Shown one piece after another: positions 1 to 64,000 of a stretch of 64,000 bases of DNA. Source of the DNA: Rhodovulum marinum (GTDB taxonomy: Bacteria; Pseudomonadota; Alphaproteobacteria; Rhodobacterales; Rhodobacteraceae); NCBI RefSeq assembly GCF_004343075.1, contig NZ_SLXP01000011.1, positions 1-64,000 of the forward strand, in the 5' to 3' direction. How positions within the stretch are numbered: position 1 is the stretch's first letter; each line of letters opens with the position of its first letter. The notes beneath the pieces were generated by a model. The model had not been told where the DNA came from. It searched no databases and was given only the letters and a program-made list of their open reading frames with translations. Position numbers and translations under genes: made by a program.

Positions 1-398
1 TCGCGCATCGCCTGGAAGGCGCGAAACTGGTCGAGCGGGTGCAGCGGCGCGCGCTGGACGTTCTCGGCCAGGCTGTCTTCCTCGGCGAGCCCGTCCGTGC
101 GGACGATGCAGGGCACCAGCGCGGTCTTGTTCATGCGCTTCTGTTTCACCAGAAGTTCCAGCGCCCGGAACCGCCGCCCGCCGGCGGGGATCGTGTACAT
201 GCCTGTCTCGGCGCCGCTGTCGTCCAGCACCGGCCGCACGGTGATGGAGCTGAGCAGCGTCCGCCGCGCGATGTCCTCGGCCAGTTCCTCGATCGAGACG
301 CCCGCCTTGACGTTGCGCACGTTCGACTGGCTGAGCATCAGCTTGTTGAAGGGGATGTCGCGCGAGGCGCTGAGGGTGATCTTCTGTTGCTTGGTCAT
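1..398 (-). CDS. ParB/RepB/Spo0J-family nuclease-domain protein, N-terminal part (runs off left edge)
   Basis: Reading leftward from the ATG at 398-396 gives an open frame that leaves the window at base 1, so only about 132 N-terminal residues are visible. The ParB/sulfiredoxin-like N-terminal domain is recognisable: 'LSQSNVR' near residue 22, the 'AGGRRFRALELL' box near residue 73 and 'ENVQRAPLHPLDQFRAF' near residue 113. Proteins of this type sit beside DUF932 genes on plasmids and integrative elements and are usually longer than 500 residues. This one is distinct from the partition ParB at 17.2-18.2 kb, which belongs to the RepA module. It is probably a DNA-binding or CTP-dependent plasmid maintenance protein; its exact role is unknown. 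The DUF932 gene lies 129 bp upstream on the same strand. Confidence 0.85.
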   Translation of the reverse strand, partial: MTKQQKITLSASRDIPFNKLMLSQSNVRNVKAGVSIEELAEDIARRTLLSSITVRPVLDDSGAETGMYTIPAGGRRFRALELLVKQKRMNKTALVPCIVRTDGLAEEDSLAENVQRAPLHPLDQFRAFQAMR

Positions 399-527
399 CG
401 GGATATCTCCGCGACGGGCCGGCCGGGGGACACTCCTCTGACCTCCAAACCCGTCACGGAAAACCCGGCCCATCTCTCCCTCGGGGGATCGATGGGCCGT
501 GACCGCCGAGGAAGGGCGGCTCGCCTG

Positions 528-1721
528 CTAGGCGACCCTGTCCAGCAACACCTTCGCTTTACCCTCCATCACCAGCCGCGCATCCTGGTTCGGCTTGGTG
601 CGCGCCACAGCGGTGATCCCTTGCACGAAATCGAAGACGCTCTCGGGCGGGCGGCCTTCTTCGGCCAGAGCCGTCTCGACGATCCGCCCCGTCTCCGCCT
701 TGGAGAACCCGCGCTTGCGCAGGAAATCCTGACGGTCCTCGTCCGACCGCGCGACGATCTTCTCGCGTGCCGCCCGGATGCCGTCGATGAAGGGCCCGGG
801 CGAGGACTCGGCAAAGCGGTTCAGCGCCGGGGCGGCCTCGTGGGCGAAGCGGGAGGCGGCGTATTTCGAATGCCGGATCGTGATCTCCTGGAAGTCCTCG
901 ACGCCCCAGAGGTTGCGGTTCTGGCAGACCGCGCGCAGGTAGAAGCTGGCGATGCCAAGCGTCTTGGCGCCCACCTCCGAGTTCCAGCAATAGAAGCCCC
1001 GGAAATAGAGGTCGGGCGAGCCGTCGGGCAGCAGCCCCGCCTCGATGGGGTTCAGGTCGTCGACGAGGAACAGGAACACGTCGCGGTCCGAAGCGTAGAG
1101 CGTCGTCGTCTCCTTCGTGACGTCCGCGCGCGGGTTGTAGATGCCGGCCGACCAGTCGAGCACGCCGGGGACCTTCCAGCGCGTGTCGCCAACGCCGTTG
1201 CCCGCGATGCGCTGAACGGCGGAGACCAGTTCATGGTCGTAGATGCGGCCATAATCGGGGCCGGTCACGGCGCGCAGTTCGGTACGGCCATCCATGACTT
1301 CCAAGGTCTTGATTTGCTCGGCCCGGTGGTTGGTCAGGCCGTACTGCAGGTTGATCCCCGCCAGCGGCGCGGGCAGTTGGCGCAGATAGGCCGCAGGCGC
1401 GCCGACGAGGCTCGAGAGTTGGCCGAAACTCCAATGCGTCGGCGCGATGGGCTCATCCGCACCGGGCAGGACAAGCCCCAGCTTTTCCGGATTGTCGCGA
1501 TGCGCCTCGACCCGGATCGCCGCACTCTCCACCGTGCGCGTCCGGCTGCGCTCCGCCCGGCCCTTGACCGAGGCGAAGAGGTCGTCGAGCGACAGATACC
1601 GCTCGTCATCGGGCCGCGAGAACCACTCCGACGACACGCGATCCACATTCTCGCCGCGCGACACATCCACCTTGTAGCCGCCGGTCGCGTCGCGGCAGCC
1701 ATCCAGAACCTGCACATCCAT
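528..1721 (-). CDS. DUF932 domain-containing protein
   Basis: A 397-residue protein that matches the DUF932 (phage/plasmid-like TIGR03299) pattern from memory: an N-terminal stretch with 'ENVDRVSSEWFSR', a central 'AVTGPDYGRIYDHELV', and 'YASDRDVFLFLVDD' followed by 'GFYCWNSEVGAKTLGIA'. The family has no settled biochemical role and is carried by plasmids, prophages and integrative elements. The start ATG (1721-1719) is followed by a full-length product of typical family size, so the gene looks intact. It is co-directional with the ParB-like gene downstream, a pairing common on alphaproteobacterial plasmids. Long open frames on the opposite strand here are GC-driven shadows. Confidence 0.85.
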   Translation of the reverse strand: MDVQVLDGCRDATGGYKVDVSRGENVDRVSSEWFSRPDDERYLSLDDLFASVKGRAERSRTRTVESAAIRVEAHRDNPEKLGLVLPGADEPIAPTHWSFGQLSSLVGAPAAYLRQLPAPLAGINLQYGLTNHRAEQIKTLEVMDGRTELRAVTGPDYGRIYDHELVSAVQRIAGNGVGDTRWKVPGVLDWSAGIYNPRADVTKETTTLYASDRDVFLFLVDDLNPIEAGLLPDGSPDLYFRGFYCWNSEVGAKTLGIASFYLRAVCQNRNLWGVEDFQEITIRHSKYAASRFAHEAAPALNRFAESSPGPFIDGIRAAREKIVARSDEDRQDFLRKRGFSKAETGRIVETALAEEGRPPESVFDFVQGITAVARTKPNQDARLVMEGKAKVLLDRVA

Positions 1722-1869
1722 CCTTCATCTCCCGGGACGGGCGGCGCAGGGCCTCTCCCTCGCCTCCAAACCCGTCATCGGACCAAGGCCGCAGGCTCTG
1801 GCTCTGGCAGCGCGCAGCATCCGAGTCGCCAGGCGCGGACCCCGGAATCCGAAGGTCTAACCAAGGGAC

Positions 1870-2025
1870 TGCCCGAGCCGGAAGACCGGGCTCGCAATAG
1901 CCTTCCGATTGATCATGTCGGCGCAGAAGAAATGGCACAGGTTCGACGAGCAGAATGGCCAGCAGAAAGTCATCGAAGGGCTTGAGTTCCGCGACAGCCT
2001 CCACCACCTTCAAGCTGCCACCTGA
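1870..2025 (+). pseudogene. IS256-family transposase C-terminal remnant
   Basis: The frame ending in TGA at 2023-2025 reads 'SRKTGLAIAFRLIMSAQKKW' followed by 'HRFDEQNGQQKVIEGLEFRD'. This resembles the extreme C-terminus of alphaproteobacterial IS256/Mutator transposases ('...AQKxWRRLDGxNQLPKVIxGVxFxDG...'). No upstream catalytic DDE region is present in any frame, so only a tail of about 50 codons remains. It marks a past insertion at the boundary between the DUF932 region and the glycan module. The family assignment is from memory of the conserved tail, with no alignment made. The rest of the 1722-2113 gap shows no other gene. Confidence 0.6.
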
Positions 2026-2113
2026 TCACGCGTCAACAACTGCCGCGCATAACGCTCACCCCTTGCGCCGGCCTGACATCGTTTCGTCTTCCCGCCTGGC
2101 CCGGAGATGGTAG

Positions 2114-3712
2114 ATGAGCAGTCATTGGACAGATCGGTTGCTGCCCCCGCCCCTGCTTCTCAGCATCTCATTCCTCGTCCTGTTCGCGCTGCAGTTCGTT
2201 TTCGTCCTGCGCTTCGCAGACAACGACGACATCGTCATGCAGACAATCGTCTCCGGTTTCTGGAACGGCGAGCCATCGGCCTTTACCGTCTTCATGAATT
2301 ACTACCTCGGCTTCGGCCTTGCGGTCCTCTATGACCTAGTGCCGTTTCTTGACTGGTATACAGCCTTCTTCTTCGTAATTTACGGCCTCTGCCTCTATGC
2401 CGGCCTGCGGGTTCTGGTCGAGGCAGCCCGGCGACGCGATCCCCCGCTGGCCGCGGCCGGCGGTCTCATTCTCTTCGTCATCATCCTGAACGTCCAGGCG
2501 CTGCAGTTCACCACACTCGCGGCCAGCGCGATCTGCTGCGCCGCGCTTGCCTACACCTTCGGGCGCGGGCGGTGGGATGGCGCCATCGCCCTTATCCTTT
2601 TGCCCATAGCCTTCCTCATCCGCTTCGAGGCGGCCGTTCTGGTCTCGCTGATCTTCCTGGTCTTTCTCGCCGTGTCCGCCGTCCTCAACACCACCGCCTT
2701 TCCCGCGCGCAAGGCGTTCGTCGGCCTGGCGGGCCTCCTGATCCTCGCGACCCTGGCCGAGACCGCCAGCAACCGCGCGATGATCGCAGCCGACGCGGAC
2801 TATGTCGCCTTCAACGCGGCACGTGGCCAGATCAACGACAACAAGAATGTCGATCTCGACCGCATCACGCTGCCGCCCGACATGACCCGGGACGAGCTGG
2901 TGATGCTCGTGAATTTCCTGCCCGACCCGTCGAGCTACACGGCAGAGGATCTGCAGCAGGTCGTTGCGCAGGTGTCGCAGAACATGATCCGGTCCCTCAC
3001 GCCGGAACGGCTTGCCGGCAATCTCTATATGCTGGTCACATGGGCTGAACTCACCGGGGTCCTGATCCTTCTGGCCGGGGCCACGCTCTGTTCGGGGTCG
3101 CTGCCACGGACTGCACCGGTTTTGATGGCCGTAGGGAGCCTCTTCGTCCTGCTCCTCTATGTATCGATTACGGCCGTCGTGAAGGAGCGGGTGGTCTATG
3201 CAGGGATGCTCGCGATTCTTGTCTGTTTCGCCATCTGGGCCGGGCAGCCCCACTTTGGTCGGTGGCGGTCGGTGGCACTGTTGCTATCCTACATCCCACT
3301 GTCGGCAGCGCTGCTCGTCGAAGGGAACCAGAAGACTCTTGAAGCGGCCCAGCTACAGGCGACGTTCGAAGCGGGTACCAAGCTTGTGGACGCGTGGCCG
3401 GGAAAGATCATCCCCTACAGGGGGCATTACGAGATGGAGGGGCAAAGAGTTCACTGGGGACGGTCACTGTATCTGCCCGACAACCTGGCCCTGTCCGCCT
3501 GGTTTGCCGGCCATCCGGACAATCCCGCCTATAGGGGGCTCTCCGATCTGCTCGACCCCGGCACGGTGATGTTTCTGAAAAACGACGCCGGCAGGGAGGT
3601 TCGTAACGCGATTCTGTCCGAACTGGAACACCGGACCGGGCGCCGGATCACGGAGGACATGGTGGCCCGAAACGAGACGGCAATGCTGCTGCGTTTCGTC
3701 CCGGAAGGATAG
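2114..3712 (+). CDS. Multi-pass membrane protein of unknown function, possibly GT-C-like
   Basis: A 532-residue protein with about ten hydrophobic segments. Examples are residues 12-32 and 58-100, a cluster at 115-210, and a second cluster at about 305-400. A hydrophilic C-terminal region of about 140 residues follows. An acidic pair after the first membrane segment ('FADNDDIVMQ') recalls the position of the catalytic acidic motif of GT-C glycosyltransferases, but no family motif is certain. Its plan (membrane part plus soluble C-terminus, about 530 residues) is like that of the frameshifted gene at 56.4-58.0 kb. It starts the 2-11 kb glycan module, so a role in polymerising or transferring lipid-linked sugars is an inference. 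The start is ATG 2114, just downstream of 'ggagatggtag'. Confidence 0.6.
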   Translation: MSSHWTDRLLPPPLLLSISFLVLFALQFVFVLRFADNDDIVMQTIVSGFWNGEPSAFTVFMNYYLGFGLAVLYDLVPFLDWYTAFFFVIYGLCLYAGLRVLVEAARRRDPPLAAAGGLILFVIILNVQALQFTTLAASAICCAALAYTFGRGRWDGAIALILLPIAFLIRFEAAVLVSLIFLVFLAVSAVLNTTAFPARKAFVGLAGLLILATLAETASNRAMIAADADYVAFNAARGQINDNKNVDLDRITLPPDMTRDELVMLVNFLPDPSSYTAEDLQQVVAQVSQNMIRSLTPERLAGNLYMLVTWAELTGVLILLAGATLCSGSLPRTAPVLMAVGSLFVLLLYVSITAVVKERVVYAGMLAILVCFAIWAGQPHFGRWRSVALLLSYIPLSAALLVEGNQKTLEAAQLQATFEAGTKLVDAWPGKIIPYRGHYEMEGQRVHWGRSLYLPDNLALSAWFAGHPDNPAYRGLSDLLDPGTVMFLKNDAGREVRNAILSELEHRTGRRITEDMVARNETAMLLRFVPEG

Positions 3713-3863
3713 GCGCGACGCCCACCCCGCCGCACAAAACCAGGCGCCTGCTGGAGATTGCCTCAGGCCGAAACACGTTGCCAGGGGGTAGTCGGGGTGA
3801 CACCATGCATCCCACATACGCTCGCCTGGGCAAAGTCCGCCAAACGCAATAAGGGTTTCCGGT

Positions 3864-4916
3864 TTGTCACGACGTTTATTTGTTTTGGACGGGTTGCGCG
3901 GTTGGGCTGCACTCGTTGTTCTTGGGTATCACGTCTATCTGCAAGTCCTGCCTCCTGTTAACATCTCCCGCCTTCATCTCGATCTCTGGTGGCCCTTTAC
4001 TGGGAGTTTTGCCGTCGCGCTTTTTTTCCTGGTCTCCGGGTTTTCGCTTTCCATGGGGTTCGTGGAGACGGGCAACAGACATATGGTAATGCGGACAGCT
4101 GCAGGACGCTACCTGCGGCTGGGTATTCCGATCTTTTTCGCCTGCATGCTGTCGAGCGCCCTGCTTAACGCCAACCTGATCCCCGATCCGGAAAACCGTC
4201 CCTTCTGGAACCAGCAATATTTCGACTTCGATCCCACACTGTGGCATCTGATACGGTTTTCCCTTTTCGATGTTTACTTCAACCATTCATATGAAGGCAG
4301 CTACGCCCCGCCTCTCTGGACGATGTCCTATGAACTCTTCGGATCGTTCGGACTGGCGGCAATGCTGCTTCTGGTTGGCAAACCTTCCGACAACAAGCTG
4401 GCCTATGGCCTGGTGACAGCGGTGCTGTTTGTCCTTCAGCCCTGGTACAGCCTTTTCCTGATCGGCATCGTCGCGGTTCAGCTGCGTCAATGGCTGGTAG
4501 AGCATGTCCCGGGGTGGGCGGGTCTGATGTCGATGATCGCAGGATCGGCCATTGCCGTGATCCTCGATCAACACATAAAGGTTCTGGTCATTTCCAGCAC
4601 GCTGTTCTTCATAGGCGCCCTGCACGCCCCGGCGGCGTGCACCTTCTTTTCGAACAGGCTGAGCCGTTGGCTGGGGGAGATTTCCTTTCCCTTGTATCTG
4701 ACGCATGTTCCAATCACCTTTGCCGTTGGCATGCCGATTTACATGATTGACTTTGAAAACAACTTGTTACGCTTTGGCGCGGGGTGCCTCGCCGTGGCGG
4801 CCTCCATACTGGTGGCCATGATGTTCAGTCCCATCAACACCTGGGCCATGCAGGCCTCCAGATGGGCCGGACGCACCATCATACCCGGGCAGAAGGTCAC
4901 GGGCCTAGCGTCCTGA
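3864..4916 (+). CDS. Acyltransferase family 3 (OafA/YrhL-type) membrane protein
   Basis: A 350-residue polytopic protein that opens with the acyltransferase-3 signature 'LDGLRGWAALVVLGYHVYL' (catalytic-type His near residue 23) and continues with 'FFLVSGFSLSMGF'. A later 'SYAPPLWTMSYELFGSFG' matches the conserved W-S-x-E-x-F element. Members acetylate or succinylate sugar residues of surface polysaccharides at the inner membrane. The frame begins with TTG at 3864, preceded by 'ataaggg' as a ribosome site; no ATG lies suitably close. It is convergent with the acetyltransferase that follows, with a hairpin between them. The substrate cannot be read from the sequence. Confidence 0.85.
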   Translation: MSRRLFVLDGLRGWAALVVLGYHVYLQVLPPVNISRLHLDLWWPFTGSFAVALFFLVSGFSLSMGFVETGNRHMVMRTAAGRYLRLGIPIFFACMLSSALLNANLIPDPENRPFWNQQYFDFDPTLWHLIRFSLFDVYFNHSYEGSYAPPLWTMSYELFGSFGLAAMLLLVGKPSDNKLAYGLVTAVLFVLQPWYSLFLIGIVAVQLRQWLVEHVPGWAGLMSMIAGSAIAVILDQHIKVLVISSTLFFIGALHAPAACTFFSNRLSRWLGEISFPLYLTHVPITFAVGMPIYMIDFENNLLRFGAGCLAVAASILVAMMFSPINTWAMQASRWAGRTIIPGQKVTGLAS

Positions 4917-4923
4917 GGCGCCC

Positions 4924-4946
4924 AGCCTGAACACGCCGATCAGGCT
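4924..4946. terminator. Hairpin between convergent genes
   Basis: Arms AGCCTGA (4924-4930) and TCAGGCT (4940-4946) flank a 9-nt loop at the junction of the convergent AT3 and acetyltransferase genes. There is no T-run on either side, so intrinsic termination is only suggested. Confidence 0.4.
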
Positions 4947-5679
4947 ATGCCTGAGCGTCGATCCACTTGTGGAAGGTATAAAGGCCGTGAGACATGCAAA
5001 AGCCCTGCCGCGCCCAGACCTTCTGCACCGCCACGTTGTTGATCTGCGTCGATACGATCACGCGGGTGCAGCCCGCCGCGCGGCCCGCCGCCATGCCGTG
5101 CTCGACCAGCCGCCCGTAAAGGCCCTGGCGCTGCGCCTCGGGGTGCACCGCGTTCAGGACGATCTCGATCTCGGTGTCGGAGTTCCGGCGCAACGTCAGG
5201 AACCCCACGACTCGGTCAGCCTGCAGCGCCACCAGGGCCGGCCGGCGCGGGCCGACGGTCTGGACGCTGGTCTCGGCCCATTCCACATAGGCGGCGTCGG
5301 CGGCGGCAGCGCCCAGGCGCGGATCGGCATGGTAATGGCCCAGATAGCCGGCAAAGGCCGCCCGCGCCACCTGCCCCACCGCGGGCGCATCCGCCGCCGT
5401 GGCCGGGCGCAGGATCTCTCCTGCCGGAGAGGGTGCCCGATCAGCGACGCCGTCCAGACCGCGGGCATAATAGACCAGCGTGTCCATCAGCCGGTAGCCC
5501 GCCTCTTCCAGCGCATGCACGCGGGGCAGATCGCCCACATCGACGCGCGCGGTCAGCATCTGCACACCCCGGTCGCGGGCGGCGGCCTCGATCTCGGCCG
5601 GGCTTGCCTGCGCATCGGTCACCCGCGCGGCCACGATGCCGAAGCGCGCGGTTTCCAGGTCGTTCAGTTCAATGGGCAT
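4945..5679 (-). CDS. GNAT acetyltransferase, WecD (dTDP-fucosamine N-acetyltransferase)-like
   Basis: A 244-residue GNAT protein. The N-terminal half ('LETARFGIVAARVTD', 'DLPRVHALEEAGYRLMDT') follows the layout of WecD. The C-terminal half carries the acetyl-CoA loop region ('VHPEAQRQGLYGRLVEHGMAAG') and a final 'NNVAVQKVWARQGF'. Known WecD acetylates dTDP-4-amino-4,6-dideoxygalactose to Fuc4NAc, the step after WecE, and a WecE homologue lies in the same gene run at 7.1-8.2 kb. The last residues overlap the hairpin at the convergent boundary. The start overlaps the 3' end of gtrA by 11 bp, which implies translational coupling. Assignment to the Fuc4NAc pathway rests on context and recalled similarity; another 4-amino sugar is possible. 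Confidence 0.75.
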   Translation of the reverse strand: MPIELNDLETARFGIVAARVTDAQASPAEIEAAARDRGVQMLTARVDVGDLPRVHALEEAGYRLMDTLVYYARGLDGVADRAPSPAGEILRPATAADAPAVGQVARAAFAGYLGHYHADPRLGAAAADAAYVEWAETSVQTVGPRRPALVALQADRVVGFLTLRRNSDTEIEIVLNAVHPEAQRQGLYGRLVEHGMAAGRAAGCTRVIVSTQINNVAVQKVWARQGFCMSHGLYTFHKWIDAQA

Positions 5680-6070
5680 GTCCGGACTTCCTCTCCCCGA
5701 ACCGCAACAGGCGGAGGCAGGTATAGATCACCACGGCGGTGATGCCGATATTGAGGATCTGCGCCAGTTCCGCAGGCAGCCAGAACAGCAGCAGGCTGAT
5801 CGTCACGAGCGTACTAACGAACCCCACCCCATAGGCCAGCAGGAACTTGGGCAGATCGCGGCCATGGCTGTCATTGCTGCCAAAGGTCCAGCGGCGATTG
5901 AGCAGATAGCTCATCGCAACGCCCAGAGCGTAGCACAGCCCGGCGGATACCACCGGGGACACGCCCAGGCGCAGCAGCAGCAGGAAGACCAGGTAAAGCG
6001 ACAGGTTCGTCGCCAGACCCACGATCCCGTATCTGGAAAAGCGCCGCGCTTCGGCGAAAATGCTCTTCAT
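5669..6070 (-). CDS. GtrA-family small membrane protein
   Basis: A 133-residue protein with four predicted membrane helices, starting at ATG 6070 ('MKSIFAEARRFSRYGIVG'). The motifs 'FSRYGIVGLATNLSLYLVF' and 'SYLLNRRWTFGS' are typical of the GtrA family (PF04138), which is thought to flip undecaprenyl-phosphate-linked sugars. A longer in-frame start at 6100 would overlap the upstream glycosyltransferase, so the 6070 start is preferred (10-bp gap). The gene sits between a GtrB-like GT2 and a WecD-like acetyltransferase, as expected for a module that makes a polyprenyl-P-sugar and moves it across the membrane. Confidence 0.85.
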   Translation of the reverse strand: MKSIFAEARRFSRYGIVGLATNLSLYLVFLLLLRLGVSPVVSAGLCYALGVAMSYLLNRRWTFGSNDSHGRDLPKFLLAYGVGFVSTLVTISLLLFWLPAELAQILNIGITAVVIYTCLRLLRFGERKSGHAH

Positions 6071-6080
6071 CGGCGGATCC

Positions 6081-7058
6081 CTAGACTGCCTTTCTATCAT
6101 CCCGGGCGGCGATGGATTCCATCGTCGTCGTCTCGACGAGAATTCGCGGCCTGTCCTGCACCTCGCGGAAGACCCGGCCGAGGTAGAAGCCGTGAATGCC
6201 CAGCGTGGCCAGGATCAGGCCCGACAGGAACCACATGGACAGGATCGTACTGGTCCACCCCGCCACCGTGAAGGTCCCCATCAGCCACAGGATCAGCAGG
6301 AGCAGTGAAATCGCGGCCGCCGCGCCGCTGAAGATCAGCCCGATGATGACGCTGAGCTTCAGCGGCCGGTCGGTAAAGCGGATGATGATCGCGACCGCCA
6401 GTTGCAGCAGGCGGCGCACCGAATAGGAACTGCTGCCCGCATGCCGCGCGTCACGATCGACCGTATGGCGGATCGTGGACAGGCCGGTCAGGCTGACCAT
6501 GACCGGCAGAAAGACCTCCTGTTCCTTGAACAACAGAAGCGTGTCGACCATGCGGCGGCTGTAAAGGCCGAAATTCCCGATATTGCTGATCGTGACGCCG
6601 GTCAGGTATTTCACTGTCCCGTAGAAGCTGCGCGAGGCCAGCCGCCGGAATTTCGAATCCGACCAGCTGCCCCGGTCGACGAGAACGGCATCGACCTGCT
6701 CTTCCCGGATGCGCCGGTACAGGTCCGGAATCACCGTCGGATCGTCCTGCAGGTCGCAGTCGATGATCGCCACATAGTCGCCCGTCGCGGCGGCGAGGCC
6801 GGCCCAGATCGCCAGATGCTGCCCGTGGTTGCGGGCCAACCGGATTCCGCGGATACGGTCATCGGCCGCGGCCAGTTTCACGATGATGTCCCAAGGCGCG
6901 TCGGGCCCGCGGTCGTCGACCAGGACGAGCTCCCAGTCCAGCTCCGTGCCTTCGAAGGTCTCGCGGACCCTGTCGGCGAGCGCCTTGAGGCAGTCGCGGC
7001 AGCCGTAGATCGGCGACAGAACGCTGATCTTTTTGCCGGATTCCGGCCGGGCCATCAC
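6081..7058 (-). CDS. GtrB/DPM1-like family 2 glycosyltransferase
   Basis: A 325-residue protein with a GT-A domain followed by two C-terminal membrane helices (about residues 228-255 and 263-287), the usual GtrB layout. Visible motifs are 'ISVLSPIYGC' at the N-terminus, 'LVLVDDRGPD', the DxD-type 'IDCDLQDDP' and 'NIGNFGLYSRRMVD'. GtrB enzymes charge undecaprenyl phosphate with a sugar at the cytoplasmic face. The start at 7058 overlaps the wecE stop by 4 bp, so the genes are translationally coupled. With WecE and the acetyltransferase it could use dTDP-Fuc4NAc, but donor specificity cannot be read from the sequence. Confidence 0.88.
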   Translation of the reverse strand: MMARPESGKKISVLSPIYGCRDCLKALADRVRETFEGTELDWELVLVDDRGPDAPWDIIVKLAAADDRIRGIRLARNHGQHLAIWAGLAAATGDYVAIIDCDLQDDPTVIPDLYRRIREEQVDAVLVDRGSWSDSKFRRLASRSFYGTVKYLTGVTISNIGNFGLYSRRMVDTLLLFKEQEVFLPVMVSLTGLSTIRHTVDRDARHAGSSSYSVRRLLQLAVAIIIRFTDRPLKLSVIIGLIFSGAAAAISLLLLILWLMGTFTVAGWTSTILSMWFLSGLILATLGIHGFYLGRVFREVQDRPRILVETTTMESIAARDDRKAV

Positions 7059-8194
7059 GCTTCCTCCAGGGCCCGAAAAGCCGCCTCGATGACGGTCTCG
7101 ATGTCGGAGCCGAGATCGAAATACATGGGCAACCGCACGAGCGTGTCGGAGATGCGGTCGGTCACCGCCATCGCGCCGGGGGTGTGCCCGAACCGACGCC
7201 CTGCCGGGGCGCTGTGCAAGGGCACATAGTGGAACGGCGTAGCGATATTCTGTTCCTTCATCCGGGCGATGAAGGCGCTGCGCGCCTCCTGGTCTTCCAT
7301 CAGCAGGTAGAACATGTGACCGTTGCCGGTGCAGTGCGGCGGAACCTTCGGCAGGCCGACCCGGTTCCCTTCGGCGAGGGGCTGGAAGGCCTCCTGATAG
7401 GCGTCGAAGACCGACAGGCGGCGGGTGCGGATGGCAGATTCGCTTTCGAGCTGTGCGAAGAGATAGGCCGCGATCAGTTCTCCGGGCAGATAGGACGACC
7501 CCAGATCCACCCAGGTGTACTTGTCGACCTGTCCGCGGAAGAACTGGGACCGGTTCGTCCCCTTTTCGCGGATGATCTCGGCGCGCCTGGCCAGATCGGG
7601 CACATTTATGGTGAGCGCGCCGCCTTCCCCGCTTATGACGTTCTTGGTCTCATGGAAGCTGAAGGCAGCCATGTGCCCGAGGCTGCCCGCCGGTCGACCC
7701 TTGTAGGTCGACCCCAGAGCCTGGGCCGCATCTTCCACCAGCATGAGACCGTGTTTCGATGCGATCGCGGCCAGCGCATCCATGTCTGCCGGAAAGCCCG
7801 CATAATGCACGGCGAAAATCGCCCGGGTCCGGGGCGTGACGTATTTCGCGACCTCGGCGGGATCGATGTTCAGCGTGTCGGGGTCGATATCCACGAAAAC
7901 CGGTGTCGCCCCGCGCAGAACGACCGCGTTGGCGGTGGACACGAAGGTGAAGGAGGGCATGATGACCTCATCACCGGGGCCGAGATCGCACAGGATCGCC
8001 GCCATTTCCAGGGCCGCGGTGCAGGAATGCGTCAAGAGCGCCGTCCCGGAACCGGTCAGGTGCCGAATTCGCTCGTTGCACCAACGCGTATAGGTTCCGT
8101 CCCCAGCAAGCTGACCACGCCGGACCGCATCCCGAATGTATTTGATTTCATTGCCGATGAGGCTCGGTTTATTGAATGGAATGTTTTCGGCCAT
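7055..8194 (-). CDS. wecE: dTDP-4-amino-4,6-dideoxygalactose transaminase (WecE/RffA)
   Basis: A 379-residue DegT/DnrJ/EryC1 PLP aminotransferase starting at ATG 8194 ('MAENIPFNKPSLIGNE'). The opening 'IPFNKPSLIGNE' is characteristic of WecE. The PLP lysine is in 'FSFHETKN' (K184), with the acidic 'LVEDAAQALGS' upstream. WecE converts dTDP-4-keto-6-deoxyglucose to dTDP-4-amino-4,6-dideoxygalactose. RmlA and RmlB, which make that substrate, are encoded at 21.8-25.6 kb of this window. It heads the wecE-gtrB-gtrA-acetyltransferase run, which has 4-bp and 11-bp overlaps. A longer frame to 8251 lacks support because the conserved N-terminus begins at 8194. Confidence 0.9.
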   Translation of the reverse strand: MAENIPFNKPSLIGNEIKYIRDAVRRGQLAGDGTYTRWCNERIRHLTGSGTALLTHSCTAALEMAAILCDLGPGDEVIMPSFTFVSTANAVVLRGATPVFVDIDPDTLNIDPAEVAKYVTPRTRAIFAVHYAGFPADMDALAAIASKHGLMLVEDAAQALGSTYKGRPAGSLGHMAAFSFHETKNVISGEGGALTINVPDLARRAEIIREKGTNRSQFFRGQVDKYTWVDLGSSYLPGELIAAYLFAQLESESAIRTRRLSVFDAYQEAFQPLAEGNRVGLPKVPPHCTGNGHMFYLLMEDQEARSAFIARMKEQNIATPFHYVPLHSAPAGRRFGHTPGAMAVTDRISDTLVRLPMYFDLGSDIETVIEAAFRALEEA

Positions 8195-8414
8195 ACGATT
8201 TCTTTTCAACGATCCCGGCATTTCGGCCTGCGCTTCATACGATCGGTGCAAGGACGAGGCCTCATGCGTTTATGCCCCCAAGAGGGCGAAAGCGCCGGGG
8301 CGCAATCGGCCCCCCGCGGGACGGTGTACCAGCCCCTCGAAAACTGCAAGCGCGTTTCCCCGTCACGGCTAACTCCGCACTGGTGCGGCCCCCTCCAAAG
8401 ACGTGGTGACCCCG

Positions 8415-9797
8415 TCACCAGAGCGCCGACAGGCTGTCCCACTGCAGCCAGCAGGCGAGACCGGTGATCGCAAATCCCAGCCCCATCAGTCCGAACTCGC
8501 CCTTCGGATCCCAGGCATCGTACCGAGAAATCAGCCAGACGCGCAGAGGATAGGTGAGCAGGATGGTCAACCCATGCGCCAGGATCACACCGGCGAGCCC
8601 CAGGGTCAGAACCCCCACAAGGCTGAGGGTGATCTGTACGGCAGCCATCGCTGCCATGAGGAAAAAATGTCGCTTACTGTCGCCAAAACCCAGAAGTACC
8701 TGATTGGACCCGGCCAGCGCCGCGCTCGGGATCCAGCTCAACGCGAAGAGCACGACCATGGGCCCGGCAAGCGCATAGCGAGGATCGTAGAGAAGCTGCA
8801 CCAGCCAGTCGCCAATAAAGGCCAGAACCCCCAGCATCGCGATCAACAGGCTCGCTGCCATGCGCCGGGCTTTGAACAGATTGCGCCGGTTTTCCGCGCT
8901 CTCCTGCGGGGGCTTGATCCGATAAAGTGGGAAGATGACCTTCTGCGCGATGGCCATGCCGATCAATCCAGGGGCCGTTCCCAGAATCTCTGCAATGCTG
9001 AAAACGCCAAAGAGGCCAATATCAACATGAGCACCGAGAATGAACCGTCCCCCCATGTTCACTAGGAAGGTGCAGATGGTGCTCAAGAAAATGAAGCTTC
9101 CAAAACCAAAAGCTTCGCGCACGATCGACATGTCCCAGTGCAGCCGGTTGCGCCCGCCCGGCAGGAAGGCGTGGAACGCCGCGACCCGGAGGGCGGACAT
9201 CACGAGGGTCCCGAACACCACGGCCCAGACCGAGCGAAGTAAAAAGGCCAGGAGCGCCATGATCACGAGACCGATCACCTGGCTTGCCAGGTCCAGCGCG
9301 ACCACGCGTTCCAGTCTGAGTTCGCGGTTTGCTTCCGCCTCCTTCGTCGTCTTGAACCCCTCGATGATCAGGATCAGGGACAGAACGGGCAACATGGCCG
9401 CAATCTGCGGCTGTTCATAGATCGCGGCCACCGGATAGGCGATCGCACAGGCCACCAGCCAGAGCAGCCCCCCCCGCAGGATCTGCAACGTCCATGCGGT
9501 ATCGAGGAACGCGCGATCGGTCCCCCGCCGGTGCTGGATCAGAAGGACGTCGATACCGAGATCGGAGAACAGCTTCAGGCCGACGATGAACACCATCATC
9601 AGTGCCATCAGCCCAAAGGCCTCCGGGAACAGCAACCGCGTCAGGACAAGATTGGACAGCAGGCGCAGGACATTCGACGCGACGACGTGGAAAATGGTGA
9701 CCCCGGATCCCCGCAGGGCCCGGGCCTTCGTCGACCCCCCTCGCAACCCGGACAAGGCCAGGGAAAGACGCGACTTCAGCATGTTCACCCCTGCCAT
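8415..9797 (-). CDS. Oligosaccharide flippase (MOP/Wzx-type)
   Basis: A 460-residue polytopic protein with about 12-14 hydrophobic segments and the polysaccharide-synthase/MOP pattern: 'LRLLSNLVLTRLLFPEAFGL' near residue 45, 'DLGIDVLLIQ' near residue 80, and 'RVAAFHAFLPGGRNRL' mid-protein. Such proteins move lipid-linked repeat units across the inner membrane (Wzx, AmsL, ExoP-linked exporters). The start may be ATG 9797 or ATG 9782 ('MLKSRL'). It lies between wecE and the wecG-like gene, all on the minus strand, which suggests it transports the product of this module. The 220-bp space downstream (8195-8414) has no visible gene. Confidence 0.85.
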   Translation of the reverse strand: MAGVNMLKSRLSLALSGLRGGSTKARALRGSGVTIFHVVASNVLRLLSNLVLTRLLFPEAFGLMALMMVFIVGLKLFSDLGIDVLLIQHRRGTDRAFLDTAWTLQILRGGLLWLVACAIAYPVAAIYEQPQIAAMLPVLSLILIIEGFKTTKEAEANRELRLERVVALDLASQVIGLVIMALLAFLLRSVWAVVFGTLVMSALRVAAFHAFLPGGRNRLHWDMSIVREAFGFGSFIFLSTICTFLVNMGGRFILGAHVDIGLFGVFSIAEILGTAPGLIGMAIAQKVIFPLYRIKPPQESAENRRNLFKARRMAASLLIAMLGVLAFIGDWLVQLLYDPRYALAGPMVVLFALSWIPSAALAGSNQVLLGFGDSKRHFFLMAAMAAVQITLSLVGVLTLGLAGVILAHGLTILLTYPLRVWLISRYDAWDPKGEFGLMGLGFAITGLACWLQWDSLSALW

Positions 9798-9849
9798 GGC
9801 CGCAGCCCTTATCCCGGGATCCGCCCGGCAATGGTGTCCAGAGTCGCGC

Positions 9850-10647
9850 TCACGCGAACGGATCCCGGTAGATCCCCAGCCGCTGCTTCAGCACCGCCCA
9901 GAGGAAGGGCGGATCCTGGATCACGTAGCGATGAAACCGGGCGCGGGGCTGCTTCACCAGCCGGTAGAGCCATTCGAACCCCGCATCGGTGATCCAGGCA
10001 GGCGGGCGGGCGAAGGTACCGCTTTCGTAGTCGATCGTGCCGCCGAGCGGCAGCCAGAGCTTCACGCCGGGCATCCGGTCACGATAGTCCATGATGAACT
10101 TTTCCTGCCGCCCGCCGCCCAGCCCCACCAGGCAGACGGTTGCGCCGCTGTCATTCACCGCCGCGATCATCCGGTCGATTTCGGCCGGGTTCGTCTCGAA
10201 ATCGAAGGCGGGCGCATCGGTGCCGACGATCATCGCGCGACCTACCCTGGCGTTGATGTTCTGCGCCGCCATCTCGGCGATGCCGGGCTTGCCGCCCATC
10301 AGGAAGACCGTGACATCCGGGTTGTCCTTGTGGCGCCTGTAGAAGCGCGGGAAGTAGTCCGAGCCAGAGACCCGCTCCTTCACCGGCGTGCCGAGGAATT
10401 TCAGCGCGAAATACATGACCTGGCTGTCGCAGGTGATCACGTCGAAGCGGTCGAGGATGTCGTAGAAGGCCCGATCCTTCTGCAGCTTCACCATCATGTC
10501 GACATGAAGGGTCAGGATCGCGCCCTCGGTGACATTCTCCAGCAGCTCGTCCATGGTCAGGTCATGGACATGCGCGTTCAGGATCTTCACCCTGGGATAT
10601 TGCAGCCCGGTGACGTTCCGGGCCATCGCCGTACCATCGGCCATCAT
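9850..10647 (-). CDS. WecG/TagA/CpsF family glycosyltransferase (GT26)
   Basis: A 265-residue protein whose start is fixed by a strong GGAGG ribosome site just upstream of tandem ATGs at 10647 and 10644. Family features are the conserved early aspartate region 'TLHVDMMVKLQKDRAF', 'ITCDSQVMYFALKFLGTP', the 'VSGSDYFPRF' segment and 'VCLVGLGGGRQEKFI'. GT26 enzymes transfer an acidic or N-acetyl sugar (ManNAcA in WecG, ManNAc in TagA) onto a polyprenyl-linked acceptor. It is the first gene of the minus-strand 4.9-10.6 kb run. Earlier in-frame codons extend to 10962 but encode a stretch without family similarity and are left out. Confidence 0.85.
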   Translation of the reverse strand: MMADGTAMARNVTGLQYPRVKILNAHVHDLTMDELLENVTEGAILTLHVDMMVKLQKDRAFYDILDRFDVITCDSQVMYFALKFLGTPVKERVSGSDYFPRFYRRHKDNPDVTVFLMGGKPGIAEMAAQNINARVGRAMIVGTDAPAFDFETNPAEIDRMIAAVNDSGATVCLVGLGGGRQEKFIMDYRDRMPGVKLWLPLGGTIDYESGTFARPPAWITDAGFEWLYRLVKQPRARFHRYVIQDPPFLWAVLKQRLGIYRDPFA

Positions 10648-11221
10648 GCCGCCTCCTTCGTCCTTTTGGCGTGACGCATCTTCCAGGCTCAGGGTTTCGG
10701 AAGCGCAAAGGAATTGATGGCCGGGAACGCACAGGTCCGGCAGGCCTCTATCCGACTCTTGCTGCCCATACCTGAACCCCTGCCCGACATCTGACGGGTC
10801 TATCACAATCGGCTGCGAAAACGGCGACACGTTAGTTCCGTTGCGACCAGAGGTGCAACAGGGATGGGGCTGTAACAGGACGATATCCGCAGGATTTCCG
10901 GCCTCGCCGCGATACACCGTCGGGACCGTAGCCGAATCCGAACCGATCCTCGCCCAGAGCATTCAGCGTTTCCCACGGCTTCGCCGGCGGACAGCCCTGC
11001 CGGGATTCGCCGCGATCGGTCCATGATCGCGCCGGCGCCCCTGCACGGGCGGGGGAATTCATCCGGAAGCTGAATCTTCCCGTCCCCATGAAGGCTTTCA
11101 AAGCAAAGCCCCACCAGATAATCTGAGCATGGGGATAATGTGCTTTTGCGTGTCCGGATCGGGACATATCCGAAGGGTGCTTTCGGATGAAATGCCGCGA
11201 TACGGAACCTTGGGGGTGGAC
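10648..11221. other. Intergenic region between divergent genes
   Basis: A 574-bp gap between the WecG-like gene (minus) and the VPLPA-CTERM gene (plus). It must hold both promoters. I see no convincing additional gene, no clear paired -35/-10 boxes and no repeat. Confidence 0.5.
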
Positions 11222-11842
11222 ATGATCAGGACTGTTGTGCTGGCCTCGGCTGGCCTTTTTCTTCTTTGCGGTTCTGTTGCTCAGGCGGCGACCGTCAGCA
11301 TCACGCAGACGGTGACCGGAACGAACGGTTTCGCCAATGATCTGACCTTCGCGTTCGCCGGCCTAGCCCCGAGTGACGGCATCGGGGGCGTCCTGACCAT
11401 CGCGACCGGGCCTGCTCTCGACGCGCCGGATTTTTCCGGGCTGGATGTCACGGGTCCGGGCGAGTTCTTCACGCTGCGGGCCGATGGGGAAGTTTTAGGC
11501 AGCTACACCTGCGCAGCTGACGCGACAGAGGAGACTAACCCACAGCGTATTCCCGGGGGCGCAGTCAACGCAGACGATACCGATTGTACCTTCTCGCTGA
11601 ACCTCGCCCTTCCGGGGGGCCTCCTCGACACGCTGCTGGCCGATGGTGCGACGGTGGTGGAGATGCTCTTCAGCGACATCGTCGACGATTTCGGGGACGG
11701 GGATACCGTGACGGCAACGCTGTCCTATACCGAGGCCAGCGCCCCCGAGATCATCCCGCTTCCGGCGACGGCCTCGATGTTGCTGGGGGGGCTGGGCCTC
11801 ATGGGTGCCCTGCGACGGCGGGACAGGCGCGCCAGGCACTGA
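11222..11842 (+). CDS. VPLPA-CTERM sorting-domain protein (secreted, hypothetical)
   Basis: A 206-residue protein starting at ATG 11222 with 'GGGGGTGG' upstream. A Sec signal peptide ('MIRTVVLASAGLFLLCG' ... 'AQA|A') is followed by about 150 residues of acidic beta-rich sequence with one cysteine pair. The C-terminus has the three-part sorting signal: 'IPLPATASMLLGG', a short hydrophobic stretch and the basic tail 'RRRDRRARH'. This matches the VPLPA-CTERM variant of PEP-CTERM, which is processed by exosortase D in Rhodobacterales. No XrtD gene is in the window; the only exosortase here is XrtE. The mature domain is not recognised. A matrix or envelope function is inferred from the sorting signal and from the surrounding glycan genes. 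Confidence 0.85.
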   Translation: MIRTVVLASAGLFLLCGSVAQAATVSITQTVTGTNGFANDLTFAFAGLAPSDGIGGVLTIATGPALDAPDFSGLDVTGPGEFFTLRADGEVLGSYTCAADATEETNPQRIPGGAVNADDTDCTFSLNLALPGGLLDTLLADGATVVEMLFSDIVDDFGDGDTVTATLSYTEASAPEIIPLPATASMLLGGLGLMGALRRRDRRARH

Positions 11843-12311
11843 TATCGGGGACCGAACGGCCTCGGAACAGAACAGACACCTCGCAGGTATTTTGCAGACG
11901 GTGCGCAGTCACTCGCAATTCGCCTCGATTGTATCAGACTGCGCTGAAACGGGCCTGAGCTTGCGGGAAGCCGAGTGCGCCACACCGCAGCCAGCCGAAA
12001 CCGAACCACATGCCGCACCCCCACCCCTTGGTCGGCATGGATCCACCGACCGGACCTGAAACGTTCGGCAAGACTTCGCCGCCGATCCGGAAAGTTCATG
12101 CCACCAGATCGTGAGTGTCGTTGTCTTGAGACGGGCAACCTGTAGGTTCGGTCGCGCCAACCGCAGGCTCCAGGGCTTCCCATGACATGATGCCGGCGTC
12201 GCCCCCACACCGGGTGCCTTGGCCGGGATGTGACAGGGGGCGCCTCGATCCGTCCGTGGTTTGCACCGACGAAAAAAGAATGAAACGGCGTCACGCGCCG
12301 GAGAGGAATGG
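11843..12311. other. Intergenic region
   Basis: A 469-bp gap before the beta-helix gene. I see no gene with a plausible start and codon bias and no clear terminator hairpin. It probably carries the promoter of the beta-helix gene. Confidence 0.45.
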
Positions 12312-15300
12312 GTGAGGCGCTCGGCCGCGGTTTGGCTGCTGTGCGTGGTTGGAGTGTGCTTTGTCATGGTGACTCCCATCCGTTGCGTGGCCGGCCAGGA
12401 GCACAGCATGCAGAACGCCCTCTCGAATATTCGCGCCGATCGCACGAGAACGGAAACCGACACCACCCTCTCCACGCCTCCCCCCCGGTCCGACTGGGAC
12501 ATCGTCATTCTGGACCCCGGCGAAACCGAACCCCCGGCAACCGGAACGGCCGGACGTGACAGCGAAACCGCGACCCGGCGCGACCCCAACCCGGGCCGCG
12601 CCCCTGAAACAGACGACGACCGCGCCGAAGACGAAACTCCCGATCCGGCGGATCCCGGCGACAGCGGGGAAACGGGTGACGGCGAAGAAAACGGCGGGCC
12701 AGGGGACGAAACGGACACGGAAACCGGCGAAGAGGATCCCCAGCCCCCCGACGAGACCGACGGCCAGGACGATGCCGGGCAACCATCCGATCCGGCCGGT
12801 CCGGTCGTCACCCTGTCGCCGGGCACGACACTGTCGCTGGCGGGCGGGCGCGTCACGACGCTCCTGCCCGAGCAGGCCGACGAGATCGCTGCGGTGGAAA
12901 TCACCGACCTGCCCGAACATGGCAACGCGACGGTGAACCCCGACAACACCATCGCGCTGGTGCTGTCGGGCAGCGATTACAGCGGGCCGCTGTCGCTGGA
13001 CTACACGATCACCTACACCGATGGCACGGTCGATGCCCGCACCGCCAGCTTCGACGTCGCCGCCCCGACCCAGGAGGCCGGATGGGGCACGGGCACGCAT
13101 TACATGCTGGCAGAGGATGCCAATGGCGACATCGTCGTCGAGCATGGCGACAATCACCGGAAGGTCTATGTCTCGGGCAGCGAGACCGCGCTGAGCAAGG
13201 CGGACATTGCCGCGCGGGAAGGACTGTCGGAAGGCGAGATCACCGCGAAATGGCTGGTCGCCCACCCCGAATACGGCGGATCCGAGGCGATGGCCCTGGC
13301 CGTCGACGCAGGCATGGAGCTCTGGATCGGCAAGGGCGGTCTGACCGGGCTGACCCTGAACAACACGTCACCGGCCCCGTCGTCCCACTGGCTCATGTTC
13401 GAGAAGGGCTACACATACGAGGATCTCGGCGGTGTCTTCGCCTGGGGCGCCAGGGGCGAGTCGGAATTGCACCCGCTTCACGTGACATCCTGGGGCACAG
13501 GCGACCGTCCGGTGATCGATTCAGCGTTCGGCATCGCCCCCCAATGGGCCACGTCAAACATCGTGGTCAGCGACCTGGAACTGGTCCAAGGGTTCGGCAA
13601 TCTGACGGCCGACAACGTCATCCTGACCAATATGCACTTCTCCGGAGGGGTAAGTTTTCAAGGGTTCAGTCGTCCTCTCAAGGGCTTCACCCTGCACAAT
13701 TCCGAAATCGTCGATGTCGTTCCGCCAGAACCGGAGGGCGGCACCTGGAGTGGCACCGCTGCCGGGCTTTTCGTACGCGAGACTTCCGGCATCCTGATCG
13801 AGGATACGCTCTTCCACCACAATGGCTGGGGAGACGACTACCGGCTGGACGGCTCCACCGAAGGCGGCATGCCGCCCAACAAGTTCAGCCATAACATCTA
13901 TCTTCAGAACACGACGACCGACGTCACCTTCCGCGACAACATCTCGGCCCAGGCCGCCTCTGTCGGCGCCCAGTTCCGGGGCGGTGGCCATATCGAGAAC
14001 AATGCCTTCATCGACAACAACGTGGCCTTCAACGTTCTGGGTGGGGTATACAGAAATGACGGTCCGATCGGGAATTACAGCTTCGTTGCCGACAATGTCG
14101 TCACATCCGCGGGCTACAAGCTTTCCTCGAATATTGGCGCGGTGAATTGGGGCATACAAAACACGGGGTACGACACCACCGTCTTCAACAATATCATCGC
14201 TCACCTGGCTGACCCCAACAATCCGGCGGAAATCGCCTGGAAGACCGGTACAAGCAACCCGCTGACAACCACGACGGATCTCTTCCACGACGATACCATC
14301 ATCTACAACTGGCTCGGGACTGATCCGAACTCAACCCGCACCCATGGCAACGAGCGCTACGATAGCGATCTCGATACCGACATCGCCGATCAGACAACGA
14401 TCCAGAACTTTGCGGCGCAGTTCCTTGGTCGCCCCGCCGGTGCGCATCCCGATGACGAACAGCTGGACAATTATTACAAAAGCGGCTGGCTCACCGAGCT
14501 GATGGCTTATGCAAGAGAGAACTGGACCGACGGCGCCCCCACGGCGCAAGATATTGTCGCCTATTTCCAGAACAGCTTCGGCGTTGCACCGAATGGCACT
14601 GAGACGACCCACCGCTTTGTGCCGAACACGCTTGCCGACGGCATCCGCTGGGACACCCGGATCAACTGGACGACCCAGGCCGTCCCCGACGATGGCGATA
14701 ATGTCGATCTGGGCGGCAACTGGGTGTATTACGGCGCGCGGACCACGACGATCACGGATCTCGACCTGGGATCAGGCGGGCGGCTGCATGTCACCAGCGG
14801 CAAGCTGACGGTCGAGGGCGCGCTCGAGACCGGCGCGGATGGCGGGCTGATCACAGTGGAGGGCCCGGGCCAGTTCTGGTTCGACGGCTATGGCGACGCG
14901 GATCTGATGATCTTCGATGTCACTGGCGGCCGGCTTGCCAATACCGGTGAGGTAACGGGGACGACCGCGGTCGCGATCTCGGGCGGGCAGGCGATTCTCG
15001 CCACCGACGGGGCGCGCTATGATCTAACCGGCGGCAGCGAGCTGCGCATCGAAGGCGCGGACGCCAGCGTCGGCTTCGACGGGAACGGCACCGGCACCGC
15101 CCTGCTGCGCATGCATGACGGGTCGGTTCTGACCTTCGATGCCGACGCGGAGGGCTTCGCGACGTTGACGGAGTTCCGCAGCGGCCGCTGGGATCAGCAG
15201 GGCAGCCCGGTGGACTCGCATGTCATCCTCGACGGGACGTTGAAACTCGATCTTTCCGATCTTCCTGGCGGGGCCGACAGCCTCAGCCTGATCGAGGTGG

Positions 15301-15515
15301 ACATGCTGTCCGGAACCTTCGACGCCATCGACATCCATGGTCTGGGTGGCGACAGGAACGCGACGATCATCCTCGACCATGCGGCCGATGAGCTGCGGCT
15401 GGAACTGAGTGCCGGCAGCGGCCAGACCGCGTTCCTCGAAATCGGCATCGACCTCGCCGATCCCGCGCTGCATGTCCTTTCGGGCGATCTGCCGGATCTG
15501 TTCGATCTGGGCTGA
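12312..15515 (+). CDS. Large secreted right-handed parallel beta-helix protein
   Basis: About 1067 residues from GTG 12312, chosen because 'GGAGAGGAA' precedes it and the next residues form a signal peptide (RR, then 'AAVWLLCVVGVCFVMV'). Residues about 60-160 are an extreme Asp/Glu/Pro/Thr-rich linker. Next come a domain with 'LDYTITYTDGTVDA' (cadherin/Ig-like, about 180-255) and a long beta-helix region (about 390-620) with Asn-ladder-like phrases such as 'IENNAFIDNNVAFNVLGG' and 'GILIEDTLFHHNGWG'. The C-terminal third ('GSGGRLHVTSGKLTVEGAL') resembles autotransporter or haemagglutinin passenger repeats. It has no RTX repeats and no PEP-CTERM tail. It may bind or cleave polysaccharide, since many such helices are lyases or epimerases, but no catalytic motif can be claimed. 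Confidence 0.75.
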   Translation: MRRSAAVWLLCVVGVCFVMVTPIRCVAGQEHSMQNALSNIRADRTRTETDTTLSTPPPRSDWDIVILDPGETEPPATGTAGRDSETATRRDPNPGRAPETDDDRAEDETPDPADPGDSGETGDGEENGGPGDETDTETGEEDPQPPDETDGQDDAGQPSDPAGPVVTLSPGTTLSLAGGRVTTLLPEQADEIAAVEITDLPEHGNATVNPDNTIALVLSGSDYSGPLSLDYTITYTDGTVDARTASFDVAAPTQEAGWGTGTHYMLAEDANGDIVVEHGDNHRKVYVSGSETALSKADIAAREGLSEGEITAKWLVAHPEYGGSEAMALAVDAGMELWIGKGGLTGLTLNNTSPAPSSHWLMFEKGYTYEDLGGVFAWGARGESELHPLHVTSWGTGDRPVIDSAFGIAPQWATSNIVVSDLELVQGFGNLTADNVILTNMHFSGGVSFQGFSRPLKGFTLHNSEIVDVVPPEPEGGTWSGTAAGLFVRETSGILIEDTLFHHNGWGDDYRLDGSTEGGMPPNKFSHNIYLQNTTTDVTFRDNISAQAASVGAQFRGGGHIENNAFIDNNVAFNVLGGVYRNDGPIGNYSFVADNVVTSAGYKLSSNIGAVNWGIQNTGYDTTVFNNIIAHLADPNNPAEIAWKTGTSNPLTTTTDLFHDDTIIYNWLGTDPNSTRTHGNERYDSDLDTDIADQTTIQNFAAQFLGRPAGAHPDDEQLDNYYKSGWLTELMAYARENWTDGAPTAQDIVAYFQNSFGVAPNGTETTHRFVPNTLADGIRWDTRINWTTQAVPDDGDNVDLGGNWVYYGARTTTITDLDLGSGGRLHVTSGKLTVEGALETGADGGLITVEGPGQFWFDGYGDADLMIFDVTGGRLANTGEVTGTTAVAISGGQAILATDGARYDLTGGSELRIEGADASVGFDGNGTGTALLRMHDGSVLTFDADAEGFATLTEFRSGRWDQQGSPVDSHVILDGTLKLDLSDLPGGADSLSLIEVDMLSGTFDAIDIHGLGGDRNATIILDHAADELRLELSAGSGQTAFLEIGIDLADPALHVLSGDLPDLFDLG

Positions 15516-15517
15516 GC

Positions 15518-15543
15518 TCCGGGTTTCGCATGCGAAACCCGGA
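15518..15543. repeat. parS-like palindrome, copy 1 (26-bp perfect dyad)
   Basis: The core TTTCGCATGCGAAA is extended outward to a perfect 26-bp palindrome, the longest of the six copies. It lies 2 bp after the beta-helix stop codon, in the gap before the convergent HAD-UbiA gene, where it could also form a terminator-like stem. Confidence 0.85.
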
Positions 15544-15635
15544 CCGGCCGGGCGCGGCGGAAAGCGCCGCGCCCGCAAGAAACGATCGCCGGGAATGCCA
15601 GCCCTGGCGCCCCCTGCCGTGCCGCCTTGGCCCGG

Positions 15636-17087
15636 CTACAGGAACGTCGCGGCGAGGCCCGCGCCGAACATCAGGATGACGCAAATCTGACTGATCCGAT
15701 CTTTCGCCGCATAGACGACGGGATCGTCATGCATGCCCCCTCGATGGGTGACCATTACCATCCGTGTGATCCAGTAGAGCAGAACCAGGCAGATCCCCCA
15801 GAGCGCCGGCGGATAGCTGTAAAGCTCCCCCACCGCAGGCGAATTGACGTAAAGCGCCATGACCAGCACCGAGACATAACCCGCCGAGACCGCGAATTGC
15901 GAGATCAGCGGCAGATCGTCCGCGTGATAGCCCCGCCCCGTGGCTGCGAGCTGGCCGCGCCGGACGCCGTCGACAAGCTCGGCCTGACGCTTCACCGCCG
16001 CCAATGCAAAGAAGAAGAACACCGAAAACGCCAGCAGCCAGACCGACAGCGCGATCCCCGTCGCGACCCCGCCAGCGACGATGCGGATCGTGTAAAGACA
16101 GGCGAGCGTCACGATATCGATGATCGTGCGGCGCTTGAGATTCAGCGAATAGGCGGTGGTGGCGACGAAATAGACCGACATGACCCCGAGGAACGCCCAG
16201 CCGAGGCTTGCCGAGACCAGCACGCCGCCGGCCAGCAGCCCCGCGGCCATCCAGGAACCATGGGCGATCGGAACGTTGCCGCTGGCGAACGGCCGACGGG
16301 ATTTGCGCGGATGGGCGCGGTCCGCCGACAGGTCCAGCAGATCGTTCAGGACGTAGACGGCGCTGGCCACCAGGCTGAAGGCGACAAAGGCCATAAGGCT
16401 TAGCCCCAGCGTCGCGAGGTCATAGCGATGCCCGGCAATCATGGGCAGGAAGACGAGGATGTTCTTCAGCCACTGATGCGGGCGCAGCGCCTTCAGATAA
16501 GGGCCGACCGCCGCCCGGGCCGGTCCCAGATGCTCAACCTCGCGCCCGATCGCCGCGACCCGGCGGCGCAGGGCTGCGGGCGCGTTCACGGTGATCGCCT
16601 TCGTCGCCCGTTCCCAGACCGGCAGGTCGGCGGGCGCATCACCCATATAGGCAAAGCCCCCGTCCCCGAAGCGGGCGGTCAAGAAGTCGGCCTTGACCGC
16701 GCCCTTCAGATTGCGTGCCCCGTCCGAGCCATGGACCTCGTCGAACACGCCCAGATGGTCGGCGATCCGGGTCGCGAGGCCTTCGTCGCTGGCGGTCACC
16801 AGCGCCGTGCGCCCGCCCGCCGCCCGCCAGTCCCGCACATAGGTCAGCACGTCCGCATCATAGGGCAGCGTCGCGATGTCCACCACGCTCGCCGCGGCCA
16901 GATGGCGCTTCAGCGCCGCCCGCCCGGCCCGCAGCGTCAGCGCCGCCCGGACGGGGCTGCGCCAGTCGGCGGCAAGCGCGCTCCAGAAGGTCTCGAACAG
17001 CAGGTCCGACCGCAACAGCGTCCCGTCCAGATCGACGATCAGAACGGGACAGCGGGTCGGGCGATCTTCGAGCAAGGCTGTCGTCAT
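15636..17087 (-). CDS. HAD phosphatase-UbiA prenyltransferase fusion
   Basis: A 483-residue two-domain protein. The N-terminus carries the HAD motif I 'VDLDGTLLRSD' (about residues 18-28), motif II 'LVTASDE' and a late 'YMGDAPADLPVW'. The C-terminal half, from about residue 195, is a UbiA prenyltransferase with 'LRPHQWLKNILVFLPM', 'YVLNDLLDLSADRAHPRKSR' (the aspartate-rich Mg/prenyl-PP site) and about eight membrane helices. The relative DPPR synthase moves phosphoribose onto decaprenyl phosphate. The HAD domain could dephosphorylate the product, but this coupling is inference. The gene lies just downstream of parB on the same strand, with a parS-like site on each side. Confidence 0.85.
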   Translation of the reverse strand: MTTALLEDRPTRCPVLIVDLDGTLLRSDLLFETFWSALAADWRSPVRAALTLRAGRAALKRHLAAASVVDIATLPYDADVLTYVRDWRAAGGRTALVTASDEGLATRIADHLGVFDEVHGSDGARNLKGAVKADFLTARFGDGGFAYMGDAPADLPVWERATKAITVNAPAALRRRVAAIGREVEHLGPARAAVGPYLKALRPHQWLKNILVFLPMIAGHRYDLATLGLSLMAFVAFSLVASAVYVLNDLLDLSADRAHPRKSRRPFASGNVPIAHGSWMAAGLLAGGVLVSASLGWAFLGVMSVYFVATTAYSLNLKRRTIIDIVTLACLYTIRIVAGGVATGIALSVWLLAFSVFFFFALAAVKRQAELVDGVRRGQLAATGRGYHADDLPLISQFAVSAGYVSVLVMALYVNSPAVGELYSYPPALWGICLVLLYWITRMVMVTHRGGMHDDPVVYAAKDRISQICVILMFGAGLAATFL

Positions 17088-17149
17088 GAAATCTCTGCTT
17101 GGCTGGACACTGGGCGGGCGGCATCTTCAGGATCATGTTCTACGCCCGG

Positions 17150-17167
17150 GGTTTCGCATGCGAAACC
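17150..17167. repeat. parS-like palindrome, copy 2
   Basis: An 18-bp perfect dyad with the core TTTCGCATGCGAAA flanked by GG/CC. It lies in the gap between the start of the HAD-UbiA gene and the stop codon of parB. Confidence 0.85.
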
Positions 17168-17206
17168 GAACATTGCATGAAGATGTCCCAGCCCCCCTGC
17201 CTCGCC

Positions 17207-18196
17207 CTACCCCCGTGCGACGAGCCAGCGGCGAAGGTCCTCGGCAAGGCCCGCGTCGACCCCTTTGCCCGACAGCGTCAGCCGGCCGCGCACCACTTGC
17301 AGGGCGACGCCAGGGGCAATCTCTTCGGGGAGGGCGGCGGATTTGCCCGCCCGGCCCTGCCCTTTCACGGCACGTTCGAGCACAGCGCGCTCGGCCGCGG
17401 CATCCCTTGAGGCGGCATCTCGCAGGGCCGCGGCCAGCCGGTCGGCGAACCCCTCTTGCGCCTGCACTGCGCCGGCCAGCGCCAGGCCCAGATGCTCGGG
17501 GATCGCGGCGGGAAAGCGCAAGCTGTCGTCGAACGCCTCGACCAGATGGGTAAAGGCCAGGATCTTGGACCGCTTCGGCGCGGGCGCAGCAGCGAACAGC
17601 CCGGCCACCGCCGCGGCCTTGTCGGGATAGACCCCCTGCCCCGCCGCCTGCACCGCGATCCGCGCGCGTTCGTAGAAGCTGAGGCCCGCGCGGATCTCGT
17701 TCTCCTCGACCATCGCGCGATAGGCCTCCGGCGCGCCCTCGGGGCTGCGGACCAGCGCCAGGATCCCGGCGAAACGATCCTCGCCGGTCTCGGCATGCAG
17801 ACGCCGGAGCGCGGTCAGCCGCCGCCAGCCCGAAATCAGCCCGTAGCGACCGTGGCCGAGGTCCACTACCTCCACCGGCATCTGCTGGCCACGGTCGCGC
17901 AGGCTGGCCATCAGCGTGCCAAGCTCCGCCTCGTCCATCGTGATGCGGTCACGCACCAGGTGCGCCTCCTCCAGCGCCGCAAGCGGCAGCCGCATCACGA
18001 AGCGGCCTTCGCTGCGCGCGCTTTGCAGTTCCTGCGTGACCTCATCGAGCGCGGCGCGGGTGGCGGCATCGCGCGAGACCTCGGCGATCGGGGCAGGGGG
18101 CCGGCGATAGGTCTGGGCCACCCCCATCGCCTTGGTTTCGGGGGCGCCGCCGAGGATCTCGGGCGCGGCGGGGCTGAGACGCTTGCGTTTAGCCAT
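17207..18196 (-). CDS. parB: Plasmid partition protein ParB
   Basis: A 329-residue ParB/RepB protein. The N-terminal box ('MRLPLAALEEAHLVRDRITM') leads to the ParB/Srx domain with 'LISGWRRLTALRRLHAE' (GxxRxxA-type CTP-binding element, about residues 130-146). 'MVEENEIRAGLSFYERARIA' (about 175-194) is followed by a helix-turn-helix region and a basic C-terminal part. ParB binds the centromere parS, spreads, and is moved by ParA. It is 98 bp downstream of parA on the same strand, and palindromic sites lie on both sides of it. ATG 18196 is the only start that keeps the basic N-terminus. Confidence 0.92.
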   Translation of the reverse strand: MAKRKRLSPAAPEILGGAPETKAMGVAQTYRRPPAPIAEVSRDAATRAALDEVTQELQSARSEGRFVMRLPLAALEEAHLVRDRITMDEAELGTLMASLRDRGQQMPVEVVDLGHGRYGLISGWRRLTALRRLHAETGEDRFAGILALVRSPEGAPEAYRAMVEENEIRAGLSFYERARIAVQAAGQGVYPDKAAAVAGLFAAAPAPKRSKILAFTHLVEAFDDSLRFPAAIPEHLGLALAGAVQAQEGFADRLAAALRDAASRDAAAERAVLERAVKGQGRAGKSAALPEEIAPGVALQVVRGRLTLSGKGVDAGLAEDLRRWLVARG

Positions 18197-18223
18197 GGGT
18201 TTAGACCCTCTTCCTGCTCGATC

Positions 18224-18254
18224 CGCCCCGTTTCGGCCTGTCCGGGGCGTTTTT
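18224..18254 (+). terminator. Intrinsic terminator on the plus strand between parA and parB
   Basis: Stem CGCCCCG (18224-18230) / CGGGGCG (18243-18249) is followed directly by TTTTT (18250-18254). It points in the direction opposite to parA-parB, so it would end a transcript running antisense to parB. On the minus strand it would be a hairpin preceded, not followed, by U residues. Confidence 0.55.
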
Positions 18255-18278
18255 CAACAGACTCTGTTCCACCACGAT

Positions 18279-18292
18279 TTTCGCATGCGAAA
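18279..18292. repeat. parS-like palindrome, copy 3
   Basis: A 14-bp perfect dyad TTTCGCATGCGAAA in the parA-parB spacer, 2 bp beyond the parA stop codon. This is the usual place for a centromere site in partition operons. Confidence 0.85.
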
Positions 18293-18294
18293 CC

Positions 18295-19680
18295 TCACTC
18301 GGCGGCCAGCCCCTCGCGGGTGCGTTCCTCACGCCTCCATATCCCGAGAAGCAGCCGCTTAAAGGCGGCGTAGGTCTCGTCGAAGGTAGCGCGGCCGCGG
18401 GCATAGGTATCACGGTTGAAGTTGCGGTAATCGGCCTCGTATATCCCGTTCACGCTTTCGCCGGCCTGACCGATGAGTGCGGTGAAATCCTGCCGGTAGG
18501 GCGACAGGGTGCGGCCCATATAGGCCTGCATTAGCGCGGCCATCTCGGCCTGCTGGGCAGCGTCATAGCGGGTGACGACGGCCTGCACCGCGTCCCATTC
18601 GAAGGCCAGTTCCTCGCGCCCCAGTGCGCGGGCGGCGATGTTCTCGCCCTCCTCGATCGAGGAAAAGGTGGCGTGCAGCATGTCGAAGAAGCGCCCCGTC
18701 GAGTCGAACTCGACGAAACTGGCGCCGACGGGCACCAGCAGGATGTCGGCCGCCGCCAGCCCGTTGATCGTGAGATAGCCAAGCGCCGGGGGGGTGTCGA
18801 GGAACACCAGGTCATAGCGGTCGAGCACGCCACCCGCGGTCAGCGCCTCGGAGAGCGCATCCCACAGCTTCCAGGACCGCGCGTTCATCCGCCAGACGGG
18901 GATCTGGAATTCCGACCAGTAAAGGTTCAGCTGCGCGCCGATCAGGTCGATATTGGGCCAGTGGGTCGGCTTGATGACATCCGCGGGCGACACCTTGAGC
19001 GCCTCGCTCAGCGTTTCGTCGAGCGGCAGGGGCGCCTCGCCCCGGTCCAGCCGGCGCTGGTTCTCGGCTCTCAGATGCTCGCCGTAATGGCGGGCGAGCA
19101 GGGGGAAGACCGTTTCCCATTCATCGGCCACCTTGCCGCCGAAGATCGAGGTCATGGACCCTTGACTGTCGAGATCCACCACCAGCACCCGGTAGCCGTC
19201 CAGCGCCGCCGACATCGCCAGATGGGCGCAGGTCGAGGTCTTGCCGACGCCCCCCTTGAAGTTCGCCACCGCCACGACCTTGGCTGGCAGCCCCTCGGGG
19301 CGGTAGGGCAGGTACTCCTTGGACTTCGAGCCCGACGCCCCGAAATGGGCCCTGAGCCGCAGCACCTCGTCGAGGCTGAACCACTTGGCCCCGCCCTCGG
19401 TCTCGGACACGCCCTGGGGCAGGTCGGGATTCTCGCGCAGCACGCGGCGGAAATGGGCGGGGGCCACGGGGATGAGATACCTGGTGATCTCCCAGGTCGA
19501 GAACGGCCGCAGCCGTCGTTCGCCGGTCTCGTCGAGACCCCGGCCCGCCAGGTCCGCCCGCCCACGCGCGCAGGCCTCGGCAATCGCCCGGAGCCCGTCC
19601 GTTCCGGTGGGCGGTGGCAGCTCCGTCATCGCCTTGTCGGGCGAGATGTTGAAATAGGGAGGCAGTTCGTTCGCCTGCAT
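18295..19680 (-). CDS. parA: Plasmid partition ATPase ParA (type Ia, with N-terminal DNA-binding region)
   Basis: 461 residues from ATG 19680 ('MQANELPPYFNISPDKAM'). The frame continues to 19773 but has no family similarity there. The N-terminal third carries a helix-turn-helix-like region ('STWEITRYLIPVAPAHFRR'), as in autoregulated type Ia ParA. The deviant Walker A motif is 'NFKGGVGKTSTCAHLAM' (about residue 142), then 'VLVVDLDSQGSMTSIFGG' and 'LVFLDTPPALGYLTINGL'. ParA forms ATP-dependent gradients on the nucleoid that pull ParB-parS complexes. It is divergent from repA across a 433-bp origin region, where its own operator probably lies. Confidence 0.93.
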   Translation of the reverse strand: MQANELPPYFNISPDKAMTELPPPTGTDGLRAIAEACARGRADLAGRGLDETGERRLRPFSTWEITRYLIPVAPAHFRRVLRENPDLPQGVSETEGGAKWFSLDEVLRLRAHFGASGSKSKEYLPYRPEGLPAKVVAVANFKGGVGKTSTCAHLAMSAALDGYRVLVVDLDSQGSMTSIFGGKVADEWETVFPLLARHYGEHLRAENQRRLDRGEAPLPLDETLSEALKVSPADVIKPTHWPNIDLIGAQLNLYWSEFQIPVWRMNARSWKLWDALSEALTAGGVLDRYDLVFLDTPPALGYLTINGLAAADILLVPVGASFVEFDSTGRFFDMLHATFSSIEEGENIAARALGREELAFEWDAVQAVVTRYDAAQQAEMAALMQAYMGRTLSPYRQDFTALIGQAGESVNGIYEADYRNFNRDTYARGRATFDETYAAFKRLLLGIWRREERTREGLAAE

Positions 19681-19927
19681 GCTCGACCCCCGATGTATCG
19701 CGTTTTGCTCAATGTGCCACAGATCCCGATACACGCAAAGGGAAACGTATCCCCCTCTTCTTTTTCTCAGCAATTGGGGGACGATTCGGACCGCCCGGTT
19801 CCTGGGGGCGGGGCATGCACCTGGCTTGGGGCTTGTTATTTTCCGTTATTTCATAGTTACGGAGGGCTTCCGGCAACAAAAAATCCTTGAGAATCAGGAG
19901 GGCAGGGCGGTTTCGGCAGGGTCGGTC

Positions 19928-19993
19928 CGACTCCGAAACCCCGATAAAGCGACTCCGATCCCACGCTTTCCCGACTCCGAAACGCCGATCCCG
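19928..19993 (+). repeat. Three 22-bp-period iterons
   Basis: CGACTCCGA recurs at 19928, 19950 and 19972, exactly 22 bp (about two helical turns) apart. The first and third units agree over 'CGACTCCGAAAC-CCGAT' with one difference. The spacing places all copies on one helix face, as in Rep-binding iterons. Confidence 0.75.
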
Positions 19994-20014
19994 ATCGGAC
20001 AAGGCTGGACGGAG

Positions 20015-20023
20015 TTATCCACA
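20015..20023 (+). promoter_or_regulatory. DnaA box
   Basis: TTATCCACA, the perfect high-affinity DnaA-binding sequence, lies 21 bp after the iteron array and 90 bp before repA. Confidence 0.75.
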
Positions 20024-20049
20024 GGCCCTAGGGTGGGGTGTCAATGAAA

Positions 20050-20080
20050 CCCCGAAACCGGGGCGGACCCGGAAACCGGG
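20050..20080 (+). promoter_or_regulatory. Tandem hairpins in the repA leader
   Basis: Two small stem-loops occur in a row: CCCCG-AAAC-CGGGG (20050-20063) and CCCGG-AAA-CCGGG (20068-20080). Both end about 30 bp before the repA start, so they could affect repA mRNA translation or folding of the origin. Confidence 0.5.
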
Positions 20081-20113
20081 CCGAACGGGCAGGCAGAACG
20101 AGGCAGGACGCGC

Positions 20114-21112
20114 ATGACCGGGGCAGTCGGCTCCCCCCTCCAGCAGGATTTTTTCGTCTGCGATTTCTTCGCTGCCGTGCCCAAGCACGACCTCGCCTCG
20201 ATGGAACATCCGCTGTTCTCGCTTTCCACCCGGCCCGACCGGCGGATCCTGGAATATGATCACAACGGGGTGCAGGTCACCGTGACGCCCTCGGTCAAGG
20301 GCCGGGCCACGATCTTCGATGCCGATATCCTGATCTTCTGCATCTCCCAGCTGATGGCGGCGATCAATGCCGGGCGCCCGACCGCGCGGACGCTGACGCT
20401 GACCGCCCATGACCTGCTGATCGCGACGGGGCGCGAGACGAGCGGAGACGGCTACAAGCGGCTGCGCGACGCGTTCGAGCGGCTGGCGGGCACGCGGATC
20501 ACCACCAACATCGTCACCGGCGAGCAGGAGACCACCACCGGCTTCGGCCTGATCGAAAGCTGGCAGATCGTGCGCAAGACCCGCGGCGGGCGGATGGTCA
20601 GTGTCGCGGTGACGCTGTCGGAATGGCTCTACCGTGCGGTGCTGGCGAAATCGGTCCTCACGCTTTCCCGCGATTATTTTCGCATGCGAAAACCGCTGGA
20701 GCGGCGGATCTACGAACTTGCCCGCAAGCATTGCGGCCGCCAGCCGGCCTGGCGGGTCTCGGTCGAGACTCTGCTCAAGAAATCCGGCTCAGCAAGCCCG
20801 CGCCGGGTGTTCCGCGCGATGCTGCGCGAGATCATCCGCGCGGGCAACCTGCCCGATTATGACCTGGCCGAGGAAGAGGGCGACATCATCCGGGTGACGC
20901 CCAAGGCGGCGGTGATCGAGCCGGGGCAGGGCAGGGGGCCGCAGCTTTCGCCGGACGCGCTCGACGAGGCGCGCCGGCTGCTGCCCGGGGCGGATGTCTA
21001 CGCGCTCGAGGCCGAGTGGCGGGCGATGTGGGCGGCCACGGGCAAGAAGGTGCTCCGTAGCCCCGACAAGGCGTTCCTGGGCTGGGTGAAGCGGCAGGCC
21101 GGGCGGGCGTGA
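20114..21112 (+). CDS. repA: Replication initiator RepA (alphaproteobacterial RPA family)
   Basis: A 332-residue protein matching the alphaproteobacterial replication initiator family (PF10134): 'MEHPLFSLSTRPDRRILEY', 'DADILIFCISQLMAAIN', 'YKRLRDAFERLAGTRI', 'LTLSRDYFRMRKPLERRIYE' and 'LARKHCG'. A winged-helix region spans roughly residues 185-260. RepA binds the iterons and opens the origin. Start ATG 20114 has 'AGGCAGGA' upstream. Codons 189-193 (FRMRK) are written by an embedded copy of the parS-like palindrome. RepA-type initiators with divergent parAB are one of the recognised roseobacter plasmid replication types. Confidence 0.93.
   Translation: MTGAVGSPLQQDFFVCDFFAAVPKHDLASMEHPLFSLSTRPDRRILEYDHNGVQVTVTPSVKGRATIFDADILIFCISQLMAAINAGRPTARTLTLTAHDLLIATGRETSGDGYKRLRDAFERLAGTRITTNIVTGEQETTTGFGLIESWQIVRKTRGGRMVSVAVTLSEWLYRAVLAKSVLTLSRDYFRMRKPLERRIYELARKHCGRQPAWRVSVETLLKKSGSASPRRVFRAMLREIIRAGNLPDYDLAEEEGDIIRVTPKAAVIEPGQGRGPQLSPDALDEARRLLPGADVYALEAEWRAMWAATGKKVLRSPDKAFLGWVKRQAGRA
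20677..20692. repeat. parS-like palindrome, copy 4 (inside repA)
   Basis: A 16-bp perfect dyad with the core TTTCGCATGCGAAA and one extra T/A pair, inside repA. It is read as codons TTT CGC ATG CGA AAA (F189-K193) in a conserved part of the protein. Confidence 0.85.
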
Positions 21113-21218
21113 CACACCGTTTCCCGGCAGGGCGGGCAGAACCAGGCCAAGCCTGTTGCAATTCGCCCGGGGCTGGCCGATACCGGCGGGGAGTTTTCCG
21201 GCCCGGATATTTGAGCCG

Positions 21219-21776
21219 ATGCAGATTGAACAGACCGCGCTGCCCGGCGTCCTGATCCTGACGCCCGCCCGTCACGGGGACGCCCGGGGCTTCTTCTCCG
21301 AAAGCTGGAACCGGGCGCGGCTAGCCGAGGCCGGCATCGCGATCGATTTCGTGCAGGACAACCACTCGTTTTCGCATGCGAAAGGCACGCTGAGGGGGAT
21401 GCATTTTCAGGCCCCGCCCCATGCCCAGGCCAAGCTGGTGCGCTGCGGACGGGGGGCGCTCTATGATGTGGTCGTCGATATCCGCAAGGGCGCGCCCAGC
21501 TATGGGGCCTGGGTCGGGACGGAACTCAGCTTCGACAACGGTCGGCAGATGCTCATCCCCGAGGGGTTCCTGCACGGCTTCGTCACGCTGACCGAGGAGA
21601 CCGAGATTCTTTACAAATGCTCGGACTACTACACCCCCGACTGCGACGGCGCGGTGCGCTGGGACAGTTGCGGCATCGACTGGCCACTGGCGGGTGATCC
21701 CGTCCTTTCGGCGAAGGATCAGGCCGCTCCCCCCTTTGCCGCGTTCGACAGCCCCTTTGTCTGGGAGATGCCATGA
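21219..21776 (+). CDS. rmlC: dTDP-4-dehydrorhamnose 3,5-epimerase
   Basis: 185 residues from ATG 21219 ('[16 protein letters not shown]'). RmlC signatures are '[13 protein letters not shown]', '[19 protein letters not shown]' with the catalytic-type His, '[14 protein letters not shown]', and '[12 protein letters not shown]'. It epimerises C3 and C5 of dTDP-4-keto-6-deoxyglucose. Its stop overlaps the rmlB start by 4 bp, and it is 106 bp downstream of repA on the same strand. Residues 51-55 (FSHAK) are written by an embedded parS-like palindrome in a segment that varies among RmlC proteins. Length and motifs indicate an active enzyme. Confidence 0.93.
21370..21383. repeat. parS-like palindrome, copy 5 (inside rmlC)
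   Basis: A 14-bp perfect TTTCGCATGCGAAA inside rmlC. It is read in a different codon phase from the repA copy, as TCG CAT GCG AAA (S52-K55). Confidence 0.85.
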
Positions 21777-22813
21777 AACTGCTTGTGACCGGGGGGGCGG
21801 GCTTCATCGGCTCGGCCGTGGTGCGGCGCGCCATCGCCGAAGGCCATGAGGTCGTGAACCTCGACGCGCTGACCTATGCCGCCTGCCTCGAGAACGTGGC
21901 GAGCGTCGCCGCTCTCCCGGGCTATGCCTTTGTCGAGGGTGACATCCGCGACGCGGATCTGCTGGCCCGCGTCTTCGCCGAACACGCCCCCGATGCGGTG
22001 ATGCATCTGGCGGCCGAATCCCATGTCGACCGCTCGATCGACGGGCCCGGCGCCTTCATTGAGACCAACGTGATGGGCACCTATGCCCTGTTACAGGCCG
22101 CCCGTGGCCACTGGGAAAGCCGGGGGCGGCCCGCCGGCTTCCGCTTTCACCACATCTCGACCGACGAGGTGTTCGGCAGTCTTGGCCCGACCGGCAAGTT
22201 CACCGAGACCACGCCCTACGACCCGCGCTCTCCCTATTCCGCCTCGAAAGCGGCCTCGGACCACCTGGTGCGCGCCTGGCACGAGACCTATGGGTTACCG
22301 GTGGTGCTGACCAATTGCTCGAACAATTACGGCCCCTTCCACTTCCCCGAGAAACTGGTGCCCGTGGTGATCCTGAACGCGATCCACGGCCGGCCGATCC
22401 CGGTCTACGGGGCGGGCGAGAATGTGCGTGACTGGCTCTATGTCGAGGACCACGCCGAGGCGCTGCTGCTGGTGCTGGAACAGGGCCGGGTGGGACGCTC
22501 CTACAATATCGGCGGCGAGAACGAGGCGAAGAACATCGACCTCGTACGCATGATCTGCGCGATCCTCGACGAGATGCGGCCCGAGGGCGCGCCGCACGAT
22601 CGGCTGATCACCTTCGTCACGGACCGCCCCGGCCACGACCTGCGCTACGCGATCGACCCCACCCGCATCCGCGAGGAACTGGGCTGGCGGCCCTCTGTGA
22701 CGCTGGGGGAGGGGCTGCGCCGGACCGTGCGCTGGTATCTCGACAACGAGACCTGGTGGCGCCCGCTGCTGAACCGGGACGGTGTGGGGCAGCGGCTGGG
22801 GACGGGGGCGTGA
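21773..22813 (+). CDS. rmlB: dTDP-glucose 4,6-dehydratase
   Basis: A 346-residue extended SDR enzyme with the N-terminal NAD-binding motif '[12 protein letters not shown]', '[20 protein letters not shown]', the catalytic 'STDEVFG' and the YxxxK pair in '[16 protein letters not shown]'. '[15 protein letters not shown]' and '[14 protein letters not shown]' are RmlB-specific. It makes dTDP-4-keto-6-deoxyglucose, the branch point for L-rhamnose (RmlC/D) and for 4-amino sugars (WecE at 7-8 kb). It overlaps rmlC and rmlD by 4 bp each, which shows a tightly coupled operon. Confidence 0.95.
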
Positions 22814-23667
22814 GCCTGCTGGTCTTCGGGCGGACGGGCCAGGTGGCGCGCGAACTGGCGCTGCTTGCGCCCGAGGCGACCGTCCTCGGCCGGGACATGG
22901 CCGACCTCGCCGAGCCCGAGGCCTGCGCCGCGGCCATCGCCGCCCATGCGCCTGACGCGGTCATCAACGCCGCCGCCTGGACCGCCGTGGATCGGGCTGA
23001 AGAGGAAGAGGCGCTTGCCACGCGCATCAACGGCGCGGCGCCGGGCGCGATGGCGCGGGCCTGTGCGGCGCGCGGCATTCCCTTCGTCCATATCTCCACC
23101 GATTATGTCTTCGACGGCTCGGGCACGCGGCCCTGGCGCCCCGACGATCCGCCCGCGCCGCTCTCGGCCTATGGCCGAAGCAAGTTGGCCGGCGAAGAGG
23201 CGGTGCGCGCGGCAGGCGGCGCGCACGCGATCCTGCGCACTTCCTGGGTGTTCTCGGCCCATGGGGCGAATTTCGTGAAAACCATGCTGCGACTGGGGGC
23301 AGAGCGCGACAGCCTGCGGATCGTGGCCGATCAGGTCGGAGGCCCCACGCCCGCCGCTGCGATCGCCGCCGCCTGCCTCGCTCTGGCCGAGGCGCTGGCA
23401 AAAGATCCTGACAAGGCCGGAACCTACCATTTCGCGGGCGCCCCCGATGTCAGCTGGGCGGATTTCGCATGCGAAATCTTTGCCCGGGCCGGGCTGCGCG
23501 TCGCGGTCGAGGAGATCGCCACGGCCGGGTACCCGACGCCTGCACGCCGCCCGCTCAATTCCCGGCTCGATTGCGCCGCGCTGGAGGCTCGATTCGGCAT
23601 TCCCCGCCCAGCCTGGCAGGCCGGGCTCGCACAGGTTCTGGCCCAGCTCGCTGCAGAACGACCATGA
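22810..23667 (+). CDS. rmlD: dTDP-4-dehydrorhamnose reductase
   Basis: 285 residues from GTG 22810 (GTGA overlap with the rmlB stop; '[19 protein letters not shown]'). RmlD motifs are 'FGRTGQVA' (nucleotide binding), '[17 protein letters not shown]', '[10 protein letters not shown]', and the YxxxK pair in '[15 protein letters not shown]'. It reduces the RmlC product to dTDP-L-rhamnose with NADPH. Codons 218-223 (DFACEI) coincide with an 18-bp parS-like palindrome. An ATG-started extension upstream to 22756 would overlap rmlB by 58 bp and lacks similarity. Confidence 0.93.
23461..23478. repeat. parS-like palindrome, copy 6 (inside rmlD)
   Basis: An 18-bp perfect dyad with the core TTTCGCATGCGAAA inside rmlD. 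It is read in a third codon phase, as GAT TTC GCA TGC GAA ATC (D218-I223). Confidence 0.85.
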
Positions 23668-23779
23668 CGAAACCCACGGGCATTGGGGGCGGGGAGGGCG
23701 GGTGTAAACGCTCCTGCCATATCGTGCTTGCGATAGAGGGTAGTGTTTGCAACAGCAGACACATGGAGCGGTTGGGAAG

Positions 23780-24724
23780 ATGACGATGGGTTCGCATGCG
23801 GTGAACGACGTCTTCGTGCTTTACGGTGCGCTGCGCTCGGGCACGACATTGGTGCGGCTTCTGCTCGATGCGCATCCCGATATCGGCTGTCCGGGCGAGC
23901 GGGACTTCATGCTCGACCATCTCGAACAGAACGGCGCCGATCTTGTCCTGAACGCGGGCGATCTGGAACTCGACCGGATCTTCCGAGCCTCGGGCCTGCC
24001 TGTGCCGGATGTCCGGGAGGGGGAAGCCGCCTTCCGGACCATGTTGGCCGGGGACCGGGCGCGCTCCGGCAAGAAGGTCCATGTTCTTGTCCTGCACAGG
24101 GAACTGGGGCGTCTGAGGCAGCTCTGCCCCGAGGCCCGGATCATCCACCTGCTGCGCGATCCGCGCGATGTCGCCCGGTCGTCCATCGGAATGGGATGGG
24201 CGGGGAATACGTGGCACGGCATCGATCACTGGCTCGGGACCGAACGCGACTGGGACCGTCTGGCCATTCCCGAAGAACGGGTTTTCACCCTGCGCTACGA
24301 GGATCTGCTTGCCGCCCCCAAGGACCAGCTTTCCCGGCTCTGCGCCTTCCTGGGGCTGTCCTACAGCCCTGCGATGCTGGACTATGCGCAACATTCCACA
24401 TACGAGGCCATCGATCCAAGGCTGGCGTTTCAATGGCGCAGCAAGCAATCGCCCCGGGAGATCGCCGAGGTCGAATACAAACTCGGCCATCTGCTTGAGG
24501 CGCGGGGATATCGTCCCAGCGGTGCCGTTGTCGGGCCGCCGGGCGTGATCCGCAGGGCACGTCTAGCGCTGCAGAACAAGCTTCATACTTGGAAGGTCCG
24601 CACCGAGCGGTACGGCTATGTCGATCCGGTTCTCGTCATGCTGGCAGGGCGGTTGCGCTGGAAATCCCTAGGCCGGGGGGCGCAGTTGCGGATCGACCGG
24701 AAAACACAGGGATATCTCAAATGA
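23780..24724 (+). CDS. Sulfotransferase family protein
   Basis: 314 residues from ATG 23780. The PAPS-binding 5'-PSB loop is '[17 protein letters not shown]' near the N-terminus. The 3'-PB segment is '[17 protein letters not shown]' near residue 125, and '[16 protein letters not shown]' follows near residue 175. These are the standard features of P-loop sulfotransferases that transfer sulfate from PAPS to sugars or proteins. The gene sits inside the rhamnose operon between rmlD and rmlA, with a 112-bp gap before it. Sulfation of a rhamnose-containing polymer is a reasonable inference, but the acceptor is unknown. The C-terminal 60 residues are basic. A longer start at 23747 has no better support. 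Confidence 0.85.
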
Positions 24725-24758
24725 CCGTTCTGCGGCTTGGCATCTCGGGGAAGACGAC

Positions 24759-25640
24759 ATGAGCACGCGCAAGGGCATCATCCTGGCCGGCGGGTCGGGC
24801 ACGCGGCTTTATCCGATCACCATGGGCGTCTCGAAGCAGCTTTTGCCGCTCTATGACAAGCCGATGATCTACTATCCGCTCAGCGTGCTGATGCTAGCCG
24901 GCATCCGCGAGATCGCGGTGATCACCACGCCCGAGGATCAGGCGCAGTTCCAGCGCCTGATGGGGGACGGGGCGAAATGGGGGCTGTCCTTCACCTGGAT
25001 CACGCAGGCCTCGCCCGACGGTCTGGCCCAGGCCTATCTGCTGGCCGAAGAGTTTTTGGCCGGTGCGCCGTCTGCCATGGTGCTGGGCGACAACGTCTTC
25101 TTTGGCCATGGCTTGCCCGAAATCCTCGCTCGCGCCGATGCAAGGGGGCAGGGGGGCACCGTCTTCGGCTATCAGGTCGCCGATCCGGAACGCTATGGTG
25201 TGGTGACGTTCGATGCGACCGGCACCCGGGCCGTCGAGATCGTGGAAAAGCCCGAACGCCCGGCCTCGGATTATGCGGTGACGGGGCTCTATTTTTTGGA
25301 TGGCACGGCGCCCGAACGCGCCAAGTCCATCCGGCCCTCGGCGCGCGGTGAGCTGGAGATTACCTCGCTTCTGGAAACATACCTATTCGAGGGCAGCCTG
25401 ACGGTCGAGAAGATGGGCCGGGGCTATGCCTGGCTCGACACCGGGACGCATGCGAGCCTGCTGGACGCGGGCAATTTCGTGCGCACGTTGCAGGACCGGC
25501 AGGGGCTGCAGATCGGCGCGCCTGAAGAGATCGCCTACCGGCAGGGCTGGATCGACCGCGAGGCGCTCGAGGCCCATGCGAAATTCTTCGGCAAGACCCG
25601 TTACGGGACCTTCCTTGCGCGGCTGGCGGACAGCGCCTGA
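24759..25640 (+). CDS. rmlA: Glucose-1-phosphate thymidylyltransferase
   Basis: A 293-residue RmlA. The N-terminal nucleotidyltransferase motif '[20 protein letters not shown]' lies at residues about 7-26, followed by '[14 protein letters not shown]', '[10 protein letters not shown]', '[18 protein letters not shown]' and '[16 protein letters not shown]'. It joins glucose-1-phosphate with dTTP to give dTDP-glucose, the first step of the rhamnose and Fuc4N routes. It is the last gene of the rmlC-B-D-sulfotransferase-A operon, 34 bp after the sulfotransferase stop. All family residues I can check are present. Confidence 0.95.
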
Positions 25641-25736
25641 GCAATCCCGGAAAAGGCGGCAGCGCAGCGGGTCATGGGGCGATCAACCGCCCACGATGGG
25701 CTGGACGCGCGGGACGAGGGCCAGGAGACGCGGACG

Positions 25737-25975
25737 ATGGCAGGCAATTACATCATCTACACTTTGCCCTATTCGGAAGACATGCGCCGCGCGCGGACTG
25801 GGTGAAGAACCACGCGCTTGCCCGTTACGGGGTCGCCTACGGGCTGGATGACATCGCTCATGCCGAGACCACCCGGGATCAGGTTCTCGGCCTGCTCGAG
25901 GCAGAGGAGGCGAAAGGCGTCACTACGGTGCGCCGTTTCGTTGACCTGACCAAGACCAGGTTCTGGGTGGGGTGA
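25737..25975 (+). pseudogene. Small ORF broken by a single-base frameshift
   Basis: ATG 25737 opens 'MAGNYIIYTLPYSEDMRRAR' and hits TGA at 25803. The next frame continues without interruption from 25802 as 'DWVKNHALARYGVAYG' to TGA 25973-25975. Inserting one base in the GCGCG run near 25790-25796 would join them into a protein of about 79 residues reading '...MRRAR-DWVKNHALARYG'. I do not recognise the family. It is either a recently lost small gene or a sequencing error. It follows rmlA by about 100 bp on the same strand. Confidence 0.55.
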
Positions 25976-26042
25976 AACCTCCCGCGCGGCGGCGCGGCAG
26001 AGGGTGAAGTCAGAGCTTGATCAGACGGCCTGACGGGAGCGT

Positions 26043-26720
26043 TCAGGCAGATCGAAGCGCCAGATGCTGCCCGTCCCCATCGGTGACATGCCCGGGTGGC
26101 GTGCATCCGGCGACGCGCTTTGGCAAATCGATCATCATCAGACTCAGAGGTGTAAGCGCCTCGGGATACGAAAAAGGCCCACTCACAACCTTGAATCCGA
26201 AGCGCTCGTAGAAAGGCGCATGGTTATGGCGCGCGATCATTGTGCCATGGTCGGCCTTGACGCTGCTTGAAAGCCCTGCCGCCAAGCTCAACGTATACAT
26301 GACGACACGTCGGCGCAGTGCGCTATCATTGCACCTGACTGCAAGGCGCGAGCCGTCGATCAATCTCTCGCCGCAGTCGAGAAGCGGATCGAGATAATCC
26401 TTGAACAAGGCATAGGTGACGCAGTTCTTGTGCTCCCGGCTTATCACACTCAGCCTTATGGTCGATACAAGGCTACCGTGAAGGGTAACGCCGTAAATCG
26501 AGGAACTGCTCTCGTCGTCCTGCCAATCCGAAAGACTTGCCTCGCCGCTGCCCTGAATGAGACCTTCGCCATGGTAGGCATCATATCGAAGCTTGAAGAT
26601 GCCCTCTTTTTGCCGCGTCGTACGAGCGACGAAGTGATTGAGACCCTGGAAATTGTCGAGGCGCTTGGAAACAAGGTTCTCAAGCTTGGCTTCACTGTAT
26701 CCCACGGCCGCTCTCCTCAT
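26043..26720 (-). CDS. FeeM-like N-acyl amino acid synthase / AHL-synthase-fold acyltransferase
   Basis: A 225-residue protein of the GNAT-like N-acyl synthase fold: 'IFKLRYDAYHGEGLI' near residue 41 (compare 'LRYxVYxxE' in LuxI/FeeM relatives), 'STIRLSVIS', 'ERLIDGSRLAV' with the conserved arginine, and 'FYERFGFKVVSGPF' near the C-terminus. FeeM links long-chain acyl groups from acyl-ACP to amino acids; related acyltransferases occur next to PEP-CTERM/exosortase loci. No partner LuxR gene is seen. The gene stands alone on the minus strand between the rhamnose operon and a VPLPA-CTERM gene. The product may be a signal or a surface-active lipid; this is inferred. Confidence 0.65.
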   Translation of the reverse strand: MRRAAVGYSEAKLENLVSKRLDNFQGLNHFVARTTRQKEGIFKLRYDAYHGEGLIQGSGEASLSDWQDDESSSSIYGVTLHGSLVSTIRLSVISREHKNCVTYALFKDYLDPLLDCGERLIDGSRLAVRCNDSALRRRVVMYTLSLAAGLSSSVKADHGTMIARHNHAPFYERFGFKVVSGPFSYPEALTPLSLMMIDLPKRVAGCTPPGHVTDGDGQHLALRSA

Positions 26721-27541
26721 TCTAAGGATTTTTGATTGGATATGGCGAGAAAGGGGCCAGATGCATATGGCAAGAGTATGGCCAGAATCGATCCATATTG
26801 GCTCCGTCGCGAGTGTTATGCCCGTGAAGGTTATGCTTTCGTGAAGACACTGAGGCAGTCATGCTTAAGCTCGGCAGATAACTGCCCGCAGCGGCTCTGA
26901 TGGATTGATTGTTGAACCACCAGTGGTGGGGTCAGAGGCGTGTTGCACAGAAGTACTTCCTGTTGACAGCAGGGAAAGCATTCGTGCCACCCGCGCGGCC
27001 ACTATTTTCCGGTAAAGTTACGGCATCATGGTGCGAGACCTGTTGAGACAAGGTGAATTCACATACGTGCTGCCACCCAAGGCAGACACCACCCCAAGGC
27101 ACTCTTTCCAAACAGCCGACTAGCAAGCTAAGCGGAGGAGCCGGAGCGACAACCGAATTCTGGGAATCGTTGGGGCCACGAGCAGGCTTTCGCCACTTAT
27201 GGGGTTCCGGGTGGCTGTCTCTCGCCTGCCCGACAATTGGATGTCTTGCCCTGGGCTGTTGGCTTCACTTAAGATTCCAGGCTTCGAATACAGAGCGTGA
27301 TGGACCGCCGGCTTTGGCCGGCCGCGTGCAAGGTCTGCCAGCGACGGCCTTGCGGATGCCGAGAACGGTTCTCTTGAGCGCGCTGCCAACTCGTGGCACA
27401 GTAAACATGTTTGCTAAGAGAACGAGGCATGTTAACTTCTCATTGAACTATCGCGTTGGCGGCCGAGGAGAATCATGGCGGCGGCAGTGGTGGTGTATAT
27501 ATGTCTCAGGTGTGGACATCATTTTAGACGGGGGTAATCAG
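26721..27541. other. Long low-coding intergenic region
   Basis: 821 bp without a convincing gene. It contains an odd dyad CCACCA-G-TGGTGG near 26920-26932. Just after it is a sequence like the end of IS5-group elements ('GTGTTGCACAGAAGT', near 26940). Short open frames here show neither codon bias nor known motifs. The 3' end holds the promoter of the VPLPA-CTERM gene. I treat the region as regulatory DNA plus possible insertion-sequence debris. Confidence 0.4.
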
Positions 27542-28261
27542 ATGGATATGAAGATTTTGGCAGCGGCAGCATCGGGCGCGCTGCTCTTGGGTGTGGGACA
27601 GGCCGCGGCCGCAACGATCGTTATCGATTCGTTTGTGACCGATCAGCAGGTGGGCGATGCGGACGCTTTGCCGAGCTTGGCGCAAGGGTCTGAATTGGCG
27701 GCGGCCGATGCGGTCGGCGGTTGGCGCGATATGTATGTCGTCTCGAGTGGCACCGCGATCAGCGCGACGGGGCTCGTGGCGGGCATTCCCGATGGTGTCC
27801 TGGCGTTCAACAATGCTGACAATGTTACCGGGCAAGCCTGGGTCACCTATGACGGGAATGACGGCGATGCGATCGCAGTGGATAACCTCGGCCTGAATCT
27901 CGATCTCGGCGGCCAACCGGGCAGCGGCTTCCAGTTCCAGGTTCTGCGCCTGGATCAGGGTGCCCTTTCCGCAGAAATCAGGGTATGGGACCGGACAGGA
28001 GCGTTCACGTCGTTTGGCGGTCCGATCAGCCCGGGTGGCGACACGTTCGTGCCGTTTGCATTGTTCGATAATGCTGCTTTCGACTGGACACAGGTCGGTG
28101 CGATTCAGTTCTACGCGGAGACCACAGGGGCGATCAGCGTTGATGCGGCGATCGGTCCGATCACCGTCGAGACGGTGCCGCTGCCGGCCTCGGCGCTCCT
28201 GCTGCTGGGTGGCCTTGGCGGCCTGTCGGCCGTTGGCATGCGCCGCCGCAAGCGTAGCTGA
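27542..28261 (+). CDS. VPLPA-CTERM sorting-domain protein (secreted, hypothetical)
   Basis: 239 residues from ATG 27542 (a second ATG is at 27548), preceded by 'GGGGGTAA'. A signal peptide ('MKILAAAASGALLLGVG' ... 'AAA') leads to an acidic beta-rich domain ('VTYDGNDGDAIAVDNLGLN', 'VLRLDQGALSAEIRVW'). The C-terminus is a textbook sorting signal: 'VPLPASALLLLGGLGGLS' followed by 'RRRKRS'. It resembles the 11.2-kb protein only in the signal regions. Long in-frame sequence upstream to 27053 has no family or secretion logic and is excluded. A strong terminator follows at 28324-28350. The processing exosortase (XrtD) is not in the window. Confidence 0.85.
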   Translation: MDMKILAAAASGALLLGVGQAAAATIVIDSFVTDQQVGDADALPSLAQGSELAAADAVGGWRDMYVVSSGTAISATGLVAGIPDGVLAFNNADNVTGQAWVTYDGNDGDAIAVDNLGLNLDLGGQPGSGFQFQVLRLDQGALSAEIRVWDRTGAFTSFGGPISPGGDTFVPFALFDNAAFDWTQVGAIQFYAETTGAISVDAAIGPITVETVPLPASALLLLGGLGGLSAVGMRRRKRS

Positions 28262-28323
28262 GGACTCCGGCAAGGGGCGGGGAACCGACTTCGCCGCCCT
28301 TCCGGACATGGTCTGAAAGATTG

Positions 28324-28350
28324 AAAACACGCGCTTCGGCGCGTGTTTTT
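28324..28350 (+). terminator. Intrinsic terminator after the VPLPA-CTERM gene
   Basis: A perfect 11-bp stem AAAACACGCGC / GCGCGTGTTTT with a TTCG tetraloop ends in a T-run (28346-28350). A strong rho-independent terminator 62 bp after the stop codon. Confidence 0.9.
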
Positions 28351-28415
28351 CATTGCGTGCCGGTCCGGGACCGCCTGCAATATACCGCGCAGGGCCGCCG
28401 GGCAGCCATCCAGGC

Positions 28416-29435
28416 TTACAGCCCCGCGGCGCGGGTCAGGTTGACGCGAAAACGGTCGCGGCGGCGCTGGTAGCGGCGGGTCATCTCGGCGGAGGCGTGG
28501 CCGAGGTGTTTCTGGACGTGGCGTTCGTCGATCTCGGCGCTGCTGGCGAGGCCCGCGCGTAGCGAGTGGCCGGAATAGAGCGCGAGGCGCTCGGCTTCGG
28601 GCAGGTCCGGGCGCAGGCCGGCGGCGAGGACGCAGCGCTTGACGAGCCGCGCGACATGGCGGTCGTTCAGGCGGGCCCCGAGCGCGCGGGTCCCGTCGCG
28701 CGAGACCCGCACGAAGACCGGGCCGAAGTCGATCCGGGCAAAGTGCAGCCATTGTTCCAGCGCGTGCACCGGGCAGGTCCGGTCGGAGGTGCCGCGGCCC
28801 ACCTCGACCTCGCGCCAGCCGGTCTTGGCGTTCAGCGTCAACAGCGCGCCGCCCTCCAGGAATTCGATCCAGCCGCGCTGGTCGGGCGTGTCGTCACGCC
28901 CCGTATCGAGCCCCACGATTTCCGAACGCCGCAGCCCGCCGGCATAGCCCAGCAGCAGCATCGCCCGGTCGCGCAAGCCCCGCAGGTCATGGGGCAGGGT
29001 GGCGGCCATCGCAAGGATATCCTCGGCCTGAACCGCCTCTTTCTGGCGCGGCGGACGGGCATGTCTGCGCCGGATCCCGGCCAGCACGCCGGCGACATGG
29101 CGGTCGTCGCGGTCGAGGCGAAAGCCGCGCTGGCGAAAATTCCAGGCCAATCCGGAAAGCCGACGCTCGATACTGGCGACCGAGAGGGCAGGGGCCTTGC
29201 TCGCGGGCGCGGCCAGATCAGCGATGTAAAGCGCGATCAGTTCCGGCGAGGGGGGCAGGGGCTCTGCCCCGCGCCTCCGGCACCAGCGCGCGAACTGGGC
29301 CCAGTCCGTGGCATAGGCCCGCTGCGTGGTCTCCGCGGCGGCGGCCTGCGCGTAATCCCGCGCGGTCTCGACGAGCCGGTCGAGTGTGCCGGAGCCGGCA
29401 ACGTGGTCGGGCAGGGCGATGTCATCTTCGGGCAT
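28416..29435 (-). CDS. Tyrosine recombinase/integrase
   Basis: A 339-residue tyrosine recombinase. The N-terminal SAM-like domain includes 'TTQRAYATDWAQFARWCRRR'. The catalytic domain shows Arg in 'GYAGGLRRSEIVGLD', Lys in 'LTLNAKTGW', His-x-x-Arg in 'YSGHSLRAGLAS', a second His in 'VQKHLGHASAEM' and the nucleophile Tyr in 'RRYQRRRDRF', so the catalytic set appears complete. Such enzymes on roseobacter plasmids may resolve multimers or integrate elements; no att site was identified. It is divergent from the toxin-antitoxin pair, sharing a short promoter region. Confidence 0.92.
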   Translation of the reverse strand: MPEDDIALPDHVAGSGTLDRLVETARDYAQAAAAETTQRAYATDWAQFARWCRRRGAEPLPPSPELIALYIADLAAPASKAPALSVASIERRLSGLAWNFRQRGFRLDRDDRHVAGVLAGIRRRHARPPRQKEAVQAEDILAMAATLPHDLRGLRDRAMLLLGYAGGLRRSEIVGLDTGRDDTPDQRGWIEFLEGGALLTLNAKTGWREVEVGRGTSDRTCPVHALEQWLHFARIDFGPVFVRVSRDGTRALGARLNDRHVARLVKRCVLAAGLRPDLPEAERLALYSGHSLRAGLASSAEIDERHVQKHLGHASAEMTRRYQRRRDRFRVNLTRAAGL

Positions 29436-29450
29436 GGCCGGCGCCTTCTC

Positions 29451-29477
29451 TTGACTTAGCTAAGTTAGCCATATAAG
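29451..29477 (+). promoter_or_regulatory. Promoter and operator of the toxin-antitoxin operon
   Basis: A -35-like TTGACT (29451-29456) and -10-like TATAAG (29472-29477) lie just before the antitoxin start, with a short 15-bp spacer. The perfect palindrome ACTTAGCTAAGT (29454-29465) overlaps the -35 box, a good place for autorepression by the antitoxin-toxin complex. Confidence 0.6.
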
Positions 29478-29485
29478 AATATTCT

Positions 29486-29713
29486 ATGCAGTTCTCCGTC
29501 CATACCGCCAAGACACAGCTTTCCAAACTCATCGACGCGGCGCTGCGCGGCGAGGAGGTGGTGATCGCCAAGGGATCGCAGCCGGTCGTGCGCCTGGTGC
29601 CCGTGCCGCAGAGGCGCAATCTGATCGGTGCATTGGAAGGCAAGGTGACCGTGCCGGAGGATCTGTTCGAGCCGATGTCCGAGGACGAACTCAGGCTCTG
29701 GGAGGGCAACTGA
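29486..29713 (+). CDS. Type II antitoxin, Phd/YefM (VapB-like) family
   Basis: 75 residues. The N-terminus 'MQFSVHTAKTQLSKLIDAAL' with 'GEEVVIAKGSQPVVRLVP' is the Phd/YefM DNA-binding fold, and the acidic C-terminal tail ('EPMSEDELRLWEG') would wrap the toxin. It is followed after 3 bp by the PIN toxin and preceded by a palindromic operator. Confidence 0.9.
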   Translation: MQFSVHTAKTQLSKLIDAALRGEEVVIAKGSQPVVRLVPVPQRRNLIGALEGKVTVPEDLFEPMSEDELRLWEGN

Positions 29714-29716
29714 TCC

Positions 29717-30109
29717 TTGGACGTGCTTCTCGACACGCATGCATGGACCTGGATGCTCACGAACGATCCGAAACTGACCCGCGCGGCGCTTGAGGCTGCA
29801 GAGGCGGCCGATGCGGTTCGTCTCAGCCCGATCAGTTTCTTCGAGATCAGCCAGAAGGTCCGGATGGGAAAGTGGCCGGAGATGGCGGCCTTTCTGGACC
29901 AGCTCCCGGATCTTGCGGCGGGGCAGGGCATCCTTTCGGCCCCGCTTGTCCCGGAGGTGGCGGTCCTCGCCGGGTCCATGGTCTGGCCCCACCGCGATCC
30001 GTTCGACCGGATCATCGCGGCCACGGCGGTTCTGTCCGGTGCGGTCCTTCTGTCGGCGGACGCGATGTTCGACACGCTCGAAAACGGTGGTCTGCAGCGC
30101 GTCTGGTAG
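29717..30109 (+). CDS. Type II toxin, PIN-domain ribonuclease (VapC-like)
   Basis: A 130-residue PIN protein that opens with 'LLDTHAWTWML' (first catalytic Asp) and has Glu in 'ISFFEISQKV'. Asp occurs in 'PHRDPFDRIIAATA' and again in 'LLSADAMFD'. These acidic residues bind metal for RNA cleavage. The frame starts with TTG 29717, 3 bp after the antitoxin stop; GTG 29723 is an alternative. With the antitoxin it forms an addiction module that would help keep the replicon. Confidence 0.9.
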   Translation: MDVLLDTHAWTWMLTNDPKLTRAALEAAEAADAVRLSPISFFEISQKVRMGKWPEMAAFLDQLPDLAAGQGILSAPLVPEVAVLAGSMVWPHRDPFDRIIAATAVLSGAVLLSADAMFDTLENGGLQRVW

Positions 30110-30247
30110 CGGGGTTCCCATGCTCTGCCGCCGTTTCCTGACATGTCCGATAAACCAATATTACCGGACATATAAGTACCGAGCAAGGTGCGGCGGTTTT
30201 ACTGTTTCGAAGTGGCAGAAAGCGCCGTCACGGGGTAGGCTCGGGGC

Positions 30248-31162
30248 ATGCAGCACGCCCGTCCGACACCCGCCCGCGACCCCGAAAGCCTGCCCCGGAT
30301 GCCCGCCTGGGTCACCCGGGGCGGCGGCCAATCCGCTGAAGATGTGGCCTTCCGGTCGGGCGCGGCGCTGGCCACGCTGGATCTTGTGGCCGGGTCCGCC
30401 GAGATTCCCCTGGGCCTGTTGCGCGACCGGCTGGCGCTCGCTGCGGCAGAGGCCTGCGTCGCGCGCGCCGGCCGTCCGGAACGGGCGCGCGACCTGCGCG
30501 ATGCGGTGCATCTTCTGCGCCCCGGCGGGGCTCCGGGTCCGGCCGGCGCGGTCTTCGCGCTGTGGCGCCGGGCGGTGCGGGTGCCGCTGTGCCCCGGGCT
30601 GGCGGGCCTGCGGCGTCTGGTGCCGGAGGCGGCCGGCGCGGCGATGTCCGCCGACGCGGCGGGGCAGGGGGCCGTGACAGGTGCGGCCGCGGTGCTCGCG
30701 GCGGTGCTGCCCGCTCGGCCGCAGGAAGAGGACGCGGCGCTGATCTTGGCCGATGCTACGCTGGCGCACGCGCTCGGCTGGCCGCACATGCTGCCGCTGC
30801 TGGCCACCGGGCTGAAACGCCGCGACCTGGCGCTGACCGGGGCCGATCTGCACCGTGCCTGCCACCGCGCCGCACTGTCCGGGGCGGTGGTGGCGCACCG
30901 GACGGCGCTGGATCTGGCCCGCCGCGCCGCGCATCTGCGCGCGGTCGCGCCCCGGCTGCGCGCGAAGGGCGCGGCGGCGGCGGTGGCGCTGTTTCTCGCC
31001 GAGGATGCACTGGCGCCCGGGCTGGCGCTGTCGCCCGTGGTCCGGGGCAGCAGGGTTTCGATGAGCGATCGCGCCGCGCGCCGGCTGTGCGACCGGCTGG
31101 TCGCGCTCGGCGCGCTGCGCGAGCTGACCGGCCGGCCCGAGTTCCGGCTCTACGGGCTGTGA
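30248..31162 (+). CDS. DUF1403 family protein
   Basis: A 304-residue Ala/Arg-rich protein matching the DUF1403 pattern ('FRSGAALATLDLVAG', 'RLALAAAEACVARAGRPERA', 'DAVHLLRPGGAPGPAGAVF', 'LGWPHMLPLLATGLKRRDL'). The family is of unknown function and is found on alphaproteobacterial plasmids next to scpB homologues, exactly as here (2-bp gap). The C-terminal 60 residues resemble a winged helix ('ARRLCDRLVALGALRELTGR'), so DNA binding is possible. Its constant linkage suggests a role in plasmid segregation or condensation. Confidence 0.8.
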   Translation: MQHARPTPARDPESLPRMPAWVTRGGGQSAEDVAFRSGAALATLDLVAGSAEIPLGLLRDRLALAAAEACVARAGRPERARDLRDAVHLLRPGGAPGPAGAVFALWRRAVRVPLCPGLAGLRRLVPEAAGAAMSADAAGQGAVTGAAAVLAAVLPARPQEEDAALILADATLAHALGWPHMLPLLATGLKRRDLALTGADLHRACHRAALSGAVVAHRTALDLARRAAHLRAVAPRLRAKGAAAAVALFLAEDALAPGLALSPVVRGSRVSMSDRAARRLCDRLVALGALRELTGRPEFRLYGL

Positions 31163-31164
31163 GA

Positions 31165-31779
31165 ATGGCCGGGCGGCGGATACCGACAGGCGCTGCGGCG
31201 GGGACGCTCGACCGCGAGCTGGCCGACCTGCCCCCGGAGCGGCGCTGGCGCGAATGGATACGGCGGATCGAGGCGGTGCTGTTCGCCTCGGCCAGCCCGG
31301 TAGCGCGCACGGATCTGGCGCGCGTGGTGGGACAGGGGGTGTCGGTCGATCTGCTGGTCGCGGACCTGGCCGCCGAGCTCGAGGGCCGCGCGGTCGAACT
31401 GGCCCGCATCGGCGATGGCTGGATGCTGCGCACCCGGCCCGCCTATGCCGCGGCGATCCGCGTCGCGGCGGATGTGGCGGGGCAGGGGCTGGATCTCTCC
31501 GAGACCGAGCTCGCCGTCCTCGCCGCCATCGCGTATCACCAGCCGATTACCCGCGACGGGCTGCGGCAGATCTTCGGCAGCGAGATCGGCCGCGAGCTGA
31601 TCGGCCGGCTCGCCGCGCGCGAGCTGATCGCCCCTGGCCCCCGCGCGCCCCGCCGCGGCGCGCCCTACAGCTTTGTCACCACCGATACCTTCCTCACCGT
31701 CTTCGGCCTGGAAACCTTGCGCGACTTGCCCGACCCGGAGCAGATGCAGGATTCGGGTCTGTACGGCGGAGGGGGCTGA
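31165..31779 (+). CDS. scpB: ScpB-like protein (SMC-Scp complex subunit)
   Basis: 204 residues from ATG 31165. ScpB features are 'WIRRIEAVLFASASPVARTD', 'ARIGDGWMLRTRPAYAAAIR' and 'LAAIAYHQPITRDGLRQIFG', which correspond to two winged-helix domains. ScpB bridges SMC and ScpA in chromosome condensation. A second, replicon-borne copy next to DUF1403 implies a role in organising or segregating this replicon, but no ScpA or SMC gene is in the window. Confidence 0.85.
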   Translation: MAGRRIPTGAAAGTLDRELADLPPERRWREWIRRIEAVLFASASPVARTDLARVVGQGVSVDLLVADLAAELEGRAVELARIGDGWMLRTRPAYAAAIRVAADVAGQGLDLSETELAVLAAIAYHQPITRDGLRQIFGSEIGRELIGRLAARELIAPGPRAPRRGAPYSFVTTDTFLTVFGLETLRDLPDPEQMQDSGLYGGGG

Positions 31780-32195
31780 GGCGATTTTCCAACCGACCCA
31801 GCGTGGCCGACCGGCCGATACGAGGGGCAGGCGCTGCCGTCCGGTTCGGATACGCTGGATTGACGCGTGTGCGTTCCGCCCGCCGGTTGAGATGGGTGGA
31901 ACGCTCTGTGTCACACATTCATGCAACGACGGCACAGCTATCCGGCACTCTGGGACGGCCCGCCTTTCGCCAGAGCCGTCGGCGGGCGGAGCCTGTATGT
32001 TCTGGACTCTGCGATTGCCAAATCGCGCCCTGTATCGCCTTTCCTGTAACGCTTGACCTTCCCCTCCGAACCGGACCAGATCGGCAGGCGTGGGGGCGCG
32101 ATGTCGGGGCGGGGCGATCTCCACGTGTCGCCACTGGTGCCGATCTGTTAAAACCTTCGGCCAAAGCGCCCGGAGTATAGAAGAGACCTGTTTCC
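31780..32195. other. Intergenic region upstream of manC
   Basis: 416 bp with no recognisable gene or strong hairpin. It should contain the manC promoter; no confident -35/-10 pair was found. Confidence 0.45.
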
Positions 32196-33608
32196 ATGAT
32201 CCATCCCGTCATTCTTTGCGGCGGCTCGGGCACCAGGCTCTGGCCTGTCTCGCGCAAGGCATATCCCAAGCAATTCGCCCCCCTGGTCGGCACCGAAAGC
32301 CTCTACCAGCAGACCCTGCGTCGTTTCGCCGGGCCCGATTTCGCGGCCCCCCTGATCATGACCGGGGACGAGTTCCGCTTCATGGCCGCCGAACAGGCCG
32401 CCGCGCTTGGGCTGTCGGATGCCCGCGTGGTGATCGAACCCGTGGCGCGCGACACCGCGCCGGCGATCCTGACCGCGGCGCTGCTTTTGGCCGACGACCC
32501 GGAGGCACGGATGCTGGTGGCCCCCTCGGACCACGTGATCGGCGATCTGCCCGCCTTCCTGGCGGCGGTGGCCACCGGCGCGGGCGCGGCGACCGGTGGC
32601 AGGCTGGTGACTTTCGGGGTGACGCCGGACCGGCCCGAGACGGGATATGGCTACCTGGAACTCGCCTCAGAGCCCGTTCCGGGCGAAACAGTGTCTTTGA
32701 AGAGCTTCCGCGAGAAGCCCGACCAGGCCACCGCCGAGGCCTTCCTGGCGGCCGGCACCTACTTGTGGAACGCTGGCATCTTCCTGTTCCGGGTGACCGA
32801 TGTCATCGCCGCATTCGAGGCGCATGCGCCGGGGCTGATCGCCCCCTGCCGCGCGGCGATCGAAAAGGGACGCGAGGATATCGGCTTCCTGCGGCTCGAC
32901 GAGGACGGCTATGCGGGCGCGCAGGCAATCTCGTTCGACTACGCGATCATGGAAAAGGCGCCCCATGTCGCCGCGGTACCGTTGGCGGGGGGCTGGTCCG
33001 ATCTCGGGTCCTGGGATGCGATCTGGCAGACCCGCGCGCCCGATGCCAACGGGGTCGCGACCGACGGGCCGGTGACCGCGATCGAGTGTTCCGACAGCTA
33101 CCTGCGCTCGGAAGAGGGCAACATGCAGCTGGTGGGGCTTGGGCTGAACGGCATCGTCGCGGTGGCGATGCGCGACGCGGTGCTGGTGGCCGACAAGTCC
33201 CGCGCCCAGGACGTCAAGGCGGTGGTCAGCGCGCTGCGCGCGGCGAAGGTCGCCCAGGCCGACGACTATCCCCGCTTCCACCGGCCCTGGGGCTGGTACG
33301 AGACGCTGTGCCTGGGCGGGCGCTTCCAGGTCAAGCGGATCATGGTGAAACCGGGCGGCGTGCTGTCGCTTCAAAGCCACATGCACCGGTCGGAACACTG
33401 GATCGTGGTCGAGGGCACCGCCGAGGTGACGATCGGCGAGGAGGTGCGCCTGGTGACCGAGAACCAGGGCGTCTACATTCCGCTGGGCACCGTGCACCGG
33501 ATGGCCAATCGCGGCCGGCTGCCGATGTACCTGATCGAGGTGCAGACCGGCAGCTATCTCGGCGAGGACGACATCACCCGCTACGAGGACATCTACGACC
33601 GGTCCTGA
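32196..33608 (+). CDS. manC: Mannose-1-phosphate guanylyltransferase / mannose-6-phosphate isomerase
   Basis: A 470-residue type II bifunctional enzyme. The GMP domain starts with 'ILCGGSGTRLWPVSRKAYPK' and contains 'RDTAPAILTAALLL', 'FREKPDQATAEAFL' and 'WNAGIFLFR'. The C-terminal cupin isomerase domain has 'RPWGWYETLCLG', 'MVKPGGVLSLQSHMHRSEHW' (metal-binding histidines) and 'YIPLGTVHRMANRG'. It supplies GDP-mannose for exopolysaccharide. It stands alone, 589 bp before the giant modular protein gene. Confidence 0.95.
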   Translation: MIHPVILCGGSGTRLWPVSRKAYPKQFAPLVGTESLYQQTLRRFAGPDFAAPLIMTGDEFRFMAAEQAAALGLSDARVVIEPVARDTAPAILTAALLLADDPEARMLVAPSDHVIGDLPAFLAAVATGAGAATGGRLVTFGVTPDRPETGYGYLELASEPVPGETVSLKSFREKPDQATAEAFLAAGTYLWNAGIFLFRVTDVIAAFEAHAPGLIAPCRAAIEKGREDIGFLRLDEDGYAGAQAISFDYAIMEKAPHVAAVPLAGGWSDLGSWDAIWQTRAPDANGVATDGPVTAIECSDSYLRSEEGNMQLVGLGLNGIVAVAMRDAVLVADKSRAQDVKAVVSALRAAKVAQADDYPRFHRPWGWYETLCLGGRFQVKRIMVKPGGVLSLQSHMHRSEHWIVVEGTAEVTIGEEVRLVTENQGVYIPLGTVHRMANRGRLPMYLIEVQTGSYLGEDDITRYEDIYDRS

Positions 33609-34196
33609 AACCGGCCAGACCCGGGACGGGAATCGGTTTCAATTTTGGATTGCATGCCTCGACGAGGCTGTCGCGCCAGTCTTGTACAAGGCGCATGAAA
33701 GGGCTTTCGCCCCCTGCCCCCGCAACCCGAAACGACACCGCGCCGGCTGGGACCAATATTCCCTCGGCATGCGCATTTATGCGCGCCGGGAAACAAACCC
33801 GATCCCCACCCGGACTCCCCTCAAAAATGTGGCGGAAATCCAGAAGAAACTTGTCACAAGGATGGCATTCCTGCTTATCATGTTCCCCGTGAGTGGTGAC
33901 GGGGGTGAGGAAGACCGGCCAGGCGCCGAGGGGAGTTTCGGGTTTTCGATTACAAGACCATTGGAAAGACTATTCGTCGAAGCAGGCGCATACGGGCCCT
34001 GCCTTAGTGATTAAGGAACGGCAGACCCGGCCATGTTTCGGCCACCATGGGCAAAGACCGCTCCCCTTTCCGTCCCCAAGGCATCAGGACCAGGCATCTT
34101 TCGTCCGACATGCGCGATTTGACTCGGGCCATCGTGGGTGGTGGCTCGGCACGGACCGGTAACGGCGCCCTTTAGAGGCCCAGAGGGGACAGAGAG
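33609..34196. other. Intergenic region upstream of the giant surface protein
   Basis: 588 bp without a convincing gene. The 3' end has 'GGGGACAGAGAG' as the ribosome site of the next gene. The length suggests a long untranslated leader or a regulated promoter, but no specific motif can be named. Confidence 0.45.
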
Positions 34197-37100
34197 ATGA
34201 CCTATTATTACAGCAGCTACACGACCTACGAATTCACCGCCTTCAGCGAGAGCAGCCTTCTCGCGCAGGGGGAGCTGGGCACCAATGTCGGCTGCGGCGA
34301 CACCTTCACGATGCCGACCCATGCCGATACCTGCATCTCGGTCTGCGACAACGACCGCTACCTCTCGGGCGATGCCTGCTATAACGAGAAATCCGACGAC
34401 AGCTATGGCCAGCAGGCCACGATCACGACGGACGGCGCCCATGTGGGCAATGGCGGCCAGATTTACGCCGAAAGCTATTTCTGGGTCTGTGACCAGCACG
34501 GCAACTGGTACGTGATGATCGAGATCGAGCAGGAAGGCGCCTCGGGGGACTATTTCACCTTCCACTCGGGCTACGGCATGCCGCCGGCGGGCGCCCATCT
34601 GACCGTCCACAGCGAGTGCAACGTCTCGGGGAACTGGGTCGACTACAAATGCCTCGACGCCGGGCCGCAATGCGACCCGAACGACGCGCCGGTCTTTGAC
34701 AACGTTCCGGCGGACGGCGAGGTCTGCATCGACGAGAACACCACCGCCGTTCTCGACCTGGATGCAAGCGATGCCGATGGCGACAGCCTGACCTATGCGA
34801 TCGCCGGTGGCGCCGACGCCGCGCTGTTCGAAATCGACGCCCATACCGGCGAATTGCGTTTCAAGGCCGCCCCCGATTACGAGGCCCCGGCCGATGCCGG
34901 CGGCGACAATGTCTACGAGGTCGAGGTTAAGGTCTCGGACGGCCAGGGCGGCGAGCAGACCAAGCTGCTCAAGGTCTGCGTCAACGACGTGGACGAAGGC
35001 ACCCCGGGCGGCACCTGCACCGTGATCGAGGCCGAGGACATGCACCTGTCGGGCTATACGGTCGAGCATCGCTCGGATGCCTCGGACGGCGCCGGAATCA
35101 AGCTTTGCTCGTCCTATGGCTATGCCTCGACCACCTTCAAGGGCGATGCCGGCAGCTATGACCTCAAGATCAGCTACATGGACGAGAGCGACGGCGAGGG
35201 CTGGCTGAAGGTCTATGTCAACGGCTGCGAGGTGAAGCGCATCCAGCTGAACGCCAATGACGGCGGCGACGGGCTGGACGGCAGCTCGTCCTGGTCGGTG
35301 CTGACGCTGGAAGACCTGGACCTGAAATACGGCGACACGATCACGCTGAAGGGCGTGGGCGACTGCGCGGAATACGCCCGCATCGACAAGATCGAGATCT
35401 GCGAGCCGGCCTGCGCGCCCTGCGTCACGATCGAAGCCGAGGACATGTACGCCTACAACTACAAGACGGTGTGCGGCGCCGAGGCCTCGGGCGGCGAGCT
35501 GGTCAAGCTCAAGACCGACTGGTGCGGCGGCATCGAGGACGGCAAGCTGAAGACCACCTTCAAGGGCTGCGACGGCACCTATGACCTGAAGATCCTGGCC
35601 CAGGACGAGAATGACGGCCAGTCGACCATCGTGGTCAAGGTGAACGGCGTCGAGGTCGGCACCGTGTTCCTGGACCAGGACGATGACGGCGCGGGCGACG
35701 ACAATGGCGGGTTCTCGGAATTCACGCTGGAGAATATCGAGATCGGCTATGGCGACGAGATCGCGCTTTATGCGTTCAGCGATGGCGGCGAATATGTCCG
35801 CATCGACAAGATCGAGCTGTGCAAGGACGAAGAGCCCCAGCTGGGCGCGATCGGCGACACGGTCTGGTTCGACGCCGATGGCGACGGCATCCAGGACGCG
35901 AGCGAGGCCGGCGTGGCGAACGTCACCGTGACCCTGCTGGACGGGGACGGCAACGAGGTCGCCAGCCAGGCCACCGACGGCAACGGGAACTACCTGTTCG
36001 AGGGCCTGGCGGCGGGCGATTACCAGGTGGTGTTCGAACTGCCCGCGGGCGGGTTCGCCTTCACCACGCCGGACGCGGGCGGGGACGACGCGGCGGATTC
36101 CGATGCCGATGCGACCGGCGCGACCGGCACGATCACCCTGGCGGCGGGCGAGGAAAACCTCACCGTGGATGCCGGGATCGTGGAACTGCCCGGGTCGATC
36201 TCGGGCCGCTATTTCTGCGACACCAACGACAATGACGTGGATGACGGCAGCGTCGATCCGGGCGTCGAGGGCGTGGTCGTGGAATTGCTGGATGCCAGCG
36301 GCGTGCCAACCGGCATCACCACGACGACCGGCGCGAACGGCGAATACAGCTTTACCGGGCTGGAAGCGGGCACCTACGGCGTGCAGTTCACCGACCCCGA
36401 CGGCGTGCTGGCGGGCAAGCAGCTGGTCGCGCCGAACGTGGGCGATGACGACACGGTCGATTCCGACGCGATCGGCGACACCACGCTTTCGGTCATCGAG
36501 AACATCGTGGTCGAGGCCGGCCAGGAGAGTGCCGACAACGACGCCGGCGCGGAATACACCGCGAGCCTTGGCGGCCTGGTGTTCGAGGATCTCGATGCCG
36601 ACGGTATCCAGGATGCCGGCGAGACCGGGATCGAGGGCGTGACGGTCACCCTGACGGGCGGCGGCGCGGATGGCGTGATCGGCACCGCCGACGACACCAC
36701 CGCGACGGCCACGACCGATGCCGACGGCGAATACGCGTTCACCGGGCTGAACCCCGGCGAGGAATACCAGGTCAGCTTCGGCCGGCCCGACGGGGCCGAG
36801 GTCAGCCCCGCCGATGAAGGCACCGACGACACGGTCGACAGCGACGGTCTGGTCGCCCCGATCGTGACCCTGGCCCCCGGCGAGGTCGACGACACGATCG
36901 ACCAGGGCTTCTACGAACTCGCGGAACTGGGCGATTTCGTGTTCCTCGACGCGAACGACAACGGCATCCAGGACGAAGGCGAAGCCGGCGTCGAGAACGT
37001 CACCGTGAAGCTGTTCAAGGACGGCGTCGATACCAACCGGTCGACCACGACCGACGCCAACGGCGCCTACAGCTTCACCGGGCTTGTTCCCGGCACCTAT

Positions 37101-38204
37101 TCGGTGATGTTCGTGGCCCCCACGGGATTTGCCTTTACCGCGGCCAATGCCGGGACCGATGATGCACGCGACAGCGACGCGGACGCGGTCACCGGCATGA
37201 CCCAGGAGGTCACGGTGATCTCGGGCGAGGTCAACGGCACGCTGGATGCGGGGCTGGTCGTGCTGAACAACGACCCCGAACCGCAGCCCGACACGGCCAA
37301 GACCTGCGCCGACGAGACGGTGACGGTGGACGTGCTGGCCAATGACAGCGACCCGGACGGCGATGTGCCGTTCATCACCGCGGTCGACGGCCAGGCGATT
37401 GCCGAAGGCGGCAGCGTAACAACCGGTGCGGGCACCGTCGTCAGCCTGATCGGCGGCGAACTGGTGATCAACGGGGAAGCCGCCTACGCCGATCTCGACA
37501 TCGGCGAGCAGAATGTCGAGGTCATCTCCTACACCGTCTCCGATGGAAACGGCGGCAGCGCCACGGCCGATGTCACGGTCACCTTCTGCGGCGACGCGAA
37601 CAGCTATGCCTCGCTCGCGCTGTCGCTGCCGGAGACGGCCAATCTCGAAGTCGCCGGGGCACTGGCCGACCCTGGGGCCTTTGATGTCACAGTCTCCGGA
37701 TCGGGCGATGCCCGCTTCGACGGGGTGACGTTCGAGAATGCCTACTGTCTCAGCTTCTTCGACCCGATTCCGCTGGGGCAAGCGATCCCGGGCGATGTCT
37801 ACGGCACCGAAAATGCCGGCGTTCCGGGTATCTTCGATGCCGACCAGATCAGTTCGGTTAACGGCCTCACCGCCGCCGAAAACATGGACCTGATTCAGTA
37901 CATCGTGTCGAAGAACTGGGAAAACGATCCAAACGTCGACTATGACGGCTGGGACGTCCAGTTCGCCATCTGGGAGCTGACCGACGACATCGAGACCGCT
38001 GACTGGCTCTCGACCTTCACCGAGGCGACGGTGGCCAATGTCGATGCAATCATCGCGGATGCGCTGGCCAACGGGAACGATTTCTCGTTCGAGGGGGATG
38101 GCGAGATCGCGGGCATGATCTGGGATCCCAACCCGGAATCGGCCCAGATCCAACAGCCGTTCATCATCGGCTTTGAGTTCGACGATTACGATTGCCTCTG
38201 CTGA
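34197..38204 (+). CDS. Giant modular surface protein: cadherin-like, two CBM-like, four SdrD B-like domains, candidate thioester domain
   Basis: 1335 residues. Order: Cys-rich N-terminal domain (1-160); cadherin-like repeat (about 162-273, 'LDASDADGDSLTYAI'); two carbohydrate-binding-like repeats that begin 'IEAEDM' (about 275-403 and 410-545); four SdrD B/Cna-B-like repeats starting near 549, 664, 790 and 910 (each with 'D.D.DGIQD..E.G..' or a variant, then 'T...G.Y.F.GL..G.Y.V'); a second cadherin/tandem-type repeat (about 1024-1135); and a C-terminal domain with 'YC' at C1184 and 'DVQFAIW' with Q1255. There is no N-terminal signal peptide, no PEP-CTERM tail and no RTX nonapeptides, so the export route is unclear. 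It looks like an acidic, Ca-binding matrix adhesin. A VPEID-CTERM gene and xrtE follow. Confidence 0.8.
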   Translation: MTYYYSSYTTYEFTAFSESSLLAQGELGTNVGCGDTFTMPTHADTCISVCDNDRYLSGDACYNEKSDDSYGQQATITTDGAHVGNGGQIYAESYFWVCDQHGNWYVMIEIEQEGASGDYFTFHSGYGMPPAGAHLTVHSECNVSGNWVDYKCLDAGPQCDPNDAPVFDNVPADGEVCIDENTTAVLDLDASDADGDSLTYAIAGGADAALFEIDAHTGELRFKAAPDYEAPADAGGDNVYEVEVKVSDGQGGEQTKLLKVCVNDVDEGTPGGTCTVIEAEDMHLSGYTVEHRSDASDGAGIKLCSSYGYASTTFKGDAGSYDLKISYMDESDGEGWLKVYVNGCEVKRIQLNANDGGDGLDGSSSWSVLTLEDLDLKYGDTITLKGVGDCAEYARIDKIEICEPACAPCVTIEAEDMYAYNYKTVCGAEASGGELVKLKTDWCGGIEDGKLKTTFKGCDGTYDLKILAQDENDGQSTIVVKVNGVEVGTVFLDQDDDGAGDDNGGFSEFTLENIEIGYGDEIALYAFSDGGEYVRIDKIELCKDEEPQLGAIGDTVWFDADGDGIQDASEAGVANVTVTLLDGDGNEVASQATDGNGNYLFEGLAAGDYQVVFELPAGGFAFTTPDAGGDDAADSDADATGATGTITLAAGEENLTVDAGIVELPGSISGRYFCDTNDNDVDDGSVDPGVEGVVVELLDASGVPTGITTTTGANGEYSFTGLEAGTYGVQFTDPDGVLAGKQLVAPNVGDDDTVDSDAIGDTTLSVIENIVVEAGQESADNDAGAEYTASLGGLVFEDLDADGIQDAGETGIEGVTVTLTGGGADGVIGTADDTTATATTDADGEYAFTGLNPGEEYQVSFGRPDGAEVSPADEGTDDTVDSDGLVAPIVTLAPGEVDDTIDQGFYELAELGDFVFLDANDNGIQDEGEAGVENVTVKLFKDGVDTNRSTTTDANGAYSFTGLVPGTYSVMFVAPTGFAFTAANAGTDDARDSDADAVTGMTQEVTVISGEVNGTLDAGLVVLNNDPEPQPDTAKTCADETVTVDVLANDSDPDGDVPFITAVDGQAIAEGGSVTTGAGTVVSLIGGELVINGEAAYADLDIGEQNVEVISYTVSDGNGGSATADVTVTFCGDANSYASLALSLPETANLEVAGALADPGAFDVTVSGSGDARFDGVTFENAYCLSFFDPIPLGQAIPGDVYGTENAGVPGIFDADQISSVNGLTAAENMDLIQYIVSKNWENDPNVDYDGWDVQFAIWELTDDIETADWLSTFTEATVANVDAIIADALANGNDFSFEGDGEIAGMIWDPNPESAQIQQPFIIGFEFDDYDCLC

Positions 38205-38215
38205 GGCGAAAAGAT

Positions 38216-38249
38216 TGACGGCAGCCGCTGTTGCAAGCGGCCGCCGTCA
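38216..38249 (+). terminator. Stem-loop between the giant protein and the VPEID gene
   Basis: Arms TGACGGC-A-GCCGCT and AGCGGC-C-GCCGTCA with a 6-nt loop form a 14-bp stem with one mismatch. No T-run follows, so it may be an attenuator or mRNA-stability element rather than a full terminator. Confidence 0.55.
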
Positions 38250-38321
38250 TAGGTGGGCAATCCCCACCGTTTCGTTGGGGTGCGATGGTGTACCCCATAT
38301 CCTTTCGCGAAGGAGTAAAAC

Positions 38322-38495
38322 ATGAAGACTATTCTGACGGCCCTTGTTGCCGCGCTTGCGGCCACCTCGGCATCGGCCAACGCGTTCGCTCCGGTTTCCG
38401 TGCCAGAAATCAGTGCGCTGGAAGGCACCGCGGCGCTGGCCGCCGTGGCCGCCATCTTGCTGCTGGTCTGGGAGCGCCGCCGCCGCGCGGCCTGA
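38322..38495 (+). CDS. Small VPEID-CTERM protein (exosortase E target)
   Basis: 57 residues from ATG 38322 with an 'AAGGAG' ribosome site 6 nt upstream. A signal peptide ('MKTILTALVAALAATSASA') is followed directly by the sorting signal: 'VPEISALEG', a hydrophobic helix ('TAALAAVAAILLLVW') and a basic tail ('ERRRRAA'). Almost no mature domain remains between the two, about 10 residues. This matches the VPEID-CTERM motif described as the partner of exosortase E. It is encoded 109 bp upstream of xrtE. Because cleavage would leave a peptide of fewer than 20 residues, the protein may act as a short anchor or signal rather than as a structural protein. Confidence 0.85.
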   Translation: MKTILTALVAALAATSASANAFAPVSVPEISALEGTAALAAVAAILLLVWERRRRAA

Positions 38496-38515
38496 GACCC
38501 GGCATATACCATCGG

Positions 38516-38546
38516 ACAGGCCCGTCCCCGACCGGGGCGGGCCTGT
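38516..38546 (+). terminator. Stem-loop between the VPEID gene and xrtE
   Basis: ACAGGCCCG-T-CCCC pairs with GGGGCGGGCCTGT around a GACC-type loop: 13 pairs and one bulge, very GC-rich. There is no clean T-run after it. Likely a partial terminator that lowers xrtE expression relative to the small target. Confidence 0.6.
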
Positions 38547-38604
38547 TCACTTCCCGCTCTGAAACGCATTCCCTTCTCAGCGCCTCGCCGCCCATCGTGA
38601 CGCC

Positions 38605-40230
38605 ATGAGCTTCATTACCGATCTTTCTCTCCGGCCTTCGCGCATGGCCCTTCTGGTGACCGCCGCGCTACTTGTGGCCGAGCTGGGCGCCATCGGGGTG
38701 ATCTTCAAGCATGCGATCGCCTTCGAATGCCTCGCCAACTGGCCGGCCCGGGCCTGTTCGGGGGCCAGTGGCGCGCTGGTGGCGCTGTACTGTCTGCTGG
38801 GCGCGCTGGCGCTGTTCGGCATGCTGCGGCCCCAGCCGTTGCGCGATCTAGTCCGTCAGGCCGGGGAACGGCTCTGGCCGCTGGCCCTGAATGCGGCCGG
38901 CGTGGTTCTGGCCTTGGTTCCGGTGGCATTCCTGCGGGAGGGCAGCGGCACCGCGGCGCTGATCCCCAGTTTCGGGTTCTGGTTCGCCGGCATGGTGTTC
39001 TTGTTGGCGGGGCTACTTCTCTATCTTGCCCCCCTGCCCCGCTGGCGTGTCTTTCTGGCCGGCAACCTGACGACGCTTGTGCCGGTGCTGGTCGCGGGGG
39101 CACTGGCGCCTTCGCTGTCAATCCTGATCCGGCCGCTCTGGCGGATCGAGACGATCGCCGACACCACATTCACCATCGTCGCCTGGGCGATCGGAGCCAT
39201 AGGCTATGAGGTCTTCAGCGATCCCGCGGCCAAGGTCATCGGCACCGAGGAGTTCTCGATCTCGGTCGCGCCTGTTTGCTCGGGGATCGAGGGGATCGCG
39301 CTGGTGACGGTCTTTGTCACGCTGTATCTGGTGCTGTTCCGCCGCGAGATGCGCTTTCCGCGGGCGCTGCTGCTCTATCCGATCGGGATCGCAGCTTCGG
39401 CGCTGTTCAACGTGATCCGGATCACGCTGCTTCTGATGATTGGGCTCGAGGGCAATCCCGCACTGGCCGTAGGCGGCTTCCACAGCCATGCAGGTTGGCT
39501 GATGTTCACGCTGGTCGCGCTGGGGATCATCGCGCTCGCCCAGACCGTGCCGGTCCTGAAGACCGCCCCGGACGCGGGCGCGATAGACCCTGTTCTGGCC
39601 GAGAACGACCTTGCCCCCCTGCCGTTCTGGCGCGACCCGGTGGTCGCCCGGATACTGCCCTTCGCGGTGTTCATGCTGTCCGCGTTGGCGGTTTCGACGC
39701 TCTCGCAGATGCCGGGAATGCTCTACCCCGCGCGGGTGCTCGTGCTTGGCGCGGTGGTGCTGGTCTTCCTGCCGATCTATGCACGGCTGAGTTGGGCGCT
39801 CGACCCGATCGCGATCGCCGCTGGGGCGGCCATCGGCGCGATGTGGATCCTGATCCCGGTGCCCGAGGCGGAGGGGGGCGCGCCCTACGGCACGCTCGCG
39901 GGCGGAGTGCTGGCGCTGTGGTTCGTCGCCCGCGGCGTCGGCACCATCGTTCTCGTCCCTCTCGTTGAGGAACTGTTCTTCCGCGACTACCTGGAAAGCC
40001 GGCTGCGGCTTGACCGCGGGACGGTCTGGGCGATCTTCGCCGCGCTGATCACCGCGACGCTCTTCGCCGCGCTCCATGATCGCTGGGCCGAAGCCTTCGT
40101 GGCCGGGTTGGTATTTTCGGCGGTCGCCCGGCGGAGACAGAGGATTGCCGACGCGATTCTTTCCCATGCGGTGGCGAACGCGATCGTTTTCGCCGCCGCC
40201 GCGATCGGTGGAAATCTGCACATCATCTGA
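38605..40230 (+). CDS. xrtE: Exosortase E / CPBP intramembrane protease fusion
   Basis: A 541-residue polytopic protein. The exosortase half has the catalytic triad context: Cys in 'SVAPVCSGIEG' (C225), Arg in 'FNVIRITLL' (R272) and His in 'GGFHSHAGW' (H293/H295). The C-terminal half, from about residue 360, is a CAAX/CPBP protease with 'EELFFRDYLESRL' (E455-E456), 'LFAALHDRW' (H491) and 'SHAVANA' (H-x-x-x-N). This fusion is the exosortase E/protease architecture of the VPEID-CTERM system. It would cleave and attach or release the 57-aa partner encoded just upstream. All expected catalytic residues are present. Confidence 0.92.
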   Translation: MSFITDLSLRPSRMALLVTAALLVAELGAIGVIFKHAIAFECLANWPARACSGASGALVALYCLLGALALFGMLRPQPLRDLVRQAGERLWPLALNAAGVVLALVPVAFLREGSGTAALIPSFGFWFAGMVFLLAGLLLYLAPLPRWRVFLAGNLTTLVPVLVAGALAPSLSILIRPLWRIETIADTTFTIVAWAIGAIGYEVFSDPAAKVIGTEEFSISVAPVCSGIEGIALVTVFVTLYLVLFRREMRFPRALLLYPIGIAASALFNVIRITLLLMIGLEGNPALAVGGFHSHAGWLMFTLVALGIIALAQTVPVLKTAPDAGAIDPVLAENDLAPLPFWRDPVVARILPFAVFMLSALAVSTLSQMPGMLYPARVLVLGAVVLVFLPIYARLSWALDPIAIAAGAAIGAMWILIPVPEAEGGAPYGTLAGGVLALWFVARGVGTIVLVPLVEELFFRDYLESRLRLDRGTVWAIFAALITATLFAALHDRWAEAFVAGLVFSAVARRRQRIADAILSHAVANAIVFAAAAIGGNLHII

Positions 40231-40350
40231 ACATTCCCCAGCAAGCCCGCAATCGGCCGGCCGATGGGTCCTCATCGGGTCCGCAATCCTTGCCAAGGCC
40301 CGGCGGACACAGCACCATGTCCACCGTGCAGCCCACTCGGAAAAGGCCGG

Positions 40351-40899
40351 GTGATGATTGTGCCCTTGATTGAAGCGTCCGCCCGGTCGCTTGGCTGCGC
40401 CGTGATCTTCGGTCTGATCGGGTTTCCCACCGCTGCGCTCGACATTTCCGAGGCCACCGATTTCGGCACGCGCACCGCGCGGACGGGCGGAGAAGTTTAT
40501 ACCCTTTAGGGCGGCACCAACGTCTTCGAGGGGCGGCTGCAGGGTAAGGTGGCATTCCCGCTCGACCAAGAGGTTATCAATTTCTCTCTTGCCACGGCGG
40601 ATCAGATCGAGGAAGCCCGCTTCGACTATCTGGGCGGCACGGTGAAGGCGTTCGAGGTGCTGGAAATCGATCTCCGGCTTACATGCGATTAAGGGCATTT
40701 CTTCAACCAGCAGGCCCGGCCTTTTGATGCCCTGGGCGAGCTGGTCCGGATCGATTTCATTCCCTAGGCGCTTGCGCTTTTTGCTGCGCGCACGGAGGTG
40801 CCGGACGCCTATGTCCGGATCGGCTTCGGCAAGGGGTCTGGCCACATCCCCGTCGCTTACGATGTTGCCTATCGCCTGCTGATCGTCGTCGCACCCTGA
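40351..40899 (+). pseudogene. Secreted protein gene with three in-frame stop codons
   Basis: One frame runs from GTG/ATG at 40351/40354 to TGA 40897-40899 (about 181 codons). It is interrupted only by TAG 40507-40509, TAA 40690-40692 and TAG 40765-40767; no frameshift is needed. It begins with a signal peptide ('SLGCAVIFGLIGFPTAA|LDI') and continues as a coherent beta-rich protein ('GGTNVFEGRLQGKVAFPLD', 'ARFDYLGGTVKAFEVLEIDL', 'PDAYVRIGFGKGSGHIPVAY'). Each stop could come from a Gln codon (CAG/CAA) by a C-to-T change. The family is not recognised. It is 120 bp downstream of xrtE, so it was probably part of that system. Confidence 0.7.
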
Positions 40900-40964
40900 G
40901 CGGGGGCTTGCCACTCAGAACCGGCCATGGCGCCATGGACAGGAATCCGGCGGTTTGCACGGGA

Positions 40965-41255
40965 TCACACGCCGCCCATCAGGACATCGACAGCCCGGGT
41001 GATTTCATCCCCTTGGTCACTGGCGCTACCCACATGCCGCAAGCTGGACCGGCGTACGGCCGCGATCAGGCGCGTCGCCAAAACAAGGCGGCGGCCCCCG
41101 TGGCGGATCACGGGATTCAGGTATCGGATGGCAGGGTAGTCGGGCAAAAGCGGAATGACGACCACGGAGGGGTCAGGCGGCAGAAGGTCGCTTTCAACGA
41201 CTACCATGGCGACACCGCCATATTCTGCGATGTCGAAGCGCTTCAGCTGCTCCAC
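40965..41255 (-). CDS. ccdB: Type II toxin CcdB
   Basis: 96 residues from GTG 41255, which overlaps the antitoxin 3' end. CcdB features are an early 'RFDIAEYGGVAMVVVESDLL', 'VVVIPLLPDYPAIRYLNPVI', and the C-terminal 'DEITRAVDVLMGGV', the region that in F-plasmid CcdB contacts gyrase (there ending in W-G-I). It poisons DNA gyrase when the antitoxin is lost. The frame upstream of GTG is only an overlap with ccdA. Second addiction module of the window. Confidence 0.88.
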   Translation of the reverse strand: MEQLKRFDIAEYGGVAMVVVESDLLPPDPSVVVIPLLPDYPAIRYLNPVIRHGGRRLVLATRLIAAVRRSSLRHVGSASDQGDEITRAVDVLMGGV

Positions 41256-41497
41256 GATGCCCTTCCCGGCGATGTCAGGATGTCGGCCAGCGGGTGGCTG
41301 TTGCGGTCGTGCCATTCCGCTTGGGCTGCAAATGCCTCGGCGTTCTCCTGAAGCCACTCGCGCCGGCGAGCTTCTTCGACCGCGTGCCGGAGGGCAGCAT
41401 CGGCCACCGCCGAGATGTTGACGCCGAGCTCCCGCGCGGCGTCCAGCGCGACCGCGTCAAGGGTGAGCGATGTCTTGCGTTTTGAAGCGGTCGCCAT
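41243..41497 (-). CDS. ccdA: Type II antitoxin CcdA
   Basis: 84 residues: 'KRKTSLTLDAVALDAARELG' (ribbon-helix-helix DNA binding) and 'EEARRREWLQENAEAFAAQ' (C-terminal toxin-binding helix), both typical of CcdA. Its stop overlaps the ccdB start by 13 bp. Transcription runs leftward from about 41.52 kb; the 'AGGAGTAAC' ahead of the ATG is the ribosome site. Confidence 0.9.
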   Translation of the reverse strand: MATASKRKTSLTLDAVALDAARELGVNISAVADAALRHAVEEARRREWLQENAEAFAAQAEWHDRNSHPLADILTSPGRASWSS

Positions 41498-41712
41498 GAC
41501 AGGTTACTCCTGATGCAACATACCTTGAATTTATACCGCCCAATAAGCTGTATCAAGCCGGAAGTGTCGCCATGCCGCCGCGGTCAGAGGCCATTGATGA
41601 GTTGAGGCAGAACATCGATCCGCTTCAGCTTGCGCTTGCTCATCACCACCATCCCCATGTCTGCTCCCGCTGTCTGTTCGGCCCAGCGGGGAGAGTGACA
41701 TTCCTGCTTTGC

Positions 41713-41830
41713 TCAGGTGTTCAGTCCCGGCATTTGGTAGATCGGGTCGAGGATGAATCGATCCGGCTCTGAGGTCCAGAATGTGCAGATGTCGTATGGC
41801 GTGAGGCCATCCAGGATCTTGGCGGGTCCA
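41713..41830 (-). pseudogene. IS481-family transposase C-terminal remnant (left copy)
   Basis: Read on the minus strand to TGA 41715-41713, the frame gives 'LDGLTPYDICTFWTSEPDRF' then 'ILDPIYQMPGLNT'. This is the well-conserved IS481 transposase tail ('LKGLTPYEFICKxWTSEPxRFxxNPIHQMPGLNT', from memory). No catalytic domain remains. A second remnant of the same tail lies at 51.66-51.75 kb in the same orientation. Between 41.57 and 41.70 kb another short piece, minus-strand 'MSKRKLKRIDVLPQLINGL', recalls the start of an ISNCY-type transposase, but this is weak. Confidence 0.75.
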
Positions 41831-41883
41831 ATTCACCACACGACTTGTGGGTAACTGCAAGCCCAACCGGGCGGTTACAAAGA

Positions 41884-42519
41884 TCAGTCGGCAGGATCCG
41901 GATCAACGGCTCTGGGGTCGATCAGCAGCGCCAGGATCCAACCCGCCACAAATCCGCCCAGATGGGTTTCCCAGGCGAGTTGCCCGTGCATCGCCCACCA
42001 GAGCACCACGTTCAATCCCACCAGCAACAGCACGGCGCGAACCACCGGCCACAGCCCTTCGCGATGGGTGAAGCGGTCGACATAGGCCCAGGCCAGGATG
42101 CCCCCCACCAGCCCGAACAGCGCCCCCGAGGCGCCGACCATGGGGCGGAGATCCGGGGCGAGCAGGGCGAACCCCGCCGCACCGCCCAAGATTGAGCCGG
42201 TATAGAGCAGGGCGAAGCCGGGTGCCCCCACCCGGCCCAGAACCGCCTGACCCAGCGACCAGAGCGTGATCATGTTGACCAGGAGATGCGCGGGTCCGCC
42301 ATGCAGGAAGCTGTAGCTGAGAAACATCGCGTAGGGCTGTGCGGGGTAGTTCGGTTTCCAGCCCGTCAGCAGCCCCGGCCAGAAGCCGCCGTAATCATAA
42401 GCAAGCTGGCGCAGGCGGATCGGCCCGATCAGCCCCGCATCGGCGAGGGAAAGCGCCAACTCGATCGCGCAGCAGACGAGGATCAGCCCGTATAGAAGCA
42501 GATGGCTTCCCCTCAGAAT
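41884..42519 (-). CDS. Rhomboid-family intramembrane serine protease
   Basis: About 212 residues with six hydrophobic segments. The catalytic serine lies in 'MVGASGALFGLVGG', the histidine in 'WETHLGGFVAGWILALL', and 'FLSYSFLHGGPAHLLVNM' is the conserved H-x-x-x-N loop region. The start is unusual: no ATG, GTG or TTG lies near the first helix. After a 'GGAGG' site the frame offers ATT (42519-42517) or CTG (42516), overlapping the stop of the beta-barrel gene. The longer frame to a TTG at 42624 would run within the beta-barrel gene. Rhomboids in such clusters could process exosortase targets or export proteins; this is speculation. Confidence 0.8.
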   Translation of the reverse strand: MLRGSHLLLYGLILVCCAIELALSLADAGLIGPIRLRQLAYDYGGFWPGLLTGWKPNYPAQPYAMFLSYSFLHGGPAHLLVNMITLWSLGQAVLGRVGAPGFALLYTGSILGGAAGFALLAPDLRPMVGASGALFGLVGGILAWAYVDRFTHREGLWPVVRAVLLLVGLNVVLWWAMHGQLAWETHLGGFVAGWILALLIDPRAVDPDPAD

Positions 42520-43871
42520 CGCCTCCAGAAGCTTTTCTCGATGGACAGGAAGATCTCGTTGGAGCGCTCGGTGGTGTCGTTCTCGCTGTCGATCCTGTGC
42601 GTATAGCCGGCCACGAGGCCCCAATCCTCGGCCAGGCTGTGGCGGTAGCTGAGGTTGAGGTCGATCTGGCGGTCCGCATCCTCGGACCCGCCCAGATAGT
42701 CGGTCGAGCGCAGGAACACCGCGGCCTGCAGGCTGGAGAGTTCGGTCAGGTCCCGGTTGTAGGAGACGCTCAGGCGGCTGTTCAGTGCTTCGTCGCCGTT
42801 GTCGTCTGTGGTGAACGCCTGATCGAGCGACAAGTTCAGCCTGCTGGTGGGGCGTTCGTGGAGATAAGCAAGGCTGTAGAGCGGCCGCAGATCGCCATCC
42901 TCGCCCTGGCTGAGCCCGAAGCCCGCGTCGAGTGCACCCCGGGGCAGGTCGAGGCTGCGGTTAATCCGGACGGTAGAGCGGCGCTCACCATCATCGTTGA
43001 GGTCAGAGACGAAGCTTCCGGTCCAGGCGCCGTTGAGCCGCTCCTCGGTGAATGACAGCTCGAAACTTGCACCCTCCTGCTGGTCTTCGATGCCACCTTC
43101 GGTTTCCGTGGTACGCGTGTAACCTACGAAGATATCGGTGCTCAGGGTCGGTGTCACCGCAAGGCGCGCACCGGCCGAGATGTTCTCGTAAAGCACATCC
43201 CGCCCCGCCGCATCCTCGTCGGTGTCGGAATACGTACCGCGGAGCAGGGCGGTGATCCGGGGATCGATCACGAAGGTGAGCGTACCCGTCGCCGAGACCG
43301 TCTCGCCGTCCACCAGGTCGGGATCACTGGTATCGGCATAGCGGGTCGTGCGATATCCTAGATCGAGACCGCCACCGAAGGGTGCGTCGCGTCCGAACAC
43401 GAAGCCCAGATTGGCGGACATGTCCTCGCGGGTGCCGGTAGAAAACCGCACGATGTCTTCCAGATCGTCGTCCGGCTCCAGCGTATCGACATCGCGCTCA
43501 CGGTATTCCAGATCGAGATCGACGGCGCTCGAGAGGTTTTCCCGCCCATAGGTCAGCCGCAGGCGCGGTTGCTGCACATCGGAGGACCCGTTCGAGAGGT
43601 TCTTGCGCAACCCTGCGCTTGCGTCGAAGCTGATTGCCGAAACGGAGGTCGCGGCATTCAGCGAGATCGAGAGGTTGGTGGTCGCTGTCAGCCCCTCTTC
43701 TTCCACGTCGAGGTCGTCTCCATCGCTCAAGCCGAGCCGTTCGGAGAGCGTGAATTTAAGGGCGGGTCTGCCGGGACCCTGGTCCTGACCCAGGCCGGCA
43801 AGCGGCCACGCACAGAGAAGGCCCGCCGCGGCGAGCCCTCCTGCCAGTCTGGATGTCCTGCACCCGGCCAT
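42513..43871 (-). CDS. Outer-membrane beta-barrel protein of the EPS cluster
   Basis: 452 residues. A signal peptide ('GGLAAAGLLCAWPLAGLG') is followed by alternating hydrophobic/polar strands ('LSISLNAATSVSAISFDASA', 'ATGTLTFVIDPRITALLRG', 'DLNLSYRHSLAEDWGLVAG') and a C-terminal phenylalanine, the usual outer-membrane barrel signal. It fits the class of uncharacterised PEP-CTERM-system-associated outer-membrane proteins found in exosortase-type EPS clusters. The start is 4 bp after the Wza-like gene stop, so they are in one operon. A porin-like export channel for the polymer is inferred. Confidence 0.75.
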   Translation of the reverse strand: MAGCRTSRLAGGLAAAGLLCAWPLAGLGQDQGPGRPALKFTLSERLGLSDGDDLDVEEEGLTATTNLSISLNAATSVSAISFDASAGLRKNLSNGSSDVQQPRLRLTYGRENLSSAVDLDLEYRERDVDTLEPDDDLEDIVRFSTGTREDMSANLGFVFGRDAPFGGGLDLGYRTTRYADTSDPDLVDGETVSATGTLTFVIDPRITALLRGTYSDTDEDAAGRDVLYENISAGARLAVTPTLSTDIFVGYTRTTETEGGIEDQQEGASFELSFTEERLNGAWTGSFVSDLNDDGERRSTVRINRSLDLPRGALDAGFGLSQGEDGDLRPLYSLAYLHERPTSRLNLSLDQAFTTDDNGDEALNSRLSVSYNRDLTELSSLQAAVFLRSTDYLGGSEDADRQIDLNLSYRHSLAEDWGLVAGYTHRIDSENDTTERSNEIFLSIEKSFWRRF

Positions 43872-43875
43872 CGTA

Positions 43876-44493
43876 TCACTCGAACAGGCGCCGCTCCGGC
43901 ACCAGGATCACGTCTCCGTCCTGCAGCCGGATATCCTGTTTCAGCGCGGCGCCCTCGGTCAACGCCTTGTAATTGATCTGGTAGACCTTCTGCGTGCCCG
44001 AGCGCGGATCGGTCCGGCGCAGCTGCACGCGCTTGGTTGCGGCGAACCGCGTTACCCCGCCCGACTGGGCCAGGGCCTGCAGAAAGGTGGTCCCGCGTTC
44101 GACCTGGATGAGGCCGGGCGTATTCACCTGGCCGAGGAAATAGATACCTATGCCCGGCGCGCCGCCGGTGCCTGGGCTGGCATAGGCCGCCGCCGAGCCC
44201 GGCTGGGCCGAAACGAAGACATTGGGCGAAACCGCGAAATTCGGCGCGATCGCCTGGGTGATGGCACCTGCGATCTCGCCGGTGGTCTGCCCCGCGGCCT
44301 GCACCGTGCCGGCGAAGGGAAAGCTGAAGCGCCCGTCGGGCAGCACCACGACTGAACGGTTCAGAGTGGAATCCTCGAGCACCTCGATGGTCAGCGTGTC
44401 GCCGGGACGCACCTGATATTCCTGCTGCGCGGCCGCGACCGTTGTCATCAGCGCCAGAACCAGCCCGGTCACGATACGTTTGAGGTACAGCAT
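43876..44493 (-). CDS. Polysaccharide export protein (Wza/OPX family)
   Basis: 205 residues from ATG 44493. A signal peptide ('LKRIVTGLVLALMTTVAAA') precedes the polysaccharide-export domain 'YQVRPGDTLTIEVLEDSTLN' and 'VVLPDGRFSFPFAGTVQAAG', then an SLBB-like segment ('YFLGQVNTPGLIQVERGTTF', 'LQDGDVILVPER'). There is no lipobox cysteine, so it is periplasmic or barrel-linked rather than a classical lipoprotein. It works with Wzz and the barrel protein in moving the polymer through the envelope. A frame extending to 44589 lacks secretion features. Confidence 0.88.
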   Translation of the reverse strand: MLYLKRIVTGLVLALMTTVAAAQQEYQVRPGDTLTIEVLEDSTLNRSVVVLPDGRFSFPFAGTVQAAGQTTGEIAGAITQAIAPNFAVSPNVFVSAQPGSAAAYASPGTGGAPGIGIYFLGQVNTPGLIQVERGTTFLQALAQSGGVTRFAATKRVQLRRTDPRSGTQKVYQINYKALTEGAALKQDIRLQDGDVILVPERRLFE

Positions 44494-44632
44494 GGTCTTG
44501 TCTGCCTTCCTGCCAGATATGGCGTCATATTCTCCGGTCAGGCCGGGCAAGGAAAGGGTCCAATATGCCTGGGCGAATATCGGACCCAATGTGTAGTGGT
44601 CGTGTCACGTATAGGATAGGCTGATGCCCTGC

Positions 44633-47080
44633 TCAGTTCTCCGGCGCGACCGCGCTCAACTCCTGTATCTGGGCCCGGGCCGCCTCGATCTGAGCGCGCT
44701 GGTCGCCCGGGCCAGCGATCTCGACCGCCTTCCGGAACTGTGCCAGCGCATCGTCTCGGCGTCCCAGCGCGAAATAGACCTGCCCCAGATGATACTGCAC
44801 CAACGGGTCGTTCGGCAGACCCTGGGCGGCAGCCTCGAGATAGGGCAGCGCCTCCGCGCTCTCGCCGCGGCGATGGGCGATCCAGCCATAGGTGTCCTGC
44901 ATCGCGGGGATTTCGGTGTCGTTGAAGCGGCGGGCGATGGTCCAGGCGCGTTCGAGGCTTTCATCATCCTCGCGATAGGTGGCCAGGAGACTTGCAAGGT
45001 TGTTGGCCACGACCGCCGAGCCAGAACTCCTCTCATAGAGATTTTCGTAGATCGCGAGGGCTCCGTCGATATCGCCATCCTGTTCCAGGAAGGAGGCCTG
45101 GGCCCAGAGAAGCTGCGGGTTTTCGGGCGCGCTCGAGAGGGCTTCGGCAATTGTGGTCTTCGCGCCCTCCCGGTCACCCTGACGTTGCTGTAGCCGGGAA
45201 AGTTCGAGCCAGACACCCGGGCGGGCCGGGTTCCGGTCGAGAAGTCCCCGATAGATCGCCTCAGCCTCGGAGAGGTTGCCGTTCACCGCCTGGGCCGTGG
45301 CCAGCACGATGTCGAGCGCCTCGTTGTCGGGGTTCTCGGCCTTGAGCGCCTGGGCCTGTTCGAGTGCGGCTTCGGTGTCGCCGGTGCCGATGCGGGCGCG
45401 GATCAGTGCGATCCTGTTGGCAAGCGTCGCATCCGCCGCGTTGGCCAGCTGTTCGAGATAGGCCATCGCCTCCTCGGCGCCGCTCTGGCGGTTGAGCCGT
45501 TCCGCCTCAATGGCGTTGGCGGCCTGGACCGCAGCCTCGTCGCCCTGGCGGCGGAGCGTGTCGGCCACGTTCTGGGCGCGGCCGAAATCCTCCATCCGGA
45601 GGTAGAGCTGGCCCAGCATGACGAGAAGGTCGCGGTTGTCGGGCGCAAGCCGCAACGCATTGATCAGGATGTCCTCGGCGGGCAGGTAGCGTTCCTCGCC
45701 GATCAGGAGCCGGGCGTATCGGATGGTCTCGGCCGGTGCGTTGCCCGAGGCCTCGACTGCAAGCGCGAGGAAATCGCGGGCCAGTTCGGGCCGGCCCGAG
45801 CGCGAATAGGCCTCGGCCATCAGCGTCATCGCCTGGGCATCCTCGGGGGCGGAATCGAGCGCGGTGCGCAGCGCGGCGATCGCGGCGTCGGTGTCGTCGG
45901 CCTCGATCTGCCAGGCCGCCTGCATCTTGAGCGCCTCGGGATGGTTCACCTCCTCGGTGAGGACCTCTTCGACCAAGGTGCGCGCGCCGACCTCGTTGCC
46001 CGTGGTCAGCAGCATGCGCGCGAGGGTGATCTTGATGTTGTGGGTCTGTTCCGAGGGTTCGGCACCCTCGAGCGCGCCCTGCATTGTCGCGATCGCCTCG
46101 TCACGCTGGCCGGCGGCGAAGTCGAGACCCGCGCGCAGCACCAGGAACGGTACGGGATCGGGCCGTTCGGCGATGGCCTTGTCGATTTCCACCCGGGCGG
46201 CTTCCACGCCGCGGACTTCCGCCAGGAAGCGGATCAAATCGATCGTGGGGCCGGGTTCGTCGGCGGGGGCCGCCTCAGCGAGGTCACGCAGGAAACCCTC
46301 GGCCGCGTCGAAATCCTGTCGAGAAAGGTAGAAGCGGACCAGCGTCGCCTTGTTGTTGGTGTCCTCGGGGAAACGCTCGACCATCTCGCGTAACTGCGCC
46401 TCGATGGCCTCCATGTCGCCGATCTGTGCAAGAACTCTCAGCCGCTCCCTGTAGTAGCGGGGATCATCGGGGGCTAGCGCGATCACCTTGTCGATCTCGG
46501 CCAGCGCTCGTGAAAGATCGCCCTCGCGCAGAGCGTTGTCGATCACGATCATGCGAAGCGGAAAGCTCTCAGGTTGTTCGGCAAGCTGGTCATCGGCCTG
46601 GCGTGCGGCCTCGCGGCGCGCCGGTTCGTCCTCGGCAAGCGCCGCCGCCCGGTAGGTGCGTATCGTGGCGATGGCCTTGACACGCGGTTCCTCGGGGGCC
46701 AGTTCCTCGGCCCTTTGGCCGTGGCGCTCCACCTCCTCCCAGAGATTGGAGGCGAAGGCGAGTTCGGTCAGGGCGATGCGCGCCTCGAGATCGTCGGGGT
46801 ACTGCTCGGCGATCCGCAGATACTGGCTGTAGGCTCCCTGCCGGTCTCCCCGCTGCTGCAGCAGCACCTCGGCCAGCGTGCGGCGCGCCTCGAGATGGCC
46901 GGCGTCGTTCTGGAAGACGTTGCGAAGCTCGACGATGGCGCGATCGTAATCCTGTTCCGCGATCAGGTCGAGCGCGGTCTGGTAATGCCCCTCGGCCTTC
47001 TCCTCTTCGGACTGGCAAGCCGAGAGCATGAGCGTAGTGCTTAGAAGAGCGGCGGGGAGGAGACGGCTGAAAACGCGCAC
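44633..47080 (-). CDS. TPR-repeat lipoprotein (PrsT-like, exosortase/EPS system)
   Basis: 815 residues from GTG 47080. A lipoprotein signal ('LLPAALLSTTLMLSAC', lipobox Cys about 22) is followed by more than a dozen tetratricopeptide repeats to the end (for example 'ALDLIAEQDYDRAIVELRNV', 'QTHNIKITLARMLLTTGNEV', 'PLVQYHLGQVYFALGRRDDA'). Size and layout match the TPR lipoprotein of PEP-CTERM/EPS loci. Known TPR proteins in these pathways scaffold the periplasmic part of the export machine. It lies between the ExoY-like and Wza-like genes on the same strand. Confidence 0.85.
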   Translation of the reverse strand: MRVFSRLLPAALLSTTLMLSACQSEEEKAEGHYQTALDLIAEQDYDRAIVELRNVFQNDAGHLEARRTLAEVLLQQRGDRQGAYSQYLRIAEQYPDDLEARIALTELAFASNLWEEVERHGQRAEELAPEEPRVKAIATIRTYRAAALAEDEPARREAARQADDQLAEQPESFPLRMIVIDNALREGDLSRALAEIDKVIALAPDDPRYYRERLRVLAQIGDMEAIEAQLREMVERFPEDTNNKATLVRFYLSRQDFDAAEGFLRDLAEAAPADEPGPTIDLIRFLAEVRGVEAARVEIDKAIAERPDPVPFLVLRAGLDFAAGQRDEAIATMQGALEGAEPSEQTHNIKITLARMLLTTGNEVGARTLVEEVLTEEVNHPEALKMQAAWQIEADDTDAAIAALRTALDSAPEDAQAMTLMAEAYSRSGRPELARDFLALAVEASGNAPAETIRYARLLIGEERYLPAEDILINALRLAPDNRDLLVMLGQLYLRMEDFGRAQNVADTLRRQGDEAAVQAANAIEAERLNRQSGAEEAMAYLEQLANAADATLANRIALIRARIGTGDTEAALEQAQALKAENPDNEALDIVLATAQAVNGNLSEAEAIYRGLLDRNPARPGVWLELSRLQQRQGDREGAKTTIAEALSSAPENPQLLWAQASFLEQDGDIDGALAIYENLYERSSGSAVVANNLASLLATYREDDESLERAWTIARRFNDTEIPAMQDTYGWIAHRRGESAEALPYLEAAAQGLPNDPLVQYHLGQVYFALGRRDDALAQFRKAVEIAGPGDQRAQIEAARAQIQELSAVAPEN

Positions 47081-47209
47081 GGCACAATATCCTTCAGGTC
47101 AGTCGATCCAAATACCAAGCAGAGGCAGGCCCAGGCTGGCCTGCCGTACTTTCGGCCGCATGCATGGGGCTTGGCAAGGCGCGGATCGTGCGGATCGTTA
47201 AAATGCCGG

Positions 47210-47902
47210 TCAGTAGCCGGTTCCGCGCAGCACCACAGCGACCGTACGGAAGAGCACGCCGAGATCGGTCCGGAAGGACAGGATACGGAAATAATGCTCG
47301 TCATAGGGCGCCCGGCCTACGAAATCACATTCGTTGCGGTCCGAGATCTGCCACAGCCCGGTAATACCGGGGCGCAGGTTATAATAGGCGGTGCCTGGGT
47401 AAAAGACCTTCTGCTCGACCATCATCGGCCGGGGCCCGACCAGCGACATGGTGCCATTCAGCACGTTGATCAACTGCGGCAGTTCGTCGAGCGAGGTCTT
47501 GCGCAGGAATCGGCCCACCCGGGTGATGCGCGGGTCGTGCTTGAGCTTCTGGGTCGCGTCCCATTCCAGGCGCGCGGCCGGATTGCGGGCGAGATAGGCC
47601 TCGAGGATGCGATCGGCATCCGGCACCATGGTGCGCAGCTTCCATAGCTGGAACGGCTTGCCGTTCCGGCCGACGCGTTGCTGCGTGTAGAACGGGCGAT
47701 GCCCGTCAGTCGCCACCAGCAGGGCCAGCACCAGGATCAGCGGCACGGTGAATGGCGCGGTCAGGACGACCAGCGCTAGGTCGAGCATGCGTTTGAAGAT
47801 GGCACGATAGACCCCCGTGGGAGCCGGGCGGTAGAGCGGCGAGGGACCGATTACCGGCTTCGCCTGCATGTCCGCGTTCAAGTCGGTCAAATACAATGTC
47901 AT
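47210..47902 (-). CDS. Polyprenyl-phosphate sugar-1-phosphate transferase (ExoY/WbaP-like)
   Basis: 230 residues with one N-terminal membrane helix ('LALVVLTAPFTVPLILVLA', about residues 42-60) after 'AIFKRMLD'. The transferase signatures are 'QQRVGRNGKPFQLWKLRTM', 'TSLDELPQLINVLNGTMSLV' and 'GPRPMMVEQ', ending with 'LRPGITGLWQISDRN'. Such enzymes start repeat-unit synthesis by moving hexose-1-phosphate to undecaprenyl phosphate. It heads the minus-strand half of the EPS assembly cluster, divergent from the ATPase/Wzz/CpsD half. Confidence 0.93.
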   Translation of the reverse strand: MTLYLTDLNADMQAKPVIGPSPLYRPAPTGVYRAIFKRMLDLALVVLTAPFTVPLILVLALLVATDGHRPFYTQQRVGRNGKPFQLWKLRTMVPDADRILEAYLARNPAARLEWDATQKLKHDPRITRVGRFLRKTSLDELPQLINVLNGTMSLVGPRPMMVEQKVFYPGTAYYNLRPGITGLWQISDRNECDFVGRAPYDEHYFRILSFRTDLGVLFRTVAVVLRGTGY

Positions 47903-48403
47903 AAGCAGCAGTCGGCTGAAGCCGATCCTTCAAGAAAATGGCACCCTGTCACCAGCGGCGTTGCACCGCCAAGATTCCCCCGGAGCCAGACAATCGCTGG
48001 CCCACCTCTATTGTGGTAACATTATGGTCGAATTGAATCAAAGCTCCAGTTGACCCCTCCTTGATTTTCCAGTCAAAAATTTGATGGTGGCCCGTATTTG
48101 GGCAGAACCGAGGCAGGGCACAGGAAGCGGCGGGCCGGTGTTCGGAACACTCTTTCAACCCTGGCGCGATTGTGGGTCGCTCGGAAACATTGCCGGGCGC
48201 CGCTGCCCCTTTTCGGATGCCGTTTCGACGAATCACCGTGCCATAGGGTAAACTCTGATCTCATTCTTACGGAATGCCTTGAAAATGACATTCCTTGCGG
48301 CTACCGCCAGCTATAGAGGCAACAGTTTCTTTCCGATCATCTCTTGTGACCGGCCGTGCCACGCGCGAGGCGGGAGACCAATTAGACAGTACCCGAGCAG
48401 GTC
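47903..48403. other. Divergent promoter region of the EPS assembly cluster
   Basis: A 501-bp gene-free gap between the ExoY-like gene (minus) and the ATPase gene (plus). It is locally A+T-rich, for example around 48010-48085 with 'TTGATTTTCC' and 'CAAAAATTTGA'. It probably carries both promoters and regulator sites, but I cannot name a defined operator. Confidence 0.5.
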
Positions 48404-49285
48404 ATGAACACCTCACTCTACAACGAGCATTTCGGTTTCAGCGAGCGACCGTTCTCGCTCGTGCCGGACCCGGACTTCCTGTTCTGGTCGCAGGCCCATG
48501 CCCGCGCTTTCTCGGTACTGGAATACGGGCTGGTGACGCGCGCGCCGCTGACCGTGGTCACAGGCGAGGTCGGTACCGGCAAGACCACACTGATCCAGGC
48601 GCTTCTGCGCCAGATCGACGAGGATGTCACCTTGGGCCTGATATCGAACGCCCAGGGCGGGCGGGGGGATCTGCTGCGTTGGGTTTTGAACGCGCTGGAC
48701 GTCGCCACACCGCCGGGGGCCGATTATGTCTCGTTGTTCCAGCAGTTCCAGAATTTCGTGCTGGACGAATACGCCGCCGGGCGGCACGTCGCGCTAATCG
48801 TGGATGAGGCGCAGAACCTTGGCGCGGAAACGCTGGAAGAGCTCCGGATGTTGACGAACATCAATTCCGGCAAGGACGAGCTTCTGCAGATCATCCTGGT
48901 CGGCCAGCCCGAGCTGCGCGATCTGATCCGCCGGCCCGAGTTGAGGCAGTTCGCTCAGCGGGTGATGGCGGTTTACCATCTCGAACCGATGGATGTGGTC
49001 ACGACCCGTGACTATATCGCACACAGGCTGAAACATGTGGGTGGCACCGGCAAGGAATTCTCGGCCGAAGCGACCCGCTTCATCTTCGAAGAATCCGGGG
49101 GTATCCCGCGCGTGGTGAACAAGCTCTGCGATCTTGCGCTCGTCTACGCGGCGAGCGCCGGGCATGCCAAGGTTGGGATCGCCACAATCCGCGAACTGGT
49201 GCGCGACGGGCTGATCCTCAAGCCGCTTGGCGACCCGCTCGTTCTGACCGAGTCGCTCGACAGTTTCGGGAAGGCCGCTGAATGA
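48404..49285 (+). CDS. EPS/exosortase-system-associated AAA ATPase (ExeA/GspA-like)
   Basis: 293 residues. 'YNEHFGFSERPFSLVPDPDF' at the N-terminus is diagnostic of the ExeA-like/XrtA-associated ATPase. Walker A is 'VVTGEVGTGKTTLIQALL' (about residues 49-66), Walker B 'VALIVDEAQNL', and a sensor-like 'LLQIILVGQPELRDLI' follows. Family members occur in PEP-CTERM/EPS clusters and probably drive assembly steps. The stop overlaps the Wzz start (ATGA), so both are coupled. Confidence 0.88.
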   Translation: MNTSLYNEHFGFSERPFSLVPDPDFLFWSQAHARAFSVLEYGLVTRAPLTVVTGEVGTGKTTLIQALLRQIDEDVTLGLISNAQGGRGDLLRWVLNALDVATPPGADYVSLFQQFQNFVLDEYAAGRHVALIVDEAQNLGAETLEELRMLTNINSGKDELLQIILVGQPELRDLIRRPELRQFAQRVMAVYHLEPMDVVTTRDYIAHRLKHVGGTGKEFSAEATRFIFEESGGIPRVVNKLCDLALVYAASAGHAKVGIATIRELVRDGLILKPLGDPLVLTESLDSFGKAAE

Positions 49286-50793
49286 ATTTCGACCTGCAAC
49301 TCTACTGGGCTCTGTTCCTGCGCCGCCTGCCTGTGATGCTTCTCTTCGTGTTGATCGGCGCTGCCGCCGGTGTGGTGGCGGCCCTGCGGCTGCCCGAGAC
49401 CTATGAAACCTCCGCGCGGCTGCTCGTCGAGGCGCCGCAGATCCCCGACAGCATGGTCGAATCGACGATTCAGACCGAGGCGACCGAACAGCTCGACATC
49501 ATCGAACAGCGGCTGCTGACCCGGGCGAACCTGATCGACATCGCCAACCGGTTCAATGTCTTCCCGGACATTCGCCAGATGGAACCCGATACAGTCGTCA
49601 GCAAGATGCGAGCCTCCACCAGAATCCGGCGCTCGGCAGGGCGGGAGCAGGCCACGCTGATGACGATCAGCTTCACCTCCCATTCCGGTAGGGTCGCGGC
49701 GAATGTCGTGAACGAATACGTCACGCTGGTTCTCGAGGCGAATACCGAGTTTCGCGTCTCGCGCGCCGAGAGCACGCTCAGCTTCTTCGAACAGGAGGTC
49801 GAGCGATTGGGCCAGGAACTCGACCGCCAGAGCGCGGCGATCGCCACCTTCCGCTCGGAAAACGCCGAGGCCCTGCCCGAGGACCAGAGCTACCGGCTGA
49901 GCCGCCAGACTCTCCTGCAGGAGCGGCTTGCCCGGCTGGAGCGGGATCTCAAGGCCGGTGAAGCGCAGCGTGCGGAGATCATCAGGATATTCGAGTCCAC
50001 GGGTCGGGTCTCGCCCGGCGTGGGCCCCGCTCGAGCCCGCAGCCCCGCAGAGGAACGGCTGCTCGCCGCCCAGGCCGAGCTCGATAACGCCAAGGTGATC
50101 TATTCCGAGGAAAACCCGCGGGTGGTTCGCCTGCAGGCCCTCGTGGATCAACTCGAAGACACCGTCCGGGCCCAGACCGAGGCCGGTGTGACCGGCGAGG
50201 AGGCCGAGGCCACCTCGACCGAACAGGCGCTGCTGGACGCGACGCTGGCACAGATCGACACCCAGCTCGAGACGATCAGGACCGATATCGGGAGCACTCA
50301 GACGGAACTGGACGAACTGCAGAGGCGGGTTTCGCAAAGCGCGGCCAACGGCCTTCAGATCAACGCGCTCGAGCGCGACTACGATGTCATCCAGAGCCGC
50401 TACAATGCGGCCGTGACCAACCTCAACCAGGCGCGGATGAGCGAGCGCGTCGAGAGCACCGCCCAGGGCCAGCGCATCACCGTGATCGAGAACGCCGTCG
50501 TTCCGCGGGTGCCCACGGGCCCCGACCGGCCCAAGGTTGCGATCCTGGGCGTCCTTGGTGGGGGCGCGCTTGCGGCGGGCTATTTCCTGCTGCTCGAGCT
50601 GCTGAACCGGACGATCCGCTCGCCGGCCGAGCTGACCGGCCGGTTCAACATCACTCCGATCACAACGATCCCCTACATGCGCGTCAAGGACGGACGGCTG
50701 GTGCGGCGCCGGCGCTTCCTTGGGGCAAGCTTCGCGCTTCTGATCGGCCTGGTTCCGGTGGCGGGGGTCGTCGGGATGGCCGGCCTGGGTTAG
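49282..50793 (+). CDS. Polysaccharide chain-length determinant (Wzz/GumC-type)
   Basis: 503 residues. N-terminal membrane helix ('PVMLLFVLIGAAAGVVAAL', about residues 14-32) and a large periplasmic coiled-coil domain (about 130-420, 'FFEQEVERLGQELDRQSAAI'). 'ENAVVPRVPTGPDRPKVAIL' leads to a C-terminal helix near 430-450, and a further hydrophobic segment lies near 485-500. This is the Wzz/PCP2 layout without a fused kinase; the ATPase partner is the next gene. It controls polymer length and couples to Wza-like export. Confidence 0.92.
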   Translation: MNFDLQLYWALFLRRLPVMLLFVLIGAAAGVVAALRLPETYETSARLLVEAPQIPDSMVESTIQTEATEQLDIIEQRLLTRANLIDIANRFNVFPDIRQMEPDTVVSKMRASTRIRRSAGREQATLMTISFTSHSGRVAANVVNEYVTLVLEANTEFRVSRAESTLSFFEQEVERLGQELDRQSAAIATFRSENAEALPEDQSYRLSRQTLLQERLARLERDLKAGEAQRAEIIRIFESTGRVSPGVGPARARSPAEERLLAAQAELDNAKVIYSEENPRVVRLQALVDQLEDTVRAQTEAGVTGEEAEATSTEQALLDATLAQIDTQLETIRTDIGSTQTELDELQRRVSQSAANGLQINALERDYDVIQSRYNAAVTNLNQARMSERVESTAQGQRITVIENAVVPRVPTGPDRPKVAILGVLGGGALAAGYFLLLELLNRTIRSPAELTGRFNITPITTIPYMRVKDGRLVRRRRFLGASFALLIGLVPVAGVVGMAGLG

Positions 50794-50820
50794 GGCGGCG
50801 CGAGCAGGACGAGAGAGATA

Positions 50821-51654
50821 ATGGAAAAGCTACAGGCAGCCCTGGACAAGGCCCGCAAGACCCGCACGGGCGAGGGGAGCGTCCCCGTCCGGCGTCAGCT
50901 CCAGACCCGGCCCCAGGCGATCGCCCCCGAGGTCGACGCGCTCTGGCAGGATCTCGCGTCCTTCGAGGTCGATCCGCGCCTGCTGGTCGACCATCTTGTT
51001 GTCACCCGCGAGGCCGGAGAGGCGGCCACGCCGTTCGACATCCTGCGCACCAAGACGCTGCTGCAGATGCGCCAGAACGGCTGGAAGCGACTGGCGATCA
51101 CTTCGCCGATGCCCGGCGCGGGCAAGACGACGGTGGCCTGCAATCTGGCGCTGGGAATGGGGCGGCAGCGCGACCTGCGCTCGATGCTGTTCGATCTGGA
51201 CCTGCGCGACCCCTCGGCGCACCACTTCTTCGAGACCGCGCCGCCGTATCCCATCGGCGATGTGCTGACCGGCAAGGTGCCCTTTGCCGCGCAGGGGATG
51301 CGCTATGGCGACAATGTCGCGATCTCGACGGGACATCACCCGGTGGCCGACCCGACCAGGCTGCTTCTGGCCGAGGAAACGGCAGAGGTGCTGGATGCGA
51401 TCGAGGCCGCTTACAAGCCCGACCTGATGATCTTCGACCTGCCCTCGGTGCTGGTCAACGACGACACCCGGGCCTTCCTCAAGAACGTCGATTGCGCGCT
51501 GATCGTGATCCGCGCCGAGGAGACCCGCTTTGGCCAGTTCGACACCTGCGAGCGCGAAGTCGCCGAACACACGAATGTTCTGGGCGTCGTTCTGAATGCC
51601 TATCGCTATGGTGAGAATACCGCCCACAAATCCTGGAAAGGCGAGAAGGCCTGA
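50821..51654 (+). CDS. CpsD/CapB-type BY-kinase-like ATPase
   Basis: 277 residues. Walker A 'AITSPMPGAGKTTVACNLAL' and Walker A' 'SMLFDLDLRDPSAHHF' are characteristic of bacterial tyrosine kinases that partner with Wzz, and 'LMIFDLPSVLVNDDTRAFL' is the Walker B-like element. The usual C-terminal tyrosine cluster is poor: only two Tyr in 'VLNAYRYGENTAHKSW'. Kinase activity may therefore be reduced or the protein may act as an ATPase only. It lies 27 bp after Wzz and is the last gene before a decayed IS481 remnant. Confidence 0.85.
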   Translation: MEKLQAALDKARKTRTGEGSVPVRRQLQTRPQAIAPEVDALWQDLASFEVDPRLLVDHLVVTREAGEAATPFDILRTKTLLQMRQNGWKRLAITSPMPGAGKTTVACNLALGMGRQRDLRSMLFDLDLRDPSAHHFFETAPPYPIGDVLTGKVPFAAQGMRYGDNVAISTGHHPVADPTRLLLAEETAEVLDAIEAAYKPDLMIFDLPSVLVNDDTRAFLKNVDCALIVIRAEETRFGQFDTCEREVAEHTNVLGVVLNAYRYGENTAHKSWKGEKA

Positions 51655-51750
51655 CCTTCGGGTATTCAGTCCGACATCTGATGAACCGGGTCGATGATGG
51701 ATGTCTCTGACCCGATGTCCGGATCATGCCGATGGCGTCATGGGGCCGGA
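51655..51750 (-). pseudogene. IS481-family transposase C-terminal remnant (right copy)
   Basis: The minus-strand sequence here aligns by eye with the 41.7-kb remnant: it retains 'GACCCG.T.CA.CA.ATG.CGG.ACTGAA.ACC' and the upstream 'CC.CA..AC..CAT'. It has a one-base deletion before the final Leu-Asn-Thr codons and other lesions, so it is more decayed than the left copy. It starts directly after the cpsD-like stop codon. Same orientation as the left copy. Confidence 0.6.
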
Positions 51751-51918
51751 GTTCCCCCGGTCTTGGAGCGAGCATCCCGCCCGGAAAAACTCTGTTTCCG
51801 GAACCCTTGCGACTTGCCACGATGGCCGGAGGCGCCCGTATACCCTGATGGCCGTATCGCTTTACTCAAAAGGGGTCCTGCGCCATAACGCGCGCGACTG
51901 TATTCAAGGACATTTCCC

Positions 51919-53166
51919 GTGCCCGCCCTGCCGCGCCTTGCCTATCTCACCTCGCTTTATCCGGCGGCCTCGCACACTTTCATCCTGCGTGAGGTGACCG
52001 CCCTGCGCGAACTGGGCTTTCAGGTCGAGACCTGCTCGATCCGTCGGCCCGCGCCGTCGCATCTGATCGGGCCCGAGGAAGCGGCGGCCGTCGCCTCCAC
52101 TTTCCATGTCGTGCCGCGCGGCCGGAACCCGGTGACGATGCTGCGCGCCCTTGGCGCCGCGCTGCGGACACCGGGGCGGTTGCTGGCCACGCTGGCGCTT
52201 GCCTGGCGGACGGCCCCGCCCGGTGCCGCGGGCACCCTCAAGCAGCTCTTCTATCTCGCCGAAGCGCTGGTGCTGGCCCGGCACCTGCGCATGCAGGGCA
52301 TCGATCACCTGCACAATCATTTCGCCGATCCTTCCGCCAATGTGGCGATGCTGACCTCGGCGCTGTCGGGTATCCCCTTCAGCTATACCCTGCACGGGCC
52401 GGCCGAGATCTACGAGCCCTACAAGTGGCAACTGCGGGAAAAGACGGCACGGGCGGCCTTCGTCGCCTGCATCAGCCATTTCGCCCGCTCCCAGGCGATG
52501 TATTTCTCCGATCCCGCCCATTGGACCAAGATCCGGATCGTCCATTGCGGGGTGACCCCCGAACGCTATGACCGGCCCGCGCCCCTCGGGGGCAACGGCA
52601 CGCGGCTGGTCTTCGTCGGGCGGCTGACCGCGATCAAGGGGCTTCGGGTGCTGCTGGAGGCCTTCGCCCGGGCGCGCGAAACCTGGCCCGACCTGCATCT
52701 GACGCTGGTGGGCGATGGCGAGGATCGGGCGCATCTGGAAGCGCTCGCCGCGCCTCTGGGGGATGCGGTGGCCTTCACCGGCTATCGCTCGCAGGAGGGG
52801 GTGGCCGAAACGCTGGCCGCCTCGGACGTATTCGTCCTGCCAAGCTTTTCCGAGGGGTTGCCGGTCGTGCTGATGGAGGCGATGGCCGCGGGCAAGCCGG
52901 TGATCGCCACCCAGCTGGCCGGGGTGGGCGAGCTGGTCGAGGAGGGGGTCTCGGGTTTTCTGGTGCCTGCGGGCGATGCCGAAAGCCTGGCCGAACGCAT
53001 GGTGCGGATCGCGGGCGATCCAGCCCTGCGCGAGACGATGGGGGCGGCGGGGCAGGCCCGGGTGCGGGCCGACTTCGACGTGCGCCAGGAGGCTGCCCGG
53101 ATCGGGGCGCTGTTCGCAGGCCAGGGCGGCAGCGGGCCCCGGCCGGACCCCATGGGGACGACCTGA
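51919..53166 (+). CDS. Family 4 glycosyltransferase
   Basis: 415 residues from GTG 51919 (about 10 bp after 'AAGGA'). The N-terminal half shows 'LAYLTSLYPAASHTFILREV', a common opening of EPS GT4 enzymes, and 'HLHNHFADPSANVAML'. The GT4 donor-binding half contains 'RLVFVGRLTAIKGLRVLLEA' and the E-x7-E motif in 'SFSEGLPVVLMEAMAAGKP'. It transfers a sugar from a nucleotide donor to a growing repeat unit at the inner membrane; donor unknown. The stop overlaps the asnB start (TGATG). Confidence 0.92.
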   Translation: MPALPRLAYLTSLYPAASHTFILREVTALRELGFQVETCSIRRPAPSHLIGPEEAAAVASTFHVVPRGRNPVTMLRALGAALRTPGRLLATLALAWRTAPPGAAGTLKQLFYLAEALVLARHLRMQGIDHLHNHFADPSANVAMLTSALSGIPFSYTLHGPAEIYEPYKWQLREKTARAAFVACISHFARSQAMYFSDPAHWTKIRIVHCGVTPERYDRPAPLGGNGTRLVFVGRLTAIKGLRVLLEAFARARETWPDLHLTLVGDGEDRAHLEALAAPLGDAVAFTGYRSQEGVAETLAASDVFVLPSFSEGLPVVLMEAMAAGKPVIATQLAGVGELVEEGVSGFLVPAGDAESLAERMVRIAGDPALRETMGAAGQARVRADFDVRQEAARIGALFAGQGGSGPRPDPMGTT

Positions 53167-55115
53167 TGTGCGGGATCGCGGGCTTTCTGGCTGCGCCGGG
53201 GGCATGGGGGCCGGAAGAGCCCATCGTCACCGCGATGATGGCGGCGATCGCCCATCGCGGCCCGGATTCCCGCGGCCAGTGGTGCGATACGGCGGCGGGC
53301 GTCGCGCTTGGCCATCTGCGGCTTGCCATCCTCGATCTGAGCCCCGCTGGCCATCAGCCGATGATCTCGGCCTCGGGGCGGCATGTGCTGATCTTCAACG
53401 GCGAGATCTACAATCACCTGCATCTGCGCGCCGAACTGGACGCGGCCGGCAGGGCGCCCGCCTGGCGGGGCAGTTCGGATACCGAGACGCTGTTGGCCGG
53501 GATCGACGCCTGGGGGCTGGAGGCCACGCTGGAGCGATGCGTGGGCATGTTCGCCGTTGCCCTGTGGGACCGGCAGGACCGGCGGCTGTCGCTGGCGCGC
53601 GACCGGTTGGGGGAAAAGCCGCTCTATTACGGCTGGCAGGGACAGGGGGCGCGGGCGGCCTTCCTGTTCGGCTCGGAACTCAAGGCGCTCTGCCGCCACC
53701 CGGCCTTTGCGGGCGAGATCGCGCGCGGCAGCGTCGTCGAGGTCTTGCGCCACGGCCATGTCGGCGAGGACCGGTCGATCTGGCGCGGGATCGGCAAGGT
53801 ACGCCCCGGCGAAATCGTCACTGTTTCAGCCGAAGAACGGAATCCGCAGCGGCACCGCTACTGGGACGGCGCGGCCGTCGCCGCCACGCCCAAGCCGCCG
53901 CGCCTGTCCGACCGAGAGGCGGTGGACCGGCTGGAGGCGCTGCTGCTGGACGCGGTCGGCCAGCAGATGATGTCGGACGTGCCGCTGGGGGCGTTCCTGT
54001 CGGGCGGGGTCGACAGTTCCACCGTCGTGGCGCTGATGCAGCACCTGTCGGACCGGCCCGTGCACAGCTTCTCGATCGGCTTTCACGAGGCGCGTTACAA
54101 CGAGGCGGAGTACGCCAGGGCGGTCGCAGCTCACCTGGGCACCCACCATACCGAACTCTATGTCAGCGACCGGGACCTGCGCGACGTGATCCCGAGACTG
54201 CCACGACTCTATGATGAGCCCTTCGCCGACAGTTCGCAGATCCCGACCTTCCTGGTGGCCGAACTGGCGCGCGCCCATGTCACCGTGGCGCTGTCGGGCG
54301 ATGGCGGGGACGAGCTTTTCTGCGGCTATGACCGCTACCGGCAGGCGGCCAGACTGCGCGCCGCGCTGGCCCGGGTGCCACTGCCCCTGCGCCAGGCTGG
54401 CGCCACCGCGATCCGCAGCCTGCCCGCGGGCGCGCTGACCCGGGTTCTGTCACCGCTCTTTCCGACGCCCCAAGGCAAGGAGCCGATCGGCCAGCGGCTG
54501 CACCGGCTGGTGCACTACGCAAGGCAACCCGATCTGGAAGCCCTGCACCGCACCATGGTCTCGGTCTGGCGCTTCCCCGAGGCGGCGGTGCCCGGGGCCA
54601 CCCAGCCCCCTGGCCTGCTGGCCGACACCCTGCCGCCGCGGGGCACCCTGGGCGATGTCGAGCGGATGATGCAGCTGGACATGCTGGCTTACATGGTCGA
54701 CGACATCCTGACCAAGGTGGACCGCGCGACCATGGCGGTGGCGCTGGAAAGCCGCGCGCCGTTGCTCGACCACCGGGTGGTGGAGTTCGCCTGGGGCTTG
54801 CCCGAGGACATGAAGCTGCGCGACGGTGTCTCGAAATGGGTGCTGCGGCAGGTTCTTTACCGGCACGTCCCGCGCGAATTGATCGAGCGGCCCAAGATGG
54901 GCTTCGAGGTGCCGATCGGGCTGTGGCTGCGGGGCGGGCTGAAGGACTGGACCGCAGCCCTGCTGGATCCGGCGCGGCTTGCGCGCGAGGGCCTGTTCGA
55001 TCCGGCCGTGATCGACCGGCTCTGGCAGCAACACCTGTCCGGGCGGTTCAACTGGGGCCAGCAATTGTGGTGCGTGCTGATGGTGCAGGCCTGGCTGGAA
55101 GAGACCCGCAGATGA
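53166..55115 (+). CDS. asnB: Asparagine synthase (glutamine-hydrolysing)-like
   Basis: 649 residues. The N-terminal glutaminase begins 'MCGIAGFLAAPGAWGPEE' with the nucleophile Cys2 and contains 'IAHRGPDSRGQW' and 'LIFNGEIYNH'. The synthetase domain has the PP-loop 'LGAFLSGGVDSSTVVALM' and 'VTVALSGDGGDELFCGYDRY'. AsnB homologues in polysaccharide clusters are thought to amidate sugar acids or peptides; the housekeeping role cannot be excluded. It is translationally coupled to the GT4 upstream. All catalytic residues I can check are present. Confidence 0.92.
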   Translation: MCGIAGFLAAPGAWGPEEPIVTAMMAAIAHRGPDSRGQWCDTAAGVALGHLRLAILDLSPAGHQPMISASGRHVLIFNGEIYNHLHLRAELDAAGRAPAWRGSSDTETLLAGIDAWGLEATLERCVGMFAVALWDRQDRRLSLARDRLGEKPLYYGWQGQGARAAFLFGSELKALCRHPAFAGEIARGSVVEVLRHGHVGEDRSIWRGIGKVRPGEIVTVSAEERNPQRHRYWDGAAVAATPKPPRLSDREAVDRLEALLLDAVGQQMMSDVPLGAFLSGGVDSSTVVALMQHLSDRPVHSFSIGFHEARYNEAEYARAVAAHLGTHHTELYVSDRDLRDVIPRLPRLYDEPFADSSQIPTFLVAELARAHVTVALSGDGGDELFCGYDRYRQAARLRAALARVPLPLRQAGATAIRSLPAGALTRVLSPLFPTPQGKEPIGQRLHRLVHYARQPDLEALHRTMVSVWRFPEAAVPGATQPPGLLADTLPPRGTLGDVERMMQLDMLAYMVDDILTKVDRATMAVALESRAPLLDHRVVEFAWGLPEDMKLRDGVSKWVLRQVLYRHVPRELIERPKMGFEVPIGLWLRGGLKDWTAALLDPARLAREGLFDPAVIDRLWQQHLSGRFNWGQQLWCVLMVQAWLEETRR

Positions 55116-55197
55116 GGGGGCGATCTCACATCCGCCGCCCCGCCATTGGCGGCAGGCGCGCGCCAGCGCCGGCCTTCATGGCAGAGGTCACACCCTG

Positions 55198-56358
55198 ATG
55201 CCCGCCGCCGCCGCGCACGACCGTTATCTGGCCACCCGCCATTTCGGCAGTCTCGATGGGCTGCGCTTCCTGTGCATCACGGCCGTGCTCTGGCACCACA
55301 CGCCGTTCCGGGAAGAGATCGTCCAGCTCTCGATCCTGTTTCGGCGGGGTCATGTCGGGGTGGACTTCTTCTTCGTGCTCAGCGGCTTCCTGATCACCAC
55401 GCTGTTGCTGCGCGAAGAGGCGGCAAAGGGCCGCTTCTCCTTGCGCGGGTTCTACTGGCGCAGGATTCTCAGGATCGTGCCGCTCTATTTCTTCGTGATC
55501 AGCCTCGCCGCCTTCTATGCCATCGGCATCAAGGGCTATACCGAGCAGATCGAGATCCTGCCCTATTACTACCTGTTTCTCTCGAATTTCCTGAGCGCCG
55601 AGCATATCGGCTTTCTTGCGCCCACCTGGTCGCTGTCCGTGGAGGAGCAGTATTACCTGATCTGGCCGACGCTGCTGCTGTTTCTGCCCCGCCGCTGGAT
55701 CACGCCGGTGCTGCTGGCGCTGATCGCGGTCAACGTGCTCTCGGCGGCGGGTTTTTTCGGGCTGCTGGGGATCGGGCCGATCGAGACCGGACATCTTCGT
55801 TTCGCCATCGAGGGGGCCACCTATGCGCCCATCCTGATGGGGTCGCTCGTGGCGATCCTGCTGCAGGATCGCGTCTGGTTTGCGCGCATGAACCGGGTAA
55901 CGGGGTTTGCCGGCGCGCCCTGGCTGTGGTTTCTGGCACTTCTTCTGGCCTTGGCAGCTTTTCCCGGTGTCCTCGAAGGCTGGCCGAACCTTGTCGTGCA
56001 CAGCCTGATGGCGCTGATGCTGGTCAGCCTGGTGGTTCGCGAAGACAACGCCATGGCCCCGATCCTCAAGTTCAGACCCATCGAGCGGATCGGACAGATC
56101 AGTTACGGCATCTACCTTTACCATCTCTTCGCCGCGGCGCTGGTGACCAAGCTGGCCATCATGGTCGGCTGGACCCATTGGGCCCCGGTCCTGCTCGGCT
56201 ATTACGCCATGACGATCGTGATCGCCGAAATCAGCTTCCGCACCCTGGAGGCCTGGTTCCTTGGCCTTCGGCACAAGCGGATCGGTCTGGTCGATGCCTC
56301 TCTGGGCCGGATCAGGACAAGCATACCCGACAAGTTTTCCGGTCGCGATCACCGATGA
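55198..56358 (+). CDS. Acyltransferase family 3 (OafA/YrhL-type) membrane protein
   Basis: 386 residues, about ten membrane helices. Signatures: 'FGSLDGLRFLCITAVLWHHT' (His pair near residues 33-34), 'GHVGVDFFFVLSGFLITTLL', 'FYWRRILRIVPLYFFV' and 'LAPTWSLSVEEQYYLIWPTL'. It would O-acylate the polymer or lipid-linked repeat unit. Second AT3 of the window; the sequence differs from the 3.9-kb copy. It lies 82 bp after asnB, in the same direction. Confidence 0.9.
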   Translation: MPAAAAHDRYLATRHFGSLDGLRFLCITAVLWHHTPFREEIVQLSILFRRGHVGVDFFFVLSGFLITTLLLREEAAKGRFSLRGFYWRRILRIVPLYFFVISLAAFYAIGIKGYTEQIEILPYYYLFLSNFLSAEHIGFLAPTWSLSVEEQYYLIWPTLLLFLPRRWITPVLLALIAVNVLSAAGFFGLLGIGPIETGHLRFAIEGATYAPILMGSLVAILLQDRVWFARMNRVTGFAGAPWLWFLALLLALAAFPGVLEGWPNLVVHSLMALMLVSLVVREDNAMAPILKFRPIERIGQISYGIYLYHLFAAALVTKLAIMVGWTHWAPVLLGYYAMTIVIAEISFRTLEAWFLGLRHKRIGLVDASLGRIRTSIPDKFSGRDHR

Positions 56359-56406
56359 GTGCGAGGGAAACGCCATTGGCCAGAATCTTGCCGTGAAAGG
56401 ATGGAC

Positions 56407-57988
56407 ATGAAACCCGCCGTACTTTTCACCCTTGTCCTTCTTGGCCTCGCGGCCGGCCTCGCCTACAGGCTTTACCCCATCGTCCTGGGCCCGCCGGTGC
56501 TGTCGGAAGCCTTCATGACCGAGGACGGCTATCTGATGCTGACTGTCGCCCGGAACATGGCGTTGGGGCTCGGCATGAGCGTGTCGGACGGCACGATCCC
56601 CACCAACGGCGTGCAGCCCCTGGCGACCTTTCTGTTCGCCATCCCCTACCTTCTGACCGGCGGCGACAAGGTGACGAGCCTTGTCGGCATCCATTTGATC
56701 GCCGCGACCGTCGCGCTTGGCGGCGCTTTTGCGGTGCGCGCCTTCGCCCGCCGTGTGCTGGCGCCTCTGGACGACGCGCCGCTCTGGTCTTGGATGGCCG
56801 CGCTCCTGTGGTTCCTGTCACCGCTGCTGCTCTATCATACGATGAACGGGCTCGAGACCGGACTCTACACCGTCGTGCTGCTGCTGACGCTGTTGCAGTT
56901 CGGGCGTGTCCTGGGCAAAGGCGCGGGGGTAGGCCCGGCGGACCGGCTGCTGCTCGGCGCTCTTGGCGGGCTGGTGTTTCTGGCGCGCAATGACGCCGTC
57001 TTCCTTGTGACGGCGATCTTCGCCATCTGGGCCCTGCATGACCTTGTCCGTGTCCGCACGGGCTTTGTTCCCATGCTGCGGCGGCTGGTGCCGCCGGGCC
57101 TAGCCAGCCTTGCGGTGGCGGCGCCCTGGCTGATCAACAACCAGATCCGTTTCGGTTCCATCGTGCCGATCAGCGGGTCCGCGCAATCGCTGGCGGCCGA
57201 GTTCGGACAGAATGCCGGCCTGCTGCCGGTGAAGATGTTCGAATACCTGTTCCCGATGCTGCCGGTTCCCGGCGGGCTGGAGGGCACGTCTCCCGCGATC
57301 TGGGGCGGGGTGCTTGTCGTGGCCCTGGTTCTGGGCCTGTTCCTTGTCCAGCTCCTCCGGCGCGGCAACGCCGTGCTCTGGGCGGTGGTGGGGGCCTATC
57401 TGGTCCATGGCTTGGCCCTTGCGGGCTATTACGGGCTCTATTTCGGGGCTGCCCATTTCATGGGCCGCTATCTTGCGCCCCTTGCGCCGCTCCTGATCGT
57501 GGCCGCGCTCTGGGCCGCGATCGAGCTGGGGCGGGTCCTCTGGCCGGGCCGGCCCCGGCTTGTGGCGCAGGTCTACGGGGGGGGGCGGACTGGTCCTCTC
57601 GGTGCTGCTATTGGGGCGGCTTCTGATGCCCGGCGTTCATGATCAGGGCCACGGACAGGTGGTGCGCTGGGTGCAGGAAAACGTGCCCGAAACGGTCTGG
57701 GTGGGTGCGGTGCAGACGGGTACGCTGGGCTACTGGCACGACCGCACGATCAATCTCGACGGCAAGGTCAACCCCGAGGCGCTGGCGGCGCGGCGCGAAA
57801 CCGGCACGGTCCTGCCTTACGTCGTGCAGGACAGCCGGATCGACTACATCGTCGACTGGGCCGGCGTGGCCGGCTGGGTCGCGCAGGACGCAGCGGGCTT
57901 CTCCGAGGCGTTCGAGCTTCTCTTGCGCGACGAGGCCGCAAATCTCGCGGTGCTGCGGCGCAGGATCCCAACAACCCCCGAGAACTGA
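56407..57988 (+). pseudogene. GT-C-like membrane glycosyltransferase gene, frameshifted in a 9-G tract
   Basis: The first part (ATG 56407, SD 'AAAGGA'; 411 codons to 57642) has about ten membrane helices and the early acidic motif 'AFMTEDGYLMLTVARNMALG', as in GT-C enzymes. After the G tract at 57577-57585 it drifts into a non-native tail ('GGGRTGPLGAAIGAAS'). The next frame continues the natural protein: 'GGLVLSVLLLGRLLMPG' (last helix) and the soluble end 'VVRWVQENVPETVWVGAVQT' to TGA 57986-57988. With eight instead of nine G the reading is continuous, giving about 526 residues. The loss may be real, reversible by slippage, or a sequencing error. Confidence 0.75.
57577..57585 (+). repeat. 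Homopolymeric G9 tract at the frameshift point
   Basis: Nine consecutive G after 'TCTAC' and before 'CGGACTGG'. The tract is inside the coding region of the GT-C-like gene, where eight G would restore the frame. Tracts of this type are typical sites for slipped-strand phase variation. Confidence 0.9.
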
Positions 57989-58063
57989 GGGCGGTTGGCA
58001 ACCGTGCCGGCGGGATCTGCGCCGCCGCCGTGGCGGGCTGATCCTTCCGGGCGATCGCCCGTG

Positions 58064-59029
58064 CTACACGGCCGTTTCCGAGACCGGCTGGACAGCAGCC
58101 GACCACAGCGCCGCGCGTTCGGCCTCGATCTCGGCCACGGCGCGGGCCTTGCCAACCAGCAGCGCACGGCGCTGATAGGAGCGGAGGAAAGCGGCAAGGT
58201 CCGGATCGTCATGCTGCGGGATCCGGCGTGCCATCGCCCCGAAATAGCCCTGCAGCATGGCCAGACCACCCAGGACAAGGGGCGGCTGGCGCATCCTGTT
58301 GATGGCCGAGGCCAGCATGAACAGCGGATCGGTGCCCATGTAGTACTGTCCGAAGCCGTGGCGGCGACGGCCGGTATAGATGCTCGTCTGGCTCGACCCC
58401 ATGGGGCGCAGATGCTCGAAGCGCAGGTCAGGATCGTCCCAGCTCACCGGTGTCCAGCCCAACTGGCGGGCCTTGTGGCAGTCGATCCCGTCCCACATGA
58501 CCTCGCGCACGAAGCCGCCGATCTGGCGGAAACAGGCGACCGAGTAGAACTTGGTCATACCCAGCGACATCTCGTCCCCGATCCGCTCGCTGACCAGGTT
58601 ACCGTCCGCGTTGCGGAAATAGGCCTTGCCTGAGCAGGTGCCGATCCGGGGATCGGCCTGCATACGGTCCATCAGGATCTCGAAATACCGCGGCGGCAGG
58701 TCGAGATCGAGGTCGAGCTTGCACAGATAGGCGTAATCATCGAGCGAAACGGTCTCCAGCCCGGCATAGAACGCCTCGATCACGCCGGGGCCCACGGCGC
58801 GGTGGCCGCGGTCTGGTTTCAGCACGATGCGGATCCAGTCGTGGCGGGCGGCATACTCGGCCAGGATCGCGGGGGTGTCGTCGGTCGAGCCGTCATCGAC
58901 GATCACCCAAAGTGCAGGCCGCTCGCTCTGCGCCACCACGCTGTCGAGCGTGCGACGCATGTAGGCCGCCTCGTTCCGGCAGGGCGAGATCACGACATAG
59001 GCGCGGGGATCGGGGGCGGGCTGGGTCAT
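58064..59029 (-). CDS. Family 2 glycosyltransferase
   Basis: 321 residues from ATG 59029 ('MTQPAPDPRAYVVISPCRNE'). GT-A features are 'PALWVIVDDGSTDDTPAIL' (about residues 36-54), the extended acidic 'LCKLDLDLDLPPRYFE' (metal-binding DxD region) and 'FVREVMWDGIDCHKARQLGW' (acceptor-side D/W motif). No membrane helices. It transfers a sugar to the growing repeat; donor unknown. It is 8 bp downstream of a methyltransferase on the same strand. A frame upstream to 59134 is not supported. Confidence 0.9.
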   Translation of the reverse strand: MTQPAPDPRAYVVISPCRNEAAYMRRTLDSVVAQSERPALWVIVDDGSTDDTPAILAEYAARHDWIRIVLKPDRGHRAVGPGVIEAFYAGLETVSLDDYAYLCKLDLDLDLPPRYFEILMDRMQADPRIGTCSGKAYFRNADGNLVSERIGDEMSLGMTKFYSVACFRQIGGFVREVMWDGIDCHKARQLGWTPVSWDDPDLRFEHLRPMGSSQTSIYTGRRRHGFGQYYMGTDPLFMLASAINRMRQPPLVLGGLAMLQGYFGAMARRIPQHDDPDLAAFLRSYQRRALLVGKARAVAEIEAERAALWSAAVQPVSETAV

Positions 59030-59037
59030 GGTACAGA

Positions 59038-59925
59038 TCAACGCAGCCGTTTGACCACGAACATCAGCGACGGACCCGATTCCACGATGCAGGCTTCGTA
59101 ACACTCCCCTAGAAGCCCGCCCACGAACTGCCACAGTTCGCGCGCAATCTTGGGGATATCCTCAACCACGGCAAAACCGCCGACGCTCAGCCTTGAGAGA
59201 AAAAAGGACAGGGAATTAAGGTTGGCCGTAGGCAGATGAAGCCCGTCATCGATCATCAGATGAAATTCGTCCGGCAACGCCGCGCCGAGTGCAGCAAAGG
59301 TGGCGCGGTCGGTCTGGTCGACGGGGAAGGTCCGGATCCGCTCTTCTTCGAACAGCACGCGGCGGTCGATATCGGCCCCGAAGACCCGCCCCCGGGGCAG
59401 GAAGTCGCGAAACGCCCGCAGTGAGGCACCAGGTCGGCCGGCAATGCCCATGTTCGACACCACATCGGGATTGTTGGTGCCCAGCCCGATTTCCAGCAGG
59501 TTGACGGTCCCATCCTCACCGATCTGGTGCAGGATACTGGCATAGACCCTGTGATACTCGTGGGCAGAGGACTTGTCCGAGCCGTACCTCCGAAAAAGAG
59601 CCGCAAGTTCGTCAACCCGGCCGGCGCCGTTCCGCTCGGCATAGACATGATCGGTCATTACCGGAGGGGCAGCCAGTCCGATCCCGTCGCCAAGCGCCTT
59701 GAGGGCCGGGACCATATCGTTGACCGCCTGCAGAGCGAGGGGCGCGCGCTGGCTGTAGCCGCCGCCGCTGTAGGCGCAGTAGAGCGGGAACGCCTTGAGC
59801 ACATCGAGCCGCGTTTGCCCGCGGTTCCTGAAAGCGATGTAGCCGTTTTTCGCACGTTCATAGTAAGGGGCAAGAATCCTATTCTTCTTCGTGAAAAGTA
59901 GAAAATCTCTGGGGCTAAATGTCAT
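59038..59925 (-). CDS. Class I SAM-dependent methyltransferase
   Basis: 295 residues. After a poorly conserved N-terminus, 'LFRRYGSDKSSAHEYHRVYA' leads into the SAM-binding motif I 'VNLLEIGLGTNNPDVVS', then 'RVFGADIDRRVLFEEERIRT' (acidic motif) and 'EFHLMIDDGLHLPTANLNSL'. The 'GSDKxxxHxY' opening is seen in glycan and macrolide O-methyltransferases. It could methylate a sugar hydroxyl of the EPS. Co-transcribed with the GT2 downstream (8-bp gap). Confidence 0.85.
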   Translation of the reverse strand: MTFSPRDFLLFTKKNRILAPYYERAKNGYIAFRNRGQTRLDVLKAFPLYCAYSGGGYSQRAPLALQAVNDMVPALKALGDGIGLAAPPVMTDHVYAERNGAGRVDELAALFRRYGSDKSSAHEYHRVYASILHQIGEDGTVNLLEIGLGTNNPDVVSNMGIAGRPGASLRAFRDFLPRGRVFGADIDRRVLFEEERIRTFPVDQTDRATFAALGAALPDEFHLMIDDGLHLPTANLNSLSFFLSRLSVGGFAVVEDIPKIARELWQFVGGLLGECYEACIVESGPSLMFVVKRLR

Positions 59926-60213
59926 GTCGCATCACAGATCTTGCGCTCCGCTTCCTGGTCAGCCTCGACCGGGCGCCGAAGCATCGGTTGCGGGATGCCT
60001 CCATCGCAGGCAGTCTGCTCGTTGTTTGGGGGCAGCGCTCCTACCGGTCAAGCTTTGAATGTTCCGCTGTCTCATGGTGTGGATATCTCGAGGGTTGTTT
60101 TTGCTCGACAAGGCAGGGATACCTTCCCAGCTCGGAACCGGAAATTTCACAGGATCACGACAGACGCGATCCTTCGCCTGCTCGCGGGGCGCCATTAAGC
60201 TCAGGGGAATAGC

Positions 60214-61503
60214 ATGACCCGACACCGTATTCTCATCCTCGCCCAGGACTGCAATCCCGAATGGCCGTCCCTGCCGATAGTGGGATACAACTATGCCCGG
60301 GCGCTAGCCGGGGTGGCAGATGTCACCATCGCCACCCATGTCCGCAATCGAGAGAACATCGAGAAGGCAGGCGAACTCTCCGGCAGGGTGTGTTACATCG
60401 ACAACGAATGGATCGCCGCCCCCATGTACCGGCTGTCCGTCCTGCTACGCCGCGGCGAGGAGGTGGCGTGGAGCGTTAACCAGATCATGGCCTATCTGCC
60501 GAACCTCGCCTTCGAGCGACAGATCCTCGACACCTTCCGCAAGCAGTTGCGCGCCGGCGCGTTCGACATCGTCCACCGGATCACGCCGATGTCACCGACC
60601 CAGCCAAGCTATATGGTCGGCAAGACCCGCCAGCCCTTCGTCGTGGGGCCGCTCAACGGCAATCTCGACTGGCCCTCGCAGTTCTCCTCCGAGAAGAAGC
60701 GCGAGCGCGAAGGGCTGCGGTCGCTCCGGGAACTCTACCGCTACCTGCCCTATGCCCGGTCGACGCAGTCGAAGGCCGACTGCATCCTCGCCGCGTTCCA
60801 GCACACCATCGACGATCTGAAAGCCGCCGATCCCGCCCGCATCGTACCGATGCCCGAAATCGGGTTCGACCCGGCAATCTTCCATGCCGAGGGGCGGCAG
60901 GTTCCGTTTTCGGACCCAGGTCCAAAGCGCTTCCTCTATGTGGGGCGGCTGGTGCCCTACAAACTGCCGGAAGTCGCCGTCCGGGCCTTTGTCGGCTCTG
61001 ACCTGCTCCGACCCCACAAGCTGCACGTGGTCGGAGCCGGCCCCGAACTCGACCGGCTGAAGGCGATGGTCGCGGAGGCCGGTGCCGGCGACCGGGTGAT
61101 CTTCGAAGGCGGCAAGACACAGGCCGAGGTCGCCGAGTTCATGCGCCGCTCGGATGCCTTCGTCTTCCCCTCGATCCGCGAGCTCGGCGCCGGCGTGGTG
61201 ATCGAGGCGATGGCCTGTGGCTTGGTCTGCCTGGTGACGGATTACGGTGCACCGGGGGATCTGGCGGCCAACGACCGTGGTGTACGGATTCCGATGCAGA
61301 ATCTGGAGGGTCTGGTACACGCCTACCGGGCTGCGATGGAAGATTGCCTGGCCGATCCCACGCGCCACGCCGCCACTGCCGACCGGGCGTGGGCCTATGC
61401 CCATGGGCTGTATGACTGGGAGGCCAAGGCCGCCTACACCCTGCGCATCTATGAAGCGCTTCTGTCCGGCGCGCCGCTGGACCAGTTCACCGATTACCGC
61501 TGA
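60214..61503 (+). CDS. Family 4 glycosyltransferase
   Basis: 429 residues with 'GGGGAA' ahead of the ATG. 'ILILAQDCNPEWPSLPIVGY' begins the acceptor domain and 'DIVHRITPMSPTQPSYM' lies mid-domain. The donor domain contains 'PKRFLYVGRLVPYKLPEVAV', 'LHVVGAGPELDRLKAMVAEA' and the E-x7-E motif in 'SIRELGAGVVIEAMACG'. It would add a sugar to the repeat unit. It stands alone on the plus strand, with its 3' end overlapping the convergent methyltransferase by 17 bp. Confidence 0.9.
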   Translation: MTRHRILILAQDCNPEWPSLPIVGYNYARALAGVADVTIATHVRNRENIEKAGELSGRVCYIDNEWIAAPMYRLSVLLRRGEEVAWSVNQIMAYLPNLAFERQILDTFRKQLRAGAFDIVHRITPMSPTQPSYMVGKTRQPFVVGPLNGNLDWPSQFSSEKKREREGLRSLRELYRYLPYARSTQSKADCILAAFQHTIDDLKAADPARIVPMPEIGFDPAIFHAEGRQVPFSDPGPKRFLYVGRLVPYKLPEVAVRAFVGSDLLRPHKLHVVGAGPELDRLKAMVAEAGAGDRVIFEGGKTQAEVAEFMRRSDAFVFPSIRELGAGVVIEAMACGLVCLVTDYGAPGDLAANDRGVRIPMQNLEGLVHAYRAAMEDCLADPTRHAATADRAWAYAHGLYDWEAKAAYTLRIYEALLSGAPLDQFTDYR

Positions 61504-62263
61504 ACCGCTCTCCTCCCCCCGGGTGGCGCAGCGTCATTGCAATGCCGTTGCGCATGTAGGGGATGACCCCGACGGGCTTTGCGAGGATTCGGCCGATGCG
61601 GGCCGGCAGGCTGGCGCCCTTGAAGCCGTCTTCGTAATATTCCGCCTGTTCCGTCTCGAACCCCGCATGCCCGGCCTGCCAAAGCATCTGTTTCAGCGTG
61701 TATTCGTGCTGATGACCAAGGACCATGCCCGGCTCGGGATAGCGATAGATGTCGAGGACCTCCTTGCCGAGCGCCATGTAGACAAGGTTCCGGAACCGGT
61801 GGCCATTGGGCGTGGTCAGAAACAGCCGTCCGCCGGGGGCGAGCAGCTTCTTGATCCGGCCGAGCACCACATAGGGCGGCTGGGGGATATGCTCGATCAC
61901 CTCGGTCAGGATGACCAGGTCCAGCCCTTCGATCTCCGGGGTCTCATCCGAGAACAGATCGACGATGACGAATTTCAGCCCCAAATCCTCGACATCCTTG
62001 CGGGCCCGCTCGTTGACATCGCCCACGATCGCGTCGAATTTCAGAAGCCGCGACACGAGCACCGCGAGAATTCCCCCCCCGATGTCGAGAACACGGCTGC
62101 CCGGCGGCAGACCCAAGGCCTCAATATATTGAAACGACTTCCAGAATCTCTGCTTGCAGCGCCTGTAATAGGCTAGGTTCTCGACGAATGTCCGGCCCTG
62201 TATGTGGGACTCGTAGGTTTGGCTGAAGGTCGCGTAAGAAACGGTCTGGAGGGAATGATTCAT
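61487..62263 (-). CDS. Class I SAM-dependent methyltransferase (UbiG/COQ5-like fold)
   Basis: 258 residues from ATG 62263 ('MNHSLQTVSYATFSQTYESH'). Motif I is 'GSRVLDIGGGILAVLVSRLL', motif II 'AIVGDVNERARKD', and 'LDLVILTEVIEHIPQPPYVV' is motif III/post-I. 'LLAPGGRLFLTTPNGHRFRN' follows. Such proteins methylate sugars or lipid-linked glycans in EPS loci. Convergent overlap of 17 bp with the GT4. Codons before 62263 (frame to 62347) do not look native. Confidence 0.88.
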   Translation of the reverse strand: MNHSLQTVSYATFSQTYESHIQGRTFVENLAYYRRCKQRFWKSFQYIEALGLPPGSRVLDIGGGILAVLVSRLLKFDAIVGDVNERARKDVEDLGLKFVIVDLFSDETPEIEGLDLVILTEVIEHIPQPPYVVLGRIKKLLAPGGRLFLTTPNGHRFRNLVYMALGKEVLDIYRYPEPGMVLGHQHEYTLKQMLWQAGHAGFETEQAEYYEDGFKGASLPARIGRILAKPVGVIPYMRNGIAMTLRHPGGGERFSGNR

Positions 62264-62521
62264 AGAAGACTTGAAGCCAGGAGGGTCAACATCAATCTGT
62301 GGCACAGGCAAACACCGAACCCGGAGCGAGTCAAGGCAAGGGGGCATGCGCCGTCCGATGCGTCATGGGCGACCATCAACAGCGAAGAAGGGCCAACTGC
62401 GTGACGCAATTGACCTTCCCCCAGATCCCCACTGGCCGACACTGCAGCACGGCTTAGAGGCCAGGCCGCCTCGGCCAAGCGGAGATCTGGGGTCCATCTT
62501 CGTCAGCGATTAACAACCGCG

Positions 62522-64000
62522 TTACAGCTTCCTCGCCCCGATGTTCGCCCGGTCACCCGGCTCATTTGCTATCCAGTCGGCCACGGTTTCGCCAATCGCC
62601 GGGCCCATGGCGAAATTGGTCGTCCGTGTCACGCCGCTCGGGTCAGGGGCCGCGCCGGAAGGCAAACCGGAGAGAATATAAGCGGGCGTTACCGGAACAG
62701 GGGTTACGGTGATGTCCCCCGGCCCGTTGTAGGTGTAGATATTCTGATCGAGAAGGGTGATCTGGTTGCCCCAAGCATCGAGCAGCGGCGCAGTCTCGTC
62801 CAGTTTGTAGTTGATCCCCGCCAAATTCCCGTCCGCAATCCAGCCCGCGAGGGTAGTATTGTTATCCGCATCGGGCCAGGATTCTACGTTGTCACCCCAC
62901 TGATCCTGCGGCCAATAACTGTAGATGCGTACCTGTGCGTCCAGCTCAGGTATTGGATTTGTGGCAGCCGGATCATCTCGCAAAGACACCATTCGGATCA
63001 ACTCGACAAATGGAACTATTAGCGATCTAGTAAACGGAGAATAGTGAACAAAAGTGTTTCCGTAGAACTTGTTCGGGGCCACTCTTGCCTTGAAGAAATC
63101 CCGCCACTGCTCAATAAACGGCGCTACTCCTAGCGCGCTGTTGAAGAAAGCATCAATGGCGGCTTGATCGCTCAGGTCCACGTCCCCCCGCCTTTGAACA
63201 GCAATTGCGGAAGATGCCGGGGCACCAAGGAAGCTGTGGAAAATACAGTTCCTGATTGTTACGCCCATCCCTTGAACGTAGGACATATGCTCAGAACCAT
63301 TGACGCGAGGAATGAAAATACACCCGTCGAGGATTGTGTTGCCGAGGTTCGGAAGGTTCGGGTTGCGTCCGTTTGTATATGTTGAAACAACACCGAGGCC
63401 GCCCTGTCCGATGCTGTCAAAGACATACATATGCGAGTCATAGCGGGGCGGGAACGAAGCACCGCTCATGTCTTGAAGGCGGTAACATTCTTGAACTTGC
63501 GATGTGGCGTTGGTGTGGCTGATATATAAAAGGTTGGATCTCGGAACCCTGAACGCGGCGGCAGATTTTCCCTCCTGCACGGTGCCAGCCGCATCGACAA
63601 TTTCCGTGCCAGTAAAGCCGAAGTATCCGGTGCGGCCGCCTTCCATTTCGCTCGAGCACAAAGCGCCATAACTGCCGCGCTTTGCAATAGTGAAATCGTT
63701 GCAGTGGAAAATCCCGTTAACATAGTTCAGGGAAATGGTATCCCAGAAGCCGGTCAAGGTGATCTTGTCGGCAATGAAGCTTGCGGCAGAACCTGGGACG
63801 TATACACCAACATTGAGATTTTCCGGCAAAGTTGCCGAGAAGGGCGCAACGGTCGGATCATACCCGCCACGAAGGTCAATGTTGGAACAATGAATCTCCC
63901 CTTCAATTCCTTGCGGCGGTGCAAGTCTTATAGTTCCAGCGCTTCTAGGAGATGATGTCAGATTATTCCAGATTGGATCGTCGCCAGTTCCATAAGCGTC
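62522..64000 (-). CDS. Secreted-type right-handed beta-helix protein, 5' end beyond window
   Basis: The minus-strand frame is open from base 64000 (no start seen) to the stop at 62522, at least 492 residues. Short beta-helix rungs are visible: 'GIFHCNDFTIAKRGSYGALC', 'NTILDGCIFIPRVNGSEHMS' and 'GVTIRNCIFHSFLGAPASS'. A C-terminal region with 'AYILSGLPSGAAPDPSGV' follows. The upstream portion ('IRLAPPQGIEGEIHCSNIDL') continues the same style, so the gene extends past the right edge. Parallel beta-helices bind or modify polysaccharides. Its base composition is less GC-rich than the neighbouring genes, which may indicate separate acquisition. Confidence 0.7.
   Translation of the reverse strand, partial: DAYGTGDDPIWNNLTSSPRSAGTIRLAPPQGIEGEIHCSNIDLRGGYDPTVAPFSATLPENLNVGVYVPGSAASFIADKITLTGFWDTISLNYVNGIFHCNDFTIAKRGSYGALCSSEMEGGRTGYFGFTGTEIVDAAGTVQEGKSAAAFRVPRSNLLYISHTNATSQVQECYRLQDMSGASFPPRYDSHMYVFDSIGQGGLGVVSTYTNGRNPNLPNLGNTILDGCIFIPRVNGSEHMSYVQGMGVTIRNCIFHSFLGAPASSAIAVQRRGDVDLSDQAAIDAFFNSALGVAPFIEQWRDFFKARVAPNKFYGNTFVHYSPFTRSLIVPFVELIRMVSLRDDPAATNPIPELDAQVRIYSYWPQDQWGDNVESWPDADNNTTLAGWIADGNLAGINYKLDETAPLLDAWGNQITLLDQNIYTYNGPGDITVTPVPVTPAYILSGLPSGAAPDPSGVTRTTNFAMGPAIGETVADWIANEPGDRANIGARKL

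Follow-up and report, generated by a model that had tools for sequence, protein, structure and literature searches.

A palindrome at the partition genes of a RepA-type Rhodobacterales plasmid: probable parS sites with copies inside coding sequence

The locus and its six palindromes

The window, meaning the whole stretch of 64,000 nucleotides of Rhodovulum marinum that was analysed, combines a PF10134 initiator gene with parAB and with rml genes in a single contig, which places it among the RepA-type rhamnose plasmids. A scan of the window found six exact copies of the 14-mer TTTCGCATGCGAAA within 8 kb, with core starts at 15524, 17152, 18279, 20678, 21370 and 23463. The sites and the genes around them are as follows.

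15518-15543 (core 15524-15537): site 1, a 26-bp palindrome directly past the stop of the open reading frame 12261-15515
15636-17087, reverse strand: UbiA prenyltransferase with a HAD domain (Pfam), flanked by sites 1 and 2
17150-17167 (core 17152-17165): site 2, in the gap between parB and the UbiA gene, immediately downstream of parB
17207-18196, reverse strand: parB, with fold matches to Noc, ParB and KorB
18279-18292: site 3, in the gap between parA and parB
18295-19680, reverse strand: parA, partition ATPase (Pfam AAA_31 and CbiA on the longer frame 18295-19773)
20114-21112, forward strand: repA, replication initiator protein A (PF10134)
20677-20692: site 4, in repA at codons 189-193 (F-R-M-R-K), phase 1, TTT CGC ATG CGA AA
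21219-21776, forward strand: rmlC, dTDP-4-dehydrorhamnose 3,5-epimerase
21370-21383: site 5, in rmlC (F-S-H-A-K), phase 2, TT TCG CAT GCG AAA
21773-22813, forward strand: rmlB, named by position and family (GDP_Man_Dehyd/Epimerase), free of sites
22810-23667, forward strand: rmlD, dTDP-4-dehydrorhamnose reductase
23461-23478: site 6, in rmlD (D-F-A-C-E-I), phase 3, T TTC GCA TGC GAA A
24759-25640, forward strand: rmlA homologue, 83.6% identical (tblastn) to a gene annotated rfbA in the related locus L036, free of sites

Symmetric flanks extend the palindromes at sites 1 to 6 to 26, 18, 14, 16, 14 and 18 bp. No further copy of TTTCGCATGCGAAA was found in the window at up to two mismatches, a tolerance at which shuffled windows gave a mean of 0.19 matches and a maximum of 2. 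When the genome was scanned (3,945,381 bases, 38 contigs), the same six copies were the only ones, all on the plasmid contig, and a control word (TTTCGCATGCGAAA read backward) had 0 copies in the 3.95 Mb. Among 390 genomes of Rhodobacterales the 14-mer was present in 45, the own genome counted, and the control word in none. On the shuffles, the whole-genome count and the 390-genome control word, a chance origin of the six words was rejected. An initial sequence-only reading had described six perfect palindromes within 8 kb and no others in the window, and this holds even genome-wide. Its claim that repA, rmlC and rmlD each read their copy in a different codon phase also agrees with the coordinates, since offsets of 564, 151 and 653 from the respective gene starts give phases 1, 2 and 3.

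The arrangement is that of a type I ParABS system, with a ParA-type ATPase gene adjoining parB and inverted repeats clustered near parAB; these repeats would be cognate to this ParB. ParA has hits to PF13614 and PF01656, and its score against the NCBIfam partition ATPase model TIGR03453 is below the cut-off. ParB had no Pfam match at 1e-3, and a sequence-profile search returned sulfiredoxin as top hit (2.4e-8), followed by Noc (4.6e-7) and ParB. Its predicted model (pLDDT 83.8, pTM 0.60) was matched by Foldseek to Noc, ParB and KorB with probability 1.00, with low whole-length TM values (0.22-0.38). It has invariant G-x-RR and EENE-x-R stretches that resemble stretches in CTP-binding ParB proteins. 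From its sequence and predicted fold the protein is assigned to the CTP-clamp family, and CTP binding is predicted.

Two known identities for the word were considered and rejected. The 16-bp word TGTTTCACGTGAAACA, the canonical chromosomal parS, occurs in two exact copies on contig C8 of the same genome, and the plasmid contig had none even with one mismatch allowed. A repABC replicon does not fit either, because parAB is divergent from a PF10134 initiator and the word differs from those given in the available part of PMC5613091; ParB scored 54 bits against the repABC model TIGR03454, for which the cut-off is 201.5.

The word in related plasmids and genomes

Among the 14-bp inverted repeats around related RepA plasmids, TTTCGC-RY-GCGAAA predominates, with 180 sites in 93 loci compared to 7 for the next arm. 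ParA, ParB and RepA hits occur together in 84 of these loci, and 83 of the 84 have at least one site, the exception being L117. The word adjoins parB at 119 of the 180 sites, and it stands most often just downstream of parB, as at site 2, with the gap between parA and parB another common position. These positions argue against the reading that the sites are operators for the ParA N-terminal domain or RepA iterons rather than ParB sites. In type Ia and repABC systems, relatives of this ParA do bind operators, and repA itself bears a copy. However, the parA-repA gap (19681-20113), where promoters and origin would be expected, holds no copy, and this explanation is considered very unlikely.

The sequence-only reading had called the spread of the sites unusual. 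As to span this did not hold, because sites 7-9 kb apart were also found in the relatives L039, L055 and L064; as to number it did, because none of the 93 loci, the majority of them 27 kb or shorter, has more than the window's six copies. An outer G-C pair is found on 88 of the 119 par-proximal copies but on only 1 of 18 copies in repA, rmlC or rmlD, which suggests that the coding copies could be weaker sites. In L036, the nearest relative (RepA 87%, ParB 72%), five sites were found, but the word is absent from its repA, rmlC and rmlD. The sequence-only reading had counted homologous plasmids with a similar ParB but without the word at these places as a refutation; L036 is such a case for the coding positions, whereas the family taken as a whole does not refute the repA position.

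At the level of genomes, a close ParB (E<=1e-50) was found in 45, of which 36 contained the 16-mer GTTTCGCRYGCGAAAC, as did 11 of 104 others (p=1.3e-16; counts made by hand, own genome included). The remaining 9 of the 45 lack this 16-mer form, and the 11 of 104 indicate that the word occurs outside the RepA plasmid family too. Some genomes have 8-22 copies of the word, many on chromosome-sized contigs. This raises an alternative in which the word forms the core of an intergenic repeat that is dispersed, or is the site of some chromosomal regulator unrelated to ParB, and owes its place near parB to history and not to ParB binding. In G161, G177 and G254, contigs other than the one with the best ParB match hold 9-19 copies of the 16-mer, and in G254 one kind of palindromic repeat houses both the chromosomal and the parB-side copies. 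Two of the 11 genomes without a close ParB are multi-copy (13 copies in G082, 12 in G140), and G043 has 5 copies and no ParB match at E<=0.001. However, a dispersed repeat would not account for the 83 of 84 plasmid loci or the association with ParB over genomes, nor for a core that stays constant while the flanks differ between the genera compared. The own genome has no copy off the plasmid contig, and an intergenic repeat leaves the copies within codons unexplained. This alternative is therefore considered very unlikely. Given the position in 83 of 84 loci and the co-occurrence with ParB, the word is very probably the parS of the adjacent parAB, to which ParB would bind, as the sequence-only reading had proposed.

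Copies inside repA, rmlC and rmlD

The window holds three coding RY-centred words, whereas 300 runs of synonymous resampling (16 hand-chosen window ORFs, 7593 codons) gave a mean of 0.07 and a maximum of 2. One explanation is that only the intergenic copies are parS and that the coding copies are a by-product of protein motifs and chance codons, and the motifs YFRLRKP (RepA), DFAREI (RmlD) and HSxS....GT (RmlC) give it a starting point. The mostly missing outer G-C pair and the absence of all three coding copies from L036 are also in its favor. Against it stand the excess over resampling and, above all, the codons of repA. FRMRK is encoded by 12 of 95 RepAs, and all 12 spell it TTT CGC ATG CGA AAR. 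Elsewhere in 11 of these genes CGA accounts for 18 of 400 Arg codons and TTT for 29 of 121 Phe codons, and the chance of the exact codons, as a product of codon frequencies, is about 0.005 per gene. A comparison of invariant runs in the carrier RepAs was discarded as circular because the carriers had been picked by the word; codon choice given FRMRK was used instead.

The carriers of the repA word are not one clade, with four changes on the RepA tree and monophyly rejected at p-AU 5e-6. This tree was made without L026 (RepA end only) and L027 (RepA aligned in two frames); its rows include redundant RepAs (L034 and L097 are the same when aligned, and L112-L114 are identical and from one contig), and L081/L083 and L133/L135 are near-copy loci. 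The inference of at least three independent gains depends chiefly on counting the window, L119 and the other carriers as separate origins, because without the first two the monophyly of the remaining 9 carriers is only weakly rejected (p-AU 0.042). An AT-centred site elsewhere was found in 9 of 10 carriers compared to 16 of 73 non-carriers (p=5e-5 without correction for phylogeny); a phylogenetic comparison has 3 independent pairs, too few for significance. The repA position would be a preferred one because the conserved Y-F-R-L-R-K-P motif is only a few changes off the word and, among RY centres, AT gives Met, a mild replacement for Leu.

For rmlD, matches were found in 61 genomes and 53 full-length genes were used (30 from the loci, 23 extra), one of them the window's; a long partial match (G024, contig C26) lies outside this set. 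The contigs of the other 52 were classed by hand, 11 with a RepA of >=66% identity and 41 without, although RepA is weakly matched on three of the 41 (G002, G005, G037) and may lie beyond the ends of a small contig. The word was found in 9 of 31 rmlD genes on RepA contigs and in 2 of 41 on contigs without a close RepA (p=0.006), an enrichment that a by-product does not predict, though the two genes away from a close RepA are in line with one. In 7 of 9 cases the rmlD word has the same centre as the other sites on its plasmid (the first 6 checkable loci and G056 included). However, in G003 and G028, which belong to one genus, the rmlD word is AC-centred and both par sites are AT-centred, as could be expected of a by-product. 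The rmlC word was seen in 1 of 23 rmlC genes, the window's own.

The proposal that selection acts on DNA and not on protein therefore fared differently for each gene. It is well supported for repA, where the case is best, and moderately supported for rmlD; for rmlC the argument comes from this single plasmid, and that copy may be a by-product. For the coding copies as a whole the by-product explanation is judged rather unlikely.

The linkage of rml genes to RepA had also been attributed to the centromere. If the coding copies made repA and the rml genes part of it, their loss would cost stability and rml would stay linked to RepA. In 14 of the 93 loci rmlC begins within 400 nt of repA, on its downstream side. 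A site in any rml gene was found in 6 of these 14 plasmids, but 8 have none, and L036 keeps its rml genes near repA without sites in them. Moreover, parB is present in 13 of the 14 loci, and each of these 13 has a parB-adjacent site. These results do not support the centromere as the explanation of the linkage, a reading judged highly improbable.

Proposed mechanism and comparison with known systems

The reading favored here, with a probability of roughly 0.83, is that the six palindromes are parS sites of a type I ParABS system on a RepA-type (PF10134) Rhodobacterales plasmid, and that the coding copies are extra loading sites. The cognate word would be TTTCGC-RY-GCGAAA, in most cases flanked by the outer G-C pair. 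If this ParB behaves like its solved relatives, a dimer would load at each site, close as a CTP clamp and slide, and the six loading sites could form one partition complex of about 8 kb, moved by ParA, that covers parAB and repA and reaches into the first part of the rml operon. The gene-internal copies would provide additional loading in synonymous or conservative codons. More tentatively, and with the odds against it, ParB loaded in repA might curb repA expression or pair sister plasmids at the initiator; the partition complex would then feed back on replication, and such use rather than drift would have led repeatedly to the same 14 bases.

The result is a candidate parS word, open to testing, for a family that is widespread, the Rhodobacterales RepA plasmids, some of which carry genes for rhamnose or other polysaccharides, and the word may aid their sorting into compatibility groups. 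The repA copy is a DNA signal recurring in identical codons, where synonymous changes can part DNA from protein function. In the open-access literature searched, neither a published parS for Rhodobacterales RepA plasmids nor the exact 14-mer TTTCGCATGCGAAA was found; for six further words, a 12-mer part was matched in two papers, on Streptomyces and a cyanobacterium. Roseobacter RepA-I rhamnose plasmids have the RepA replicon, rml and polysaccharide genes in common with this one, and no statement of a parS word was found in the available parts of PMC3910554, PMC4148953 and PMC4148994.

Intragenic and spread parS sites are known from other systems. On the Pseudomonas aeruginosa chromosome 9 of 10 parS sites most likely lie within coding sequence, so that intragenic parS is already known, whereas the sites described here are on a plasmid of another replicon type; in the available part of PMC4368675 no mention was found of a gene whose codons recurrently carry the site. 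KorB of RK2, which is among the fold matches of the plasmid ParB and likewise plasmid-borne, is a ParB-family CTP clamp that, by sliding, reaches promoters as far as 1.5 kb from its distal OB sites, but for strong repression it acts together with KorA (PMC11790492, as far as available). In repABC replicons of Rhodobacterales and Rhizobiales, according to the accessible parts of PMC9040568 and PMC5613091, parS sites are inverted repeats, often several per replicon, by the partition genes. They are 14 nt long (PMC5613091), and in Rhodobacterales they also lie inside following ORFs, typically 0.5-4 kb off and 12 kb in pAMI4, with a word that varies between compatibility groups (PMC9040568, PMC5613091). 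Repeated inverted repeats beside partition genes, some of them within ORFs, are thus common to both. However, repABC is an operon whereas RepA (PF10134) is here divergent from parAB, the repABC words are TTAACAG/CTGTTAA and TTCACAG/CTGTGAA whereas here the word is TTTCGCRYGCGAAA, and in the plasmids studied here, as opposed to the repABC replicons described in those texts, one copy sits at a recurrent place within the initiator gene.

The word and its neighbourhood in the window

The sequence-only reading had described six perfect copies of a 14-bp palindrome, TTTCGCATGCGAAA (the word; family form TTTCGC-RY-GCGAAA, with RY as the central pair), as candidate parS sites of the adjacent parAB genes. 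Exactly six exact copies are present in the window at the places it gave; tolerating one or two mismatches brings in no others, and the 3.95-Mb genome of R. marinum holds no other exact copy. The word was found in 45 of 390 genomes of the order; a control word read backward was found in none of them, nor in the R. marinum genome.

Genes and sites around the partition locus
17207-18196, minus strand: parB
18295-19680, minus strand: parA
20114-21112, divergent from parA/parB: repA (PF10134)
Site 1: one side of a UbiA/HAD gene, opposite site 2
Site 2: other side of that gene, immediately downstream of parB
Site 3: gap between parA and parB

On the 3' side of repA lie rmlC, rmlB and rmlD in order, then rmlA after a gap of ~1.1 kb. 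Sites 4, 5 and 6 lie within repA, rmlC and rmlD and are read in codon phases 1, 2 and 3, which bears out the proposal of three reading phases. In the parA-repA interval, GACTCCGAAACnCCGAT-type repeats spotted by eye at 19920-20010 are possible origin iterons. An ORF of 1084 aa (12261-15515) with no Pfam match lies upstream of site 1; a relative in Jannaschia sp. CCS1 (locus L039), by annotation a right-handed parallel beta-helix protein, adjoins parB.

Association with ParB across RepA plasmids

The comparison covered 93 partly redundant loci: 12 PLSDB stretches, the best 80 of 539 genome loci with RepA relatives, and the window. When 14-bp inverted repeats centred on a purine-pyrimidine pair were counted by arm, TTTCGC came out at 180 and the runner-up at 7. 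At least one site was present in 83 of the 84 loci having tblastn matches to ParA, ParB and RepA.

Location of the 180 word sites
Up to 600 nt downstream of parB: 87
parA-parB gap: 32
Up to 1200 nt downstream of repA: 16
Within repA: 10
Within rmlD: 7
Within parB: 5
Within rmlC: 1
Other places: 22

The centres were GC (73), AT (58), AC (31) and GT (18). An outer G-C pair flanked 88 of 119 par-proximal copies; of the 18 located within repA, rmlC or rmlD, a single one had it. Across 149 genomes, presence of the 16-mer GTTTCGCRYGCGAAAC went with a close ParB: 36 of the 45 that have such a ParB contain the 16-mer, versus 11 of the 104 that lack one (Fisher p=1.3e-16). The parB coding sequence is a further recurrent coding position, with a GC-centred copy in five loci (L041:10206, L093:699, L094:7205, L101:7058, L116:7455).

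The window ParB had no Pfam match at 1e-3. The top hit of its alignment profile was a sulfiredoxin, followed by structures of Noc and ParB. A structure model from 22 sequences (pLDDT 83.8, pTM 0.60) gave Foldseek probabilities of 1.00 to Noc, ParB and KorB, with low whole-length TM-scores. G123, R125, R126 and an EENE-x-R stretch are invariant in the alignment and resemble ParB CTP-binding motifs; from this resemblance and the fold and profile matches we infer that this ParB uses CTP.

Copies inside repA and the rhamnose genes

The sequence-only reading had suggested scanning related plasmids for the coding copies. The word recurs in repA and rmlD, and in rmlC it was found in only 1 of 23 genes compared. 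When 95 RepA genes were aligned across site 4, 12 encoded F-R-M-R-K, all 12 with the spelling TTT CGC ATG CGA AAR, and the remaining 83 had no RY-centred word at that position. Elsewhere in 11 of these carrier genes, CGA encodes 18 of 400 Arg and TTT 29 of 121 Phe, and third-base agreement between carriers averages 58%.

With the trait columns left out, a RepA tree requires four changes to account for the carriers, at least three of them forced by well supported branches. The carriers comprise the window, Paracoccus, one Pseudoruegeria and a Jannaschia/Roseicyclus/Roseibacterium group. A single carrier clade was rejected (p-AU 5e-6), weakly so when the window and L119 were omitted (p-AU 0.042). 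The repA word may have spread by short-tract recombination. It is AT-centred in all 12, even in Paracoccus, on plasmids that otherwise carry mainly AC- or GT-centred sites; among RY centres, AT gives Met where the RepA family has Leu. In locus L109 (position 9076) the RepA codons TTT CGC CTG CGA AAA are one base off the word, possibly an intermediate or decayed copy, and that plasmid's other site is AT-centred.

The word was present in 7 of 21 plasmid rmlD genes, window included, and in 5 of 52 additional rmlD genes of the order. Excluding the window, RepA plasmids hold it more often, with 9 of 31 rmlD genes on contigs with a close RepA versus 2 of 41 on others (p=0.006). On these counts the DFAREI motif itself makes the word more likely. 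In 7 of 9 cases the rmlD copy has the centre seen at the remaining sites of its plasmid; the mismatches are two genomes of a single genus. PMC3910554, PMC4148953 and PMC4148994 already report RepA-I plasmids with rhamnose genes. The idea that centromere sites cause this linkage was not upheld: 14 of 93 loci have an rmlC start no more than 400 nt downstream of repA, and in most of these the rml genes are free of sites, only 6 of the 14 carrying one there.

Dispersed copies and known systems

An unlikely alternative, though one that stays in contention, is that the word is the core of a dispersed intergenic repeat, or an unrelated regulator site, lying near parB by history. In several genomes copies are indeed dispersed over large contigs. 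Among the Rhodobacterales genomes, G177 has 22 copies of GTTTCGCRYGCGAAAC: two contigs (2.62 and 0.55 Mb) carry 19 of them, and the other 3 adjoin a ParB relative on a separate contig. In G254 the large-contig and parB-side copies lie within the same kind of palindromic intergenic repeat. Copies are many despite no close ParB in G082 (13) and G140 (12), and G043 has 5 with no ParB match at E<=0.001. Thus either plasmid ParB may load on these chromosomes, or parS has its core in common with a family of repeats. The R. marinum genome itself has no copy off the plasmid contig. The large-contig GTTTCGCRYGCGAAAC copies (loci L191-L205 in G177, L211-L220 in G254, L206-L210 in G043, L221-L225 in G201) lie mainly between ORFs, often near a stop codon, and in G254 and G201 their flanks are the same as those of parB-side copies.

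PMC9040568 and PMC4368675 show that parS sites within genes and spread over kilobases were already known. TTTCGCATGCGAAA was not found in the literature searched, and what is new here is a likely parS word for this family of RepA plasmids, together with its recurrence in one and the same set of repA codons.
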